Positions 1 through 64,000 of a DNA stretch of 64,000 nucleotides are shown here, piece by piece. The position numbers were made by a program, and so were the translations under genes. The stretch covers positions 1 through 64,000 of the forward strand of contig NZ_BMZG01000010.1 of NCBI RefSeq assembly GCF_014652675.1, in the 5' to 3' direction. The notes beneath the pieces are model-generated. The model was not told the origin of the DNA. It saw nothing but the letters and a program-made list of their open reading frames with translations, and did no database searches. Positions within the stretch are counted from its first letter, which is position 1; the number at the start of each line of letters is the position of its first letter. The DNA is from Formosimonas limnophila (GTDB lineage Bacteria > Pseudomonadota > Gammaproteobacteria > Burkholderiales > Burkholderiaceae).

Positions 1-69
1 ACAACTTGTTCCGACCGCATTCAGCACTGGGCGGCATACCGCCAGCATTGTTTGCAAAAGCTTTTTTAA
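1..69 (+). other. 3' end of an unidentified open frame entering from the left
   Basis: Frame 1 is open from the first base to a TAA at 67-69 and gives about 22 residues (TTCSDRIQHWAAYRQHCLQ then KLF). I do not recognise it. It lies just upstream of a dctM remnant whose normal upstream sequence is absent, so it could be the tail of a gene on an inserted element, for example a transposase, but that is inference from position only. Confidence 0.25.
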
Positions 70-137
70 CACAATATGCCGCTTGAAGTTTCTAACTTAA
101 ACTGAATACACTTGCGGGAGGACGTCAAGGACGTCAT

Positions 138-302
138 GTCGGCCTCAATCTATATGTCGCCTCAGGCATCACGCGGCTGGGTTTAATGGATTTAACCAAA
201 GCGGTTATGCCGTGGTTGCTGACTATGCTGGTCTTTTTGCTGCTGATTACTTATGTACCTGCATTGTCATTGTGGCTGCCTAAGTTTTTGGGTGTGATGT
301 AA
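138..302 (+). pseudogene. dctM: 3' remnant of a TRAP transporter large permease gene (DctM family)
   Basis: The frame from 138 to the TAA at 300-302 encodes about 54 residues starting VGLNLYVASGI and ending LWLPKFLGVM. This is the typical last part of DctM, the 12-helix membrane subunit of tripartite ATP-independent periplasmic transporters for C4-dicarboxylates and similar organic acids. In the family this stretch follows a T-P-P motif. Here the preceding codons read RHVGLN and run into an in-frame stop at 93-95, so homology ends abruptly at about 137. The rest of the gene is not in the window. It is best read as a truncated, non-functional copy, possibly cut by an insertion or deletion. Family assignment is firm for such a short piece; the cause of truncation is not known. 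Confidence 0.65.
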
Positions 303-334
303 CGACGAGTCACTCGATGGGCTTGCTTGTGAAA

Positions 335-366
335 AAGGGCGATGTGAATACATCGCCCTTTCTTGC
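335..366. terminator. Bidirectional intrinsic terminator between dctM remnant and lysA
   Basis: A perfect hairpin (GGGCGATGT / ACATCGCCC, loop GAAT) is flanked by an A-run on the left and TTTCTT on the right, so it can stop transcription from both the dctM side and the converging lysA operon. Confidence 0.7.
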
Positions 367-400
367 ATAAAGCTATGGTGGGGTATTTTTTATATTTTTA

Positions 401-1663
401 TTATAGCAATTGTTCATTGCCCCATAAGGAGTTAAGCGTGTCGCGCTGTCGAATCAAGTGGGTTTCTTGATTGTCAACCAAGACTTCGGCAGGTCGTTGG
501 CGCGTGTTGTAGTTGGAGGCCATGGTCATGCTGTAGGCTCCTGCGCTTAAAATCGCTAAAGTGTCGCCTGCGGCGATGGCTAACTCGCGATCATGTGCGA
601 ACCAGTCTGAGGACTCGCAGACGGGACCGACGATATCGTAGTTTATCGCAGGCTCGTTGCGCACGGTGGTGTTGACGACTTGCATCCATGATTGATAAAG
701 TGCTGGGCGGATGAGGTCGTTCATACCTGCGTCAACGATGGCGAAGTTTTTGGCTTCGGTCGGTTTGAGGTATTCGACATTGGTCAGCAGCAGGCCCGCA
801 TTGGCCACGAGTGAGCGGCCTGGTTCAAACATGAGTGTGTGTTTGAAGCCTACATCACGCAAACCTTGCAGCGACTGTGCGATTAATTCAGAAGCAGCGG
901 GAGGTGTTTCGTCTTTGTAGCGCACGCCCAAACCACCACCCAAATCAATGTGCTCAAGCTCAATGCCTCGGGCGGCTAATTTTTTGACGAGGTTAAATAA
1001 GCGATTTTGGGCATCTAGATACGGCGAGAGATTGGTCAGCTGTGAGCCAATGTGATAGTCAATCCCTGCAATTTTCAACCCTGATAATGATGCCGCGTGC
1101 ATGTAGGCTGATTCGGCGAGGTTGTGGTCAATGCCAAATTTGTTTTCTTTTAGGCCTGTTGAAATATAAGGGTGCGTTTGTGCATCTACGTCGGGATTGA
1201 TGCGCAATGAGATGGGGGCGCGTTTTCCCAAATGAGTCGCGATGTCGTGAATGCGGTCAAGTTCTGGCAATGATTCGACGTTAAAGCAGTGAATGCCTTG
1301 TTCCAATGCATAGGTGATTTCCTCAACCGTTTTGCCCACACCCGAAAACACAATGCGGTCAGCCGATGCGCCTGCTTTAATCACGCGAGCGATTTCACCT
1401 TTGGACACCGTGTCGAAGTACGCGCCGCGTTGGGCAAAAAACTGCAAAATCGCAAGGTTCGAATTCGCTTTGACGGCGTAGCAGATGTGAATGTTACGGT
1501 CAGCATTTGGGTGTTGCCATGCATCCCATGCTTGTTGCAGTGCTGCTTTTGAGTAGACGTATAAGGGTGTGCCGTACTCTTTGACTAAATGGTTGAGTGA
1601 GACGTTTTCGAGGTGCAGTTCGTTGTTTTTTTCGGACAGCGTGGGAATCGGGTAAGTTGTCAT
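401..1663 (-). CDS. lysA: Diaminopimelate decarboxylase
   Basis: LysA is the PLP enzyme that decarboxylates meso-diaminopimelate to L-lysine, the last step of lysine synthesis in the cytoplasm. The 420-residue product has the usual length. The PLP lysine is K65 in CYAVKAN; the barrel motifs HIGSQ and GGGLGVRY, the phosphate-binding EPGRS segment and the C-terminal CESSDW motif, whose Cys acts across the dimer interface, are all present. The gene lies 12 nt downstream of lptM on the same strand, so the two are probably cotranscribed, the common proteobacterial arrangement opposite cyaY. It ends in a shared terminator. Nothing unusual is seen. Confidence 0.97.
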   Translation of the reverse strand: MTTYPIPTLSEKNNELHLENVSLNHLVKEYGTPLYVYSKAALQQAWDAWQHPNADRNIHICYAVKANSNLAILQFFAQRGAYFDTVSKGEIARVIKAGASADRIVFSGVGKTVEEITYALEQGIHCFNVESLPELDRIHDIATHLGKRAPISLRINPDVDAQTHPYISTGLKENKFGIDHNLAESAYMHAASLSGLKIAGIDYHIGSQLTNLSPYLDAQNRLFNLVKKLAARGIELEHIDLGGGLGVRYKDETPPAASELIAQSLQGLRDVGFKHTLMFEPGRSLVANAGLLLTNVEYLKPTEAKNFAIVDAGMNDLIRPALYQSWMQVVNTTVRNEPAINYDIVGPVCESSDWFAHDRELAIAAGDTLAILSAGAYSMTMASNYNTRQRPAEVLVDNQETHLIRQRDTLNSLWGNEQLL

Positions 1664-1675
1664 ATGTAGAATGAT

Positions 1676-1825
1676 TTATTGGGTAGGTGCAATCACAGGT
1701 GGCTGTGGTGTAGGAGGTGTATCACTTGGATAATACAGCGAGCTGCGATAACCACAGGCACTGCACAATAAAACTGTGCAAACCGAGAGTGCGAGCAAGC
1801 GCATCGTGCTGAGAGGGTTTCTCAT
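1676..1825 (-). CDS. lptM: Small LPS-translocon lipoprotein LptM-like (YifL)
   Basis: This 49-residue frame starts MRNPLSTMRLL, has a hydrophobic signal segment and a lipobox LCSAC with the lipidated Cys at residue 24, then a short Pro/Thr-rich tail. Tiny lipoproteins of this type directly upstream of lysA and divergent from cyaY are the LptM/YifL family, whose E. coli member binds the LptDE outer-membrane LPS translocon and helps LptD disulfide maturation. The start at 1825 is preceded by an AAGGA ribosome site. Size, lipobox and position make the call strong although overall sequence is weakly conserved. Confidence 0.85.
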   Translation of the reverse strand: MRNPLSTMRLLALSVCTVLLCSACGYRSSLYYPSDTPPTPQPPVIAPTQ

Positions 1826-1958
1826 ATATAATTCCTTGGGTGGTGAGGCTCGGCAAAACGAGTATTATAGCGAATTATGTGGCGTCACCCAGCCAAAATT
1901 GGCTGCTGGCCACTGTATGTTGGTGACGCATTGAATTTTTGATTATTTTGAGATAACT

Positions 1959-2255
1959 ATGACCGAATCCGAGTTTTTGCAACACGTTGACACCTTGTTT
2001 GTGCGAATCACTGAGCAAGCAGAGAATTTTAACGCCGACTGGGATGTGAGCCAGCACGGTGCTCTGCTCGAAATTGAGAATGATGATGGCGCAAAAATCA
2101 TCATCAACCAGCAATTGGCGATGCAGGAGGTTTGGTTGGCCAGCCGTGAAGGTGGCTATCACTTTAAATATGTTGATGGTGCGTGGTTAAACACGCGCGA
2201 TGATTTGAGCTTTGAGGTGTATTTGGACAAAGCCTTCAATTGGTTAAACGGCTGA
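1959..2255 (+). CDS. cyaY: Frataxin homologue, iron-sulfur cluster assembly regulator CyaY
   Basis: The 98-residue protein matches CyaY in length and pattern: an acidic N-terminal helix (MTESEFLQHVDTLF), an Asp/Glu-rich ridge that binds iron, the sheet segment with IIIN, the W-x-A-S-x-x-G-G-Y-H-F strand and a C-terminal WL-x-TR motif. Bacterial frataxin binds Fe and the IscS desulfurase and tunes Fe-S cluster assembly in the cytoplasm. It is divergent from lptM-lysA across about 130 bp, the classic proteobacterial layout. No anomaly seen. Confidence 0.95.
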   Translation: MTESEFLQHVDTLFVRITEQAENFNADWDVSQHGALLEIENDDGAKIIINQQLAMQEVWLASREGGYHFKYVDGAWLNTRDDLSFEVYLDKAFNWLNG

Positions 2256-2270
2256 TGCAGCCTCTGTCTG

Positions 2271-5200
2271 ATGCTTGCATCAGATGCTGTTTTATTCAAA
2301 AAATTGCGCCAACGCATGACTCAAGACTCTCCTTACTTTAAAAACAACACGGCGGTAGATGGTCAGACATTTAACCAGTCTGCGCTTGACCCTGCACGCA
2401 GCGTTTTAATCAAAGCCTGTGCAGGCAGTGGCAAAACGTGGCTGCTCACGTCGCGAATTGTACGTTTGTTGCTCGCTGGCGTGCCATCACACCAGATTCT
2501 CGCCATCACGTTTACCAATAAAGCCGCCCAAGAAATGCGCAACCGCGTCGGTGATGTCTTGCGTGAGTTGGCCGACGGCACGGATGATGCGGTGCTTGGG
2601 CAGCTCACCATGCGTGGTTTATCACTGGATGCTGCACATGAAGCTTTGCCGCGTGCACGTCGGCTGTATGACGAAGTGCTCGGTGCGGTGCAGCCGCTCC
2701 CAATTTATACCTTTCATGCGTGGTTTGCTCGATTGCTGCGTGCTGCACCGACAGGTTTGGCTGAGGTGGGGCGTTTGCGTGATGCAACGTTGAGTGAGGA
2801 TGTGGCGAGTTTGCAGCAAGAGGCGTGGAATGACTTTTATGAGCTGTTTCAGACTGATGAGGTTTTACGGGCGCATTATTTGTCTTTGGTACGTCGTTTG
2901 GGGCAGCATTCGACGCAAGTGATTTTGGATAATGCGTTGAGCAGTGCCACAGAATGGCGGTTGTTTGAGACAAGCTGTGCTGAGCAAGGGATAGATGTTT
3001 TGGCGAACTTGGCTGCTGATTACCAAAATGATTTGGGCGTGTCGGTTGATGCGACAGCGGATGAGTTGTTGTCGGTGTGGCAGCAGGGTTTTTTTGCCAA
3101 TCGTGCGTTTGAAACTTGGTTGAAGGTGTGGCAGTGTGCGCCCAGTAAGCCAACACAAGAAAAAATCCGTTTGCTGGAAACGGTGTTTGATATGTCAGAT
3201 GCGCGTGAGCAATTTGCATACATTCAACCATATTTGGCCAAAGGAACAGGTACTTGGAAGGGGAATTTATTCACGGCCTCTTCTGCACAAAAAGCAATAG
3301 CTATCTTTGGCATTTCAGAGTCGGAGTTTGAAGCCATTAACGAGCAAATGGCGCAGGCGACGGCGAAATACTATGCGATGGAAAAAGACGCAGCTGCTTT
3401 TGCGCTGCACGTTGATATTGTGCCGTGTGTGCAAGCTTTGCTGCGGGTGTATGAAGCGGTGAAAGAACGGTCGGGGACTTTTGATTTTAATGATGTTGAG
3501 TACCATTGTTTGTCTCTGTTGTCGGACGAGCGTACAGCGGCGTATGTGCAGATTCAACTCGACGCACGTTATCAGCATTTATTGTTTGATGAGTTTCAAG
3601 ACACCAGCCCACTGCAATGGCAGGTGATTCATGGTTGGTTGGCGGCTTATGGTGCTGATGAAAATCGGCCAAAGGTGTTTGTGGTTGGTGATTTGAAACA
3701 GTCCATTTATCGGTTTCGCAAAGCCGATGCGCGGGTGTTTGCCGCAGCAGAGCATTTGTTGACCACGCAGTATCAGGCTGATGTACTGGAGACGCACCTG
3801 ACTCGTCGAAACAGCATTGCGGTGGTTGAGTGGGTTAATCGGGTTTTTGAGAGTGAAAACAGCCAATTGATGGGATTTAAAACACAGCAAACCACCAGTA
3901 AAGTGGCTGGGCATGTGGCCTGCTTGCAGGCAGAATTTACCTCATCAGAGGAAACAGAGGATTCTGAGGAGAAGTCACCGCGCGATTGGTTGCGCGAACC
4001 TCAGCACACCATTGAGGCGACGGAGCATGATGGTGAGGCGGCGCAGTTGGCCGCGGTTGTTGGTTCATTGGTTGGCCGATACGAGTTGGCCAATGAGGAC
4101 GGCAGTACCCGTTTGACCGAGTTTAAAGACATCATGGTTTTGCTACAAAACCGTGTGCATTTGGCCGTCTATGAGCGTCAGCTGCGAGAAGCGCGAATTC
4201 CATTCATTAGCACGCGCAAAGGCGGCTTGCTCGATACGCTTGAGGCTTTGGATATTATGGCCTTGGTCGCATGGTTGATGGATGCACATGATGACTTGTC
4301 GTTGTTGCATGTGTTGCGCAGTCCTTTGGGTGGTGTGGATGAAGCCTTTGTCCAATTGCTGGTTGGGCGGCGGCGTGAGTGGGCTGAGTTGGGGCGTTCG
4401 GTATCGCTGTGGTGTGTTGGTTTGTCGGATGAAAGTATTCCGCGCCGAGCATTGTGGGAGCGATTGTCCAGTTGGCAGGAACGAGCACCAAACATGACGC
4501 CGCACGAAGTGATGGATATGATTTACCATGAGGCGGATATATTCCAATGCTATGCCAGTGTGACACCAGCGTGGCTGAATGAGCAAGTGCAAGCCAACCT
4601 ACGCGCGTTTCTACACATGGCTTTGGCGCTGAATGCAGGACGTTATCCGAGCTTGTACCGTTATTGGCAAGCCCTAAAAACATGGCAACAACAAAGTAAA
4701 AATGCGCCATCCGAAGCGACGCCGATTGAGGCGACGAATGCTGTACAGGTGATGACGGCACATGGCGCGAAAGGTCTGGAAGCGCCAATTGTGATTTTGA
4801 TTGATGTGAAAGAAACATCTGAGCGAGAGCGCGCTTACCACTGGTTAATTGATTGGCCGATTGATGCGTTGCGTCCTGCGCACGTGTCGTTGGTGGCCAG
4901 TGAGGCGTATCGAGGTCAGTGGCGCCAAGTGCGCTGGCAAGACAATGAAACCCGCGCGGCGATTGAAAAATGGAATTTGCTATATGTCGCGATGACGCGC
5001 GCGCAACAAACCTTGATTGTGAGCAGTGCGCAAAAAGAAAAGAAAACCAAAAAAGATACCGAGAGCGGCAAGCGTACGCTCTATGAGTATTTGCATGACA
5101 GTGCAAAAATGCTGGATGAAGCGTATCGTTTTGATTTGCCCATTATGGAGGGAGCGGAATTTTTGGCAGATAGTCCTTCGTCACCGACATCTTCACACAT

Positions 5201-5711
5201 CAACCGCTATATTCAAATGATGAGCAGTGATGAGCTTGTTATTGCGGCGCAACCAATCAACGAGGAGCAGCCTGCTGCCCAATTGGGTATCCTTTGGCAC
5301 GCTGTGATGGAGCACACCACGGACAATTGGCAGGCACCACGCTTGAGCGTCGCGGACGTCATGCAAAAGTACCGAGTACCATTCGATAATGCTCACGTCG
5401 TTGTGCAGTGGATGGAGAATGTCTGTGCTCAGCCAGAACTTCAAGTGTGGTTGAACCCCGTGTATTTTGATGAGGCTCACAACGAAACAATGATTGTGGA
5501 TGCGACAGGTACGGTGAAGCGCATTGACCGTTGGGTGCGGCGAGGGATTGACATAACCGTTATTGACTACAAAAGTGACTGGCGCGAAGAGGATTTGCCG
5601 CTGTATCGTGAACAAGTGCAGAGTTATCAAACCCTACTGTCTCAGATGTATCCTCAGCATGACGTGTCTGGTGTTTTGATTCGTGCAGACGGTCGGTGGT
5701 TGCGGGTATAA
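2271..5711 (+). CDS. AddA/RecB-like UvrD-family helicase with C-terminal PD-(D/E)XK nuclease
   Basis: A 1146-residue double-strand-break repair helicase-nuclease. Superfamily 1A motifs appear in order: Walker A AGSGKT at residues 51-56, motif Ia AITFTNKAAQEM, motif II FDEFQDTS near 440, motif III GDLKQSIYRFRKAD near 480, motif V HGAKGLEAP near 830 and motif VI LYVAMTRAQQT near 905. The last 150 residues hold a RecB-type nuclease with KRIDRW followed by VIDYKSDW near 1097. Such proteins unwind and resect DNA ends for RecA loading. In many Burkholderiales the partner nuclease (AddB-like) sits immediately upstream and the pair lies near trxA-rho; here the upstream neighbour is cyaY. The start is uncertain: the ATG at 2316 (MTQDSPYF) is an alternative, and neither has a strong ribosome site. 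Confidence 0.88.
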   Translation: MLASDAVLFKKLRQRMTQDSPYFKNNTAVDGQTFNQSALDPARSVLIKACAGSGKTWLLTSRIVRLLLAGVPSHQILAITFTNKAAQEMRNRVGDVLRELADGTDDAVLGQLTMRGLSLDAAHEALPRARRLYDEVLGAVQPLPIYTFHAWFARLLRAAPTGLAEVGRLRDATLSEDVASLQQEAWNDFYELFQTDEVLRAHYLSLVRRLGQHSTQVILDNALSSATEWRLFETSCAEQGIDVLANLAADYQNDLGVSVDATADELLSVWQQGFFANRAFETWLKVWQCAPSKPTQEKIRLLETVFDMSDAREQFAYIQPYLAKGTGTWKGNLFTASSAQKAIAIFGISESEFEAINEQMAQATAKYYAMEKDAAAFALHVDIVPCVQALLRVYEAVKERSGTFDFNDVEYHCLSLLSDERTAAYVQIQLDARYQHLLFDEFQDTSPLQWQVIHGWLAAYGADENRPKVFVVGDLKQSIYRFRKADARVFAAAEHLLTTQYQADVLETHLTRRNSIAVVEWVNRVFESENSQLMGFKTQQTTSKVAGHVACLQAEFTSSEETEDSEEKSPRDWLREPQHTIEATEHDGEAAQLAAVVGSLVGRYELANEDGSTRLTEFKDIMVLLQNRVHLAVYERQLREARIPFISTRKGGLLDTLEALDIMALVAWLMDAHDDLSLLHVLRSPLGGVDEAFVQLLVGRRREWAELGRSVSLWCVGLSDESIPRRALWERLSSWQERAPNMTPHEVMDMIYHEADIFQCYASVTPAWLNEQVQANLRAFLHMALALNAGRYPSLYRYWQALKTWQQQSKNAPSEATPIEATNAVQVMTAHGAKGLEAPIVILIDVKETSERERAYHWLIDWPIDALRPAHVSLVASEAYRGQWRQVRWQDNETRAAIEKWNLLYVAMTRAQQTLIVSSAQKEKKTKKDTESGKRTLYEYLHDSAKMLDEAYRFDLPIMEGAEFLADSPSSPTSSHINRYIQMMSSDELVIAAQPINEEQPAAQLGILWHAVMEHTTDNWQAPRLSVADVMQKYRVPFDNAHVVVQWMENVCAQPELQVWLNPVYFDEAHNETMIVDATGTVKRIDRWVRRGIDITVIDYKSDWREEDLPLYREQVQSYQTLLSQMYPQHDVSGVLIRADGRWLRV

Positions 5712-5858
5712 AGCGGATGAAAATCAGGTGGGGATTCATAAAATAATCATGGATGCCAAGTGATTTCTTTTAACTAAAAAACACTTGCATTGGATGGTAA
5801 ACGGCGTACAATTAATTTCACCGAGGTAAAATTTTTGTGAGCTTCTAAGGAGGTCATT

Positions 5859-6065
5859 ATGGAAACGAATGTCGGTAAACTGGATTGCACCTTACGCGTA
5901 CTAGTGGGTCTCTTGATGGTGATTTTTGCCGCAACAGAGATAATCGGCGCATGGGGTTGGTTGGGTTTGATGTTGATTGCAACAGGTGCGATGCGCTTTT
6001 GCCCAGTGTACACGTTGTTTGGTAAAAGCACGGAACGCATGGATAAACACAGCAAGCACAGTTGA
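5859..6065 (+). CDS. YgaP-like transmembrane protein, DUF2892 family
   Basis: A 68-residue protein beginning METNVGKLDCTLRVLVGLLM has two hydrophobic helices separated by GAWGW and ends with the CPVYTLFG motif characteristic of the DUF2892 membrane domain, also found at the C-terminus of YgaP rhodaneses. The start is preceded by a perfect AAGGAGG ribosome site. The function of stand-alone members is unknown; some are linked to sulfur or thiosulfate metabolism. It stands alone between the helicase gene and a membrane-protein gene. Confidence 0.85.
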   Translation: METNVGKLDCTLRVLVGLLMVIFAATEIIGAWGWLGLMLIATGAMRFCPVYTLFGKSTERMDKHSKHS

Positions 6066-6247
6066 CCTAACCGCGCAATGGGGCGCGTTGAGTTGAACGC
6101 GTATTGTTCACTTTTTCGGTACAAACATTGTCGAAAGCTGTTGATACAATTTAATGTTTCATTTATGCGGTTTTTACCGCAATGCACTTTCCCCAGAAAA
6201 GTGCTGGTTCGGTCGCTCATCATTTCGTGATAGTCGTCACCATACCA

Positions 6248-6284
6248 AAACAGGCGAGCCAATTGGCTCGCCTGTTCTGTTTTG
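6248..6284. terminator. Long perfect hairpin terminator
   Basis: A 26-nt perfect palindrome (ACAGGCGAGCCAA / TTGGCTCGCCTGT) followed by TCTGTTTTG. It probably ends the DUF2892 transcript. Two weaker hairpins lie between 6080 and 6205 in the same 220-bp gap, which holds no gene I can support. Confidence 0.6.
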
Positions 6285-6369
6285 ATTCGTGTACAGTGCT
6301 GGCGATTGTAATTATGGGGCAATGCGGAGTATGTGTGCTGTCGTGACGGTTGGCGTAATTGATAATTTT

Positions 6370-6987
6370 ATGGAGTGGTGTGTGGGTATAAAGAACGTTT
6401 GGTCGAGAGTGTGCCAATATCATGTGTGGTGGTTGCTGTGGCTGTTGTGTTTGTTGATACTGTCTGTGGTTCGCTGGCGGCTTGGTGCCGTTGTGGAGTC
6501 TGAAGGACATGTGATTGAGAGTTTTGAGATTATTTTGATTTTTCTCATTATTTTGGCGGCTGGCTGGGCAGTATGGTCAACACCATACCCAAAATCTTTG
6601 GCATGGGTTTTTGTGGCTTGGCTATTTTTTACCGTGATTTTGAGAGAGCTGAGTAATAATGATTGGCAGCTACCTGCCTCAATGTTGGAGATTGCCAGTC
6701 AGAGACAGTGGCGACATGGTGTTACCTTTGTGGGGAGTGTGTTGGTTTTGTTGATGTTGGCGTACCATGGGCGCGCGCTTTGGCTTTGTCGACAGCGATT
6801 TTTTGCGTCAGATTTGCCAATGTTTATGGGGCTGTCGGTCGTGTCCGCTTTGATTCTGGCCCGTTTTTTTGAAATGAACATCTTGGGTATTGCGGCGTAT
6901 GTTTTTTTTGAAGAGTTTTTTGAGTTGACCGGGTATTTTTGTGCATTATTGGGTGTGTGGGTGCATCGCAGATTGTTTTGCACGTAG
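6370..6987 (+). CDS. Hypothetical multi-pass inner-membrane protein
   Basis: I do not recognise this family with confidence. The frame is open from 6289; the more plausible start is the ATG at 6370 (MEWCVGIKNVWS), giving 205 residues, because the upstream 27 residues are Cys/Met-rich and unlike a membrane protein start. No start has a convincing ribosome site. There are five or six hydrophobic segments: one beginning WWLLWLL, then IILIFLIILAAGW, AWVFVAWLFFTVI, VTFVGSVLVLLML, LSVVSALILA and a last helix in which YVFFEEFFELTGY places acidic residues inside the membrane. A short R-E-L-S-N-N-D-W motif follows the third helix. It could be a small sensor or stress membrane protein; no function is inferred. 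Confidence 0.65.
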   Translation: MEWCVGIKNVWSRVCQYHVWWLLWLLCLLILSVVRWRLGAVVESEGHVIESFEIILIFLIILAAGWAVWSTPYPKSLAWVFVAWLFFTVILRELSNNDWQLPASMLEIASQRQWRHGVTFVGSVLVLLMLAYHGRALWLCRQRFFASDLPMFMGLSVVSALILARFFEMNILGIAAYVFFEEFFELTGYFCALLGVWVHRRLFCT

Positions 6988-7020
6988 GAGGGCGTCGGTT
7001 AACTGAGTGTGCTATATAAA

Positions 7021-7051
7021 AAATGACGGGCTTTTGGCTCGTCATTTTTTA
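7021..7051. terminator. Bidirectional terminator between the membrane-protein gene and clpX
   Basis: Stem ATGACGGGC / GCTCGTCAT with loop TTTTG, A-run before and TTTTTT after. It serves the converging clpX transcript and the gene on its left. Confidence 0.75.
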
Positions 7052-7058
7052 TAGGGTG

Positions 7059-8366
7059 TTATGAAGCGATTTGTTGAACGTGAACAGGGGCTGGCTTCTT
7101 CTCTTTTCTGCCTGCTTTGTCCTTGATGAATTCGGGATCGGCTTTTTCGGTAACCGTGTTTTCGTGTACCACTACCCCTGTGATGGCTGGTGAGGAGGGT
7201 AATTGGAACATGGTGTCGAGCAAGGTTTCCTCAACGATGGCACGCAGACCGCGTGCGCCTGTTTTTCGTGAGAGTGCTTTTTGAGCGATGGCCCTAAGGG
7301 CATTGTCTGTGAAAGTCAACTCCACATCTTCCATATCCAACAATGCAGTGTATTGTTTGACGAGGGCGTTTTTAGGTTGTGTCAGAATATTGATGAGGGC
7401 ATCTTCGTCAAGGTTATTGAGTTTGGCGATGACAGGTAAACGACCAATCAATTCGGGAATCAAGCCGAACTTAATCAAATCTTCTGTCTGAATGTCACTA
7501 AAGAGCTCGCCTGTGGATTTTTGTTCGAGTTTGCGAACGTCTGCACCGAAGCCAATGCTGGTTTTTTCGGAGCGCTTTGAAATGACTTTTTCCAGTCCAT
7601 CAAATGCACCACCGCAGATAAACAAGATATTTGAAGTGTCAACTTTAATAAAATCTTGATTGGGGTGTTTGCGCCCACCCTGTGGTGGAATAGATGCGAC
7701 AGTGCCTTCAATCAATTTGAGCAAGGCTTGTTGAACGCCCTCGCCAGATACATCGCGGGTGATGGATGGGTTCTCGGTTTTGCGCGAAATTTTGTCGATT
7801 TCGTCGATGTAAATGATGCCTTGCTGGGCTTTTTCGACGTCGTAGTTGCAATTCTGTAACAGTTTTTGCACGATGTTTTCGACGTCTTCACCCACGTAAC
7901 CAGCTTCGGTTAATGTCGTGGCGTCTGCCATTACGAATGGTACGTTGAGCAGGCGCGCAAGTGTTTGTGCCAGCAAGGTTTTACCTGAACCTGTTGGGCC
8001 GATGAGCAAAATGTTGCTTTTTGAGAGTTCAACATCTGTTTTTTTGCGATTTTTTAGATGGCGCAGACGTTTGTAGTGGTTGTACACCGCGACAGCCAAT
8101 ACGCGTTTAGCGTCGGTTTGACCAATGACGTAGTCGTTAAGTTTGTCTAATAACTCTTGAGGCACAGGTAAAGCGCTGCTTTGCTCAGAAGTACTATCAT
8201 CTTGATTGGTGTCCGCATCAAGGATTTGGCCGCACAATGAGATGCATTCATCGCAGATATAGCCGTGCAGCCCTTCAATGAGCTTGTTTACTTCATGTTG
8301 CGGTTTGCCACAAAAAGAGCAGGAAGACTCTTTGCTGGTGGTTGGTTTTTTGGTTTTTTCGGTCAT
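7059..8366 (-). CDS. clpX: ATP-dependent Clp protease ATPase subunit ClpX
   Basis: ClpX is the hexameric AAA+ unfoldase that feeds tagged proteins (SsrA, SspB-delivered) into ClpP. At 435 residues it has the N-terminal zinc-binding domain with C16, C19, C38 and C41, the Walker A GPTGSGKT at 123-130, the Walker [11 protein letters not shown] segment, the sensor region and the [10 protein letters not shown]-terminal motif. An IGF-type loop for ClpP docking is represented by TSIGFGADV. It follows clpP by 25 nt on the same strand and is likely cotranscribed with it. lon, which normally follows clpX in this lineage, is about 35 kb away. Confidence 0.98.
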
Positions 8367-8391
8367 TATGTGTCTCGTGATACTTGAGCGT

Positions 8392-9027
8392 TTAGAGCGA
8401 TGCGCGATCAGTCAGGATTTTATCAATTAAGCCGTATTCGAGCGACTGGTCGGCGGACAGCCAAGTGTCGCGGTCTGTGTCACGCTCAACTCGCTCAACA
8501 GGTTGACCTGAACGATCCGCTAAAATTTGGTTCAACTTCGCACGTAAAATTAAGATTTCACGAGCACGAATTTCAATATCTGAGGCCATCCCTTGTGCGC
8601 CACCTGAAGGCTGATGAATCATCACACGTGAGTTTGGCAAAGCAAAGCGTTTGCCAGGGGCGCCCGCCGCAAGCAAAATCGCCCCCATACTGGCTGCCAT
8701 GCCCAAGCACATGGTTGAGACATCAGGCTTAATGAACTGCATGGTGTCATACAGTGCCAAGCCTGCTGATACAGAGCCACCAGGTGAGTTGATGTAGAGG
8801 TGAATGTCTTTCTCGGGGTCTTCGCTTTCGAGAAACAGCATCTGAGCGATGATGAGGTTCATGCTCTGATCCGTCACGGGGCCGACGAGAAAGACAATGC
8901 GCTCTTTTAGTAAACGAGAGTAAATGTCGAATGAGCGCTCACCTCGGCTGGTTTGTTCAACCACCATCGGAATGAGACCGAGGTTCTCTGGCTCTTGTGA
9001 GGCATTAAATTGGTTTGGGTAGCGCAT
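8392..9027 (-). CDS. clpP: ATP-dependent Clp protease proteolytic subunit ClpP
   Basis: A 211-residue serine peptidase of family S14 that forms the tetradecameric chamber used by ClpX and ClpA. The catalytic Ser is S113 in GMAASMGA, the His is H138 in MIHQPSGG, and the Asp lies in the ERDTDRD segment near residue 185. A short N-terminal stretch before [16 protein letters not shown] is probably a processed propeptide. The start is preceded by AGGAG. A terminator hairpin separates it from tig upstream, so clpP-clpX probably have their own promoter as well as any read-through. Confidence 0.98.
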
Positions 9028-9141
9028 GAGTGACTCCTGAATTCGGTATGAGCGTTTGATATGAGGCTTAAATGGTGAAAGACAAGGCTTGAACAGTCTG
9101 TAGAAGTTCTCTTGTTGACTGCTTTATATGTGTTTTGGGCA

Positions 9142-9172
9142 CAAAAAAGCAGCGTGATACGCTGCTTTTTTG
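9142..9172. terminator. Intrinsic terminator between tig and clpP
   Basis: Stem AAAAAAGCAGCGT / ACGCTGCTTTTTT with loop GAT. In the minus direction it lies after tig and before clpP and would uncouple, at least partly, the two transcripts. Confidence 0.75.
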
Positions 9173-9288
9173 TGGTAATCGAACCAGCAGCCCATTCATC
9201 AAATGATGAGCAATGATAGCTCAAATTGGCATCGTGCGTACAAGTAAGCCCCAGCTTTTGTGAGGTCGCACTGGCTGATGCGATGTGC

Positions 9289-10605
9289 TTATCGATTTTG
9301 ATTCATTAACTCTTCAAATGCTATATCTTTGGTCGTGACTTTGGCTTGCGCTTTGACCCAAGCAACTACATTGTCTTCCATCACAACTGCTTCGACTTCA
9401 GCCATGCGGTTGGCATCTGTCATGTACCATTTGACAAAACCTTGCGGGTCTTCGTAAGCGGCGGCGATTTGCTCGACTTGGGCTTTGACTTGGTCTGCTG
9501 TGGCGCGCAAGTCATGCTTTTTGACGATTTCGGCAATCAACAAACCGAGACGTACGCGGCGCTCTGCGCGGTCTTTGAACAACTCAACAGGCAACGCCAT
9601 TTTGTCATCGACAGGAATACCGCGTTGACGTAAGTCGTTCTTTGCACCTTCTTGTAAGCGCTCGATGTCTTCGTTGACCAAGGCTGCTGGTACTTCAAAC
9701 GATGCTGTTTTGATCAAGGTGTCCATGACGTTGTTTTTGGTCATGGCTTTGGTACGTTGGGCGATTTCGCGCTCGAGGTTGGTTTTGATGTCCAGCTTCA
9801 TTTTTTCAACGTCGCCGTCAACCACGCCGAGGGATTTGGCAAATTCTGAATTGAGTTCAGGCAAGTGTGCTTGGCCGACTGATTTAACTGTCACGGTGAA
9901 TTGAGCGGTTTTGCCTGCAACGTATTTACCATGGTAGTCCTCTGGGAATGGTAGGTCGAAAGTGCGTGATTCGCCAGCTTTGAGCCCTTCGATGGCTGTC
10001 TCAAACTCTGGCAACATGCGGCCTTGACCCAAAACGAACGGATAGTCAGTTGCTGAACCACCCGCAAATGCTGTGCCGTCGATTTGACCTTCAAAATCGA
10101 TGGTGACTTGGTCTTCTTTGGCTGCGGCTTTGTCAACAGTATGGTAGTGAACGCGCTGTTGGCGCAACACATCCAACGTGCGTGTCACGTCGGCATCGGT
10201 GACTTCGCATTTGGCTTCTTCAATTTCAACGCCTTTGAGTTCGACATCCGCAATCTCAGGGTAGACTTCAAAAGTAGCTTTGAATGTGAGCTGGTCAGCA
10301 GAACCGTCGTCTTCTGGCTCAATGTTTGGCATACCTGCAACGCGCAAGTTTTCTTCAGTGGCTTTTTTGGCGAATTCTTCGCCGACTTGGTCATTCAAGG
10401 CTTCCCAGCTGGCTTGGCCGCCGTACATTTGTTTGACTTTGGCGAGAGGTACTTTACCTGGGCGGAAACCGTCAACCTTAACGGTTTTGGCCATGCGCTG
10501 TAGGCGTTTGTCAGTGGCTGCGTCAATGGCTGACTTGGCAACAACGATGTTCATCGTGCGGGTTAATGAAGAAGTCGTGGCGACAGTTTGAGTTTCTGCG
10601 GTCAT
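9289..10605 (-). CDS. tig: Trigger factor, ribosome-associated chaperone and prolyl isomerase
   Basis: A 438-residue trigger factor. The N-terminal ribosome-binding domain carries the signature GFRPGKVP near residues 47-54; the middle FKBP-type domain runs from about 150 to 245 (VTIDFEGQIDGTAFAGG, FVLGQGRMLPEFE); the C-terminal part forms the helical cradle. It binds ribosomal protein L23 and shields nascent chains. It heads the tig-clpP-clpX block. The start at 10605 begins MTAETQTVATTSS, slightly longer at the N-terminus than the E. coli protein. Confidence 0.97.
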   Translation of the reverse strand: MTAETQTVATTSSLTRTMNIVVAKSAIDAATDKRLQRMAKTVKVDGFRPGKVPLAKVKQMYGGQASWEALNDQVGEEFAKKATEENLRVAGMPNIEPEDDGSADQLTFKATFEVYPEIADVELKGVEIEEAKCEVTDADVTRTLDVLRQQRVHYHTVDKAAAKEDQVTIDFEGQIDGTAFAGGSATDYPFVLGQGRMLPEFETAIEGLKAGESRTFDLPFPEDYHGKYVAGKTAQFTVTVKSVGQAHLPELNSEFAKSLGVVDGDVEKMKLDIKTNLEREIAQRTKAMTKNNVMDTLIKTASFEVPAALVNEDIERLQEGAKNDLRQRGIPVDDKMALPVELFKDRAERRVRLGLLIAEIVKKHDLRATADQVKAQVEQIAAAYEDPQGFVKWYMTDANRMAEVEAVVMEDNVVAWVKAQAKVTTKDIAFEELMNQNR

Positions 10606-10638
10606 GATGAACCTTTAATAAAAGTGAATCGTGTTGTT

Positions 10639-10673
10639 ACAAAACCCCGTGTCAGTCGGCACACGGGGTTTGC
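10639..10673 (-). terminator. Terminator downstream of tRNA-Leu(UAG)
   Basis: Stem AAACCCCGTGT / ACACGGGGTTT; read on the minus strand it follows the tRNA and ends in TTTTG. It separates the tRNA transcript from tig. Confidence 0.65.
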
Positions 10674-10710
10674 GGTCATTGAGTCGATGCGCAACATCGG
10701 TACTCATTTT

Positions 10711-10798
10711 TGGTGCGAAGGAGGGGACTCGAACCCCTACACCTGTTTAGGGCGCCAGGACCTAAACCTGGTGCGTCTACCAATTTCGCCACCCTCGC
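10711..10798 (-). tRNA. tRNA-Leu, anticodon UAG
   Basis: The minus strand folds as a class II tRNA: acceptor GCGAGGG pairing with CCTTCGC (one G-U), D arm with AATTGGTAGACGC, anticodon stem CCAGG/CCTGG around TTTAGGT giving anticodon TAG, a long variable arm, T arm GGGGTTCGAGTCCCC and an encoded CCA. It lies between tig and msrB, just upstream of tig on the same strand. Confidence 0.95.
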
Positions 10799-10963
10799 TG
10801 TTTGTGGCAAGGTTAAAATACCAGCAAAATGCCAATATGCTTTAACCGAAAGCGCCTATTGTACTTTATTGTGTCGGGCTGTACAACCTCTGTCAGAAAT
10901 TGTTAGGCGAATCGTCTAAAATTGAGGCAGTAATTAAAATGTGAAATAGCTTAGGAGATCATC

Positions 10964-11371
10964 ATGAGTCAAAATGAAATTGATCGTGAACTGCTTGAAC
11001 GTTTGGGCCCTTTGGCCTATCGAGTGACTCAAGAAAAAGGCACTGAACGACCATTTTCCAGTGAATTTGCTGAGAGTTGGCGTTCGGGGCAATATCACTG
11101 TGTGGTCTGTGATACGGTGTTGTTTGAGTCGGATAATCAATTTAATGCAGGTTGTGGCTGGCCAAGTTTTGATGCACCTGTGACTGAGGCTGCTGTCGCT
11201 GAACATCGCGATTTGTCACATGGCATGATTCGCACCGAAGTGGTGTGTCATGCCTGTGGTGCGCATTTGGGTCATGTCTTTCCTGATGGGCCGCCTGAGA
11301 CGACGGGTTTACGCTATTGCATCAATGGTGCTGCGTTGAAGTTTGATGGGTTGGGTAATTTGGATAAATAA
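10964..11371 (+). CDS. msrB: Peptide-methionine (R)-S-oxide reductase MsrB
   Basis: MsrB reduces methionine-R-sulfoxide in proteins using thioredoxin. The 135-residue protein has the zinc site C46/C49 and C95/C98, the GCGWPSF substrate motif at 64-70 and the catalytic C119 in LRYCINGAAL. The start ATG is preceded by AGGAG. It heads a group with yciB, bolA and a parvulin lipoprotein found together in Burkholderiales. A second recycling Cys is expected in many MsrBs; C64 is the candidate. Confidence 0.97.
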   Translation: MSQNEIDRELLERLGPLAYRVTQEKGTERPFSSEFAESWRSGQYHCVVCDTVLFESDNQFNAGCGWPSFDAPVTEAAVAEHRDLSHGMIRTEVVCHACGAHLGHVFPDGPPETTGLRYCINGAALKFDGLGNLDK

Positions 11372-11482
11372 GTGATTTAAGTCTAACAATGTCGTATAAA
11401 TAACGTTAAAATCGCAGTTTGCCCTTCTGTGAGTTGTTTGATGGATGAGTGAACCCGTTTTTTATTGGTGCATCAATTTAAT

Positions 11483-12031
11483 ATGACAAAGCTAATTATT
11501 GATTTATTTCCCGTAGTGCTGTTCTTTGTGGCTTACAAGGTCACTGACAACATATTCATTGCCACAGGTGTGGCCATCGCGTCGGCGATATTGCAGCTGA
11601 TTTTGATGAAATGGAAAAAACTACCCATTGCACCCATGCACTGGGTGGGCTTTGTCATGATTGTGGTGCTCGGTTCTGTGTCGATTGCTTTTCGTGACCC
11701 TCGCTTTCTGATGTGGAAGTTCTCAGTGTTGGAGTGGTTGATGGGGGCTGCGATTATCATCGGACAGTATGTTTTTGGTAAAAACATGTTGCGTATTTTA
11801 ATGGGCAACGAGCTTGAGCTTACAGATGAAGTGTGGAAAAAACTGGCGCTGATTTGGGCTTTGTTTTTCATTGGTTTGGGTACCTTGAATCTGTATGTGT
11901 TTACGAACTACACTGAGGCACAGTGGGTGAATTTTAAAACGTATGGTGTTTTGGCCGTCACCTTGGTTTTTTTGGTGTTGCAAGGCATTTGGCTAAGTCG
12001 TCATCTTCCTGCTGACACAGGAAAAATTTGA
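11483..12031 (+). CDS. yciB: Inner-membrane septation protein A (YciB/IspZ family)
   Basis: A 182-residue polytopic membrane protein starting MTKLIIDLFPVVLFFVAYK, the hallmark of YciB. Motifs seen are GKNMLRILMGNELELTDEVWKKL and the NFKTYG region near the C-terminus; about five helices are predicted. YciB contributes to cell envelope integrity and division and interacts with the elongasome and divisome. The ATG at 11483 was chosen over in-frame TTG/GTG codons 18 and 15 nt upstream because the family starts here. Its TGA shares one base with the bolA start, indicating an operon. Confidence 0.95.
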   Translation: MTKLIIDLFPVVLFFVAYKVTDNIFIATGVAIASAILQLILMKWKKLPIAPMHWVGFVMIVVLGSVSIAFRDPRFLMWKFSVLEWLMGAAIIIGQYVFGKNMLRILMGNELELTDEVWKKLALIWALFFIGLGTLNLYVFTNYTEAQWVNFKTYGVLAVTLVFLVLQGIWLSRHLPADTGKI

Positions 12032-12288
12032 TGGAAATTGAAGTCATCTTGCGCCAGCGATTAGTGGATTGTTTAAACCCTACAGAATTAAGCATCGTGA
12101 ATGAATCGCATCTGCATGCAGGTCATGTGGGGGCAGCGGGCGGCGCACAGCATTTTGCCATCCGCATCGTTTCTCCGCAATTTGCGGGTATAAAACGAAT
12201 GGCACAACACCGTCTGGTGTATGCAGCGGTCGCTGACCTGATACCGCACCCGATTCATGCTTTGCGCATTGATGCGAAAACACCGTGA
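12031..12288 (+). CDS. bolA: BolA family protein
   Basis: An 85-residue BolA-like protein: a class II KH-like fold with the HAGH motif (residues about 29-32, a cluster-ligand region), the central FAIRIVSPQF strand and the RHRLVY-type segment, here QHRLVYAAVADLI. BolA proteins form [2Fe-2S] heterodimers with monothiol glutaredoxins and act in iron homeostasis or stress morphology. The ATG overlaps the yciB stop by one base, so translation is coupled. Confidence 0.92.
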   Translation: MEIEVILRQRLVDCLNPTELSIVNESHLHAGHVGAAGGAQHFAIRIVSPQFAGIKRMAQHRLVYAAVADLIPHPIHALRIDAKTP

Positions 12289-12345
12289 TTTGATTGTTTG
12301 ACAGTAATTTTAAATTTTAACCCTTATCACTTGAAGGAGTGAGAC

Positions 12346-13149
12346 ATGAAAAAAAGCAGTATTTTGGTGACTTTGATTTTGGCGAGCACATTGACTTTAA
12401 GCGCCTGTGACATGATGGGCAAAAAGAAACCCGCCACAGAGCAACTGGTTAACGCTATTGTCAGCACCATGAGTGCTGATGGGCAAAAAGTAACTGATGA
12501 ACAGCGCAAAAACATTGAAGATGCGTTGGCTATTCAGTCAGCTGTCGCTGAGGCTGCTCGCAAAGACAAACTCGATCAAGATGTGAACGTCAAAGCCTTA
12601 ATTTCTTTACAAGAAGATCAGGTGTTGATGCAAGAGTACATGCGCAAAAAAATGGAAGCATTCAAGCCAACGGATACTGACTTGAAAGCTGTGTACGACA
12701 AGCAAGTGGGGCAGTTGTCTGAATACCACTTCCGTCATATTTTGGTCAAAACCGAAGACGAAGCCAAAGCCATCATCGAGAAGCTCAGAACAGGTGGCAA
12801 CTTTGCTGAGTTGGCCAAACAGTCTATTGACCCATCGGGTGCCAAAGGTGGCGATTTGGGCTGGGCACCTTTGTCGCGCTGGGTTCCTGAGTTTTCTGCC
12901 GCTGGCTCAGCATTGAAGCCAAAAGAGTTCACTCAAACACCTGTTAAATCTCAATTCGGTTACCATGTGATTGAGTTGGTTGAGGCGGCTCGCACTCCTA
13001 CAGACGTGCCGTCATTTGAAGCCGTTAAGACACAGTTGGTTCAAATGGCCAAGCAAGACTACGCGAAAAAACTCGAAGATGGCTTTAAGCCAAAGACTGA
13101 GACAAAAGCGGAAGCTAAAACCGACGACAAAGCCGCTGAAAAGAAATAA
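12346..13149 (+). CDS. Parvulin-type peptidylprolyl isomerase lipoprotein
   Basis: A 267-residue envelope PPIase. Residues 1-21 are a lipoprotein signal with lipobox LSAC. After a SurA/PrsA-like helical region comes one parvulin domain: YHFRHILVKTEDEA, the GGNFAELAK helix, GGDLGW and FGYHVIELVE. A charged Lys/Glu/Ala tail (KPKTETKAEAKT) ends the protein. It likely helps fold outer-membrane or periplasmic proteins. The order yciB-bolA-parvulin is conserved in Burkholderiales. A strong ribosome site (AAGGAG) precedes the ATG and a terminator follows. Confidence 0.94.
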   Translation: MKKSSILVTLILASTLTLSACDMMGKKKPATEQLVNAIVSTMSADGQKVTDEQRKNIEDALAIQSAVAEAARKDKLDQDVNVKALISLQEDQVLMQEYMRKKMEAFKPTDTDLKAVYDKQVGQLSEYHFRHILVKTEDEAKAIIEKLRTGGNFAELAKQSIDPSGAKGGDLGWAPLSRWVPEFSAAGSALKPKEFTQTPVKSQFGYHVIELVEAARTPTDVPSFEAVKTQLVQMAKQDYAKKLEDGFKPKTETKAEAKTDDKAAEKK

Positions 13150-13180
13150 CAGCTTTTCCGCAAACGTATAGCCTAAGCTA

Positions 13181-13212
13181 AGCCCCTGCCAAATAAGGCG
13201 GGGGTTTTCTTT
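13181..13212 (+). terminator. Terminator after the parvulin lipoprotein gene
   Basis: GCCCCTGCC / GGCGGGGG hairpin with loop AAATAA followed by TTTTCTTTTT. Confidence 0.7.
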
Positions 13213-13272
13213 TTAAAGAACGCTTTTATTTTAAAAGCTCATTGGCTTATCAGGCTCTTGTCGTTTTTGGCT

Positions 13273-13641
13273 TGAAACTTTGTGCTGATGCTGGCTTTTT
13301 TTGTGGTTGCATTGGTGGTTATGGTACCGCTGGGCGTATTCGCGAGTGGTGGTGCAGATGGTGGTATGGCGACATTGGGGATTTTGGGAGCGTTGCTGGT
13401 CTTTGCCTTGTCTATTGCCTACCTCGTGATTTCTGTGATTTTCATGGTGCGCCGTTTGCATGATTTGAATAAATCTGGGCACTGGCTGTGGTTATTTTGG
13501 TGCTCTATGCGATTCAAATGGTGTGTATGTTTAGTCAAATTGCGCCATCACGGTATTTTGGTTATAGATGTGGAGGCGGATCAGTTGCCTCTCGCTTTAA
13601 TCAGTCAATACTTGCAACTTAAAGAGTCCGCACAAATATGA
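13273..13641 (+). pseudogene. Decayed DUF805 membrane protein gene
   Basis: The frame from 13282 encodes two hydrophobic helices and the DUF805 signature VRRLHDLNKSGHWLW, but it begins directly after an in-frame TGA at 13273-13275 with no first third of the domain (the usual N-terminal R-x-x-R-x-E-Y/F-W region). Just after the signature the reading continues better in the next frame (VLYAIQMVCMFSQIAP), a likely frameshift near 13500. DUF805 proteins (YhaH-like) are inner-membrane proteins of unknown role. The 400-bp stretch holds no intact gene. Confidence 0.65.
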
Positions 13642-13651
13642 AACACGGACC

Positions 13652-13686
13652 AAAAAACGCCGAGCAAAATGCTCGGCGTTTTTGTT
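13652..13686. terminator. Bidirectional terminator downstream of nrdA
   Basis: Strong stem AAAAACGCCGAGCA / TGCTCGGCGTTTTT, three-base loop, with poly-A on one side and poly-T on the other. Confidence 0.8.
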
Positions 13687-13763
13687 TTACGGGATGTGAC
13701 TCTTGTCGTATCCAAGGGCGTGACGCACGTGCGCTTCTAGGATGCCTTGCGTGATTTTTCTGA

Positions 13764-16094
13764 TTACGAACCGCAGGAAATACAGCCTTCTTCCATTGTG
13801 CACACCGCACCTTCGATGAGTTCCTCTTTTTTTTCCTCGGCTGCGACGGTGAATTGCACTGCTTGCGCGGCGGCTTTGGCTCGTAGGTAGTAAATGCCTG
13901 TTTTAAGCCCTTTTTGCCATGTGTAGAAATGCATGGAGGAGAGTTTGGCGATGGTGGGTTGCGCCATAAATAGGTTCATGGATTGGGATTGGCAGATGAA
14001 TGCACCACGGTCGGCGGCCATGTCGATGAGGGTTTTTTGTTTGATTTCCCAGACGGTTTTGTACAGGGCTTTAATCGGCTCGGGGATGCGCGGGATGTCT
14101 TGGACGGAGCCGTTGGCGCGGATGAGGTCGTTGCGCATTTTGTCGTCCCAGATGCCAAGGGCGTCGAGGTCACGCAAGAGGTGTTTGTTGACGACGATGA
14201 ATTCACCGCTGAGGACTCGACGTGTATAGATGTTGCTGGTGTAAGGCTCGAAGCACTCATTATTGCCCAATATTTGCGACGTCGAGGCGGTGGGCATGGG
14301 GGCGAGCAAGAGTGAGTTGCGCGCGCCGTGTTTGGCCAAATCTGTGCGCAGATCCTCCCAGTTCCAGTGAGGCGATGGGGTGATGTCCCATAAGTCGCAC
14401 TGGAGTTTTCCCTGCGAGAGTGGTGAGCCTTCGTAGGTTGGGTAAGTGCCTTGCTCAGCGGCAAGGTCTATCGAAGCGCGTAACGCGGCGTAGTAAATCG
14501 TCTCGAAAATTCGCTGGTTGAGTGTCTGAGCCATTTCAGAATCAAAGGGCATCCGTAGTAAAATGAATGCGTCAGCAAGCCCCTGTACGCCAATGCCGAT
14601 GGGGCGGTGGCGCATGTTTGAGTTGCGGGCTTCTTCAATTGGGTAGAGGTTTTTGTCGATGATTTTGTTGAGATTTTTGGTCGCGTGGTAGGTTACATCA
14701 AATAATTTTTGATGGTTGAATTGACTGCCCTCAACGAATTTCGGCAGCGCGATGGACGCGAGGTTGCATACTGCGACTTCATCGGGTGCTGTGTACTCGA
14801 TGACTTCGGTACACAGGTTGGAGGATTTGATTGTGCCCAAATGTTGTTGATTGCTTTTGCGATTCGCGGCGTCTTTGTACAGCAGATACGGCGTGCCTGT
14901 TTCGATTTGTGATTCGAGAATGGCGAACCAGAGTTCTTGGGCTTTGATGACGCGGCGCGCTTTGCCCTCTGATTCGTAGCGGGTGTAGAGTGTTTCAAAC
15001 GCCTCGCCCCAGCAGTCGTCTAAGCCTGGGCATTCGTGCGGGCAGAATAAACTCCATTCGCCATCAGCTTGTACACGCTGCATGAACAAATCATTCACCC
15101 ACAATGCATAAAACAAATCACGTGCACGCAATTCTTCCGCACCGTGGTTTTTTTTCAGTTGTAAAAAGTCGAACACATCCGCGTGCCATGGTTCAAGATA
15201 AATGGCAAATGCGCCTTTGCGTTTGCCGCCGCCTTGGTCAATGTAACGTGCGGTGTCGTTGAACACTTTGAGCATGGGCACGATGCCGTTGCTCGTGCCG
15301 TGCGTGCCCGCGATGGTGCTGCCTTTGGCACGGATTTTGTGGATAGACAGACCGATGCCGCCCGCGTTCTTAGAGATGAGTGCGGTTTGCTTGAGTGTGT
15401 TGTATATGCCTTCGACTGAGTCATCTTGGACGGTGAGTAAAAAGCATGAGCTCATTTGCGGGTGTGGCGTGCCAGAGTTAAACAAGGTTGGCGTGGCATG
15501 CGTGAACCAACCCTCGCTCATGAGGTTGTAAGTCTCGATGGCCGATGCAATGTCGTCGCCATGAATGCCGAGCGCGACCCGCATGTACATGTGTTGCGGA
15601 CGCTCGAGAATTTGACCATGCACACGTAGCAAATAGCTGTGCTCTAAGGTTTTGAATCCGAAGTAATCGAAATTAAAATCTCGGTCGTAAATCAGTGTCG
15701 AGTCGAGTAAATCGGCATTCGCTTTGACCGTGCCCAGCAATTCTTCGGTGATGATGGGTGAGTGTTTTTTTGTGTTGGCATCAACGTTATCAAACAGCTG
15801 CTGCATGGTTTGCGTGAATGATTTCGTCGTGTTTTTGTGCAGATTCGATACGGCGATGCGCGCGGCGAGTACGGCGTAATCGGGGTGGCTGGTTGCCATA
15901 CTCGCGGCGGTTTCGGCGGCGAGGTTGTCTAACTCTGTGGTGGTCACGCCGTCGTACAGACCCGCGATGACTTTTTTGGCGACATCAATCGGCTCGATGC
16001 GCGGGTGCAGGCTGTAAGACAGTTTTGCGATGCGGGCGATGATTTTATCGAATTGGACTGGCTCTTGTTTGCCGTTGCGTTTGATGACGAACAT
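13764..16094 (-). CDS. nrdA: Ribonucleoside-diphosphate reductase, alpha (large) subunit, eukaryotic-like type
   Basis: NrdA reduces ribonucleoside diphosphates with a thiyl radical generated by NrdB. The 776-residue chain has an N-terminal ATP-cone ([16 protein letters not shown] at residues 3-18, allosteric activity site), the first redox Cys in [11 protein letters not shown], the specificity loop, the [22 protein letters not shown] segment with the radical-site Cys, paired tyrosines for radical transfer and a C-terminal redox pair in GCISCGS. The [20 protein letters not shown] and [11 protein letters not shown] strings are those of eukaryotic R1 and of the bacterial subgroup closest to it, not of E. 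coli NrdA. It follows nrdB by 51 nt and lies behind a cobalamin riboswitch. Confidence 0.97.
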
Positions 16095-16145
16095 AGGGTT
16101 TCCCTTCTTTGTGTAGATGGTCGGTGGCGTGCGAGTTGTGTTTGA

Positions 16146-17165
16146 TTAAAAATCTTCTTCCAACGAAAACACCTGATCGCTTTTATTAGATAACACACCT
16201 GCTTTTTGATAATCGCCGACGCGTTTTTCAAAGAAATTCGTTTTACCCTCGAGCGAAATCATGTCCATGAAGTCGAATGGGTTTTTCGTGTGGTAGATTT
16301 TCGGGTAGTCGAGCGCGGCGAGCCAGTGGTCGGCGACGAATTCGATGTACTGAGCCATGAGTTCGGCATTCATGCCGATGAGGTTCACGGGCAGGGCTTC
16401 GCAGACGAAGTTTTTTTCAATCTCAACGGCGTCGCGGATGATGGCTTGCACAGCCTCGGTGGATAGGCGTTGGCGCAGCATGCGATAGAGTGTGCAGGCG
16501 AACTCACAGTGCAGTGCTTCGTCGCGGCTAATCAGCTCGTTAGAGAACGTCAGTCCAGGCATGAGGCCACGTTTTTTCAGCCAGTACAAAGCACAAAAAC
16601 TACCGCTGAAGAAAATTCCTTCAACGGCTGCGAAGGCGACCAGACGCTCGGCGAAGTTACCGTTGTCAATCCAGCGAAATGCCCAATTTGCTTTATTTTG
16701 GACGGCGGGGATGGTGTCGATGGCGTTGAATAGATGTGCTTTTTCGTCAGGATTTTGGATGTAGGTGTCAATCAGTAGTGCGTACGTTTCTGAGTGAATG
16801 TTTTCCACAGCGACTTGAAAGCCATAAAAACATCTCGCCTCTGGAATCTGCACTTCTTGCATGAAGTTCACAGCGAGGTTCTCATTCACGATGCCATCTG
16901 AGGCAGCAAAAAATGCGAGGACATGGCTGATGAAATGACGTTCATTGTTGGATAGCGCGCGCCAGTCGGTCAAATCACTTTCTAAGTCAATTTCCTGTGC
17001 GGTCCAAAAACTCGCTTTGTGGCGTTTGTATTGTTGCCATAAATTTGGGTGTTGAATAGGCAGCAACACAAAGCGATTGGGGTTGTGTGCGAGCATCGGC
17101 TCTAATGTGGGATCGAAGGTGTCAGAGAAAAACGAGGGTTGCTCTATGGGAAGTGCGGTGGACAT
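16146..17165 (-). CDS. nrdB: Ribonucleoside-diphosphate reductase, beta (small) subunit, eukaryotic-like type
   Basis: The 339-residue radical-generating subunit of class I ribonucleotide reductase. The [18 protein letters not shown] segment holds iron ligands and the radical tyrosine (Y128 by this numbering); a second ligand set lies in [13 protein letters not shown], and the C-terminal [21 protein letters not shown] and acidic FSLEEDF tail match eukaryotic R2. The tail docks on NrdA. The ATG at 17165 ([10 protein letters not shown]) was chosen; the frame stays open upstream but that part overlaps the riboswitch and resembles no protein. Transcription order is riboswitch-nrdB-nrdA. Confidence 0.96.
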
Positions 17166-17353
17166 GAGGCGTGCCTTTAAATGTTTGATCAACGGCAGGA
17201 CAAACCATCGCAAAAACAAGGCGGGGTGCAGCGGCGAGCCGCGCGAGGATGTCAAAGTCCATGGGCGCGTGCTGTGGGTGAGGTTTGAAAAAACATAAAC
17301 CACAAATTGATTGGCCGTGTGCACGCCTTTAATGCGAAGGTCGTGACACACTG

Positions 17354-17497
17354 ATTGTTTGAGCAGATATCCTGACTTGATGTTAAATTGACCCGTCTTC
17401 CCGCGAAGCTCGCAGTGACGCTGTGGGTCAGTAGTTACACATCTTACAGTTGCGCTACAGTCCATGATTCTCACATGGTTCCCTGAACTCAAACAAT
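17354..17497 (-). promoter_or_regulatory. Cobalamin (B12) riboswitch upstream of nrdBA
   Basis: Read on the minus strand the 144-nt element contains GGGAACC, then GTGAGAATC, GGACTGTAGCGCAACTGTAAG, CACTG, GCGGGAAGACGGG and finally the B12 box AAGTCAGGATATCTGC (consensus rAGYCMGGAgaCCkGC). The ends pair perfectly: ATTGTTTGAG at 17497-17488 with CTCAAACAAT at 17363-17354, forming helix P1. These are the ordered landmarks of the cobalamin aptamer. It lies about 190 nt before the nrdB start, so control could be by a downstream terminator or by hiding the ribosome site. Binding of adenosylcobalamin would be expected to lower expression of the B12-independent reductase. Confidence 0.88.
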
Positions 17498-17638
17498 GAG
17501 TGATGAGGTGAATCATAACAGAGAATTTTTCATCAGGCTGGCATAATCAGGTCAAAATTTGCTATCGAAGTGCAATCTTGATATAAAACAAAATGTTACC
17601 CAACATACATTAAAGATCGGATGAAAGAGGAGTTCTAA

Positions 17639-18667
17639 ATGAAAGAGTTTGATACGCCATCGACCATGAAGGCAGTTATCTGTGAGGGTACAGGAGATGC
17701 TTCGGTGTTGCGCATAGCAGAATTGCCTACGCCAAATTTGCCAGCCGATAGCTCAGGATTGGTTGTGATTCGGGTTCATGCAGCGGGCGTTAATCGGCCA
17801 GACATATTGCAGCGGCAAGGGTTATACCAGCCACCGCCAGATGCATCGCCGATTTTAGGTTTGGAAGTCGCTGGTGAAATCGTCGGCGGTGATTTGGTGG
17901 GGACAAATTGGCGAGTCGGCGACGCTGTTTGTGCGCTCACGCACGGCGGGGGTTATGCGCAGTATGTGGTTGTGGATGCACGGCATTGCTTGCCTGTGCC
18001 GACGGGGTGGTCAATGGTGCAGGCGGCGAGTTTGCCTGAGACTTATTTCACGGTGTGGTTTAATCTGTTTCAAAAGGCGCGCTTGTGCGCCGGCGAGACT
18101 TTGCTTGTTCATGCGGGTGCGAGTGGTATTGGGGTGGCGGCGATTTCGCTGGCCTCTGCCTTGGGCGTTAGGGTTGTTGCCACTTTAGGTGAATCTATGG
18201 AGACGAAGGCGAATGCCTGTCAATCACTGGGTGCTGCTTTGGTCGTGGATGTGCGAGAGGTCGATTGGTGGCGAAATGTCTTGAGCTTTACGGGTGGCCA
18301 TGGCGTCAATGCGGTGCTTGATGTGCGCGGTGGCGATACGCTGGATGCCAATATTCAGGTTATGGCGCACGGTGGGCGGTTGGTGTGGTTGGCGTTTTTG
18401 GCAGGCAATCGCACTGCACTGAAAATCAGTGAGGTGATGGCGAAAGAGTTGGTGCTCACTGGCTCGTTTTTACGAAGACAGTCGTCAATGATGAAAGCCG
18501 AAATAGCAGCCGATTTAAATGCCAAGGTCTGGCCGCTCATGCAGACTGGTGCAATCACACCCGTGCTCGATAGTGTATTTGATATGGTTGATGTCCAAGA
18601 CGCACACCGACACATGGAGCGCAATGCTCATACGGGCAAAATTGTTCTTAAAATACACGACCATTGA
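17639..18667 (+). CDS. NAD(P)H:quinone oxidoreductase, zinc-free MDR family
   Basis: A 342-residue medium-chain reductase of the QOR/PIG3 group, which reduces quinones or enones with NADPH. Seen: the N-terminal catalytic domain with HAAGVNRPDILQRQGLYQPPP, the GLEVAGEI segment, the nucleotide-binding motif VHAGASGIGVAAISLA near residues 158-173, and the C-terminal helix with HTGKIVLKI. No structural-zinc Cys cluster is present, as expected for quinone reductases. The start is preceded by AAAGAGGAG. In related Burkholderiales tpiA lies between this gene and secG; here it does not. Confidence 0.9.
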   Translation: MKEFDTPSTMKAVICEGTGDASVLRIAELPTPNLPADSSGLVVIRVHAAGVNRPDILQRQGLYQPPPDASPILGLEVAGEIVGGDLVGTNWRVGDAVCALTHGGGYAQYVVVDARHCLPVPTGWSMVQAASLPETYFTVWFNLFQKARLCAGETLLVHAGASGIGVAAISLASALGVRVVATLGESMETKANACQSLGAALVVDVREVDWWRNVLSFTGGHGVNAVLDVRGGDTLDANIQVMAHGGRLVWLAFLAGNRTALKISEVMAKELVLTGSFLRRQSSMMKAEIAADLNAKVWPLMQTGAITPVLDSVFDMVDVQDAHRHMERNAHTGKIVLKIHDH

Positions 18668-18766
18668 AAAAAATGTATTGTGGCATTAGCCCATGTGCAG
18701 CGCAGCATACGGCGTTTTTTTGGTTGCAAAGTGCTGTTAAAAATGTAGAAATAGCTACCGTGCTGA

Positions 18767-18795
18767 TTGACCTCAATAAAGCAAGTGCGTATAAT
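18767..18795 (+). promoter_or_regulatory. Sigma-70 promoter for secG (and possibly tRNA-Leu / nuo)
   Basis: TTGACC (18767-18772) and a consensus TATAAT (18790-18795) are separated by 17 bp, about 80 bp upstream of the secG start. It is the best-looking promoter in the window and may drive secG, the tRNA and part of the nuo transcript. Confidence 0.75.
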
Positions 18796-18875
18796 AGAAC
18801 CGTTTTGGGCAGTAAATGCTCGTTATGCCCATATTTCGTAAGTGGTCGATTTTACTGGCTCAAAAGGACAATGCA

Positions 18876-19214
18876 GTGGAAGCAGTCAAAATTTTAGTCA
18901 TCGTTTTGCAAGTGATAGCCGCATTCGCGGTTATCGTCTTGGTCTTGTTGCAACAAGGCAAGGGTGCTGACGCTGGTGCAGCATTCGGTAGCGGCTCGTC
19001 TGGTAGTGTGTTTGGCGCAGTAGGCTCCGCAAATTTTTTAAGCCGCTCAACGGCTTGGATGGCGACAGTCTTCATCGTGTGCACTGTGTTGCTTGCATTT
19101 GGACGTTGGGGTGGTTCTGGTAGCGTGCTTGAGTCAGCGGCTGCGCCTGATAAGGTTGAGTTGAGTTCGCCTGCTGCGAAAACGACTGAGTCTACTGATA
19201 ACATTCCAAAGTGA
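18876..19214 (+). CDS. secG: Preprotein translocase subunit SecG
   Basis: SecG is the small accessory subunit of the SecYEG channel. The 112-residue product has two membrane helices (ILVIVLQVIAAFAVIVLVLL and TAWMATVFIVCTVLLAF) joined by a Gly/Ser/Phe-rich loop with QQGKGADAGAAFGSG, diagnostic for the family, and a polar tail. I place the start at the GTG at 18876 (VEAVKILVIVLQ) with AAAGGA eight bases upstream; the frame is open from 18816 but the extra residues are not family-like. It is followed by tRNA-Leu and nuoA as in most Burkholderiales. Confidence 0.93.
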   Translation: MEAVKILVIVLQVIAAFAVIVLVLLQQGKGADAGAAFGSGSSGSVFGAVGSANFLSRSTAWMATVFIVCTVLLAFGRWGGSGSVLESAAAPDKVELSSPAAKTTESTDNIPK

Positions 19215-19246
19215 ATGATTGGTGTACGTAAAATTTAAGTTTTAAA

Positions 19247-19333
19247 GCCGACGTGGTGAAATTGGTATACACGCTACCTTGAGGTGGTAGTGGTCTTATG
19301 ACTGTGCGAGTTCGAGTCTCGCCGCCGGCACCA
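19247..19333 (+). tRNA. tRNA-Leu, anticodon GAG
   Basis: Acceptor GCCGACG / CGCCGGC, D arm GTGAAATTGGTATACAC, anticodon stem CTACC/GGTAG around TTGAGGT (anticodon GAG), long variable arm, T arm GCGAGTTCGAGTCTCGC and encoded CCA. It sits between secG and nuoA, the usual place. Confidence 0.95.
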
Positions 19334-19456
19334 AATATACGGAAACGCAAATGTGCTCTGCATGTTTGCGTTTTTAAATAAAACCCACACAATTGGTGCG
19401 CAAACGCCTAAAATGGCGGTGCCCCTGTGGGGTTACAATTAAAATGGAAAAACACC

Positions 19457-19834
19457 ATGGATATCACCAATTACGTTCCTGTATTGTTGTTCTTGGTCGC
19501 TGCGACAGGCTTGGGTTTGCTGGTGGTGGCCATTGGTTTTCTCCTTGGTCCGCGCAAGCCTGATGCGGCCAAACTCTCTCCCTATGAATGTGGTTTCGAA
19601 GCGTTTGAGGATGCGCGTATGCGCTTTGATGTGCGCTACTACTTGGTCGCTATTCTCTTTATTTTGTTTGATCTTGAGGCCGCATTTTTGATTCCTTGGG
19701 CGGTTGCCTTGAAGGATTTGGCCACACCTGAGGTTGGTATGTATTATGGCTTGGGTGTGATGTTGGTCTTCTTGGCTGAGTTGGTCTTAGGCTATATTTA
19801 TATTTGGAAAAAAGGCGCGCTTGACTGGGAGTAG
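19457..19834 (+). CDS. nuoA: NADH-quinone oxidoreductase subunit A
   Basis: NuoA is a three-helix membrane subunit of complex I near the quinone site. The 125-residue product has the conserved loop [20 protein letters not shown] between helices 1 and 2, then [20 protein letters not shown] and a third helix. The ATG at 19457 ([13 protein letters not shown]) was chosen because the family begins here. It opens the fourteen-gene nuo operon; 120 nt separate it from nuoB, the widest gap but one inside the cluster. Confidence 0.96.
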
Positions 19835-19954
19835 TCCTGTTGAGCGTTTTTGTATTGGCTTTTGAATCACATTTTTGCGAGTTTTCTTCAAGTTGAAGAA
19901 AGTAATCATTATTAAAAAGCAACAGAAGCAGTTGTTTGGCTTTTAGAGGCTATC

Positions 19955-20461
19955 ATGAGTGACACCATCGAAAAACAAGGTTTTATCACCACCACGGCTG
20001 AAAACCTCATTAACTGGACGCGTACAGGTTCTTTGTGGCCGATGACGTTTGGCTTGGCTTGCTGTGCCGTCGAGATGATGCATGCGGGTGCTGCGCGTTA
20101 TGATTTGGACCGTTTTGGCATTGTATTTCGTCCCAGCCCACGTCAGTCGGATGTGATGGTTGTGGCGGGAACGCTGTGCAATAAAATGGCACCTGCGCTG
20201 CGCAAGGTTTATGATCAAATGGCTGAGCCGCGCTGGGTGATTTCGATGGGTTCATGCGCCAATGGTGGTGGTTATTATCATTATTCGTACTCTGTGGTGC
20301 GTGGTTGCGACCGCATTGTGCCTGTTGATATCTATGTGCCAGGTTGCCCTCCGACAGCGGAAGCGCTCATCTACGGTATCATCCAGCTTCAGAATAAGAT
20401 TATTCGTAAGCAAAAATCGATTGACACGGTTACAAACATTATTGTTCGAGGTGCAGCATGA
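19955..20461 (+). CDS. nuoB: NADH-quinone oxidoreductase subunit B
   Basis: NuoB carries the terminal [4Fe-4S] cluster N2 that passes electrons to quinone. In the 168-residue chain the ligands are the tandem C36-C37 in [10 protein letters not shown], the Cys in MGSCANGGG near 102 and the Cys in [11 protein letters not shown] near 132. The [14 protein letters not shown] segment, near the quinone pocket, is intact. Its stop overlaps the nuoC start (ATGA), so the two are translationally coupled. Confidence 0.98.
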
Positions 20462-21051
20462 GTTGGCAAGCTACGCTGGTTGAGCGTTTAAAGACCACTT
20501 TTGGTGCGGCTGCCGGCGTTGTGGAAACGCTGGGCGAGGTCACGATGACAGTCAATGCAGCAGACTACTTGCAAGTGTGTCAAACTTTGCATGACACCAG
20601 TGATTTGCGCTTTGACATCATGATTGATTTGGCGGGTGTGGATTACTCTGAATATGCTGATGGTGCTTGGATTGGTGCGCGTTTTGCCGTTGTCTTGCAT
20701 TTGCTGTCGATTGATAATAACCATCGCTTGCGCCTTAAAGTGTTTGCCAGCGATGATGACTTTCCTGTGGTGCACTCAGTGACAGGTGTTTGGGTCGCTG
20801 CTGGTTGGTATGAGCGTGAAGCCTTTGATATGTACGGCATTGTGTTTGAAGGTCACAACGATCTGCGTCGTCTGCTCACTGATTATGGTTTTATTGGCCA
20901 CCCGTTGCGTAAAGACTTCCCCGTGTCAGGTCATGTTGAAATGCGCTATGACACAGAGCAAAAACGTGTGATTTATCAGCCCGTAACCATCGACCCGCGT
21001 GAAATCACGCCGCGTGTCATTCGCGAAGAAGGGTATGGTCACGCGCAATAA
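20458..21051 (+). CDS. nuoC: NADH-quinone oxidoreductase subunit C
   Basis: The 197-residue 30-kDa hydrophilic subunit of complex I. It ends the usual way with [38 protein letters not shown] and a short tail. NuoC is separate from NuoD here, unlike the fused NuoCD of enterobacteria, as expected for betaproteobacteria. It overlaps nuoB by 4 nt. Confidence 0.97.
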
Positions 21052-21072
21052 TGCGTGTTTGACGAGACTATT

Positions 21073-22326
21073 ATGGCAGAAATCAAAAACTATACCCTGA
21101 ACTTTGGTCCACAGCACCCTGCGGCGCATGGTGTGTTGCGTTTGGTGTTGGAGCTCGATGGCGAGGTTGTGCAGCGCGCCGATCCGCACATTGGCTTGTT
21201 GCATCGCGCGACAGAAAAATTGGCCGAACACAAAACCTACATTCAGGCCTTGCCGTACATGGATCGCTTGGATTATGTCTCCATGATGAGCAATGAGCAT
21301 GCTTATGTCATGACCATCGAAAAAATGTTGGGTGTTCAAGTGCCTGTGCGCGCTCAGTACATCCGTGTTTTGTTTGATGAGATTACTCGAATTCTCAATC
21401 ACCTCATGTGGATTGGCGCACATGCGCTGGACGTGGGCGCAATGACCCCGTTTTTATACGCGTTCCGTGACCGTGAGGACTTGTTCGATGCTTATGAGGC
21501 GGTGTCTGGTGCGCGTATGCACGCAGCGTACTATCGCCCAGGTGGCGTGGCGCGTGATTTGCCTGATTCAATGCCGCAATTGCGTAAATCCAAAGTGCGC
21601 AGCCAATCGTCAGTGAATAAAGTCAACTCGAATCGTCAGGGCACACTGCTCGACTTCCTCGAAGACTTCACAAAACGCTTCCCGCACTATGTTGACGAAT
21701 ACGAAACACTGCTGACCGACAACCGCATTTGGAAGCAACGTTTGGTGGACATCGGTATCGTCACGCCTGAGCGCGCGAAATCATGGGGTTTTACGGGTCC
21801 GATGTTGCGTGGTTCGGGTATTGCGTGGGATTTGCGTAAAAATCAACCGTACGAAGTGTACGAAAAGCTTGCTTTTGTCATCCCTGTCGGCAAAAACGGT
21901 GACTCGTATGACCGTTACCTTGTACGCATTGCCGAAATGCGGGAGTCGTGCAAAATCATGGTTCAGTGCATTGATTGGCTCAAGAAAAATCCAGGTGCTG
22001 TTATCACAGATGATCACAAAGTTGCGCCACCTGCGCGTGAAGACATGAAAACCAACATGGAAGCTTTGATTCATCACTTTAAATTATTCTCCGAAGGCAT
22101 GCACATCCCGCCATCCGAGGCTTACGCCGCAGTTGAGCATCCGAAGGGTGAGTTTGGTATTTATATGATATCAGATGGTGCGAATAAGCCGTATCGCCTC
22201 AAAATCCGCGCCCCAGGTTTCACGCATTTGCAGTCGTTGGACGAAATGAGTCGTGGTCATATGCTGGCCGATGTGGTCACCATCATTGGCACGCAGGACA
22301 TTGTGTTTGGCGAAATTGACAGGTAA
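21073..22326 (+). CDS. nuoD: NADH-quinone oxidoreductase subunit D
   Basis: The 417-residue 49-kDa subunit that, with NuoB, forms the quinone-binding cavity. Visible motifs are [23 protein letters not shown] at the N-terminus (His of the quinone site), [24 protein letters not shown], the NDxxWKxR-like [13 protein letters not shown] and the C-terminal DIVFGEIDR. The ATG at 21073 was preferred to a GTG at 21055 on family length (417). Gap to nuoC about 20 nt. Confidence 0.98.
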
Positions 22327-22330
22327 AAAA

Positions 22331-22807
22331 ATGTTATCTCAAGCCTCATTAGAAAAAATTGCGACAGAAGTCGCCAAATACCCATCAACCGAAGCCCAGT
22401 CTGCGGTGATGGGTGCATTGCGCATTGCGCAAACTGAGCTGGGCTGGTTGTCGCCTGAAACGATGCTGGAAATCGCGGGTATTCTCGACATGCCACCAGT
22501 GGCGGTTCAAGAAGTCGCAACGTTTTACAACATGTACGACTTAAAGCCTGTCGGTAAACACAAAATCACTGTTTGCACAAATTTACCCTGCGCCTTGTCT
22601 GGCGGTGTTGATGCGGCTGAATACATCAAACAAAAGCTCGGTATTGATTTTAACGAAACCACGACGGACGGCCTATTCACCCTCAAAGAAGGCGAATGCA
22701 TGGGGGCTTGCGGTGATGCGCCCGTGTTGCTGCATAACAATCATAAAATGTGCAGTTTCATGAGCACGGATAAAATCGACGCACTCTTGCAGGAGTTGGC
22801 CAAATGA
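22331..22807 (+). CDS. nuoE: NADH-quinone oxidoreductase subunit E
   Basis: The 158-residue thioredoxin-fold subunit with a [2Fe-2S] cluster (N1a) in the NADH dehydrogenase arm. Cluster ligands: the C-x4-C pair in [11 protein letters not shown] and the C-x3-C pair in [12 protein letters not shown]. The N-terminal helical half ([25 protein letters not shown]) is typical. The ATG at 22331 was chosen four bases after the nuoD stop; the long upstream open frame lies inside nuoD. Overlaps nuoF by 4 nt. Confidence 0.97.
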
Positions 22808-24096
22808 CTTGTTTGCATGATCGACACATCGATCCCGTGATACTCGCGGGTCTAAATGGCAGCAACTGGGGCTTGGACGATTACGTCGCTCGTGGCGGTT
22901 ACTCTGTTTTGAAAAAAATCTTAGCCGAACAAACGCCGCCTGATGACATCATTGCTGACATTAAATTATCAGCTCTGCGTGGGCGTGGCGGTGCAGGTTT
23001 TCCGACGGGGTTGAAGTGGAGCTTCATGCCACGTATGTATCCTGGTCAGAAATACCTTGTTTGTAATTCAGATGAAGGTGAGCCTGGCACATTCAAGGAT
23101 CGTGATATTTTGCGTTATAACCCCCATGCTTTGATTGAGGGGATGGCGATTGCCGCGTACACGATGGGTATCTCTCGTGGTTATAACTACATTCATGGTG
23201 AGATTTTTGAGGTTTACGATATTTTCGAGCAAGCCTTAGCGCAGGCCCGTGCGGCCAACTTGCTGGGTGACAACATTCAAAACTCTGGTTTTAATTTTGA
23301 TTTGTTCGCACACCATGGTTATGGCGCTTACATCTGCGGTGAAGAAACAGCGTTGCTCGAATCACTTGAAGGCAAAAAAGGCCAGCCACGTTTTAAACCA
23401 CCATTCCCAGCATCTTTTGGTTTGTATGGCAAACCAACCACCATTAATAACACCGAAACATTCGCTGCTGTGCCATTCCTTCTTAAAATGGGTGGTCAAG
23501 CCTATCTTGACATCGGTAAGCCGAACAATGGTGGCTCTAAGATTTTCTCAATTTCAGGTGATGTGAATTTACCAGGCAACTATGAAGTACCGATGGGTAC
23601 TCCGTTTGCTAAAGTGCTTGAACTGGCTGGTGGTATGCGCGGTGGCGCGATTAAAGCCGTCATTCCTGGTGGCTCTTCCGCGCCAGTGCTGCGCGGCGAA
23701 GTAATGATGGACACCAATATGGATTATGATTCGATTTCTAAAGCAGGGTCGATGTTGGGTTCTGGTGCGATTATTGTGATGAATGACACCCGTTGTATGG
23801 TCAAATCACTGCTCCGCTTGTCTTATTTCTACTACGAAGAATCGTGTGGCCAATGTACACCGTGTCGCGAAGGTACTGGTTGGTTGTGGCGTGTGGTCAA
23901 TCGTATTGAGCACGGCAAAGGCCGTCCAGAAGACTTGGATTTGCTTGACTCTGTGGCTGGCAATATTATGGGTCGTACCATTTGTGCCTTGGGCGATGCT
24001 GCTGCATTACCGGTTCGCTCATTTGTGAAAAATTTCCGCGATGAGTTTGCGCACCACATTGAGCACAAGTCTTGCCTCGTGCCGACGTATCGTTAA
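22804..24096 (+). CDS. nuoF: NADH-quinone oxidoreductase subunit F
   Basis: The 430-residue flavoprotein that binds NADH and FMN and carries cluster N3. Seen: the NADH-binding glycine-rich [15 protein letters not shown] near residues 58-72, the FMN-binding [16 protein letters not shown], the [17 protein letters not shown] helix, and the [4Fe-4S] motif [12 protein letters not shown] with a fourth distant Cys in [10 protein letters not shown]. Start ATG overlaps the nuoE stop. Confidence 0.98.
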
Positions 24097-24112
24097 TTGA
24101 AGGTATCTAATC

Positions 24113-26434
24113 ATGGTTGAGTTAGAAATTGATGGCGTAAAAGTCGAAATGCCAGAGGGCAGCATGGTCATGGACGCTGTCAAAACCCTTGGCAAATACG
24201 TGCCGCATTTTTGCTATCACAAAAAATTGTCGATTGCTGCATCGTGCCGCATGTGCTTGGTTGAGGTCGAAAAAGCGCCTAAGCCCTTGCCTGCGTGCGC
24301 GACGCCTGTCACACCTGGTATGGTGGTGCGCACACAAGTCGAATCGCCAAAAGCTCAAACCGCTCAAAAAGATGTGATGGAGTTTTTGTTGCTCAATCAC
24401 CCGTTGGATTGCCCAATTTGTGACCAAGGTGGTGAATGCCAATTACAAGACTTAGCCGTCGGTTATGGCAAGAGCTCATCACGTTATCAAGAAGAAAAAC
24501 GTGTTGTTCATGCCAAAGATGTGGGCCCTCTCATTTCAATGGAAGAAATGGCACGCTGTATCCATTGCACACGCTGTGTGCGCTTCGGCCAAGAAGTGGC
24601 TGGTGTGATGGAGTTGGGGATGCTCGGGCGTGGCGAACATGCCGAAATCACGACATTTGTTGGCAACAGCGTTTCGTCGGAACTCTCGGGCAATATGATT
24701 GATTTGTGCCCTGTCGGTGCAATCACTTCTAAACCCTATCGCTACAGCGCCCGTAACTGGGAACTGTCTCGCCGTAAATCTGTCAGTCCACATGACTCGC
24801 TTGGTACTAATTTGATTATTCAAGTCAAAGGTGGTCAGGTCATGCGTGTGCTGCCGCTTGAGAATGCAGAAGTCAACGACTGCTGGATTGCTGATCGCGA
24901 CCGTTTTGCTTATGAAGGCTTAAATGCCAATGATCGTGTCACTGAGCCAATGATCAAAAAAAATGGCCAATGGGTTCCCGTCAGCTGGGATGAGGCATTC
25001 GCCTATGTGACGGAGCAACTCAAAACGATTAAAGGCCAGCATGGTGCAGACAGCATCGGTGCATTAGCTTCAAACAGTTCAACATTGGAAGAGCTCCACC
25101 TGCTGAAAACCTTTATGACGGGCTTGGGTAGCAACCACATTGATGTGAATTTGCGTCAAACAGATGATTCATTGTCACAGGCTTTGACTGGAGCGCCTTG
25201 GCTTGGTACGCCAATTGCAACATTCTCACAGATTCACGTGGCCTTGATTGTTGGTAGCGATTTACGCGCAGACCAACCTTTGCTCACAGCCCGCTTACGT
25301 GATGCAAGCAAACACGGTGCAAAACTCTTTGTGATGAACGCTGAGCAAGGCGACTTGCTCATGAAAGCGACGCAAGTCGCCGTCGCGCCGAGCGCGTGGC
25401 TCGAACGGTTGCACGCGATTGAAGCTGCCATCGCGGCCTCTGCGCAGGGCAACGACTTTGTTTCTGCCACCGCTGCGCGTCTGCTCGATCCAAAAGCGAA
25501 AAATAAAGCCATCGTTATTGGTGCTGCCGCATTGAATCACCCACAAGCCGCTCAAATTCTGGCGAGTGCGAATCGCATCGCTACTGCGACCAATGCAACA
25601 ATTTCGGTATTGACAGAAGGTGCAAACTCTGTTGGTGCGCACTGGATTGGTGCTGTGGCGAAAAACGGTAGCTTGACCGCGCAACAAATGTTTATGCAAC
25701 CTCGTGCCGCTTATGTGTTGCTCAACACCGAACCGCAATTTGATGCGGGTAATCCTGTGCAAGCCGTTAAGTCGCTCAACTCTGCTTTTGTTGTTGCAAT
25801 TAACGCTTACGCCAGTGCAGTAGCTGATTACGCTGATGTGATTTTGCCAGCCACGCCATTTACTGAAACAGCGGGCACATTTGTCAATGTCGAAGGTCGT
25901 GCGCAAGGCTTCCATCCTGTAGTCAAGCCTCTGGCTCAGTCACGTCCGGCATGGAAAATTCTGCGCGTATTGGGTGAGCGTTTTGGTTTTGCTGGTTTTA
26001 CCGCTAATGACGTTTTAGATGTTCGCGCCACTCTTTCTGAAGTTATTGATAATGGTGCTGCGTTGTGCAGTAATGCGGTGCAGAATCTTGCCGATACCTC
26101 GTTTGTCACTGGTGGCTTAGAAAAATCAGCTCGTGTAGCTCCGTATGCGAACGATGCGGTGACGCGCCGCGCAGAGTCACTTCAAAAAACTGGCTGGGCA
26201 CAAGATGCCTTGGTGGTTGGCTTGGCGAAAAATGTTTATGAAAGTTTAGGGTTGGCCGTTGATCTGGCGGGTGATGCTGAATGGATTTATGTGGCACAGG
26301 ATGGTGCCCGCGTGAAGGCGCAAGCGGTGCTGCGTGAGTCGTTGGCCGATAATGTGGTCGATATTCAAGCGGGCAGTGCTTTGGCCGCGCAATTAGGTAG
26401 CCAATTTGGCTCTGTGACTGTGGAGCGAGCATAA
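24113..26434 (+). CDS. nuoG: NADH-quinone oxidoreductase subunit G
   Basis: The 773-residue 75-kDa iron-sulfur subunit that wires electrons from NuoF to the arm. N-terminal [2Fe-2S] ferredoxin domain ([21 protein letters not shown]), His-ligated cluster with [18 protein letters not shown], the [13 protein letters not shown] ferredoxin segment, then a large molybdopterin-oxidoreductase-like domain from about 220 on, which does not bind Mo in complex I. Its stop shares one base with the nuoH start. Confidence 0.98.
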
Positions 26435-27501
26435 TGGAGTTAATTAATCAATTCACTACATGGGGTGCTGGTGTTTTCGGTGAGACCCTATGGATGGTTA
26501 TTTGGGCATTGATTCGCATTGTGCCGTTGATGGTTGCGATTTTGCTCTCTGTGGCTTATTTGACGTTCATGGAGCGTAAGGTCATCGGTTTTATGCAGGG
26601 GCGTCTTGGTCCGAATCGCGTGGGACCTTTTGGTTTGTTGCAACCGATTGCAGACGTTCTTAAACTACTTGTCAAAGAAATCATCACACCGACACGCGCG
26701 GACAAACCCTTGTATTATTTGGGCCCAATGATGGTGCTTGTGCCTGCTTTTGCGGTATGGGCAGTGATTCCGTTTGGTAAAGACATTGTGATTACCAATG
26801 TCGATGCGGCTTTGTTGTATGTCATGTCCATCGCATCGGTTGGTGTGTATGGCGTAATTTTGGCTGGTTGGGCCTCGAACTCTAAGTACGCGTTTTTTGG
26901 CGCGATGCGTGCATCTGCCCAGATGGTCTCTTATGAAATCGCTATGGGTTTTGCCATCATCGTTGTGTTGATGGTGTCAAATAGCTTGAATTTCCACACC
27001 ATTGTTGAAGTCCAGCAAAAGGGCATGATGGCCGATGCGGGTTTAAATTTCTTGTCTTGGAACTGGTTACCATTGCTCCCCATGTTCCTTGTTTATTTGA
27101 TTTCGGGTGTGGCTGAGACGAATCGTCACCCATTTGACGTGGTTGAGGGTGAGTCTGAGATTGTTGCGGGTCACATGATTGAGTATTCTGGTATGGGCTT
27201 TGCGTTGTTCTTCCTCGCTGAGTATACGAATATGTATGTGATTGCCGCACTGACGTCACTGTTATTTTTGGGTGGTTGGGATGCTCCTGTGGCTTTCTTG
27301 TCATTCATACCTGGTGTGGTGTGGATGCTCCTCAAAATGAGCGCTGTGATTTTCTTCTTCTTGTGGATACGTGCGACGTTCCCTCGTTATCGGTATGACC
27401 AGATCATGCGTTTGGGCTGGAAAGTGTTTATTCCTGTGTCGTTGTTGTGGTTGTTGGTGGTCGGTATTTGGTTGCATACGCCGCTGAGCATCTGGAAATG
27501 A
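26434..27501 (+). CDS. nuoH: NADH-quinone oxidoreductase subunit H
   Basis: The 355-residue membrane subunit joining the quinone site to the proton pumps, with about eight helices. Diagnostic segments are [36 protein letters not shown] split over loop 1, the [21 protein letters not shown] loop and [20 protein letters not shown] with the acidic residues of the E-channel. Starts at ATG 26434 directly on the nuoG stop. Confidence 0.98.
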
Positions 27502-27520
27502 TTAAACTAAAGAGAACACC

Positions 27521-28009
27521 ATGGCATCATTAAAACATTACTTTAAAAGTTTTTTCTTGGCTGAATTGTTGCAAGGTATGTCTGTCACAGGCAAATACTT
27601 TTTCAAGAACAAAGTCACTTTGCAGTACCCTGAAGAAAAAACGCCAATTTCTCCGCGTTTTCGTGGTTTGCATGCACTGCGCCGTTATCCGAATGGTGAA
27701 GAGCGTTGCATCGCATGCAAGCTTTGTGAAGCCGTTTGCCCAGCCATGGCAATTAGCATTGAGTCTGCGCAGCGTGATGACGGTACGCGCCGCACAACGC
27801 GTTATGATATTGACCTGACCAAATGTATTTTTTGCGGTTTTTGTGAGGAGTCTTGCCCTGTTGACTCCATCGTTGAAACTCACATTCTTGAGTACCATGG
27901 CGAGAAGCGAGGCGACTTGTATTTCACCAAAGAAATGCTACTCGCTGTCGGTGACAAGTACGAAGAAGAGATTGCTGCAGCTAGAGCGGCAGATGCAAAA
28001 TATCGATAA
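27521..28009 (+). CDS. nuoI: NADH-quinone oxidoreductase subunit I
   Basis: The 162-residue ferredoxin-like subunit with clusters N6a and N6b. Two CxxCxxCxxxCP motifs are present: [12 protein letters not shown] and [12 protein letters not shown]. An amphipathic N-terminal helix attaches it to the membrane arm. It is followed by a 130-bp gap (28010-28139) in which I see no gene or clear signal, only an AT-rich start. Confidence 0.98.
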
Positions 28010-28139
28010 TTAATCAAAAAAAGTAATTTATTTTTTGTTTCTGTTGTCAACAAGTATCAACAGTATTTTTAACTTTTAGACAAACAATCGAACCCTCGGT
28101 AAGTTGTTTGGATTTGAACAAAAGCAATAAGGCTTAATA

Positions 28140-28838
28140 ATGGACGTTCAAAGCATTTTATATTTCGTATTTGCAGGCGTGCTTCTAATGTCTGCGCTTG
28201 CGGTTGTGACCGTGCCTAATCCTGTGCATGCGGCACTGTTTCTGATTTTATCGTTCTTTTCAGCAGCGGGTATTTGGATCATGATGCAAGCTGAGTTTTT
28301 GGGCATCTTGCTGATTTTGGTCTACGTTGGCGCGGTCATGATTCTGTTTTTGTTCGTGGTCATGATGATTAATTTGAACGTGAATGAGCCTCGCAAAGAC
28401 TTCAAAAAACTACTACCTTTGGCTCTCGCGCTCGGTGCGGTGGTGGTTGTTCAAATGGGTTCATTGATTTACCATCATTACAGCATTAAGCCTGCTTATG
28501 CTGCCGTGGCGAAGGAAGGCTCGAACACTCGAGCGATTGGCGAGGTGTTGTTCACTCAGTATGCCTTACCATTTGAGCTTGCGGCTTTGATTTTATTGGT
28601 GGCGTTGATCGCTGCGGTGATTATCACGCTGCGCCATCGCAAAGATGCCAAAACACAAAATGCGTCGCGTCAAGCACAAGTCCGTGCGAGCGATCGTTTG
28701 ACCATGGTTAACGTGACGGCGGATATGGCCGCTCATCAGACCAATCCGCCTGTGCCAGTGGTTGAAGAGGCGACACCTGCAGCCTCGGTTATGACGGCAC
28801 CTGTTGCCGCTGTCGTGTCTACTGGGGAGAAAAAATAA
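28140..28838 (+). CDS. nuoJ: NADH-quinone oxidoreductase subunit J
   Basis: A 232-residue five-helix membrane subunit of complex I, with the TM3 region [23 protein letters not shown] split by the conserved Y and G. Helices fill the first 170 residues; the last 60 are a polar, Ala/Pro/Val-rich tail ([17 protein letters not shown]) probably in the cytoplasm, a low-complexity extension common in betaproteobacteria. Ends on the nuoK start (one-base overlap). Confidence 0.96.
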
Positions 28839-29143
28839 TGTTGGATTTATCTCATTACCTTATCTTGGGTTCTGCGCTGTTCGCTATTGGCGTGATTGGT
28901 ATTGTCTTGAACCGAAAAAACATGATTGTTTTATTAATGGCCATCGAGCTGATGCTGCTGGCTGTGAATATGAATTTTGTAGCTTTCTCCTATGCAATGG
29001 GTGATGCTGCAGGTCAGATTTTTGTCTTTTTTATTCTCACAGTGGCTGCGGCAGAGTCTGCGATTGGTTTGGCAATTTTGGTGGTGCTGTTCCGAAATAT
29101 GAATACTGTGGACATGGATAAACTGGATAACCTCAAAGGTTAA
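28838..29143 (+). CDS. nuoK: NADH-quinone oxidoreductase subunit K
   Basis: The 101-residue three-helix membrane subunit. It carries the two buried glutamates of the proton path: one in [11 protein letters not shown] and one in [14 protein letters not shown]. Length and spacing match the family. Overlaps nuoJ by one base; 48 nt separate it from nuoL. Confidence 0.97.
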
Positions 29144-29191
29144 TTCGTTTCACATAGACAAACATTAGAAGCATTTATTGAGCGAGAAAAC

Positions 29192-31219
29192 ATGAATCCG
29201 TTATACCTTTTGATACCAATGGCGCCGCTGGTGGGGGCGATTTTGGCTGGCTTGTTTGGCAAGCAGCTCGGTCGTAAGCCGTCTTCGTATTTCACTATCT
29301 TTGGGGTTTTGGTTTCGTTCTTGGCCTCAGTGAAAGTCTTTTTTGAGGTGCAAAACGGCATTACCTTTGATGGCACTGTCTATACGTGGGCGATGCTTGA
29401 TGGCTTGAAAATTGAAGTCGGCTTTCTCATCGACAGTTTGACTGTGATGATGATGTGTGTGGTCACCTTTGTGTCATTGATGGTGCATATTTATACCATG
29501 GGCTACATGGCCGAGGATCCTGGGTATCAACGCTTTTTCTCTTACATTTCTCTATTCACGTTTTCGATGTTGATGTTGGTTATGAGCAACAACTTCATGC
29601 AGCTGTTCTTCGGCTGGGAAGCGGTTGGTTTGGTGTCTTACTTACTAATTGGCTTCTGGTACAACAGACCGACGGCGATTTTTGCGAACATGAAAGCGTT
29701 TTTGGTTAATCGTGTGGGTGATTTTGGTTTTATTTTGGGCATTGGCCTAATTTATGCATACACTGGTTCCTTGAACTATGCTGAGGTCTTTGCTAAGGCG
29801 GGTGATTTGGCTCAGTTGACTTTTGCCAATGGTTTTGAATGGCAGCTCATCACCGTGGTTTGTATTTGCTTGTTCATCGGTGCAATGGGGAAATCTGCTC
29901 AAGTGCCACTCCATGTTTGGTTGCCTGATTCAATGGAAGGCCCGACACCGATTTCGGCATTGATTCACGCGGCGACAATGGTCACGGCTGGTATCTTTAT
30001 GGTTTCTCGCATGTCACCACTGTTCGAGTTATCTGATGCTGCATTGTCATTCGTGCTCATTATTGGTGCAATTACGGCCTTGTTCATGGGCTTTCTCGGC
30101 ATCATTCAAAACGACATCAAACGTGTGGTGGCTTATTCGACCTTGTCTCAGCTCGGTTACATGACGGTCGCGCTGGGTGTATCGGCTTATCCGATTGCGA
30201 TTTTTCACTTGATGACGCACGCATTTTTTAAGGCATTACTGTTCCTTGGCGCTGGCTCGGTCATCATGGGCATGCATCATGACCAAGACATTCGCAATAT
30301 GGGTGGCTTGCGTAAGTACATGAAAATCACGTGGATTACCTCATTGATTGGTTCGCTCGCTTTGATTGGGACACCATTTTTCTCAGGCTTTTACTCAAAA
30401 GACTCGATTATCGAGGCGGTTCATGCCTCAACCATCGCGGGTTCTGGCTTTGCCTACTTTGCGGTGGTTGCGGGGGTGTTTGTGACGGCGTTTTATTCTT
30501 TCCGTATGTACTTCCTCGTGTTTCATGGCAAAGAGCGTTGGATGGATGCTTCGCATCATGCGCACGGTCATGAAGAAGATCATCACGACGATGACCATGG
30601 TCACCATCACGGCTTGGGGCCAAATGACAAACCTCACGAATCACCATGGGTTGTCACTTTACCTTTGATTTTACTTGCGATTCCTTCAGTGATAATTGGG
30701 TACATTGCGATTGAGCCAATGCTGTATGGCGGCTTCTTTGAGCATGGTGTGGCATTTAAAGATGTGATTCACTTGGCTCATCCAACTATGGAAGAGTTGA
30801 AAGCAGATTTTCATGGGCCTGTTGGCATGGTGACGCATGGTTTTAAAACGTTGCCTTTATATTTGGCGATTGCGGGTGTTGCGTTGTCGTATTATTTTTA
30901 TATGATTAAACCCTCGATTCCGAAAGCCATTAAAGGAAAAACCCGTGCGATTAATACCTTGCTCGAGAACAAGTATTACTTTGATAAGTTCAATGAATCC
31001 TTTTTTGCTGGTGGTGCTCGTAAACTGGGCGAGCTGCTTTGGAAGTGGGGTGATGTGAAAATTATCGACGGCTTGATTGTCAATGGTGCGGCACGCGTGG
31101 TTAATGTCTTCTCACAAGCTGTGGCGTTGTTCCAGTCGGGTTTGATTTACCAATATGCATTAGCGATGATTCTCGGTTTGGTTGTGTTTTTGACCCTGTT
31201 TGTCACGATGATGCGTTGA
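29192..31219 (+). CDS. nuoL: NADH-quinone oxidoreductase subunit L
   Basis: The 675-residue antiporter-like distal proton pump. Core motifs: FFGWEAVGLVSYLLIGFW with the key Glu, GAMGKSAQVPLHVWLPDSMEGPTPISALIHAATMVTAG spread over helices 7-8, and the FLGAGSVIM segment. A loop near residues 452-475 is very rich in His and Asp (HHAHGHEEDHHDDDHGHHH). The C-terminal lateral helix and last TM segment are present. nuoM follows. Confidence 0.98.
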   Translation: MNPLYLLIPMAPLVGAILAGLFGKQLGRKPSSYFTIFGVLVSFLASVKVFFEVQNGITFDGTVYTWAMLDGLKIEVGFLIDSLTVMMMCVVTFVSLMVHIYTMGYMAEDPGYQRFFSYISLFTFSMLMLVMSNNFMQLFFGWEAVGLVSYLLIGFWYNRPTAIFANMKAFLVNRVGDFGFILGIGLIYAYTGSLNYAEVFAKAGDLAQLTFANGFEWQLITVVCICLFIGAMGKSAQVPLHVWLPDSMEGPTPISALIHAATMVTAGIFMVSRMSPLFELSDAALSFVLIIGAITALFMGFLGIIQNDIKRVVAYSTLSQLGYMTVALGVSAYPIAIFHLMTHAFFKALLFLGAGSVIMGMHHDQDIRNMGGLRKYMKITWITSLIGSLALIGTPFFSGFYSKDSIIEAVHASTIAGSGFAYFAVVAGVFVTAFYSFRMYFLVFHGKERWMDASHHAHGHEEDHHDDDHGHHHGLGPNDKPHESPWVVTLPLILLAIPSVIIGYIAIEPMLYGGFFEHGVAFKDVIHLAHPTMEELKADFHGPVGMVTHGFKTLPLYLAIAGVALSYYFYMIKPSIPKAIKGKTRAINTLLENKYYFDKFNESFFAGGARKLGELLWKWGDVKIIDGLIVNGAARVVNVFSQAVALFQSGLIYQYALAMILGLVVFLTLFVTMMR

Positions 31220-31321
31220 TAAAAAATATGTGTGCCGCGACTTATGCGGTGCAGCTTGCAGTGGTGCGTGTTTAACGAAAAAGTCTCTTTTGACTTTTTG
31301 ACTATAAAAAAGAATGGTGTC

Positions 31322-32818
31322 ATGATGCCTTGGTTAAGTTTATCGATTTGGATTCCCATCTTGTTTGGTGTGCTCGTCATCGTGCTCGGTCGCAATGGCC
31401 GTGATGGTTTGGCGCGTCAAGTCGCTTTGATTGGGAGCATCATCGCCTTCGCTGTGACCATACCCGTGATGACGGGGTTTGATGGCTCAACTGCGAATCT
31501 TCAGTTCATTGAAAACTTTGAGTGGTTGCCGTCATTGTCTGCGAGCTATGCACTTGGTGTGGATGGGATCTCGATGTGGTTTGTGCCTTTGACGGCATTC
31601 ATTACTGTCTTGGTGGTCTTGGCTGGCTGGGAAGTGATTCAGGAAAAAGCACCTCAGTACATGGCTGCTTTTTTAATTTTGTCTGGTTTGATGATTGGCG
31701 TGTTCACGACTACGGATGGTTTGTTGTTTTATGTGTTTTTTGAGGCAACGTTGATTCCCATGTACATCATCGTCGGCGTGTGGGGCGGCCCGAATCGCGT
31801 TTATGCGGCTTTTAAGTTCTTCTTATACACATTGCTGGGTTCTTTGTTGACGTTGGTCGCGATTATTTATCTGTACACTCAGACCAAAACATTTGACATC
31901 GCGGCGTGGCATGAAGTCAAACTGTCATTGAATGCCCAAAAATTGTTGTTCGGCGCATTTTTTATGGCTTTTGCGGTGAAAGTGCCGATGTGGCCTGTCC
32001 ACACGTGGTTGCCTGATGCCCACGTTGAAGCACCGACAGGTGGCTCAATGGTGTTGGCGGCGATTATGCTCAAGCTCGGTGCCTATGGTTTCTTGCGATT
32101 CTCGTTGCCGATTGCGCCTGATGCGTCGCATGCATTAGCTGGCTTTGTGGTGACGATTTCTTTGGTGGCGATTGTGTACATTGCTTTCGTTGCATTGGTT
32201 CAAAAAGACATGAAAAAACTCGTGGCGTACTCATCAATTGCGCACATGGGTTTTGTGACCCTCGGTTTTTTCATGTTTGATCAAAATGGTATGGGTTACA
32301 GTATTGCGGTTCAGGGTTCTATCATCCAAATGATTTCGCACGGTTTTATTTCCGCGGCCATGTTCTTTTGTATTGGTGTTTTGTATGACCGCGTGCATAG
32401 CCGTGAAATTGCAGCTTATGGTGGTGTGGTCAATACGATGCCGAAATTTGCTGCATTCTTTTTGCTCTTTACCATGGCAAACTCGGGTTTGCCAGCAACC
32501 AGTGGCTTTGTGGGTGAGTTTATGGTGATTCTGGGTGCGACGAAATTTAATTTTTGGATTGGTGCGCTGACAGCGAGCATTATGGTCATTGGCGCAGCTT
32601 ATTCGCTGTGGATGTTCAAGCGTGTGGTATTTGGTGAGGTTGCCAATCACCATGTCAAAGAACTGACTGATGTGAATGCCCGTGAGTTGACGATTTTATG
32701 GATTTTGGCCATTGCCGTACTGGCGATGGGCTTGTATCCTGCACCATTCACCTCTGCGATGGACGTGTCGGTGGGTGAGTTGCTCAAGCATGTGGCGCAG
32801 AGCAAGTTGCTCCCATAA
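31322..32818 (+). CDS. nuoM: NADH-quinone oxidoreductase subunit M
   Basis: The 498-residue middle antiporter-like pump. Visible: FFEATLIPMYIIVGVWGG with the conserved Glu, the AFAVKVPMWPVHTWLPDAHVEAPTGGSMVLA segment in two parts with the pump Lys, and SSIAHMGFV. I start at the ATG at 31322; a second ATG follows immediately (31325) and is equally possible. The upstream open frame to 31232 is not family-like. Confidence 0.97.
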   Translation: MMPWLSLSIWIPILFGVLVIVLGRNGRDGLARQVALIGSIIAFAVTIPVMTGFDGSTANLQFIENFEWLPSLSASYALGVDGISMWFVPLTAFITVLVVLAGWEVIQEKAPQYMAAFLILSGLMIGVFTTTDGLLFYVFFEATLIPMYIIVGVWGGPNRVYAAFKFFLYTLLGSLLTLVAIIYLYTQTKTFDIAAWHEVKLSLNAQKLLFGAFFMAFAVKVPMWPVHTWLPDAHVEAPTGGSMVLAAIMLKLGAYGFLRFSLPIAPDASHALAGFVVTISLVAIVYIAFVALVQKDMKKLVAYSSIAHMGFVTLGFFMFDQNGMGYSIAVQGSIIQMISHGFISAAMFFCIGVLYDRVHSREIAAYGGVVNTMPKFAAFFLLFTMANSGLPATSGFVGEFMVILGATKFNFWIGALTASIMVIGAAYSLWMFKRVVFGEVANHHVKELTDVNARELTILWILAIAVLAMGLYPAPFTSAMDVSVGELLKHVAQSKLLP

Positions 32819-32947
32819 TATAAACTGGGGCTTTTGTGCCCTTGATGAATGAAGCAAAAAGTGACGGTTGCTTTTTGAGCCTTTGACGAACTGCTGATGT
32901 GATGGCAGTGGTTGAAGCCCCTTTTTGAATGGCTTTTAGGTTATTTT

Positions 32948-34426
32948 ATGTCAAATTTTTTTATTGCCTACCCTGAAATTTTGTTGGCCTTGGTGGCGAC
33001 TGCGGTGTTGTTACTTGAGTTGTGCCGCAAAGACGCGCAGCGTTCAGTGATTCATGCGGTGAGTTTACTTGGCTTGGCTGGTGCGGGCATTTTGACGGCA
33101 AATCAGTTGCATAGTGGTTTGATGCTGGAGACATTCAATGAGATGTTTGTCTCTGACCCAATGGGCAATTTGGCCAAAATGTTTGCTTATATTTGTGTGG
33201 CAGCGACATTTGTTTACGGTCAGCGCTACGCTGCTGATCGTGGTTTTTTGCACGGTGAGTATTACAGTCTGTCCTTGTTCGCGCTCGTTGGTCAAATGAT
33301 TATGATTTCATCACACCATTTGGTGGCGTTGTACATGGGCTTGGAGTTGCAAGCGCTCTCTTTGTATGCGATGGCGGCGTTACGTCGTGACCATGTGCGC
33401 TCAATTGAAGCGGCGATGAAATATTTCATCTTGGGAGCGATTGCTTCAGGTTTCATGTTGTTTGGTATCTCGATGATTTATGGTGCGACAGGTGGTGCGT
33501 TGGATATTCAACAAATTGCAGGCACGATTGCCAGTGGTAAGGTACAAAATCAAGTGTTGGTATTTGGTTTGGTGTTTTTGGTGGCTGGTGTGGCGTTTAA
33601 GCTCGGCGTGGTACCATTCCATATGTGGGTGCCAGATGTTTATCAAGGCTCACCAACTGCCGTGACATTGATGATTTCTGCCGCGCCAAAAATTGCTGCA
33701 TTCATTATGGTTGTGCGCATCTTCGTCGAAGGTCTACCGTCATTGGTCGTTGATTGGAGCAGCATGTTTGCTTCAATGGCGGTGGTGTCGTTCGCATTGG
33801 GTAATTTGTCAGCCATTCGCCAAAAGAATTTCAAGCGCATGTTGGCTTACTCTGGTATTTCGCACATGGGTTTTGTTTTGCTGGGCTTTTTGGCGACCAA
33901 GCCAAGCTTGGATGAGTTTGCTTGGTTAAGTGGCGTTGGGGCTGGATTTTATTATGTGATTATTTATGCCATCACGACGTTGGCTGGTTTTGGTGTGATT
34001 TTGGCTATGAGTGCTCAAGGTTTTGAGGCCGATCAGTTGGATGATTTAAAGGGCTTGAACCATCGCAATCCATGGTTGGCATTTTTGGTCTTGATCATCA
34101 TGTTTTCATTGGCTGGTATCCCACCGCTGGTGGGCTTCTTGGCAAAATTTGTCATTATTCAAGGCTTGGTTTTGGCAGGACACAACATGTTGGCGGTTAT
34201 TGCGGTGTTGTTCTCTTTGATTGGTGCTTTTTACTATCTGCGTGTGGTTAAACTTATGTATTTCGATAAGCCTGAAACAGACAGTAAAATTGAATTTTCT
34301 CTATCGCATCATTGGGTGTTGAGCCTGAACGTGTTGTTTTTGCTGGCACTTGGTTTTATGCCTTGGCTGGCGTCGGGGCTGCTTAATATGGCATTTAATA
34401 CCGTACTTAAAAGTTTAGGGCAATAA
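32948..34426 (+). CDS. nuoN: NADH-quinone oxidoreductase subunit N
   Basis: The 492-residue antiporter-like subunit closest to NuoK. Motifs: YMGLELQALSLYAMAA, RSIEAAMKYFILGAIASG, FKLGVVPFHMWVPDVYQGSP and SGISHMGFV. Start at ATG 32948 (MSNFFIAYPEILLAL) with AGGT ahead, in preference to a TTG at 32912. The 130 bp before it hold no gene. The last base of its stop is shared with the DUF2818 gene. Confidence 0.97.
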   Translation: MSNFFIAYPEILLALVATAVLLLELCRKDAQRSVIHAVSLLGLAGAGILTANQLHSGLMLETFNEMFVSDPMGNLAKMFAYICVAATFVYGQRYAADRGFLHGEYYSLSLFALVGQMIMISSHHLVALYMGLELQALSLYAMAALRRDHVRSIEAAMKYFILGAIASGFMLFGISMIYGATGGALDIQQIAGTIASGKVQNQVLVFGLVFLVAGVAFKLGVVPFHMWVPDVYQGSPTAVTLMISAAPKIAAFIMVVRIFVEGLPSLVVDWSSMFASMAVVSFALGNLSAIRQKNFKRMLAYSGISHMGFVLLGFLATKPSLDEFAWLSGVGAGFYYVIIYAITTLAGFGVILAMSAQGFEADQLDDLKGLNHRNPWLAFLVLIIMFSLAGIPPLVGFLAKFVIIQGLVLAGHNMLAVIAVLFSLIGAFYYLRVVKLMYFDKPETDSKIEFSLSHHWVLSLNVLFLLALGFMPWLASGLLNMAFNTVLKSLGQ

Positions 34427-34722
34427 TGACGGTTTCAGGTTGGGTTCTCTTAGGCGCTGGACTGGTTCTGGCGTCTTTGCCGTTTATGGGTGAGCGTTTT
34501 TTCTTGGGGCTGCCTTTGTTGCGTGCGGCACGCAAGAAACCATGGCTGCATGTGGTTGAGTTTTTGCTCGCTTATGGGCTATTTGTGGTGGTCGGCTTGG
34601 CGCTGGAAAAAACACTGGGGCAAATTGCATCGCAGGGCTGGGCTTTTTATGCGGCGACTTTTTTGCTGTTTGTGGTGGCGGCATTTCCTGCTTTTGCCCA
34701 TCGGTATTTGTGGGATAGATGA
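34426..34722 (+). CDS. DUF2818 membrane protein downstream of nuoN
   Basis: A 98-residue protein with three hydrophobic helices, a basic AARKKPWLHVVEF loop and a C-terminal HRYLWDR. DUF2818 proteins are confined mainly to Burkholderiales and nearly always follow nuoN, as here with one-base overlap. The role is unknown; the location suggests complex I assembly or association, but that is guilt by neighbourhood. Confidence 0.88.
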   Translation: MTVSGWVLLGAGLVLASLPFMGERFFLGLPLLRAARKKPWLHVVEFLLAYGLFVVVGLALEKTLGQIASQGWAFYAATFLLFVVAAFPAFAHRYLWDR

Positions 34723-35309
34723 ACATGAGTATGACACGTGCACAGTTGCTCAATGAGTCTGGTTTGTTAGAAACGACTGTCAGCAGTGAGCAGGTTTATG
34801 ATGGTTATTTCTTTCATGTTTTTCATGACAAGGTGGCGTTGCCCGATGGCGCAACGGCTGTGCGTGAGCATATGAAGCATCCAGGCGCGGTTATGGTCAT
34901 GCCTGTTTTTGACAATGGGGATGTGTTGGTTGAGCGGCAGTATCGCTATCCGCTGCGTCAAGTATTCGTTGAGTTTCCTGCTGGTAAAAAGGATGAAGGC
35001 GAAGAGCCTTTGCAGACAGGGCAGCGAGAGTTACTTGAAGAGACTGGCTACACCGCCGCAGAGTGGGAGCATGTGACAGACATTCACAATGCGATTGCGT
35101 ACTGCGATGAAGTGATTCATTTTTATATTGCGCGTGGATTGACGAAACAAAGCGAGCAAGCGTTGGATAATCATGAGTTTTTGCAGGTCATGAGGGTACC
35201 GTTTGTGGAGCTTGAGGCTTGGATGAAGCAAGGCTGGGTACCTGATGTGAAAACACAGTTGGGGATTTTTTGGTTAAAAGAGAAGCTCTTTTCTAAGGCC
35301 TGCGATTGA
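34719..35309 (+). CDS. NUDIX hydrolase, ADP-ribose pyrophosphatase-like
   Basis: A 196-residue NUDIX enzyme. The Nudix box G-x5-E-x7-R-E-x2-E-E-x-G is complete in GKKDEGEEPLQTGQRELLEETG, in two pieces near residues 87-109; the upstream GAVMVMPVFDNGDVLVERQYRYP strand and EFPAG are typical of ADP-ribose hydrolases. It probably hydrolyses ADP-ribose or related nucleoside diphosphate sugars and is a constant partner of the nuo cluster in this order. Start ATG overlaps the DUF2818 stop by 4 nt. Confidence 0.9.
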   Translation: MNMSMTRAQLLNESGLLETTVSSEQVYDGYFFHVFHDKVALPDGATAVREHMKHPGAVMVMPVFDNGDVLVERQYRYPLRQVFVEFPAGKKDEGEEPLQTGQRELLEETGYTAAEWEHVTDIHNAIAYCDEVIHFYIARGLTKQSEQALDNHEFLQVMRVPFVELEAWMKQGWVPDVKTQLGIFWLKEKLFSKACD

Positions 35310-35344
35310 GAGTGGATTTGGTTTTTGGCGACTGTGGCAAATGA

Positions 35345-35372
35345 ACAAAGCGAACCTAATGGTTCGCTTTGT
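35345..35372. terminator. Hairpin at the end of the nuo operon, between converging genes
   Basis: Perfect 12-bp stem ACAAAGCGAACC / GGTTCGCTTTGT with loop TAAT. The T-run after it is weak (GTCGTTGTTG) but the converging placement fits a two-way terminator. Confidence 0.6.
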
Positions 35373-35397
35373 CGTTGTTGTGAATGTCTGTGTAGGC

Positions 35398-35943
35398 TTA
35401 AGATTTGTTACCGCCGAGTAAACTACCTAAAATTGAGCCAATGTCGTTGGCATCGATTTTACCATTTGGGGTCAGCTGGTTGATTAAGTTAGGCAACAAC
35501 TCAGCCAAACCACCTGCTGCTTCACCTTCAGAAACGCCTGCACTTTGAGCCAATTCAGTCAAAGTACCGTTTGCGCCCAAAGTTTTTTGGATGTCATCAG
35601 CAGAAACAGGCTGGTTCTCGCCAGTGCCAATCCATGACTGTACTTGGTCACCCAAACCGAGTTGGCTAAGCATCCCCGTCAAGCTACCCAAACCACCTGC
35701 GACTGCGTCGTTGTTTTGCTGACCGCCACCGAGTAAGCCGCCGAGCAAACCACCCAAACCACTCGATTGCTGCTGGCCACCGCCGAGCAAACCGCCAATT
35801 AAACCACCCAAGCCGCCGCTGTTGCTGCCTGCTTGTTTTGTAATCATGCCAATCACTGCTTGGAGCAGTGCGCCTTGCAAACCATTGTTACTGTTGTTGT
35901 TGCCGCCCAGAGCCGCACCCAAAAGACCGTCGATCAATCCCAT
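35398..35943 (-). CDS. YidB-like (DUF937-related) protein with glycine-rich repeats
   Basis: A 181-residue protein of the YidB family: an N-terminal MGLIDGLLGAALG helix, a repeated Gly/Leu/Gln stretch (GLGGLIGGLLGGGQQQ then GLGGLLGGLLGGGQQ, residues about 43-76), then the conserved half with GDQVQSWIGTGENQPVS and LPNLINQLTPNGKI. The second half is a folded helical domain; the family has unknown function and no signal peptide. The gene is alone on the minus strand between the nuo operon and radC. Confidence 0.85.
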   Translation of the reverse strand: MGLIDGLLGAALGGNNNSNNGLQGALLQAVIGMITKQAGSNSGGLGGLIGGLLGGGQQQSSGLGGLLGGLLGGGQQNNDAVAGGLGSLTGMLSQLGLGDQVQSWIGTGENQPVSADDIQKTLGANGTLTELAQSAGVSEGEAAGGLAELLPNLINQLTPNGKIDANDIGSILGSLLGGNKS

Positions 35944-36137
35944 GATATTTCCTTTGATTCAAAACTGTTTGAAAGTATTGACTCTGATGAGCCAAACCCG
36001 TGGAGCGGTACGGAATTAAGTAAAACCCGCATACGCTTGGAGTGCATGTTAGCATGAACTTTTCAAAGGTGTGCCGATTTGGTCAATTTTTGTACACGCT
36101 GTTTGATGAGGCAAAAGGAGTATCAACAGGTAATCGA

Positions 36138-36824
36138 CTATACAGTGATTAAGTCGCCATGCTCAATCATGCTGTAAATGGGTTTACCAGCAGCGACAAT
36201 AAAGTGATCGAGAATGTGTAAATCCAACGCTTCCAAATGCTTTTGTATCAACACTGTACTGGTGATGTCATCAATCGATGGTTCAGCGTGGCCATGCGGG
36301 TGGTTATGTGCAAGGACCAAACCATGGGCGTTAAGTGTTAAGGCGCGTTGAGCGATGGCGCGAATTGGCAGGTCTGTGTGACGTTGTGTGCCTGTGCTCA
36401 TAACCTCGCAAGTAATCAGAGTAAGGCTTGGGCTGAAAAATAGAACGATGAGCTGCTCTGTTGTTTGTCCGTGGAGTTGGTGTTCAATGTAAGTTTTAAG
36501 AGCTGCGCTGTTTTCAAAACCATTGTGAATGGAGAGTTTAGAGACCAGTGCACGGCGGCTCATTTCAAGGATGGCTTGTAGTTGAGCATATTTGGCCTCT
36601 CCCATTCCTTTTATTTGGGATAACTCTGACTCACTTGCGTCAAACAGGGCTGCGAGTGAGCCAAAATGTGCGAGCAGCTCATCGGCGAGCTCAACCGCAC
36701 TTTTGCCTGTCACACCGATGCGTAAGAATATCGCCAGCAACTCGGCATCGCTTAAACTGGCGGCACCTTGGGTCATGAGCTTTTCGCGAGGACGTTCGTC
36801 AACAGGCCAATCGGTGATGGACAT
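36138..36824 (-). CDS. radC: RadC family JAB1/MPN domain protein
   Basis: A 228-residue RadC: an N-terminal helix-hairpin-helix region (SDAELLAIFLRIG and SQIKGMGEAKYAQL) and a C-terminal JAMM metalloprotease-like domain with the metal motif H-x-H-x7-S-x2-D in HNHPHGHAEPSIDD. The usual HPSG is HPHG here, but the metal ligands remain. Despite the name a role in DNA repair is unproven. Starts MSITDWPVDERPREKL, divergent from fkpB across about 95 bp. Confidence 0.94.
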   Translation of the reverse strand: MSITDWPVDERPREKLMTQGAASLSDAELLAIFLRIGVTGKSAVELADELLAHFGSLAALFDASESELSQIKGMGEAKYAQLQAILEMSRRALVSKLSIHNGFENSAALKTYIEHQLHGQTTEQLIVLFFSPSLTLITCEVMSTGTQRHTDLPIRAIAQRALTLNAHGLVLAHNHPHGHAEPSIDDITSTVLIQKHLEALDLHILDHFIVAAGKPIYSMIEHGDLITV

Positions 36825-36918
36825 AATCGGATATAATTTGGCAGTGAATTGACGCAGCTGAGCAGTCAGAGACCGCGGCGCGTATTGTGGTATATAGAAT
36901 AAAAGGAATTAAACCCGA

Positions 36919-37395
36919 ATGTCTGATTTTAAGCAAGTCAATCTTCCCGTCATCAGTGAGCACTCACACGTGACGCTTCATTATCGCCTCACGGTGTTGG
37001 GTGATGTCCTGAGTGATTTTTTGAGTACCTTTGAGGGCAACCCCGCGACGGTGGCTGTTGGGCAAGCCCAGTTAGCCCCCTTTATGGAAAGCCGCTTGTT
37101 GGGTTTGAGCGAAGGGGCGCATGAGGTGTTTGATGTATCTGCAGATGAGGCCTTTGGTGACTACAATTCTGAGCTATTGCAAGAAGTAAGCAAGTCTTTA
37201 CTGTTAGAAGGCAATCCACATGTGGATGGTTTTGCCAATGGTGATTTTGTCGAGTTTGCCATGCCCAATGGTTACAAAATGACGGGGATATTCAAAGGCT
37301 GGAATGAGCAAAAGGACGGCGCGTTCGTGGACTTTAATCATCCGCTTGCGGGGCATCCGATTCGCCTCGAAATGCAAATCATAGGGGTTTTGTGA
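36919..37395 (+). CDS. fkpB: FKBP-type peptidylprolyl isomerase, FkpB/SlpA-like
   Basis: A 158-residue SlyD-like PPIase: [17 protein letters not shown] near the start, an IF-domain insert around residues 70-125 and the C-terminal [18 protein letters not shown] motif of the family. It catalyses prolyl isomerisation and may chaperone small proteins. The fkpB-ispH pair is conserved across proteobacteria; here the stop codon overlaps the ispH start. Confidence 0.93.
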
Positions 37396-38351
37396 TGGAA
37401 GTGTTATTGGCTCAGCCACGTGGCTTTTGCGCGGGTGTTGACCGCGCGATAGAGATCGTTGAACGTGCGTTACAACAGTATGGGGCACCGATTTATGTGC
37501 GCCATGAAATCGTTCACAACAAATATGTCGTCGATGATTTGCGCACCAAAGGTGCGGTGTTTATCGAGGAGTTGCACGAAGCGCCGACCGGTAGTACGGT
37601 GATTTTCTCCGCGCATGGCGTGTCTCGTGAGGTTCGTGAGGAAGCTGCGGCGCGTGGTTTGCAGATTTTTGATGCCACTTGTCCTTTGGTCACCAAAGTC
37701 CATGTTGAGGTCGTTAAAATGCGTGAGCAAGGACTTGAGGTCATCATGATCGGCCACAAAGGGCATCCTGAAGTGGAAGGCACAATGGGTCAGGCCGACG
37801 ATGGTATTTATTTGGTCGAGACGGAAGCTGATGTGGCCGCTGTGAGTGTTCTTAATCCTGAGCAGCTTGCTTATGTCACGCAGACCACGCTTTCGGTGGA
37901 TGACACTCGGGGCATTATTGACGCTTTAAAAGAGCGCTTTCCTCACATTCATGCACCCAAAAAGGCTGATATTTGCTATGCCACCCAAAATCGCCAAGAC
38001 GCAGTGAAGGTACTCGCGCCGCAGGTGGATGTTGTGATTGTTGTGGGTAGCCCGAATAGTTCAAATTCTAATCGTTTGCGTGAATTGGCCGAAAAAATGG
38101 GCGTGGCCGCCTACATGGTTGATTTGGCGGATGATGTACAAGCCAGTTGGTTGGCCAATGCCAAAAAAATTGGCGTGACAGCGGGTGCATCGGCACCAGA
38201 AGTTTTGGTACAAAGCGTCTTAACCCGCATTCGCGAGTTGGGTGCGACGCAAGTATCGGTGCTTGAAGGCGTCGAGGAGGCGGTTAGCTTTCCTTTGCCG
38301 AAAGGTTTGAAAGGCTTGCAAAGTATCTCGGTCAATGTCGAGTCGCTTTAA
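37395..38351 (+). CDS. ispH: 4-hydroxy-3-methylbut-2-enyl diphosphate reductase
   Basis: IspH (LytB) makes IPP and DMAPP in the last step of the MEP isoprenoid pathway, using a [4Fe-4S] cluster. The 318-residue chain has the three cluster Cys C12 (PRGFCAGV), C96 (DATCPLV) and C194 ([10 protein letters not shown]), and the substrate-binding SSNSNRL. ATG 37395 shares one base with the fkpB TGA; a GTG three bases upstream is an alternative. Confidence 0.97.
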
Positions 38352-38388
38352 TTTAAATCAATTCATCACAAGAAGAGAAGGACACATC

Positions 38389-38526
38389 ATGTGGGATCAG
38401 TTTGTCACCGCCGTTGGTTTATTGGGCACCGTTTTTTTGGTGGTTTTGTTTGGCTATCTGAAGTTAAAGAAACATCAAGCCATGAAAGAATTGGCAGATA
38501 AAAAACGCCAACAAAATCCATCATAA
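38389..38526 (+). CDS. Small single-pass membrane protein (45 aa)
   Basis: The frame from the ATG at 38389 encodes MWDQFVTAVGLLGTVFLVVL followed by a short hydrophobic end and a basic tail (KLKKHQAMKELADKKRQQ). AGAAGGA lies at good distance upstream. One membrane helix with a positive cytosolic tail is predicted. I do not recognise a family. It sits 37 nt after ispH and 12 nt before ogt, so it is probably in that transcript. The same frame is open further upstream into ispH, which I ignore. Confidence 0.6.
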   Translation: MWDQFVTAVGLLGTVFLVVLFGYLKLKKHQAMKELADKKRQQNPS

Positions 38527-38538
38527 TTATTATTTATC

Positions 38539-39060
38539 ATGTTCGACAATACCGCTTTTGCTCAGCTGCGCATCAACCCAGAGTGGTTTGATGCCATCGT
38601 GCCTGCACCATTTGGCGCGGTTGGATTGCGTTTGACGGCAGACAAGCAGTCGTTGTTTGAGTTGTTGTATTTGCCCGATGGTGCTCCTGCCCATGTCAGT
38701 GATATGCCGCTGGCAAAAAAGGCGGCTCAGCAAGTCAAAGCGTACTTAAAAGATGCCCGAAAAGGTTTTGACTTGCCTTTGGTCGCACAAGGCACCGTTT
38801 TTCAAAATCGGGTATGGCAAGCGATTTCACGAATCCCCATGGGAAATGTTCATACTTACAAACAAGTCGGCAAAACCATTGAGTGCGGCAGTCCGCGTGC
38901 GGTTGGTGGCGCTTGTGGGGCGAATCCTTATCCATTAATCGTGCCATGTCATCGGGTCGTGGCTGCTGGTGGTATTGGTGGCTTTGCACGACATGATGAC
39001 GCTGGGTTCTATGTAGATGTCAAACGTTGGTTGCTGCAACACGAAGGTTTGAGCTATTAA
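38539..39060 (+). CDS. ogt: Methylated-DNA-protein cysteine S-methyltransferase
   Basis: A 173-residue suicide enzyme that removes O6-alkyl groups from guanine. The acceptor is C137 in IVPCHRV; FQNRVWQAISRIPMGNVHTY and the NPYPLIVP segment are the conserved active-site region. It lacks an Ada regulatory domain, so it is of the Ogt type. It follows the small membrane-protein gene and is only 6 nt from xerD. Confidence 0.95.
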   Translation: MFDNTAFAQLRINPEWFDAIVPAPFGAVGLRLTADKQSLFELLYLPDGAPAHVSDMPLAKKAAQQVKAYLKDARKGFDLPLVAQGTVFQNRVWQAISRIPMGNVHTYKQVGKTIECGSPRAVGGACGANPYPLIVPCHRVVAAGGIGGFARHDDAGFYVDVKRWLLQHEGLSY

Positions 39061-39066
39061 ATTCTT

Positions 39067-39978
39067 ATGAGCCAAAACCACCCAGACAGCGCCCTGATTG
39101 ATCAATTCACCAGCAGCCTTTGGTTGGCGCATGGCTTGTCTAAGAACACCCGGTCTGCTTATGGCAGTGATGTCAACTTACTGGCCAAGTTTCTACACGC
39201 GCAGGGCAAAGGATTGATTAATGCCCAAGCCCTTGACTTACAAGGTTATCTGGCTTATCTCTATGGTGATGGCGTGGTGAAAAAATCAACGTCGACCAAC
39301 CGAAAAATTGGCAGTTTCAAACGATTTTATCTGTGGGCGCGTGAAAACCATCTGCTCAACCATGACCCGTGTGCTCAACTGCTGTTGGCCAAACCCTCTG
39401 CTCGTTTGCCCAAAAGCCTGTCTGAAGCGCAAGTAGAAGCCCTCATCCATGCCCCAGACCAAAGCTCGTTGGGCTTACGAAATCGAGCCATGATTGAGCT
39501 GATTTATGCCAGCGGCTTGCGCGTTTCTGAGTTGGTTGACTTGAAAATGCTCAATCTCTCTTTGACGGATGGAGTGGTGCGTGTCACAGGCAAAGGTGAT
39601 AAAACCCGCCTTGTGCCATTTGGCGAAGAGGCCGCAGTGCATATCCAAACGTATCTGAACCAAGCAAGACCTGTGTTGCTCAAAGGTAAGACGTGTGATG
39701 CGGTATTTCTCAATAATCGAGGTGCAGCAATGACCCGTCAAATGTTCTGGCACATCATTAAAGGTTATGCGATTCAAGCGGGTATTCCGATCACGCTGAT
39801 TTCGCCGCACACATTGCGTCATGCTTTTGCCACGCATTTGCTCAATCATGGCGCGGATTTGCGCGTGGTGCAGACGTTACTGGGGCACTCGGATATTTCA
39901 ACCACACAAATTTATACCCATGTCGCCAAAGAGCGACTCAAAAAAATCCATGCGCAGCATCATCCCAGAGGCGCATAG
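39067..39978 (+). CDS. xerD: Site-specific tyrosine recombinase XerD
   Basis: XerD works with XerC at dif to resolve chromosome dimers. The 303-residue protein has an N-terminal core-binding domain (residues about 8-105) and a catalytic domain with R152 (ASGLRVSEL), K176 region (TGKGDKTR), H248-x2-R251 (HTLRH), H274 (LLGHSDIS) and the nucleophile Y283 (TQIYTHV). Genome-housekeeping rather than mobile-element context: ogt upstream, desaturase downstream. Confidence 0.95.
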   Translation: MSQNHPDSALIDQFTSSLWLAHGLSKNTRSAYGSDVNLLAKFLHAQGKGLINAQALDLQGYLAYLYGDGVVKKSTSTNRKIGSFKRFYLWARENHLLNHDPCAQLLLAKPSARLPKSLSEAQVEALIHAPDQSSLGLRNRAMIELIYASGLRVSELVDLKMLNLSLTDGVVRVTGKGDKTRLVPFGEEAAVHIQTYLNQARPVLLKGKTCDAVFLNNRGAAMTRQMFWHIIKGYAIQAGIPITLISPHTLRHAFATHLLNHGADLRVVQTLLGHSDISTTQIYTHVAKERLKKIHAQHHPRGA

Positions 39979-40079
39979 TTGGCTGTATGAGGCACAACGC
40001 TTGATGTGTTCCATTTTTGCACAACTCGTTGATTTATGAAGTAAAATGTAGATTCTTTAACTACCGAGGTTTTTTGACC

Positions 40080-41267
40080 ATGGACGCTTTTTTAACATTC
40101 TTGTCGAATGGTTTGTTGGATTTTTCTTTCTGGCAAATAGCTGCTTATACATTAATTACCACGCACATCACCATTGCGGGGGTGACGATTTACCTGCACC
40201 GCCATCAGGCGCATCGCGCGCTGGACTTGCACCCGATTGTGTCGCATTTTTTCCGTTTTTGGTTGTGGATTGCGACAGGGCAAAACACCAAGGAATGGGC
40301 ATCTATTCATCGCAAACACCATGCAAAATGTGAAACCGAAGAAGATCCACACAGCCCTCAAACGCGTGGTTTGAGTGAGGTTTTGTGGAAAGGTGCGGAT
40401 TTATACCGCATCGAAGCAAAAAATCAAGAAACACTCGACAAATACGGCGCCGGTACGCCTGACGACTGGATTGAGCGTCATTTGTATACGCGTTATACCA
40501 CGCTGGGTGTTTCGCTCATGATGGTGATCAATGTCGCTTTGTTTGGTGTGGCGGGTTTGACCGTTTGGGCGATTCAGATGGCGTGGATTCCATTTTGGGC
40601 GGCGGGTGTGATTAATGGGATTGGTCACTTTTGGGGTTATCGCAATTTCGACAACTCCGATGCGGCACGCAATATTTTTCCGTGGGGTATTTTGATTGGT
40701 GGTGAAGAGCTGCACAACAATCACCATACGTATGCAACGTCTGCGAAGCTGTCGAACAAATGGTACGAGTTTGACATTGGTTGGATGTACATTCGGATTC
40801 TGAGCGCGCTGGGTTTGGCTAAAGTGAAAAAAACACCGCCTAAGCCAGTATTTGTGAAAAACATCCCTGTTGACGAGCACACGCTTGAATCCATCATCAA
40901 AAATCGCTATGAAGTGATGGCGACCTATGCGCGCTCACTCAAATCTGGTTTAAAGGCCGAGGTAGAAAAACTCAGTGACGTAGACAAAACGGCGGCAAAA
41001 CGCTTGGCCAGCCTCAAAAAAGTCCTTGTTAAAGACACAGACAATATGTCGCCCGAAGTGATTGAGCATTTAGAAGGTGAAATCAAAGTGAGCCCGACGT
41101 TGCAAAAAATGTATGACATGCGCAATGAATTGGCCACGTTGTGGCGTCGTTCTAATCTCTCGCGCGAACAGCTTTTGGCGCACTTACACGATTGGTGTGA
41201 TCGAGCAGAGAAAAGCGGCATTGCCGTTTTACAAAGTTTTGCGATGCAGTTGCGCACTTATCGCTGA
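40080..41267 (+). CDS. Membrane fatty-acid desaturase (delta-9 type) with C-terminal extension
   Basis: A 395-residue di-iron desaturase. Histidine boxes: HRHQAH at 40-45, HRKHH at 77-81 and HNNHH at 212-216; four hydrophobic spans surround them. It would introduce a double bond in acyl chains to tune membrane fluidity. The last 110 residues, from about 285, are a polar, helical extension not needed for catalysis; its end (LHDWCDRAEKSG then FAMQLRTY) resembles the tail of ISL3-type transposases. Start at ATG 40080 (MDAFLTFLSNG), preceded by GAGG. Confidence 0.92.
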   Translation: MDAFLTFLSNGLLDFSFWQIAAYTLITTHITIAGVTIYLHRHQAHRALDLHPIVSHFFRFWLWIATGQNTKEWASIHRKHHAKCETEEDPHSPQTRGLSEVLWKGADLYRIEAKNQETLDKYGAGTPDDWIERHLYTRYTTLGVSLMMVINVALFGVAGLTVWAIQMAWIPFWAAGVINGIGHFWGYRNFDNSDAARNIFPWGILIGGEELHNNHHTYATSAKLSNKWYEFDIGWMYIRILSALGLAKVKKTPPKPVFVKNIPVDEHTLESIIKNRYEVMATYARSLKSGLKAEVEKLSDVDKTAAKRLASLKKVLVKDTDNMSPEVIEHLEGEIKVSPTLQKMYDMRNELATLWRRSNLSREQLLAHLHDWCDRAEKSGIAVLQSFAMQLRTYR

Positions 41268-41286
41268 GATATCTCAGCTGATTTGA

Positions 41287-41318
41287 AAAGGCTTGCCTCA
41301 TGGGCAAGCCTTTTTTAT
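41287..41318. terminator. Terminator after the desaturase gene
   Basis: AAGGCTTGCC / GGGCAAGCCTT hairpin with loop TCAT followed by TTTTTT. Confidence 0.8.
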
Positions 41319-41370
41319 CGCCGTATGCGGGGTTTTCTACTACAATGACGGCTTAAAATAAAGGATGTTT

Positions 41371-42108
41371 ATGAGCAGCGGTAAAATTCTCTTTGGTTTT
41401 CATGCGGTACAAGCGCGTTTGCGCGTTGCAGCGACGAGTGTTCATGAGGTGTATGTGGAGCAATCGCGTGCGGACAAGCGCATGCAGAACTTTTTGACAC
41501 TTCTTAATCGCTTGCGAATTGAGCCGCGCTTGGTCGACAAACAACGATTGGATGGCTTGGTGGGACACAATCGTCACCAAGGTGTGGCGGCAGTGGCCAC
41601 TGATGTGGCATTGGCGAAAAGCTTGGATGAAGTGCTTGAGAATGTCATAATGCCGCCACTTTTGCTCGTACTCGATGGCGTTACCGATCCGCATAATCTC
41701 GGCGCGTGTCTGCGTGTGGCGGATGCGGCGGGTGTGCACGCGGTGATTGCACCGAAAGACAAAGCGGTGGGCATTAACGCGACAGTGGCTAAAGTGGCTT
41801 CTGGCGCTGCTGAGCATGTGCCGTACATCATGGTGACGAATTTGGCGCGAACCTTGCGCGAAATAAAGGAGCACGATATTTGGGTGGTCGGTACGGATGA
41901 TGAAGGTTCAACGCCGTTGTATCAAGCAAAAGTCGGCGGTGCGATGGCTTGGGTCATGGGCGCGGAGGGTGAGGGCATGCGTCGTTTGACCCGTGAGACT
42001 TGTGATGAACTGGTTAGCATTCCTATGGCAGGTTCAGTATCGAGTTTGAATGTATCGGTGGCGGCGGGTGTTTGTTTGTTTGAATCGGTTCGTCAGCGTG
42101 GTGGCTGA
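41371..42108 (+). CDS. rlmB: 23S rRNA (guanosine-2'-O-)-methyltransferase RlmB
   Basis: A 245-residue SPOUT enzyme that methylates G2251 in the peptidyl-transferase P loop. It has the L30e-like N-terminal substrate domain ([11 protein letters not shown]) and the knotted SPOUT domain with [31 protein letters not shown] and [19 protein letters not shown], the three SpoU motifs. ATG 41371 was chosen because AAGG lies six bases upstream; an ATG at 41365 is in frame. Confidence 0.95.
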
Positions 42109-42133
42109 TTGACTGTGCTCTAAAGGAAATATT

Positions 42134-43009
42134 ATGCGTTTGGATCAATTTGACGAGAGTGGCGATATTGAAGATCGTCGTGGTCAGAGTGGTGGCGGTG
42201 GCAGAATCAGCGGCGGTGGTCGTTTGGGGATTAGCAGCTTGATTTTGGCGGCGATTGCTTATTTTGTTTTTGGGGTGAGTCCTTCAACGACCTTGTCTGG
42301 TTTGGATGCGGTCAATTCCAACAGTAGCGCAGCAGCGCCATCAGCACCTGTCGGTCAGTACAACAAAGACCAAAACGCGGTATTTGTCTCAAAAATCCTG
42401 CAAAGCACCAAAACAGTGTGGACAGACGAATTCGCCAAAGCGGGTGGTCGCTATCAACCGCCTGCTTTGGTGTTGTACGAAAACGCGACACGCACCGCTT
42501 GTGGGGTGGGGCAAGCCGCTGCAGGACCGTTTTATTGTCCAGGTGATCAAAAAATTTATTTAGATATGTCGTTTTTTGCGCAAATGAGTCGTCAGATGGG
42601 CGCGGGTGGTGATTTTGCATACGCTTATGTCATCGCGCATGAGGTGGGGCATCACGTACAAAACCAAATGGGCATTGAAGAGCAGGTAAACGCACAGCGT
42701 CAACGCGTCTCTGAAACACAGGCGAATGCCTTGTCGGTTCGACTGGAATTGCAGGCAGATTGCTTTGCGGGTGTGTGGGCGAATAAAACCCAAGAGAAAT
42801 ACCAGTTTTTGGAGCAGGGTGACATTGAAGAAGGTTTGAATGCTGCTCATAAAATCGGTGACGACTATTTGCAAAAACAAGCGCAGGGTTATGCCGTGCC
42901 CGATAGTTTTACCCACGGTTCATCCGCACAGCGCGCGCGTTGGTTCACGCAAGGTCTAAAAACGGGCGATTGGCGCACGTGTGATACCTTCCGAGCCAGA
43001 GCGCTATAA
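42134..43009 (+). CDS. Neutral zinc metallopeptidase, YpfJ/KPN_02809 family
   Basis: A 291-residue predicted membrane-anchored metallopeptidase. The N-terminus is a Gly-rich cytoplasmic stretch (RRGQSGGGGRISGGG), one membrane helix lies at 33-48, and the rest is probably periplasmic with the zinc site HEVGHH at 169-174 and the downstream ELQADCFAGVWA containing the third ligand. YpfJ substrates are unknown. Preceded by AAAGGAA and followed by a terminator; lon lies downstream with its own leader. Confidence 0.92.
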   Translation: MRLDQFDESGDIEDRRGQSGGGGRISGGGRLGISSLILAAIAYFVFGVSPSTTLSGLDAVNSNSSAAAPSAPVGQYNKDQNAVFVSKILQSTKTVWTDEFAKAGGRYQPPALVLYENATRTACGVGQAAAGPFYCPGDQKIYLDMSFFAQMSRQMGAGGDFAYAYVIAHEVGHHVQNQMGIEEQVNAQRQRVSETQANALSVRLELQADCFAGVWANKTQEKYQFLEQGDIEEGLNAAHKIGDDYLQKQAQGYAVPDSFTHGSSAQRARWFTQGLKTGDWRTCDTFRARAL

Positions 43010-43033
43010 CACTTTGGCGAGAACGGTCAATTA

Positions 43034-43070
43034 AGGGCGCATCATTTCACCGATGCGCCCTTGTTTTTTG
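43034..43070 (+). terminator. Terminator between ypfJ-like gene and lon
   Basis: AGGGCGCATC / GATGCGCCCT hairpin with loop ATTTCACC followed by TGTTTTTTG. Confidence 0.75.
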
Positions 43071-43174
43071 TACAATCAGCCTTAGATAGGTTGTTAAGTA
43101 GGGTATTTTTGTTAATACCTGCATTCATCGTTGTTATATGCGATGCAATTCATGAATCAACGAAGGAGAAAACG

Positions 43175-45661
43175 ATGAGTGATCAAGACGAAAAGCCCTT
43201 CACAGGGTTGGGCGAGCCTAACGATGGCACGTCAAATGAGCCAACGGTTGAACCGAGCCGCGAAATGACCGCGCTGACGGCCGGTCACCTGCCCTTGCTG
43301 CCGCTGCGCGATGTGGTGGTGTTTCCCCACATGGTGATTCCTTTGTTTGTGGGGCGTGAGAAGTCGATTCGCGCCTTAGAAGCGGCCATGACCCAAGAGC
43401 TGGATGTGGTGCTGGTCTCGCAAAAAAATCCTGAAAAGGACAATCCAGATGCGGCTGATTTGTATCAGGTCGGTTGCGTGTCGCGTATTTTGCAAATGCT
43501 CAAGCTCCCTGATGGCACGATTAAAGTGCTGGTGGAGGGGCGTGTTCGGGCGATGCTGGTCAATGTGCATGAGCAAAATAATCATTTGGTTTGCGTGGCT
43601 AATGAAGTCTCAACCGATGCGAATGATACGGCTGAAATTGAGGCTTTGCGTCGCACGGTGATTGCCCAATTTGACCAGTATGTCAAATTAAACAAGAAAA
43701 TCCCCGACGAGATTTTGACCACGCTGGCGACGATTGATGACGGTGCGCATTTGGCTGACACGATTATCGCGCATTTACCGATTAAGCTTGAGCTCAAGCA
43801 AGAGTTGCTCGAGTCTTTTGACGTCAAAAGTCGTCTTGAAGATGTTTTGCACCAGCTCGAAATCGAGATTGACATCCTGCAGGTTGAGAAACGCATCAAA
43901 GGTCGCGTCAAACGCCAAATGGAAAAAAGTCAGCGTGAGTATTATTTGAATGAGCAGGTCAAAGCGATTCAAAAAGAACTCGGTGAGGGCGAAGAAGGCG
44001 CGGACATTGAAGAGTTAGAGAAAAAAATCGTCGCGGCAAAAATGTCGAAAGAAGCACTCGACAAAGCCAATGCTGAATTGAAAAAACTCAAACTCATGTC
44101 TCCAATGTCTGCGGAAGCTGGCGTGGTGCGTAACTACCTCGAAACCTTGGTCAGCTTGCCTTGGAAGAAAAAAACCAAGCAAAACACGGATTTGGCCTTC
44201 GCGGAAAAAGTGCTCAATGAAGACCATTATGGCTTAGAAAAAGTCAAAGATCGTGTCTTAGAGCATTTGGCTGTGCAGCAGCGCGTGGACAAAAACAAAT
44301 CACCCATTCTGTGCTTAGTCGGCCCGCCAGGTGTGGGTAAAACCTCGCTGGGTCAGTCCATCGCACGTGCCACTAACCGAAAATTCGTGCGCATGGCTTT
44401 GGGTGGCGTGCGTGATGAAGCCGAGATTCGTGGTCATCGCCGCACCTACATTGGCGCGATGATGGGGCGTGTTTTGCAAAGTTTGGTGAAGGTTGGCGTG
44501 CGCAACCCATTGTTTTTGCTCGATGAAATTGACAAGATGGGCGCTGATTTCCGTGGTGATCCAAGTTCAGCCTTGTTAGAAGTCCTTGACCCAGAGCAAA
44601 ACAACACGTTTTCGGATCACTACGTTGAGGTCGATTTCGACTTATCCGATGTGATGTTCTTGGCGACCTCTAATTCGCTGAATATCCCTGGGCCGTTGCT
44701 TGACCGGATGGAGTTGATTCGCTTGTCTGGCTATACCGAAGATGAGAAACTCTCGATTGCGGAAAAGTACCTCTTACCCAAACAAATCAAAAACAATGGT
44801 TTGAAAGCAGGTGAAGTGGTGGTTGCTTCGGAAGCTTTGCGAGACATCATTCGCTATTACACACGAGAAGCTGGTGTGCGCTCGTTAGAGCGTGATATCT
44901 CGAAAATTCTGCGCAAAGCCGTCAAAATGCTGTTGCTCAACAAAGAGCTCAAAATGGTGACTGTGGACTCCTCTAACTTGGATGTTTACCTTGGCGTACG
45001 CCGTTTCAGCTTTGGTGTGGCAGAGAAAGAGAACCAAGTGGGTCAAGTCACTGGTTTGGCATGGACAGAGGTCGGTGGTGAATTGCTCACCATTGAGGTA
45101 CAAACCATGCCTGGCAAAGGCGCGGTGACGCGCACAGGTTCGTTGGGTGATGTCATGAAAGAGTCGATTGAAGCGGCGCGGACTGTGGTGCGCTCTCGTG
45201 CCAACGCCTTTGGTATTTCAAACGGCGTGTTTGAGAAAAAAGACATCCATGTCCATGTACCAGAGGGAGCGACACCGAAAGATGGTCCTTCGGCAGGTAT
45301 CGCTATGACCACGGCGTTGGTATCTGCTTTGACGGGCAATCCTGTTCGATCTAATGTGGCGATGACGGGTGAGATTACCTTGCGCGGTGAAGTATTGGCC
45401 ATCGGTGGTTTGAAGGAAAAGCTACTCGCTGCATTGCGTGGCGGTATCACTGTGGCTTTGATACCTCATGAAAACGTTAAGGATTTGACTGAAATTCCAG
45501 ACAACGTGAAAAATGGTTTGGAAATCATCCCCGTTAAGTGGATTGATGAGGTGCTCAAGCATTCGCTCGAAAAGCCAATTAACCCAATCATTGAGCCAGA
45601 AGTCATTACGCCCGAAGCCAGCAGTGCTGGCTCGAAGCAGCCAGAGGGATTGGCTCACTAA
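43175..45661 (+). CDS. lon: ATP-dependent protease La (Lon)
   Basis: An 828-residue Lon that degrades misfolded and regulatory proteins. N-terminal LON domain (LPLLPLRDVVVFPHMVIPLFVGR), a coiled linker rich in Lys/Glu, AAA+ module with Walker A GPPGVGKT near 383-390 and Walker B LFLLDEIDKM, and the protease domain with the catalytic Ser in PKDGPSAG (about 705) and Lys in IGGLKEKLLAA (about 747). ATG 43175 with AAGGAG upstream was chosen over the open frame from 43061, which overlaps a terminator. Downstream is hupB. Confidence 0.97.
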   Translation: MSDQDEKPFTGLGEPNDGTSNEPTVEPSREMTALTAGHLPLLPLRDVVVFPHMVIPLFVGREKSIRALEAAMTQELDVVLVSQKNPEKDNPDAADLYQVGCVSRILQMLKLPDGTIKVLVEGRVRAMLVNVHEQNNHLVCVANEVSTDANDTAEIEALRRTVIAQFDQYVKLNKKIPDEILTTLATIDDGAHLADTIIAHLPIKLELKQELLESFDVKSRLEDVLHQLEIEIDILQVEKRIKGRVKRQMEKSQREYYLNEQVKAIQKELGEGEEGADIEELEKKIVAAKMSKEALDKANAELKKLKLMSPMSAEAGVVRNYLETLVSLPWKKKTKQNTDLAFAEKVLNEDHYGLEKVKDRVLEHLAVQQRVDKNKSPILCLVGPPGVGKTSLGQSIARATNRKFVRMALGGVRDEAEIRGHRRTYIGAMMGRVLQSLVKVGVRNPLFLLDEIDKMGADFRGDPSSALLEVLDPEQNNTFSDHYVEVDFDLSDVMFLATSNSLNIPGPLLDRMELIRLSGYTEDEKLSIAEKYLLPKQIKNNGLKAGEVVVASEALRDIIRYYTREAGVRSLERDISKILRKAVKMLLLNKELKMVTVDSSNLDVYLGVRRFSFGVAEKENQVGQVTGLAWTEVGGELLTIEVQTMPGKGAVTRTGSLGDVMKESIEAARTVVRSRANAFGISNGVFEKKDIHVHVPEGATPKDGPSAGIAMTTALVSALTGNPVRSNVAMTGEITLRGEVLAIGGLKEKLLAALRGGITVALIPHENVKDLTEIPDNVKNGLEIIPVKWIDEVLKHSLEKPINPIIEPEVITPEASSAGSKQPEGLAH

Positions 45662-45718
45662 AAGTCGTAGAAAAAAGAGCATCTTTTTCTATCACATCAC
45701 ATCATGTGATGCTTAGTT

Positions 45719-45756
45719 AAGAATGCCCATGCTGAAAAGTATGGGCATTCTTCTTG
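45719..45756 (+). terminator. Terminator after lon
   Basis: AAGAATGCCCAT / ATGGGCATTCTT hairpin followed by CTTGATGTTTTT. A smaller palindrome (CATCACATCATGTGATG) lies 20 bp upstream at 45695-45711. Confidence 0.65.
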
Positions 45757-45910
45757 ATGTTTTTGGACACGCCGTTTTAATTAGGTAATTATCTCTAAAG
45801 TCTGTGCTAAGTCATTTGTTTTTAAAGCGAATTTTTGGGGCTTGTAGATGAGAAATAGCCTCGAGCACCCGTCAAATCTCAGGGCTTTAAGAAAAAAATC
45901 GATAAGTGGC

Positions 45911-45940
45911 TTGACGCGGCTCGATAAGCTGTGTTCTAAT
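45911..45940 (+). promoter_or_regulatory. Possible sigma-70 promoter for hupB
   Basis: TTGACG (45911-45916) and TCTAAT (45935-45940) at 18-bp spacing, 83 bp upstream of hupB. Besides this promoter the 360-bp lon-hupB gap holds only the lon terminator and a palindrome. Confidence 0.45.
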
Positions 45941-46022
45941 GACGGCTGTTGTAAATGACACACGGTGTCTTTGTGGATGCAATGCAAGGACGTAAATCAT
46001 ATTTTGCAAGTGGAGAATCTTT

Positions 46023-46295
46023 ATGAATAAGTCAGAATTAGTAGATTTTATCGCAGCTGAAGCAGAGATCTCTAAAGCAGCCGCTGGTCGCGCTTTGGAC
46101 GCAGTAACAACAGCCGTTAAAAAAACCTTGAAAAAAGGTGGTACAGTAACTTTGGTTGGCTTCGGTACATTCTCAGTTGGCAAGCGCGCCGCTCGTGTGG
46201 GTCGTAACCCACAAACTGGTGCTGAAATCAAAATCAAAGCAGCAAAAGTACCTAAGTTCAAACCAGGTAAAGGTTTGAAAGACGCAGTAAATTAA
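46023..46295 (+). CDS. hupB: DNA-binding protein HU-beta
   Basis: A 90-residue nucleoid protein with the full HU fold: N-terminal [20 protein letters not shown] helices, [21 protein letters not shown] with the DNA-contacting arm and its Pro, and the C-terminal [17 protein letters not shown] bends and compacts DNA. It lies between lon and a tRNA cluster as in many beta- and gammaproteobacteria, with a TGGAGAATC leader. Confidence 0.97.
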
Positions 46296-46307
46296 TTTTT
46301 TAAGATT

Positions 46308-46383
46308 GGGTGTTTAGCTCAGTTGGTAGAGCGGCGCCCTTACAAGGCGTAGGTCGGGAGTTCGAGCCTCTCAACACCCACCA
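46308..46383 (+). tRNA. tRNA-Val, anticodon UAC (copy 1)
   Basis: GGGTGTT / AACACCC acceptor, D arm GCTCAGTTGGTAGAGC, anticodon TAC within CTTACAA, T arm CGGGAGTTCGAGCCTCTC and encoded CCA. 76 nt, identical to copy 2. Confidence 0.96.
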
Positions 46384-46402
46384 GTCTTAAAATAGTAGTT
46401 TT

Positions 46403-46479
46403 GGAGCGGTAGTTCAGTTGGTTAGAATACCGGCCTGTCACGCCGGGGGTCGCGGGTTCGAGCCCCGTCCGCTCCGCCA
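46403..46479 (+). tRNA. tRNA-Asp, anticodon GUC (copy 1)
   Basis: GGAGCGG / CCGCTCC acceptor, anticodon GTC within CTGTCAC, stem CCGGC/GCCGG, T arm CGGGTTCGAGCCCCG and encoded CCA. 77 nt, identical to copy 2. Confidence 0.96.
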
Positions 46480-46483
46480 AAAC

Positions 46484-46512
46484 AAAAATGCGAACTCAGG
46501 TTCGCGTTTTTA
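46484..46512 (+). terminator. Hairpin between the two tRNA pairs
   Basis: AAAAATGCGAA / TTCGCGTTTTT with loop CTCAGG. It could end transcription after the first pair, so the second pair may have its own start. Confidence 0.6.
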
Positions 46513-46555
46513 TTCTGAGTATTTTTTGCTTAGAATGCAGTGACAAAATGGATGC

Positions 46556-46631
46556 GGGTGTTTAGCTCAGTTGGTAGAGCGGCGCCCTTACAAGGCGTAG
46601 GTCGGGAGTTCGAGCCTCTCAACACCCACCA
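46556..46631 (+). tRNA. tRNA-Val, anticodon UAC (copy 2)
   Basis: Same 76-nt gene as the copy at 46308, base for base. Confidence 0.96.
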
Positions 46632-46651
46632 CGTATCCGATGCAGTAAACT

Positions 46652-46728
46652 GGAGCGGTAGTTCAGTTGGTTAGAATACCGGCCTGTCACGCCGGGGGTC
46701 GCGGGTTCGAGCCCCGTCCGCTCCGCCA
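46652..46728 (+). tRNA. tRNA-Asp, anticodon GUC (copy 2)
   Basis: Same 77-nt gene as the copy at 46403, base for base. Confidence 0.96.
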
Positions 46729-46735
46729 GTATATA

Positions 46736-46766
46736 AAAGGTGAACCGATTGGTTCACCTTTTTTGT
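46736..46766 (+). terminator. Terminator after the tRNA cluster
   Basis: AAAAGGTGAACC / GGTTCACCTTTT hairpin with loop GATT followed by TTG. Confidence 0.75.
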
Positions 46767-46909
46767 TGCGCTCATCACGCTGGTTGAGCCACATGTAGGT
46801 GGCGAACAGCGCACCACAGGTTTGTGAATCACTATATAATACGCGATTGGCTCTGCTCGGGTTGGATGGTTTGGGGCGGTGGTGACGTATTCAAGATTTA
46901 AGGACGATT

Positions 46910-48484
46910 ATGATTGAGTATTTTCAGAGAAATAAGCGATTCGCTCAAGTTTTGTTGTTTGCTATCGCGGTGCCCGCGTTGGTGTTAACAGGGGGGCAAT
47001 TTTTTAATGACACAGCGCGTTCGCCTAATGTGGCTGTCGTTGGTTCTCAGCACATCACGCAGCAGCAGTTTGAAGCAGCTTTTAGCAATCGATTGGGACA
47101 GGTGCAACAAATGTTGGGTAGTGCTTATGATGCGACACAGTTTGATACCGCCGAGCAGCGTGCGGTTTATTTAGAGTCCATGGTTAATGAAGCGTTGATT
47201 AAAGAAGCGGCAAAAGACGAGCGTATAGAAGTGTCTGATTTTGCGTTGAGTAAAGCGATTCAGGCAGGTATTGCTGCTAATCTGCCCAAAACTGAAGACG
47301 GTCGAATTGATACGGCGGCTTATCAAAACATGGTTAAAGCCAATGGTATGACGGTAGCTGTCTACGAATCACGGTTGCGTGAGCAGCAAGCGCAAATCAT
47401 TTTATCAAATTCAATGAGTTCAGTTCTGGGACTATTGCCTGCACAAAGTGCAGCACTAAAGACTTTGCTTAGCCAAACTCGACAAATCGAGCGTCGGGTG
47501 ATTGATTTGACGCCTTATTTGGCGAATGTGTCCGTCACTGCGGAGCAGGTGCAGGGGTATTATGCAAAAAATCCTGCCAAGTTTACAGTGACAGACCAGT
47601 CCGATGTTGAGTATGCGATTATTCCTGTTCTGCCGGAAAACTATGTCATCACCGATGAGGACATTAAACTCGCTTTTGGTGAAGGGACTGCAGAGCAATA
47701 CGCGAAGGTGCGTGCTGATCAAAATCAGTCGCGAGAAGTAATGAAAAAAGCCGCTGCCGCTCGTGTGTCTGATATGTCAAAGAAGCTGGGTGAAGAACTG
47801 GCTAAAACCCCCAGTGACTTGACTGCTTTAGTAAAAACGTTTGGTGCTCGACTCGGTTCTGCTCAAAATGTGTCACGTGCTGGTGAAGTGGCTCCAGCTT
47901 TACAAAACACCCCATTGGTTCGCGCGGAAGTTCGCGAAGTGTTGCTCAGTGGCGAGCATGTTACCAAAAAGACCATCAGTAACCCAGTCCAAGCGGATGA
48001 TTACACGCTGGTTGTTGGTAAGGTCACGCGACAAACCCCAGGGGGCTTGCAGCCGTTGGAGGTTGTTAAAGCAGTCATTGAGCAAATACTCAGGACAGAG
48101 GCGGCTGTCACGGCTGCGCGTAAAGACTACGAAGGCAAACTCAGCGTTATGAGTGCAGCTACAAGTATTGGCCCGCTACAAACCGTTGCGCTGGTTCAGG
48201 GCAATGGGTTGGATTCAGCGACGGTATCGCAGGTTTTGGGTGTTACTGACGGTGCACCAAAGCTGTTGCTTAGTGCGGGCAGTGATAAAATTGAGCTGGT
48301 CCGGGTTTTGGGCAAAGGTGCGCCGCTTGACACGAATAATGCCAATTTTGATGGTTTGCTGGCGGAGTGGAGCGGCGTGGCAGAGCAGCTGCAATTAACG
48401 GCTTATTTACAGGTTTTGCGTGCACGTTATGGTGTGAAAACGTATCCTGAGTTAATCGTCGCGGCTAAAAAAGAAACGGCTTAA
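46910..48484 (+). CDS. PpiD/SurA-N domain periplasmic chaperone lacking the parvulin domain
   Basis: A 524-residue PpiD-like protein by position (after hupB and tRNAs) and by its N-terminus: a cytosolic MIEYFQRNKRFAQ, one membrane helix (VLLFAIAVPALVLTGG) and the SurA-type chaperone domain (ITQQQFEAAFSNRLGQVQQML, YLESMVNEALIKEAAKDE). PpiD helps proteins leaving SecYEG. Where the parvulin domain should follow, none of its landmarks (H-I-L, GG-D-L-G, F-G-Y-H) occurs; instead there is a short Ala/Lys linker and the C-terminal helical domain. The family is usually above 600 residues, so about 100 residues are missing. It may act only as a holding chaperone. Confidence 0.85.
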   Translation: MIEYFQRNKRFAQVLLFAIAVPALVLTGGQFFNDTARSPNVAVVGSQHITQQQFEAAFSNRLGQVQQMLGSAYDATQFDTAEQRAVYLESMVNEALIKEAAKDERIEVSDFALSKAIQAGIAANLPKTEDGRIDTAAYQNMVKANGMTVAVYESRLREQQAQIILSNSMSSVLGLLPAQSAALKTLLSQTRQIERRVIDLTPYLANVSVTAEQVQGYYAKNPAKFTVTDQSDVEYAIIPVLPENYVITDEDIKLAFGEGTAEQYAKVRADQNQSREVMKKAAAARVSDMSKKLGEELAKTPSDLTALVKTFGARLGSAQNVSRAGEVAPALQNTPLVRAEVREVLLSGEHVTKKTISNPVQADDYTLVVGKVTRQTPGGLQPLEVVKAVIEQILRTEAAVTAARKDYEGKLSVMSAATSIGPLQTVALVQGNGLDSATVSQVLGVTDGAPKLLLSAGSDKIELVRVLGKGAPLDTNNANFDGLLAEWSGVAEQLQLTAYLQVLRARYGVKTYPELIVAAKKETA

Positions 48485-48493
48485 TGGCCAAAG

Positions 48494-48521
48494 CTGGGCA
48501 GGGTAATCCCTGCCTTGTTTG
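48494..48521 (+). terminator. Terminator after the ppiD-like gene
   Basis: GGGCAGGG / CCCTGCC hairpin with loop TAAT followed by TTGTTTGTTG. The remaining 200 bp up to ybiT show nothing else clear. Confidence 0.55.
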
Positions 48522-48727
48522 TTGTGGTGTTCCGGTTGTCAATGTGTCGCGACAAAAATATTGTTAGGACAGCGTGCATCATTGATTGATGAGCACTTGT
48601 TTTTTAAATTTGGTTTTAATTGTGTTTGGGGCTTTGGCCGAGTGATATAGGCTCCCAAGCAACTTGTTTAAACTGAGCGACAAAAAAGTAGGTGACTGCT
48701 CTTTTGTTTTTCATTTTGGAGTTTAAC

Positions 48728-50329
48728 GTGTTATCAGCAGCAAATATTACCCAGCAGTTTGGCGCAAAGCCTTTGTTTGAAAACATCAGTGTTAAGTTTG
48801 GCGAAGGCAATCGTTATGGCCTCATCGGAGCTAATGGCTGTGGCAAGTCAACGTTCATGAAAATCCTCGGCGGCGATTTAGAGCCGAGTGCGGGTAATGT
48901 CAGTGTTGAGCCCAATGTGCGCGTGGGTAAATTGCGTCAAGACCAGTTTGCTTTCGAAGACTTGCGCGTGCTGGACGTGGTCATGATGGGGCATTCTGAG
49001 ATGTGGCTCGCCATGACCGAGCGTGATGCGATTTATGCCAACATGGAAGCGACTGAAGACGATTACATGAAAGCGGCTGAGCTTGAGGGGGTCTTTGCCC
49101 AATACGACGGCTACACTGCCGAAGCTCGTGCGGGTGAGTTGCTCTCTGGGGTAGGGATTGTCAATAGTTATCACGACGGTCTCATGAGTGCTGTGCCTCC
49201 AGGTTTGAAGGTTCGTGTGTTGCTGGCACAAGCCCTGTTCTCTGATCCTGACGTTTTGCTGCTGGATGAGCCAACCAATAACTTGGACATTGATACCATC
49301 CGTTGGTTGGAACACGCGATTAACGAAAAAGACTGCACGATGATCATCATTTCGCATGACCGTCATTTTTTGAACGCGGTGTGTACCCACATGGCCGATA
49401 TGGATTACGGCACGCTCACGGTGTATTCGGGCAACTACGATGACTATATGATGGCTTCGGCTGAGGCGCGCGCTCGTCAAATGGCCAGCAACTCAAAAGC
49501 TAAAGAACGGATTGCGGAGTTACAAGAGTTCGTTCAGCGCTTTGCGGCGAACAAGGCCAAGGCTCGTCAAGCCACTTCACGCCAGAAAATGATTCAAAAA
49601 ATCAAAGGGGACACCGTCGAGATGAAGCCTTCATCACGCCAAAATCCTTTCATTCGGTTTGAACAAAACAAAGTCATGCATCGCTTGGCCGTTGAAGTTG
49701 AGACCATTGCAAAAACCTTTGATAAACCGATTGTCAAAAACTACTCCGCCATGGTTGAGGCAGGTGAGAAAATCGCCATTATTGGTGGCAATGGTGTGGG
49801 TAAAACCACGCTACTGCGGATTCTCAAAGGTGAGCTCGAACCCGATAGCGGCAAAGTCAAATGGTCTGAGAATGCCGATATTGGCTACATGGCGCAAGAT
49901 GTGGCTGAGCAGTTTGACTCAGATGAGTTGGTGATGGATTGGATGGGCCAATTCCGTCAGGCAGGCGATGATGATCAAGCGATTCGCAGCGTGTTGGGTA
50001 AACTGCTTTTTTCTGGCGAGGACGTGGGTAAAAAAGTACGGGTTCTCTCGGGTGGTGAAAAACACCGTATGAGCTTTGGTCGTTTGATGCTGGGGCGTCA
50101 CAATGTGATGATGCTCGATGAACCAACCAATCACTTGGATATGGAGTCGATTGAGTCGCTTCAGCTGGCATTGGAGAAGTACACAGGCACGGTGTTTATT
50201 GTGTCGCATGATCGCCAGTTTATTGACAACGTCGCGACACGGATTATTGAGGTCAAAGGCGATGGAAACATTGTTGATTACAAAGGTGACTATGAGTCTT
50301 ACCTCGATAGCCAAGGATTGAATGACTAA
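48728..50329 (+). CDS. ybiT: ABC-F family ATPase YbiT
   Basis: A 533-residue ABC-F protein with two ATP-binding cassettes and no membrane part; ABC-F proteins bind the ribosomal E site and modulate translation. Cassette 1: Walker [10 protein letters not shown] near residues 35-43, signature LSGV variant, Walker [12 protein letters not shown]. The linker contains [16 protein letters not shown]. Cassette 2: [14 protein letters not shown] and [11 protein letters not shown]. Strings such as [21 protein letters not shown] and QNPFIRFEQ are those of YbiT rather than EttA or Uup. Start is the GTG at 48728 with TTGGAG upstream. Confidence 0.92.
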
Positions 50330-50353
50330 ATGGTACTTAGGGTTCAGAATTTA

Positions 50354-50387
50354 AAACAAAGACGCGATTGATCGCGTCTTTGTTTCA
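50354..50387 (+). terminator. Terminator after ybiT
   Basis: ACAAAGACGCGAT / ATCGCGTCTTTGT hairpin followed by TTCATTTG. Confidence 0.7.
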
Positions 50388-50479
50388 TTTGTTGGATACG
50401 TTGGATACCAATATTGCAGACACACACAATCCACTTGGTGGTTTTAGGTGTCGCAGTGCACAAGCCCTATCTGCATACG

Positions 50480-50508
50480 TTCACACGGGCGTGAGGAAAG
50501 GGTACAAT
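50480..50508 (+). promoter_or_regulatory. Probable promoter for the LD-carboxypeptidase gene
   Basis: TTCACA (50480-50485), 17-bp spacer and TACAAT (50503-50508), about 40 bp upstream of the start codon. Confidence 0.5.
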
Positions 50509-50549
50509 GAATCTTTATTGTTTCACTCACCTCTTTTTTGTTGATAACC

Positions 50550-51461
50550 ATGCCTCTCTTACATCTCATTGCCCCATCAGGTGACCCTCAGGATCAGGAC
50601 GCTGTTGCTCGTGCTGTTGATTATTTTCAAGAAAAAGGTTGGCAGGTCAAAGGCCAATCTTCTGCGCTGCGACACTTTCAGAGATTCGCAGGAACGGACG
50701 ACGAGCGAGCGGCTGAGCTAAATGCTTTGACCAAATACGCACAGCCCGAATTCAAAGACAGTAAGCCTGACCTTGTTATGGCACTTCGTGGTGGTTATGG
50801 TTTGTCGCGCATTCTTGATCGTATTGATTTTGATGGCTTGGCAGCTGCAGATTTAGTTTTTATCGGTCACAGCGACTTTACTGCATTCACACTGGCGTAC
50901 TATGCTCTCACGGGTAAGGCTTCCTATAGTGGGCCGATGACGTGTTTTGATTTCGGTGCTGATTCGCCTTCTTCTTTTACGCAACACCACTTTTGGGAAT
51001 TGCTGGGCGCGGGTATTGACGCCATAAAAGTCAGAGTGGCTCAGCCGTATCAGTTCAAAACAGAAGGCATGTTGTGGGGGGGGAACTTGACTATGGTGTC
51101 CCAGCTGGTGGGTAGTCGTTATTTGCCAGAAGTTAAAGATGGTATTTTGTTTCTTGAAGATATCAATGAGCATCCCTATCGCATCGAGCGAGCGATTTAC
51201 CAGCTGAGAGAGGCGGGGATTTTAACCCAGCAGAGAGCCATGATTCTTGGGCAGTTTAACGGTTACAAACTTTATGAAAATGATGCGGGCTACGATTTTG
51301 ATGAAATGGTCAAACATCTGCGTTCACGCATCGATATTCCGCTTTTGACCGATCTGCCATTTGGGCATGTTCGAGACAAGCTAACTTTACCTGTGGGTCG
51401 AGTGGCGCAATTAGATGTGCGTCAAGATGATGGGTACGTGCTGTCGTATGGCCGAATTTAA
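50550..51461 (+). CDS. Muramoyltetrapeptide (L,D-) carboxypeptidase, S66 family
   Basis: A 303-residue LdcA-like serine peptidase that removes the terminal D-Ala from peptidoglycan tetrapeptides for recycling. The nucleophile Ser is in FIGHSDFTAF (about residue 111), the Glu in the NLTMVSQLVGS-FLEDINEHPYR half and the His in LPFGHVRDKLTLPVG (about 277). RGGYGLSRIL is the usual oxyanion-region motif. Start ATG 50550 (MPLLHLIAPSG); the frame is open 12 nt further up from TTG codons. Confidence 0.92.
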   Translation: MPLLHLIAPSGDPQDQDAVARAVDYFQEKGWQVKGQSSALRHFQRFAGTDDERAAELNALTKYAQPEFKDSKPDLVMALRGGYGLSRILDRIDFDGLAAADLVFIGHSDFTAFTLAYYALTGKASYSGPMTCFDFGADSPSSFTQHHFWELLGAGIDAIKVRVAQPYQFKTEGMLWGGNLTMVSQLVGSRYLPEVKDGILFLEDINEHPYRIERAIYQLREAGILTQQRAMILGQFNGYKLYENDAGYDFDEMVKHLRSRIDIPLLTDLPFGHVRDKLTLPVGRVAQLDVRQDDGYVLSYGRI

Positions 51462-51509
51462 GGCATCTAAGTGATATGCACTTTATACAAAATAACAGAT
51501 GATGGTTAA

Positions 51510-52318
51510 TTGCGTGATGTTATTACCTTAATTATAAAAAAAGTGGCACTGACCGATGATGGTAAAACTGCAGTGGTGTCAAATACTTTGGGCAAAAGCA
51601 GTGTGTGGTTGGTGAATTTTTTGAATCTATCAAATGAATGTTTGATGCAGCGTGAGCGTGGTGAGTTGATTGAGTTTTTGTCCCATGACTTGCGCAGCCC
51701 TCAAGTTTCGATTCTGTCGTTGATTGGAGTTACAGCGGCAGTCGAACAGTCGTGTGGATGATGAGGTGTTTTATAGCCAAATTGTAGATAAAGTACACCA
51801 AACATTGGATTGGGCGGTAGACTTGGTTGATCTATCCAAGGTCAAAGTCAACCAATATCAAATGAATGAGCTAAATGCGACTCAGATACTCGATGAAGCC
51901 GTTGAGCATGTTTGGTCTCAGGTGCAGGCTAAACGCATTGAACTGACGTTCGATGAGGCAGACAGATTAGCTGCCACAAGTATCTGGGTTTTGTGTGATG
52001 GTGCTTTGCTGATTCGTGCCTTGGATAACCTGTTGTCCAATGCGATTCGTTATAGCGAAAGCGACAGTGTGGTCAGAGTCGCTGTGTGCACGGAAGGCTC
52101 TAATCCCCAGTGGGTTCATCTGTCGTATTATTGATGGCTGGCGAGGGATGTCAAACGAGCAACTCGCACGATTGAATTTGGGTCTGCAGCTCATCCCACA
52201 TACGCAGGGTACGCAACCAGATGCTGCAAATAGTCTTGATGTTGGGTTTGCGATGGCGCGAACGGTTATTATGCGGCATCAAGGGCATTTGGTTGTTAAA
52301 AGCGAGTTAGGTCGGTGA
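51510..52318 (+). pseudogene. Frameshifted sensor histidine kinase remnant
   Basis: Pieces of one kinase core lie in three successive frames. Frame A (to about 51760) has the H-box in ERGELIEFLSHDLRSPQ; frame B (51724-52134) continues with a dimerisation helix and the N-box LIRALDNLLSNAIRYSESD; frame C (to the TGA at 52316) has the end of the ATPase domain, VGFAMARTVIMRHQGHL and SELGR. At least two frameshifts, near 51740 and 52115, break it, and the sensory half upstream is missing. The FLSHDLRSPQ type occurs in CHASE2-sensor kinases of Burkholderiales; no response regulator is adjacent. Not functional. Confidence 0.8.
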
Positions 52319-52430
52319 ACAACGGTGACTGTGAGGCTACCCATATCGCTGAGTGAATGAGTGCGGTTTTACAAATGATCGATGGTTTTCTCAAGAGGGA
52401 AAATCAAGGTTACTCAAGTGTAAGACTGAT

Positions 52431-52465
52431 CGAAAAAAAATCAGTGCTACAGTACTGATTTTTTG
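52431..52465. terminator. Terminator downstream of rho
   Basis: AAAAAATCAGTRC-type stem (AAAATCAGT / ACTGATTTT) around GCTACAGT, with A-run and T-run flanks; serves rho on the minus strand. Confidence 0.7.
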
Positions 52466-52475
52466 ATGGCGTTGA

Positions 52476-53738
52476 TTACCCGCCGCGTCTCATCATTTCA
52501 AAAAACTCAGCATTGTTCTTTGTTTGTTTCATTTTGTCGACAATGAACTCCATGGCTGCGATATCGTCCATCTCGTAGAGGAATTTGCGCAGAATCCAGA
52601 TTTTTTGAAGAACGTCTGGTTTGAGTAAAAGCTCCTCGCGGCGCGTGGATGATTTGTTCAAGCTGATGCTTGGGTAAACACGTTTCTCTGACATGCGGCG
52701 ATCCAAGCACAGTTCCATATTGCCCGTGCCTTTGAATTCTTCAAAAATCACATCATCCATCCGTGAGCCCGTGTCCACGAGCGCGGTGGCGATGATGGTC
52801 AGTGAGCCACCTTCTTCGATGTTGCGTGCTGCACCAAAAAAACGTTTTGGGCGTTGTAGGGCATTGGCATCGACACCGCCTGTGAGGACTTTACCTGAGG
52901 CTGGAATGACGGTGTTGTATGCGCGTGCCAATCGGGTGATGGAGTCAACGAGAATAACGACGTCTTTACCTGTTTCGGTCAAACGTTTGGCTTTTTCGAT
53001 GACCATTTCGGCGACTTGGACGTGACGGGTGGCTGGCTCATCAAATGTTGAGGCGATGACTTCGCCTTTGACAGCGCGTTGCATTTCGGTCACTTCTTCG
53101 GGACGCTCGTCAACCAATAGGACAAATAAGTCAATGTCAGGACGGTTTTCGGCAACGGCGTGAGCGATGTTTTGCAGCATGACAGTTTTACCCGACTTGG
53201 GCGGGGCGACGATGAGGCCACGCTGTCCCAAACCGATGGGGGAAATGATGTCAATGATACGGCCTGTGAGGTTTTCCTCGGCCTTGATGTCGCGTTCTAA
53301 CGGCAGGAGTTTGTTCGGGTGAATCGCGGTTAAGTTTTCGAACAAAATACGGTGTTTGGTGTGCTCAGGGACAAGGCCGTTGACTTTATCGACTTTGACG
53401 AGGGCGAAATAGCGCTCGTTGTCTTTCGGTGTGCGTACTTCACCTTCGATGGTGTCGCCTGTGTGTAAATTGAAACGACGAATCTGTGAGGGTGAGATGT
53501 AGATATCATCCGTGCTGGCGAGATAAGATGTGTCGGGTGAGCGCAAAAATCCAAAACCATCGGGCAAAACCTCGAGCGTGCCATCGCCGAAGACCGACTC
53601 GCCTGTTTTGGCGCGACGTTTGAGCACGGCGAACATGAGCTCTTGTTTACGCAGACGGCTGGCGTTTTCGATGCCCAGCTCAAGCGCCATTTCGACGAGT
53701 TCTTTGATGGGTAGGGATTTTAATTCGTTTAAATGCAT
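52476..53738 (-). CDS. rho: Transcription termination factor Rho
   Basis: A 420-residue hexameric RNA helicase. N-terminal helical domain ([24 protein letters not shown]), RNA-binding cold-shock-like domain with [15 protein letters not shown]-type residues (here [15 protein letters not shown]), Walker [13 protein letters not shown] (APPKAGKT in most species), Walker [12 protein letters not shown]-loop and R-loop. The ATG at 53738 was chosen over TTG-initiated MFI three codons upstream. Upstream is the broken trxA; trxA-rho is an old conserved neighbourhood. Confidence 0.97.
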
Positions 53739-53896
53739 GATGAACAATCATTAAGATGCGTGCGAGTGACGCGGCGGAAATAACTTTTTGAGGGGAAATA
53801 AGAAGTATTGCAGAATGTGTCGAGCGACACGAAAATCGATAAGATGCGCGATTATAGCTGAAAAACAGGGTAAGGTGAGGGTTTTATGAATAACGC

Positions 53897-53927
53897 CACA
53901 GCGCGGTTATAACCACCGCGCTGTGTG
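53897..53927. terminator. Hairpin after trxA remnant
   Basis: CACAGCGCGG / CCGCGCTGTG stem with loop TTATAACCA, just past the trxA stop. There is no real T-run, so it may be a rho-dependent or weak terminator. Confidence 0.45.
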
Positions 53928-53933
53928 CTTTGA

Positions 53934-54231
53934 TTAAAGGTGGCTGTCGATGAAAGCGGCCAATTGTGATTTGCTCGCTGCGCCGACTTTTGTGCCCATG
54001 ACTGTGCCGTTTTTGAACAACAACAAAGTGGGGATGCCACGAATACCGAATTTGGCAGGCGTGTTGGCGTTTTCATCGACATTGACTTTCACAATGGTGA
54101 TTTTGCCATCGTAGTCTTTTGATAATTCGTCCAATACTGGGGCAAGCCCAAAAATCCACCAATACTGGGGTGGCGGCGTTTAAAACGTCTGCTTCAAAAG
54201 TGTCGTCGGTAACATGCTTTAGGGTGCTCAT
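53934..54231 (-). pseudogene. trxA: Thioredoxin gene with the active site deleted and frame broken
   Basis: From the ATG at 54231 (good GGAAAACCC leader) the first 29 codons read [20 protein letters not shown] then TPVLVDFWA, normal TrxA. The next nine expected residues, E-W-C-G-P-C-K-M-I, are absent: only one T (54144) remains between GCT (Ala) and GCC CCA GTA TTG (APVL). The remainder, [13 protein letters not shown] to the end at 53934, is normal thioredoxin including [14 protein letters not shown], but in another frame. The net loss is 26 nt. As written no functional thioredoxin can be made. A 12-bp repeat CCCCAGTATTGG flanks the junction at 54131-54142 and 54159-54170. A sequencing or assembly error is the alternative. 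Confidence 0.85.
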
Positions 54232-54370
54232 GGGTTTTCCTTGTGGTGTGAATAGAATCTATGGGCTAACTGGTGATGCGCTTTTGATTTTCAAGAGCAA
54301 TACCAAAGATAAGGCATTTTATCTGTTTTTTTGGGTGCTTGCTCAATTGTGGTCTAAATTGATTGACGTA

Positions 54371-54405
54371 AAAAAAAGCGACGCCTCAGCGGCGTCGCTT
54401 TTTTG
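54371..54405. terminator. Bidirectional terminator downstream of the symporter gene
   Basis: AAAAAAGCGACGCC / GGCGTCGCTTTTTT stem with a TCAGC loop. The 140 bp between it and the trxA start hold the trxA promoter region, nothing specific recognised. Confidence 0.8.
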
Positions 54406-54428
54406 TTGGTCAATCAAACGGCAAAGGA

Positions 54429-55838
54429 TTACTTCCAGTTGTCGTCCATTAACTTACCTTTCAAACCTTCAATTGATTCGCTTTTGAAAACAGGCTCTTT
54501 GCCTGCTTTGAGCTGGCTTGCGTAGTCTTTCCATGCCGCGAAAGAGAATTTAGAAAGAAGCAAAATGGCGGCTAAGTTAATTAATGCCATGAAGCCCATG
54601 CTGACATCAGCCATGTCCCACACGAGTGGCAAGCTGCCTGTTGCGCCGAACATCACCATACCTAGCACCATTAAGCGGAAAATCAACACCAGTGTTGGGC
54701 TACGTTTGATGAAGTTGATGTTGCTCTCTGCATAAGCATAGTTACCAATAATGGAAGTGAAGGCAAATAAGAAGATGGCAATAGCTAAGAAGCCGGGACC
54801 ACCTGCGCCAACGTGGTGATTAACCGCCGCTTGCGTTAACGCAATCCCTTTCGCTTCATCACCTGCGGTGTAGGCAGGCGATAGCAAAATTATCAGTGCT
54901 GTCGCGCTACACACGATGATGGTGTCGACAAACACGCCGAGCATTTGCAATAAGCCTTGGTTAACAGGGTGTGGTGTTGAGGCAGAAGCTGCCGCATTTG
55001 GTGCAGAGCCCATACCTGCTTCATTAGAGAACAAGCCGCGTTTGATGCCCATTTCCATCGCTTGTTTCAAGCCAACACCTGCAGCACCACCCAAAGCCGC
55101 TTGTGGGTTAAAGGCAGCAGAAACAATCAGGCCAAGAACGCGTGGCAACTCACCAATGTTGGTGATGATGGCGTACACTGCGACGAGTAGATAAATGACC
55201 GCCATCACAGGCACGAGAATTTCAGCCACTTTACCAATGCGACGTGCACCACCAAAAATCACCGCGCCAGAGGCTGCAACCAGAATAATGCCCATCAACG
55301 TGCGGTCAATGCCAAATGCGACTTCCATGGACTCGGCAATCGCGTTGCTTTGCAACGCATTAAATACCAAACCGAATGCAAGCAATAGACTCAACGCAAA
55401 TGCAATACCCCAGCCACGTGAACCCAAGCCTTGTTGGATATAGTAAGCAGGGCCACCACGGAATGTACCGTCACCGTTTTTGACTTTAAAAATCTGAGCC
55501 AACGTTGCTTCGACGAATGCTGATGACATACCGAGCAATGCCGTCACCCACATCCAAAACACAGCACCTGGGCCGCCAACACTGATGGCTGTGGCGACAC
55601 CTGCGATATTCCCCATACCCACGCGAGAGGCCAAACCTGTGGCGAATGCTTGGAATGAACTGATTTCACCTGGGCCTGCTTTGGCGAATGTGACTTGGCA
55701 GGCACGTTTTAAACCACGAAATTGTAAAAAGCCAAAACGGATGGTGAAGTAAATCCCCACACCGAACAGTAGGTAAACCAAAACATACGACCAAAGTATG
55801 CCGTTGATGTCATTAATAAAACCGTGAAACGCTTCCAT
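54429..55838 (-). CDS. Alanine/glycine:cation symporter (AGCS family)
   Basis: A 469-residue sodium- or proton-coupled amino-acid transporter with about eleven helices. Family motifs: FQAFATGLASRVGMGNIAGVATAI in the first third, GGPGAVFWMWVTALLGM, the GGPAYYIQQGLG loop and GIKRGLFSNEAGMGSAPNAAA. Likely substrates are alanine or glycine. It stands alone with its own terminator; the 225 bp upstream (55839-56063) contain no gene. Confidence 0.94.
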   Translation of the reverse strand: MEAFHGFINDINGILWSYVLVYLLFGVGIYFTIRFGFLQFRGLKRACQVTFAKAGPGEISSFQAFATGLASRVGMGNIAGVATAISVGGPGAVFWMWVTALLGMSSAFVEATLAQIFKVKNGDGTFRGGPAYYIQQGLGSRGWGIAFALSLLLAFGLVFNALQSNAIAESMEVAFGIDRTLMGIILVAASGAVIFGGARRIGKVAEILVPVMAVIYLLVAVYAIITNIGELPRVLGLIVSAAFNPQAALGGAAGVGLKQAMEMGIKRGLFSNEAGMGSAPNAAASASTPHPVNQGLLQMLGVFVDTIIVCSATALIILLSPAYTAGDEAKGIALTQAAVNHHVGAGGPGFLAIAIFLFAFTSIIGNYAYAESNINFIKRSPTLVLIFRLMVLGMVMFGATGSLPLVWDMADVSMGFMALINLAAILLLSKFSFAAWKDYASQLKAGKEPVFKSESIEGLKGKLMDDNWK

Positions 55839-56063
55839 AAAACCATCCTTCTCTTTGTGTGCGGGTGTATAAAGTTACAGTCTCCAGCCCGCATGTTGAT
55901 GTTGTTGTGAACAAAAGAAAATGTTGCGGGCGTATGCTAACATTGGTGGGTGGTTTTTACCCTCCAAAATTTACACACAATTGGTGATTTATTGGCAGAT
56001 TTGGCGCGTTAGACAAAAGAATATTCGGTTTATGCTGTGAGCGCACGTTCTTTTTGGTGGAAT

Positions 56064-57200
56064 TTATGCTTTTTTAAGGGTCACTAAAGTGATTTCTCCT
56101 GTGATATCAGTGGTGCGAATTGGCGGCCCCCAGTAACCTGTCCCCGAATTGACATAGATGTTCATGTCACCACGGCGATTTAATCCTTGGGCGTATTGAT
56201 GCACCCAGTGGACAATCCACGTTGCTGGGAAGTATTGGCCTGCGTGAGTGTGGCCAGATAATTGTAAGTCTACATTCAGTCCGTCGGTGAGCAATGCTGT
56301 GTCGGGGTGGTGTGCAAGCAGAATGCGTGGTGTATCGGCGGGGGCGTTGGCGAGCGCCGCCGCTGGGTCGCAGCGATGGGTTTTTGAGCGGCTGCCGCTT
56401 TTGTAGTCATGTACGCCCGCGAGGACGAGCGGGCTACCGTTGATGTTCAGTACCCGGTGTTCGTTTTCCAAGACATCCCAGCCTAATGTACGAAACTCCT
56501 CCATCCATTCTGCCACGCCAGAATAATACTCATGGTTGCCTGTGGCAAAAAACGCGCCATACTTCGCCTTGAGTTGGCCCAATGGCGCGAAGTTTTCTCG
56601 TAATCTTGCCACCGAGCCATCGACAAAGTCACCTGTGAGAGCAAGGATATCTGCATTGAGCTCATTCACTGTCGTCACGATTCGCTGCACATACGTTGCT
56701 TCACCTGCGAGCTGGCCTATGTGCACATCAGATAACTGCACAATCGTTGTGCCAATTAGGCTGTCAGGCAAGTTTTTTACCAATACATCCATGTGCACCA
56801 CCGTCGGTGATGCCGCTGCACGTGCCGCTCCGTAACCAAATACCGCAGCGGCTGCACCGACTGCACCCACGCGAGATGCACCTCTTAAAAACTCACGTCG
56901 TTCTAGCGATGCTGATTGGCTTTTTGGCCAAAATTTTGTCCCCAGCAGCAACGCGTCTCGCAAAAACACAAATACCAATAGCAGCGAATACAATCCAAAA
57001 CCATAGTTGACCGACGGCAACCAGACGCTATTACTCCCGCGCAATATGAACCCAAATGGCACACACGCCGCTAATGCCACAATCGACAACCAAGCGAGCA
57101 CCCGCCAGCCGACAAACCCTCGCGACGGTACCAACCGCCAGCCTATATAAGCGGCCAAAAGAATCAATAAAGATGTCACGATGATGGGAAATAAATTCAT
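56064..57200 (-). CDS. Membrane-anchored metallophosphoesterase
   Basis: A 378-residue protein (from the ATG at 57200, MNLFPIIVTSLLILL). Four N-terminal membrane helices are followed by a segment RREFLRGASRVGAVGAAAAVFG that looks like a twin-arginine signal, and then a calcineurin-like phosphoesterase domain: QLSDVHIG, LTGDFVDG, ATGNHEYYSG, HHPDT and SGHTHAGQ, all metal ligands intact. Similar to YkuE/YaeI-type enzymes. The frame is open to 57326, so the start may be further upstream (ATGs at 57233 and 57326). Substrate unknown. Confidence 0.88.
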   Translation of the reverse strand: MNLFPIIVTSLLILLAAYIGWRLVPSRGFVGWRVLAWLSIVALAACVPFGFILRGSNSVWLPSVNYGFGLYSLLLVFVFLRDALLLGTKFWPKSQSASLERREFLRGASRVGAVGAAAAVFGYGAARAAASPTVVHMDVLVKNLPDSLIGTTIVQLSDVHIGQLAGEATYVQRIVTTVNELNADILALTGDFVDGSVARLRENFAPLGQLKAKYGAFFATGNHEYYSGVAEWMEEFRTLGWDVLENEHRVLNINGSPLVLAGVHDYKSGSRSKTHRCDPAAALANAPADTPRILLAHHPDTALLTDGLNVDLQLSGHTHAGQYFPATWIVHWVHQYAQGLNRRGDMNIYVNSGTGYWGPPIRTTDITGEITLVTLKKA

Positions 57201-57365
57201 GATGAGTACCAAGTTTGGGTAAAAATACATCATAACGGCAGAACGTGGATGAAATGCGAGTGTGCCCTCGTATGACAAAGCGCTTTCTAACCAACGAGCT
57301 TTTAAAATAATAAACCATGCAGCCATCTTTGACGCTTTTGGGGCTCACGATCATTAAAACACTCA

Positions 57366-57875
57366 GTGAGTTTTCAAGTGGTCGAATACCGTCAAATCGG
57401 TTACGAAAACCGCCAGCTTGCTCGCGAAGACTTTAATAACGACAAAGTGGATGCGGGCGACATCGGCGCGGGCAAACGTGTCACTGTTTTGTATGAGTTG
57501 GTTCTCAAAGGCAGTAAGGGTGATGTTAAAGCTGACTCATTGAGTTACCAAAATGAAAAGCCAAAATCAGATTCAGGCCGTGAACCCGCATTTCTCAAAA
57601 TGCGTTGGAAAACCCCCGCAGGTTCAAAAAGCGAGTTAGCCAGCTTGGTCATTAACACGTCCGACCAGCTCGCCGCTTTTACTGACGGCTCGGTGGATAT
57701 GCGTTTTACCGTCGCTGTGGCTGCTTTTGGCCAAAAACTGCGTCACAACGCCGCATTGGATAAAACCTCATGGCAAACCATCCTTGACTGGGCAAGCAAC
57801 GCCAAAGGACGAGATGAGCATGGTTATCGTCACGAGTTCGTTGGCATGGTGCGCACAGCGAAAAACTTCAATTGA
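57366..57875 (+). pseudogene. C-terminal fragment of a YfbK-like von Willebrand factor A protein
   Basis: The 169-residue frame begins, after a GTG, FQVVEYRQIGYENRQLAREDF then NNDKVDAGDIGAGKRVTVLYE, the start of the C-terminal domain (DUF3520 type) of YfbK-like vWA proteins, and continues to a proper end. The long N-terminal half with the signal peptide and MIDAS-containing vWA domain is missing: upstream the sequence changes to unrelated DNA within 11 codons and hits a stop at 57330. It abuts the metallophosphatase gene, so a deletion has probably joined the two. Function unlikely. Confidence 0.72.
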
Positions 57876-57882
57876 GCCGATT

Positions 57883-57924
57883 GCATCACATCTGAGCACC
57901 TCTGATTGGCTCACGGATGTGATG
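57883..57924. repeat. Long imperfect inverted repeat in the gap before rplU
   Basis: CATCACATCTGAGC pairs with GCTCACGGATGTGATG around a 12-nt loop. There is no T-run, so terminator activity is uncertain; it ends the yfbK remnant. Confidence 0.4.
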
Positions 57925-57984
57925 TAATCAGTGTGAATTTGACCACAATCAGTGCAGAGGTTTGCGATTAAGTGCTTGTTTTAC

Positions 57985-58014
57985 TTGATTTACTTGCCTA
58001 AAGTCAGTTACAAT
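57985..58014 (+). promoter_or_regulatory. Possible promoter for rplU-rpmA
   Basis: TTGATT (57985-57990), 18-bp spacer and TACAAT (58009-58014), 55 bp upstream of the rplU start. Confidence 0.5.
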
Positions 58015-58068
58015 CTCGCTTCTTTACGCAATGGTGCGTCAAAGAGGTTTTAAATTTAAGGAATATTC

Positions 58069-58380
58069 ATGTACGCAGTCATAAAAACTGGTGGTAAGCA
58101 ATACCGTGTTATCGCCGGTCAAAAATTGAAAATAGAACAGATCGCTGCTGACATTGGACAACAAATTACCTTGAACGAAGTACTCGCTGTTGGTTCTGGC
58201 GAAGGCTTGGTTGTGGGTACACCGTTGGTGTCTGGTGCGTCGGTCGTTGCTAAAGTGGTTTCACAAGGTCGTCACGACAAAGTCCGCATTTTTAAAATGC
58301 GTCGTCGTAAGCACTACCAAAAACGTCAAGGCCATCGCCAAAACTACACCGAAATTCAAGTTGAAACGGTGAATGCTTAA
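58069..58380 (+). CDS. rplU: 50S ribosomal protein L21
   Basis: The 103-residue L21 begins [14 protein letters not shown] and ends with the basic [19 protein letters not shown] and IQVETVN. It binds 23S rRNA. rplU-rpmA-obgE is the standard order, but here an oppositely oriented MFS gene separates rpmA from obgE. Confidence 0.98.
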
Positions 58381-58451
58381 TCGGCGTAATTTGTTTGTTA
58401 ACAACGTTGATTCAATGATTTGAATCAAGTTTGAAAAAAAGGTTGCTCAAA

Positions 58452-58706
58452 ATGGCACAAAAGAAAGGCGGCGGCTCTACGCGAAATGGTCGTGAATCGG
58501 AATCGAAACGCTTGGGCGTTAAAATGTACGGTGGTGAACACATTGTCCCTGGTAACATCATCATCCGCCAACGCGGTACTGAATACCACGCAGGCGTTGG
58601 CGTCGGCATGGGTAAAGACCACACTTTGTTTGCACTGGTTGAAGGCAAAGTTGAGTTCTCAGTCAAAGGCGCTTTGAAGCGTCGTACAGTCAGCGTTGTT
58701 TCCTAA
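58452..58706 (+). CDS. rpmA: 50S ribosomal protein L27
   Basis: The 84-residue L27 starts [19 protein letters not shown], whose flexible N-terminus reaches the peptidyl-transferase centre, and contains [20 protein letters not shown] and GKDHTLFAL. The frame is open 21 nt upstream, but ATG 58452 is the family start. Terminated by the hairpin that follows. Confidence 0.98.
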
Positions 58707-58725
58707 CCGCTCGATTGACGACTTA

Positions 58726-58758
58726 AAAACCCCCACGAAATTCGTAGGGGTTTTTTAT
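58726..58758. terminator. Terminator after rpmA
   Basis: AACCCCCACGAA / TTCGTAGGGGTT stem followed by TTTTATT. Confidence 0.7.
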
Positions 58759-58816
58759 TGGTCAACGATTGATTACGATTGTTTGCCTGAATGCTTGTAT
58801 GAAATAAAAGCCATCA

Positions 58817-60061
58817 CTATGAGCGAGGTGCTGATGGTGTTTTTATTTCCCCATAGACTCGCCAAATCCCGTATGTAAACCCCACCATCGCTATAGAAAT
58901 TGTTGCATACCCCGCAAAAATACCAACATGTGTGGCAAAAAAACCAATGATGAGACCGCCGAGCTGTGAACCGAGGATGATGCACAGCATGAGTAGAGCT
59001 GAGCATTTTGATGCATCATGTGGGACTTGTTCGATGAGATGGTTCAGCAGCATGGGAAATATAATCCCAATGCCCAAGCCAGCCATAAAACTAACCATAC
59101 TGACGAAAAGCACATGAGCATGGTTGGGCAACGCGAGAAGGACAATGAACATTGCTGTTCCCACAACAGTTAAACGCTTCATGCGCTGCTCGTTGCTCCA
59201 GCGACTGTGATAAAACGCTTGCCAGATGCGGATGATGAGCATGCCACCAGTGAACGCTGCCAAACCTATGCGGGCATGGGTTACATCGATTTCGCGGCCA
59301 TTGGTGGCGTAGTTGACGAACCAGTAGGCATTGCCCCATTCTGCATAGCCGATGAGTATGCCGCACAGCCATGTCCATCGCGCCCACGGTGCGCGGATGA
59401 CTGCGAGATAGCTGGATTGACTGGTGCCATTGGTGTGGTTGTGACTTTGATTGGCGGCGGTGTCCGTGACGATTTGTGCGAAATCGGCGCGGGCTTTTCG
59501 ATGCAATAAACTTGCCGCAATTATCAGTAATGGCAAGGCAAACATCACATAAGGCAAACGCCAATCGTGGTGCCACATCAGCAATAGTGTCACCCACAGC
59601 GGCGAAATCGTCGCGCCGACGCTAAACCCCACATCTAACAAAGCAAGTAACCGAGGGCGTATGCCATCAGATAAGTTCAAGTGAGCCAACATACTGTGCG
59701 ACACGGTTATAATCGCCGTGCTGGTCGCCGAGTAGAGGCAATAACCGACACATACCAAAGCAAAGTCACCGCTTGAAACAATTAACACCAGACTGACCGC
59801 CACCAATGCCAAATACACCATCAGAAGTGGCGCAGGGGCAAACCGCTGGGCGATATCGCCGCCCAAAAATGCGCCCAGTGCACCGCCGGCGCTCATAAGC
59901 ATGATGAGTGCACCGAGATTTTGTGGTGTCAAACTGAGTGTCACCGAAATCTCAGGTGTGAGACTGCCATAAAAATTGCTGAATAAGCCCCAGCATAATG
60001 TAGCAAACATCAATGCCCAAGCAATATAAGGCGTCTGGCGGATAAAGTCGTTGGTTCTCAT
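58817..60061 (-). CDS. Major facilitator superfamily transporter
   Basis: A 414-residue MFS permease with twelve hydrophobic segments (from TPYIAWALMFATLCWGLFSNFYG at the start to IFAGYATISIAMVGFTYGIW at the end), a loop-2 motif GGDIAQRFAPAPLLM of the GxxaDrxGrr type, and a hydrophilic central loop rich in His/Asn/Ser around residues 200-225. I place the start at ATG 60061 (MRTNDFIRQ); the frame is open to 60211 but without family-like sequence. Substrate not deducible. It interrupts the usual rpmA-obgE linkage and has no adjacent regulator. Confidence 0.85.
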   Translation of the reverse strand: MRTNDFIRQTPYIAWALMFATLCWGLFSNFYGSLTPEISVTLSLTPQNLGALIMLMSAGGALGAFLGGDIAQRFAPAPLLMVYLALVAVSLVLIVSSGDFALVCVGYCLYSATSTAIITVSHSMLAHLNLSDGIRPRLLALLDVGFSVGATISPLWVTLLLMWHHDWRLPYVMFALPLLIIAASLLHRKARADFAQIVTDTAANQSHNHTNGTSQSSYLAVIRAPWARWTWLCGILIGYAEWGNAYWFVNYATNGREIDVTHARIGLAAFTGGMLIIRIWQAFYHSRWSNEQRMKRLTVVGTAMFIVLLALPNHAHVLFVSMVSFMAGLGIGIIFPMLLNHLIEQVPHDASKCSALLMLCIILGSQLGGLIIGFFATHVGIFAGYATISIAMVGFTYGIWRVYGEIKTPSAPRS

Positions 60062-60281
60062 GCGTAATGGGGTGTTAGATTGGTAAAGAGAAAGATGGTT
60101 TTTGTGGTCAATCTCAAGGGTGCGGTGTTGAAACTTGATGGAGTAGCGACGCGTGCACGGGGAAAAAGACAATGAATCATCAAAGCCAAAGCGACATTCT
60201 ACGCGCACCAAAAATTCATGATGTTTCTTTTCTGGGCATTCATGTCGTTTTCAGCGAAACCCCTGTGTTGATGGCTTATAA

Positions 60282-62631
<2,350 letters not shown>

Positions 62632-62635
<4 letters not shown>

Positions 62636-63120
62636 GTATCGTGTGGGAAAATAAGCTGCAGCGTGATGAATTCTTCATGCGCTATGCGCTCGCCGCCGCT
62701 CAAAAAGCCTATGACATAGGCGAAGTGCCTGTCGGGGCGGTGCTGGTGAAAGACAACATGGTTGTTGCCGAGGGTTACAACCAATCCATTACGACGCACG
62801 ATGCTTCAGCTCATGCCGAAATGCAGGCCCTGCGTGCGGCGGGATTAAGCGTTGAGAATTACCGTTTGCCTGATTGTGAATTGTATGTGACGTTAGAGCC
62901 ATGTCTGATGTGTGCGGGGGCGATGTTTCATGCGCGAGTCAGCCGAGTGGTTTACGCCACACCTGACCCCAAAACAGGCGTGGCAGGTTCTGTTTTAAAT
63001 CTGTTTGACGAGGCTCGGCTAAATCACCATGCGACAGTTGAGGGCGGTGTGCTGCTTGAGGAAGCCAAAGCGTTGTTGCAGCAGTTTTTTAGGGAGCGGC
63101 GACAGATCGGTAAAGCTTGA
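62632..63120 (+). CDS. tadA: tRNA-specific adenosine deaminase TadA
   Basis: A 162-residue zinc deaminase that converts the wobble A34 of tRNA-Arg(ACG) to inosine. Zinc and catalytic residues: H61-A-E63 (SAHAEMQAL) and C91-x2-C94 (EPCLMCAGA). EVPVGAVLV and the [14 protein letters not shown] segment are typical. Its ATG overlaps the proB stop. Confidence 0.95.
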
Positions 63121-63207
63121 GTTTGGTGCATGAAGCAAATAATAATCTTGCAAAGATTGCATGCTGCTGGCGAGGTGCCATTCAGAAGCTGATTCGGGCA
63201 GAGAAAT

Positions 63208-63243
63208 AAAAAAGCGCTTTAGTCAAAACTAAAGCGCTTTTTA
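63208..63243. terminator. Bidirectional terminator between tadA and tRNA-Lys
   Basis: Perfect stem AAAAAGCGCTTTAGT / ACTAAAGCGCTTTTT with loop CAAA; adjoins the 3' end of tRNA-Lys on the minus strand. Confidence 0.8.
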
Positions 63244-63247
63244 TTTT

Positions 63248-63323
63248 TGGTAGGACGTACAAGATTCGAACTTGTGACCAACGGATTAAAAGTCCGCTGC
63301 TCTACCAGCTGAGCTAACGTCCC
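63248..63323 (-). tRNA. tRNA-Lys, anticodon UUU
   Basis: Minus strand: acceptor GGGACGT with ACGTCCT (G1 opposite U72, an unusual wobble), D arm GCTCAGCTGGTAGAGC, anticodon TTT within CTTTTAA, stem CGGA/TCCG, T arm ACAAGTTCGAATCTTGT and encoded CCA. Confidence 0.93.
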
Positions 63324-63489
63324 AAAGAAGAGAAATTATAAGGTGCAAAAAGATTTCTGTCAACGGAATTTTGCAAAATAAATCGGATAATTGGTTGGTT
63401 TGTGATGGCTTAGGTGGTTGCGGTTTTATTGAGTGGGTTATTGTAGAATGTATATGCGTATTTTTATTTTTTGAATCAAGGAGTTAAAG

Positions 63490-63870
63490 ATGACAGTTGT
63501 TCAATCTAATCAAGTAACTGTGCAGTTGTTCGGTGAATGCAGTCCTGAGCCTGAGTTCGATTTTCCGCGTGCGGATCGTTTGCTGACGGGAAACCCAAAG
63601 CGCACGACATGGTCTCATTTTGTGAACGACTCCGGTGAAGTCTATATGGGCGTATGGGCATCTGAGGTAGGTTCGTGGCACATTGAGATGGGGCCGACGG
63701 AGGATGAGTATTTTTATGTTTTGGAAGGGCGGGGTCAAATTGTTGGTGAGTCGATGACGAAAGCGTTCTCAGTCGGGGATGCCGTGGTGATTCCTGCTGG
63801 TTTCAAGGGGGTGTTTGAGGTGATTGAACCTTTGAAGAAACATTATGTGATTGTGGAGCGACAAAGTTGA
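63490..63870 (+). CDS. Cupin-domain protein (DUF861 type)
   Basis: A 126-residue small cupin. After an N-terminal strand region (FDFPRADRLLTGNPKRTTW) come the two cupin motifs: GSWHIEMGPTEDEYFYVLEGRGQIV with the metal-binding His and Glu, and the second with FSVGDAVVIPAGFKG. The arrangement resembles the ureidoglycine aminohydrolase-like (DUF861) group, in which the second His is often replaced, as here. Substrate unknown. AAGGAG precedes the start; a terminator follows. Confidence 0.88.
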   Translation: MTVVQSNQVTVQLFGECSPEPEFDFPRADRLLTGNPKRTTWSHFVNDSGEVYMGVWASEVGSWHIEMGPTEDEYFYVLEGRGQIVGESMTKAFSVGDAVVIPAGFKGVFEVIEPLKKHYVIVERQS

Positions 63871-63934
63871 ATGGTTTTTTTTGATAAACGGTTGAGTTGA
63901 TTAAATCCCTCAATGAGCGCTAATAAAAAGCCGA

Positions 63935-63971
63935 TAAAAAAGGTTAAGCAAGAGACTTAACCTTTTTTGTG
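63935..63971 (+). terminator. Terminator after the cupin gene
   Basis: AAAAAAGGTTAAG / CTTAACCTTTTTT stem with loop CAAGAGA. Confidence 0.8.
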
Positions 63972-64000
63972 AACAACTCAGATGCTGGCAGCAGTGTGGT

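Follow-up and report, generated by a model that had tools for sequence, protein, structure and literature searches.

A cobalamin riboswitch leader shared by two sister genera ahead of unrelated class I ribonucleotide reductases

Why should a cobalamin riboswitch stand in front of genes for a ribonucleotide reductase that does not need B12? One locus raises this question in the window, that is, the whole stretch of 64,000 nucleotides analyzed here. A preliminary description had placed a cobalamin aptamer on its minus strand, from 17354 to 17497 and about 190 nt ahead of nrdB, and had predicted an nrdJ gene as well as B12 uptake or synthesis elsewhere in the genome. Our reading, to which we give a probability of about 80%, is that the leader lowers nrdBA expression when B12 is present, since the B12-dependent reductase NrdJ then supplies deoxynucleotides. 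The features of the locus, all on the minus strand, are as follows.

17345-17507, minus strand: cobalamin riboswitch aptamer, full-length RF00174 match with a P8-P11-like arm (77.1 bits, E 3e-17)
17488-17497, minus strand: P1, 5' strand ATTGTTTGAG, perfect complement of 17363-17354
17462-17478, minus strand: P5 hairpin with loop L5 (TGAGAAT, 17473-17467), CCATG/CATGG pairs
17363-17378, minus strand: B12 box (J6/3) AAGTCAGGATATCTGC, read from the sequence and aligned to the RF00174 consensus
17354-17363, minus strand: P1, 3' strand CTCAAACAAT, pairing with 17497-17488
17317-17351, minus strand: P13 hairpin with loop L13 (CGCATTA), expression-platform stem of 13 pairs, isolated fold -15.2 kcal/mol
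17174-17178, minus strand: Shine-Dalgarno sequence AAAGG of nrdB, read from the sequence, 8 nt before the ATG
16146-17165, minus strand: nrdB, class Ia radical subunit of 339 aa, eukaryote-like/Bacteroidota type (PF00268, 372 bits)
13764-16094, minus strand: nrdA, class Ia catalytic subunit of 776 aa with one ATP cone (TIGR02506, 717.5 bits; PF03477, 58 bits)

By its match in an Rfam covariance search, the leader is confirmed as a cobalamin riboswitch: RF00174 aligns with 17345-17507 (minus strand) over model positions 1-189, at a score that exceeds the gathering score of 31.5 bits, and the B12 box and the P1 and P5 helices are in place. The box and the perfect 10-bp P1 lie where the preliminary description had seen them (17378-17363, and 17497-17488 with 17363-17354), and the distance from the aptamer 3' end to the nrdB start codon (ATG, 17165-17163, minus strand) is 179 nt. 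The extent first given was right as to the site and too short as to the feature, which continues with the P13 hairpin from 17351 to 17317. The names P1, P5, P13, L5 and J6/3 are those that we take to apply to these helices and loops. The class I reductase claimed behind the riboswitch is indeed there, nrdB and then nrdA following directly on the same strand, and a gene of the zinc-binding dehydrogenase family on the other strand reads away from the locus. Upstream of its start codon, the nrdB frame runs on without a stop codon across P13 and the aptamer (16146-17516, 456 codons in total). Elsewhere in the window, at 46308-46728, a tRNA-Val(tac)-tRNA-Asp(gtc) pair occurs twice in tandem, about 248 bases apart.

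A B12-dependent substitute for this enzyme is encoded in the same genome, as had been predicted. Two large reductase subunits were found with PF02867, the NrdA of the window and a 1044-aa frame on another contig (C6), which is NrdJ: it scores 604.7 bits against TIGR02504 in the genome search and 603.5 bits as a protein, for a cut-off of 399.95 bits. All six genomes of the window's genus, here called Hydromonas, carry NrdJ, each at more than 600 bits. About 3 kb upstream of nrdJ lies a gene with a reverse transcriptase domain (PF00078, 55 bits; L005, 4876-6399). The prediction of B12 uptake or synthesis was borne out on the side of uptake. The genome has two cobalamin riboswitches, the second of which precedes genes for a BtuB-like receptor and BtuC- and BtuD-like proteins (labels given by best NCBIfam matches, below the curated cut-offs), and a PduO-type adenosyltransferase is present in seven of the eight genomes of Hydromonas and its sister genus, one of the seven being that of the window. 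None of these eight genomes yielded the corrin-ring marker CbiC, which was present in two of four other Burkholderiaceae; since it was not found, the organism looks like a cobalamin importer, as judged by this one marker gene. The idea that the nrd switch is a copy of the btu riboswitch of its own genome was rejected, as the two share 17 of 42 core positions in a local alignment, compared to 36 to 40 shared with six other nrd leaders.

The leader is found throughout the genus and, with other genes behind it, in the sister genus. RF00174 lies directly before nrdB in all five Hydromonas genomes with an nrdB match (that of the window, G314, G333, G347 and G357), where the exact core motif agrees; the scores are 77.1, 40.7, 31.7, 31.0 and 27.3 bits, the last two being below the gathering score, and the sixth genome (G367, 85% complete) gave no nrdB match. 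The sister genus (g150) is represented by G315 and G334, and NrdJ was found in G315, the one genome tested (609.5 bits). Its class I genes are E. coli-type nrdAB (in G315, PRK09103 at 1480 bits and PRK09101 at 725 bits), preceded by a cobalamin leader that RF01482 matches at 43.7 and 45.8 bits, both short of the 50 bits set as its gathering score. When the seven nrd leaders of both genera were aligned, 66 of 193 columns were invariant, concentrated in the core, the B12 box and P13; arms and linkers are variable. All seven keep the five pairs of P5 and the four inner pairs of P13 unchanged, the outer P13 pairs having 0 to 2 breaks. P13 corresponds to a hairpin of RF01482, a family that matches three kindred leaders at 34.7-45.8 bits, again below its gathering score. 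Within a single genus, the arm that joins core and B12 box in the aptamer varies strongly, being class-I-like in the window and a short hairpin in G314; the core and P13 stay constant beside it (alignment A3, columns 55-120, nrd leaders).

In Hydromonas, the operon behind the leader is, on the similarities that follow, a eukaryote-like one acquired from Bacteroidota. PF00268 scores NrdB at 368-380 bits in Hydromonas, 160 bits in the sister genus, and 288-314 bits in those remaining matches of the family sample that are complete. The NrdB of the window is 86-88% identical to those of Hydromonas duriensis, another Hydromonas and an uncultured Burkholderiaceae; Hydromonas NrdB shares 26-28% identity with 19 further NrdB proteins of Burkholderiaceae, and 75% with that of a member of the Chitinophagales. 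In a tree of 50 of the 103 extracted NrdB rows (L022-L060 of L022-L098 and six of the 19 Burkholderiaceae, leaving aside sister-genus rows and eukaryotes), the five Hydromonas proteins are nested among 28 Bacteroidota rows (SH-aLRT 99), two of which adjoin them (SH-aLRT 97). They thus group with Bacteroidota and not with Burkholderiaceae, as expected of the Bacteroidota clade of Lundin 2010. An NrdA homologue accompanies 75 of 77 NrdB loci outside the genus; in the 25 loci inspected, its gene follows nrdB on the same strand. Among solved structures, NrdB best matches 1h0n (475.7 bits, eukaryotic R2 chains), compared to 57 bits for E. coli R2, and NrdA best matches 3hnc (1160 bits, human-type), compared to about 249 bits for E. 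coli R1; the two structures are of mammalian and human type. For the class I reductase of Bacteroidetes, a eukaryotic source has been argued in the excerpted text of PMC3019208.

The switch did not, however, seem to travel with the operon. Arrival of the leader together with the Bacteroidota genes was rejected: our leader model R1, built from the seven nrd leaders (five of Hydromonas, two of the sister genus), matched none of the 77 non-Hydromonas NrdB loci at E 1, 73 of which hold at least 400 nt upstream (L027, L049, L070 and L071 hold less). None of the 13 such loci checked against Rfam, L027 among them, had a match at the gathering score.

How, then, did similar leaders come to precede such different operons? 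The simplest account is that the switch was present in a common ancestor and that the enzyme genes were exchanged behind it. The ancestor common to Hydromonas and its sister genus probably already had the switch; other enzyme genes would later have taken the place of the original ones behind it, the Bacteroidota operon in the case of Hydromonas. We consider it reasonably probable that a B12-riboswitch leader has in this way outlived its enzyme, in two sister genera with two unrelated class I reductases, one of them eukaryote-derived via Bacteroidota. Alternatively, no leader was retained, and the two genera recruited their riboswitches independently from a common source, a history that would be just as compatible with repression by B12. 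Such recruitment would fit the unrelatedness of the controlled operons (NrdB 23% identical between the genera), the differing gene neighborhoods that we read, and the existence of similar nrd riboswitches in Gammaproteobacteria. We nevertheless find it rather unlikely, given that the two genera form a 100/100 clade in a NuoD tree (28 rows, computed without G304 and G322, the latter having no match), that their nrd leaders have 36-41 of 42 core positions in common, where comparison with three gammaproteobacterial nrd leaders gives 29-33 and with two btu switches 10-25, and that both possess a like P13 with a similar loop. If the leader did outlive its enzyme, then the regulatory RNA, and not the enzyme, would be the inherited unit, and would have persisted owing to the presence of NrdJ in a cell that relies on B12 import. 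This is an apparent case of a regulatory RNA being kept while protein genes were exchanged across phyla, and would show a riboswitch capturing foreign genes.

Cobalamin riboswitches of any kind are widespread in the order, with 258 of 300 genomes positive for RF00174 in a search used for this count alone. R1, run with stricter filters on 399 genomes of the order, a sample with apparently no other genome of Hydromonas or the sister genus, matched only the window and one site away from nrd genes (G036, L100). It also weakly matched one cobalamin site not associated with nrd genes (L016, 25.2 bits). The doubt first expressed that such wiring is standard in Burkholderiales was justified within the Burkholderiaceae, as none of 19 other nrdAB loci of this family carries a switch by Rfam at gathering score or by R1. 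Nine of these loci come from NrdJ-bearing genomes. The sequence ahead of the nrdA frame measures 1.6 kb or more in 17 of them, all those measured; in L115 and L119, another frame is the longest. In the sampled Burkholderiales, Hydromonas and the sister genus alone provided nrd cases, and no report of riboswitch-nrd wiring in this order was found in the literature searched. We take the codes of the sampled order, family and class to be Burkholderiales, Burkholderiaceae and Gammaproteobacteria.

How might the leader act? Cobalamin, most likely adenosylcobalamin, would bind the aptamer; L5 would dock on L13 and stabilize P13, and nrdB translation would be lost. With B12 available, NrdJ would supply deoxynucleotides and the class Ia enzyme could be lowered. 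The parts of this proposal that were observed are the full aptamer, the conserved P13/L13 hairpin, the class I genes downstream, NrdJ and the B12-uptake-like genes; between L5 and L13, two to three possible pairs only could be seen by eye. Neither an intrinsic terminator nor a sigma-70-type promoter was found in 17050-17750 (shuffles expect 0.6 and 1.1), and the lack of a terminator-like site in the leader favors translational or Rho-dependent control in the window. In the sister genus, this last step can be followed in the sequence. In both of its leaders, the element CACGCCTTT can pair either with the Shine-Dalgarno region ATAAAGG or with the P13 3' arm AAAGGCGTG, its perfect complement; because arm and Shine-Dalgarno sequence compete for CACGCCTTT, formation of P13 would close the ribosome-binding site. 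Indeed, the predicted probability that the Shine-Dalgarno sequence is unpaired is 0.00 in both leaders when P13 is formed, and 0.62 and 0.69 when it is blocked (p 0.005, the least value possible with 200 shuffled linkers), and the exposure change over -18 to +3 is 0.35 and 0.36 (p 0.010 and 0.005). Translational repression is thus well supported by folding in the sister genus, and only there.

The Hydromonas leaders behave differently, and some of their folding results point away from repression. Shine-Dalgarno exposure does not differ significantly between P13 formed and P13 blocked in any of the five (-0.06 to 0.09). Their start codons tend to be more exposed with P13 formed. Tested against shuffles, pairing of the P13 3' arm to the linker gave p 0.014 and 0.025 in the sister-genus leaders, 0.05 in the window and 0.17-0.38 in the four other Hydromonas leaders (p 0.014 combined over five leaders). 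A single translational switch common to all seven leaders was rejected, as the partners of the arm sit at different places. In the window, the stretch AGGCGTGC of the arm is fully complementary to its best partner GCACGCCT, directly before the start codon (duplex -16.4 kcal/mol), and the best partner of the arm in G314 has the same position (p 0.38); such pairing alone would point to activation. Under that reading, the arm would pair at the nrdB start without B12, and a B12-stabilized P13 would free it. Activating corrinoid riboswitches have a precedent before cobT of Alkalihalobacillus halodurans, as described in the part of PMC10653944 consulted. The fold of the window with P13 blocked, in which arm and loop pair with GCCT and the ATG of the nrdB start, would agree with it, and so would the start codons of G333 and G347, two leaders that are near copies of each other, with exposures of 0.84 and 0.85 when P13 is formed and 0.00 in both when it is blocked (p 0.050 and 0.095). 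In the window, however, start-codon exposure of 0.66 versus 0.44 (difference -0.22, p 0.66) is no more than shuffles give, G314 is near equal (0.35 versus 0.33), G357 is opposite (0.71 versus 0.88), and in the fold of the window computed without constraint, the arm is paired to GCACCCCGCCTT and not to the start-codon spacer. Moreover, for B12 to raise a B12-independent enzyme in a cell with NrdJ would hardly be sensible physiologically, and the leaders of the sister genus speak for repression. We therefore judge activation improbable, and it is from physiology and the sister-genus leaders that repression is the sign proposed for the window. It is more improbable still that the Hydromonas switch is a decaying relic that has lost its response to B12: decay would fit the two scores below the gathering score within the genus (31.0 and 27.3 bits) and an arm between core and B12 box that is different in nearly all genomes, but the invariant columns of the seven leaders are concentrated in the core, the B12 box and P13, and the copy of the window is the strongest of the genus, with an end-to-end model match.

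Repression beside NrdJ leads to a wider expectation, namely that B12 governs class I reductase genes where B12-dependent NrdJ can substitute, which we offer as a testable rule. Judged by model matches, riboswitch-nrdA wiring recurs in Gammaproteobacteria. Of 369 genomes of this class, 19 gave an R1 match, one of them being the genome of the window. Outside the window, there were 19 matches in 18 genomes, of which 15 (14 genomes) precede nrdA of the Pseudomonas/Burkholderia type, and all 15 reach an Rfam gathering score (one nrdA, on contig C1 of G709, is incomplete). The other four are not at nrdA but at a metE-like gene (G533), a TonB-receptor-like gene (G577) and other genes (G537 and G759; that of G759, L179, had no Rfam match at gathering score). 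NrdJ is present in 12 of the 14 R1-positive nrdA genomes versus 6 of 29 R1-negative genomes with an nrdA-type match (Fisher p 1.3e-4), the latter drawn from 50 in numerical order after exclusion of G510 and G513 (62 and 75% complete). NrdA and NrdJ were told apart by score and extent, NrdA reaching up to 409 bits and NrdJ starting from 432 bits or occurring as split pieces; in G540 it consists of two fragments only, each below the cut-off, and in the riboswitch-bearing G820 and G709 it was not detected. Among the R1-negatives, an Rfam riboswitch precedes nrdA in three of the six NrdJ-bearing genomes, one of which (G526) offers only about 340 nt upstream, and in none of 14 checked among the 23 without NrdJ. 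Combined, NrdJ occurs in 15 of 17 nrdA genomes with a riboswitch versus 3 of 17 checked without (Fisher p 9e-5); since the groups were not drawn at random, both p-values are guides.

Several of these gammaproteobacterial loci have features of their own. At L153, L155, L156 and L158, the riboswitch-nrdA unit adjoins a LysR-type gene and a metE-like gene, so that two B12-independent isozymes are neighbors; by motif and position, we take these genes to be MetR and MetE. G709 (L170, L172) has two nrdA-like genes, the incomplete one included, each with its own cobalamin riboswitch. At L175 (3000-3521), two divergent cobalamin riboswitches stand back to back, one of them before a metE-like gene.

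Compared with known systems, the locus is closest in logic to nrdABS of Streptomyces coelicolor, where, according to the excerpted text of PMC4991794, a B12 riboswitch precedes a class Ia reductase and NrdJ is also present; this is the precedent for the Streptomyces logic given in the preliminary description, that B12 represses class I where NrdJ substitutes. The window shares the riboswitch, the class Ia genes and NrdJ in the genome; unlike Streptomyces, it belongs to another phylum and has eukaryote-like nrdBA, and the Streptomyces operon also carries the regulator nrdS. In Desulfovibrio vulgaris and Desulfuromonas, B12 elements precede nrdDG, with B12 repression predicted and NrdJ present, as far as the part of PMC545781 consulted describes them; a B12-independent reductase beside NrdJ, and predicted repression, are common to these and the window, but the deltaproteobacterial enzyme is NrdDG and not class Ia. 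The metE riboswitch of Priestia megaterium, again for a B12-independent isozyme, exchanges the P13 3' arm between P13 and a downstream element, forming a transcription terminator (PMC10653944, in the part consulted); the arm exchange of the sister genus mirrors it, with a stem sequestering the Shine-Dalgarno sequence instead of a terminator. The gammaproteobacterial leaders (L165-L174, L176-L178, L180, L181, L182, L185 and L187) also place a riboswitch before class Ia genes, but their nrdA are of the Pseudomonas/Burkholderia type and not of the Bacteroidota type. B12 control of a B12-independent reductase is thus known; what is unusual here is that a seemingly inherited switch precedes an operon that is foreign and eukaryote-like.
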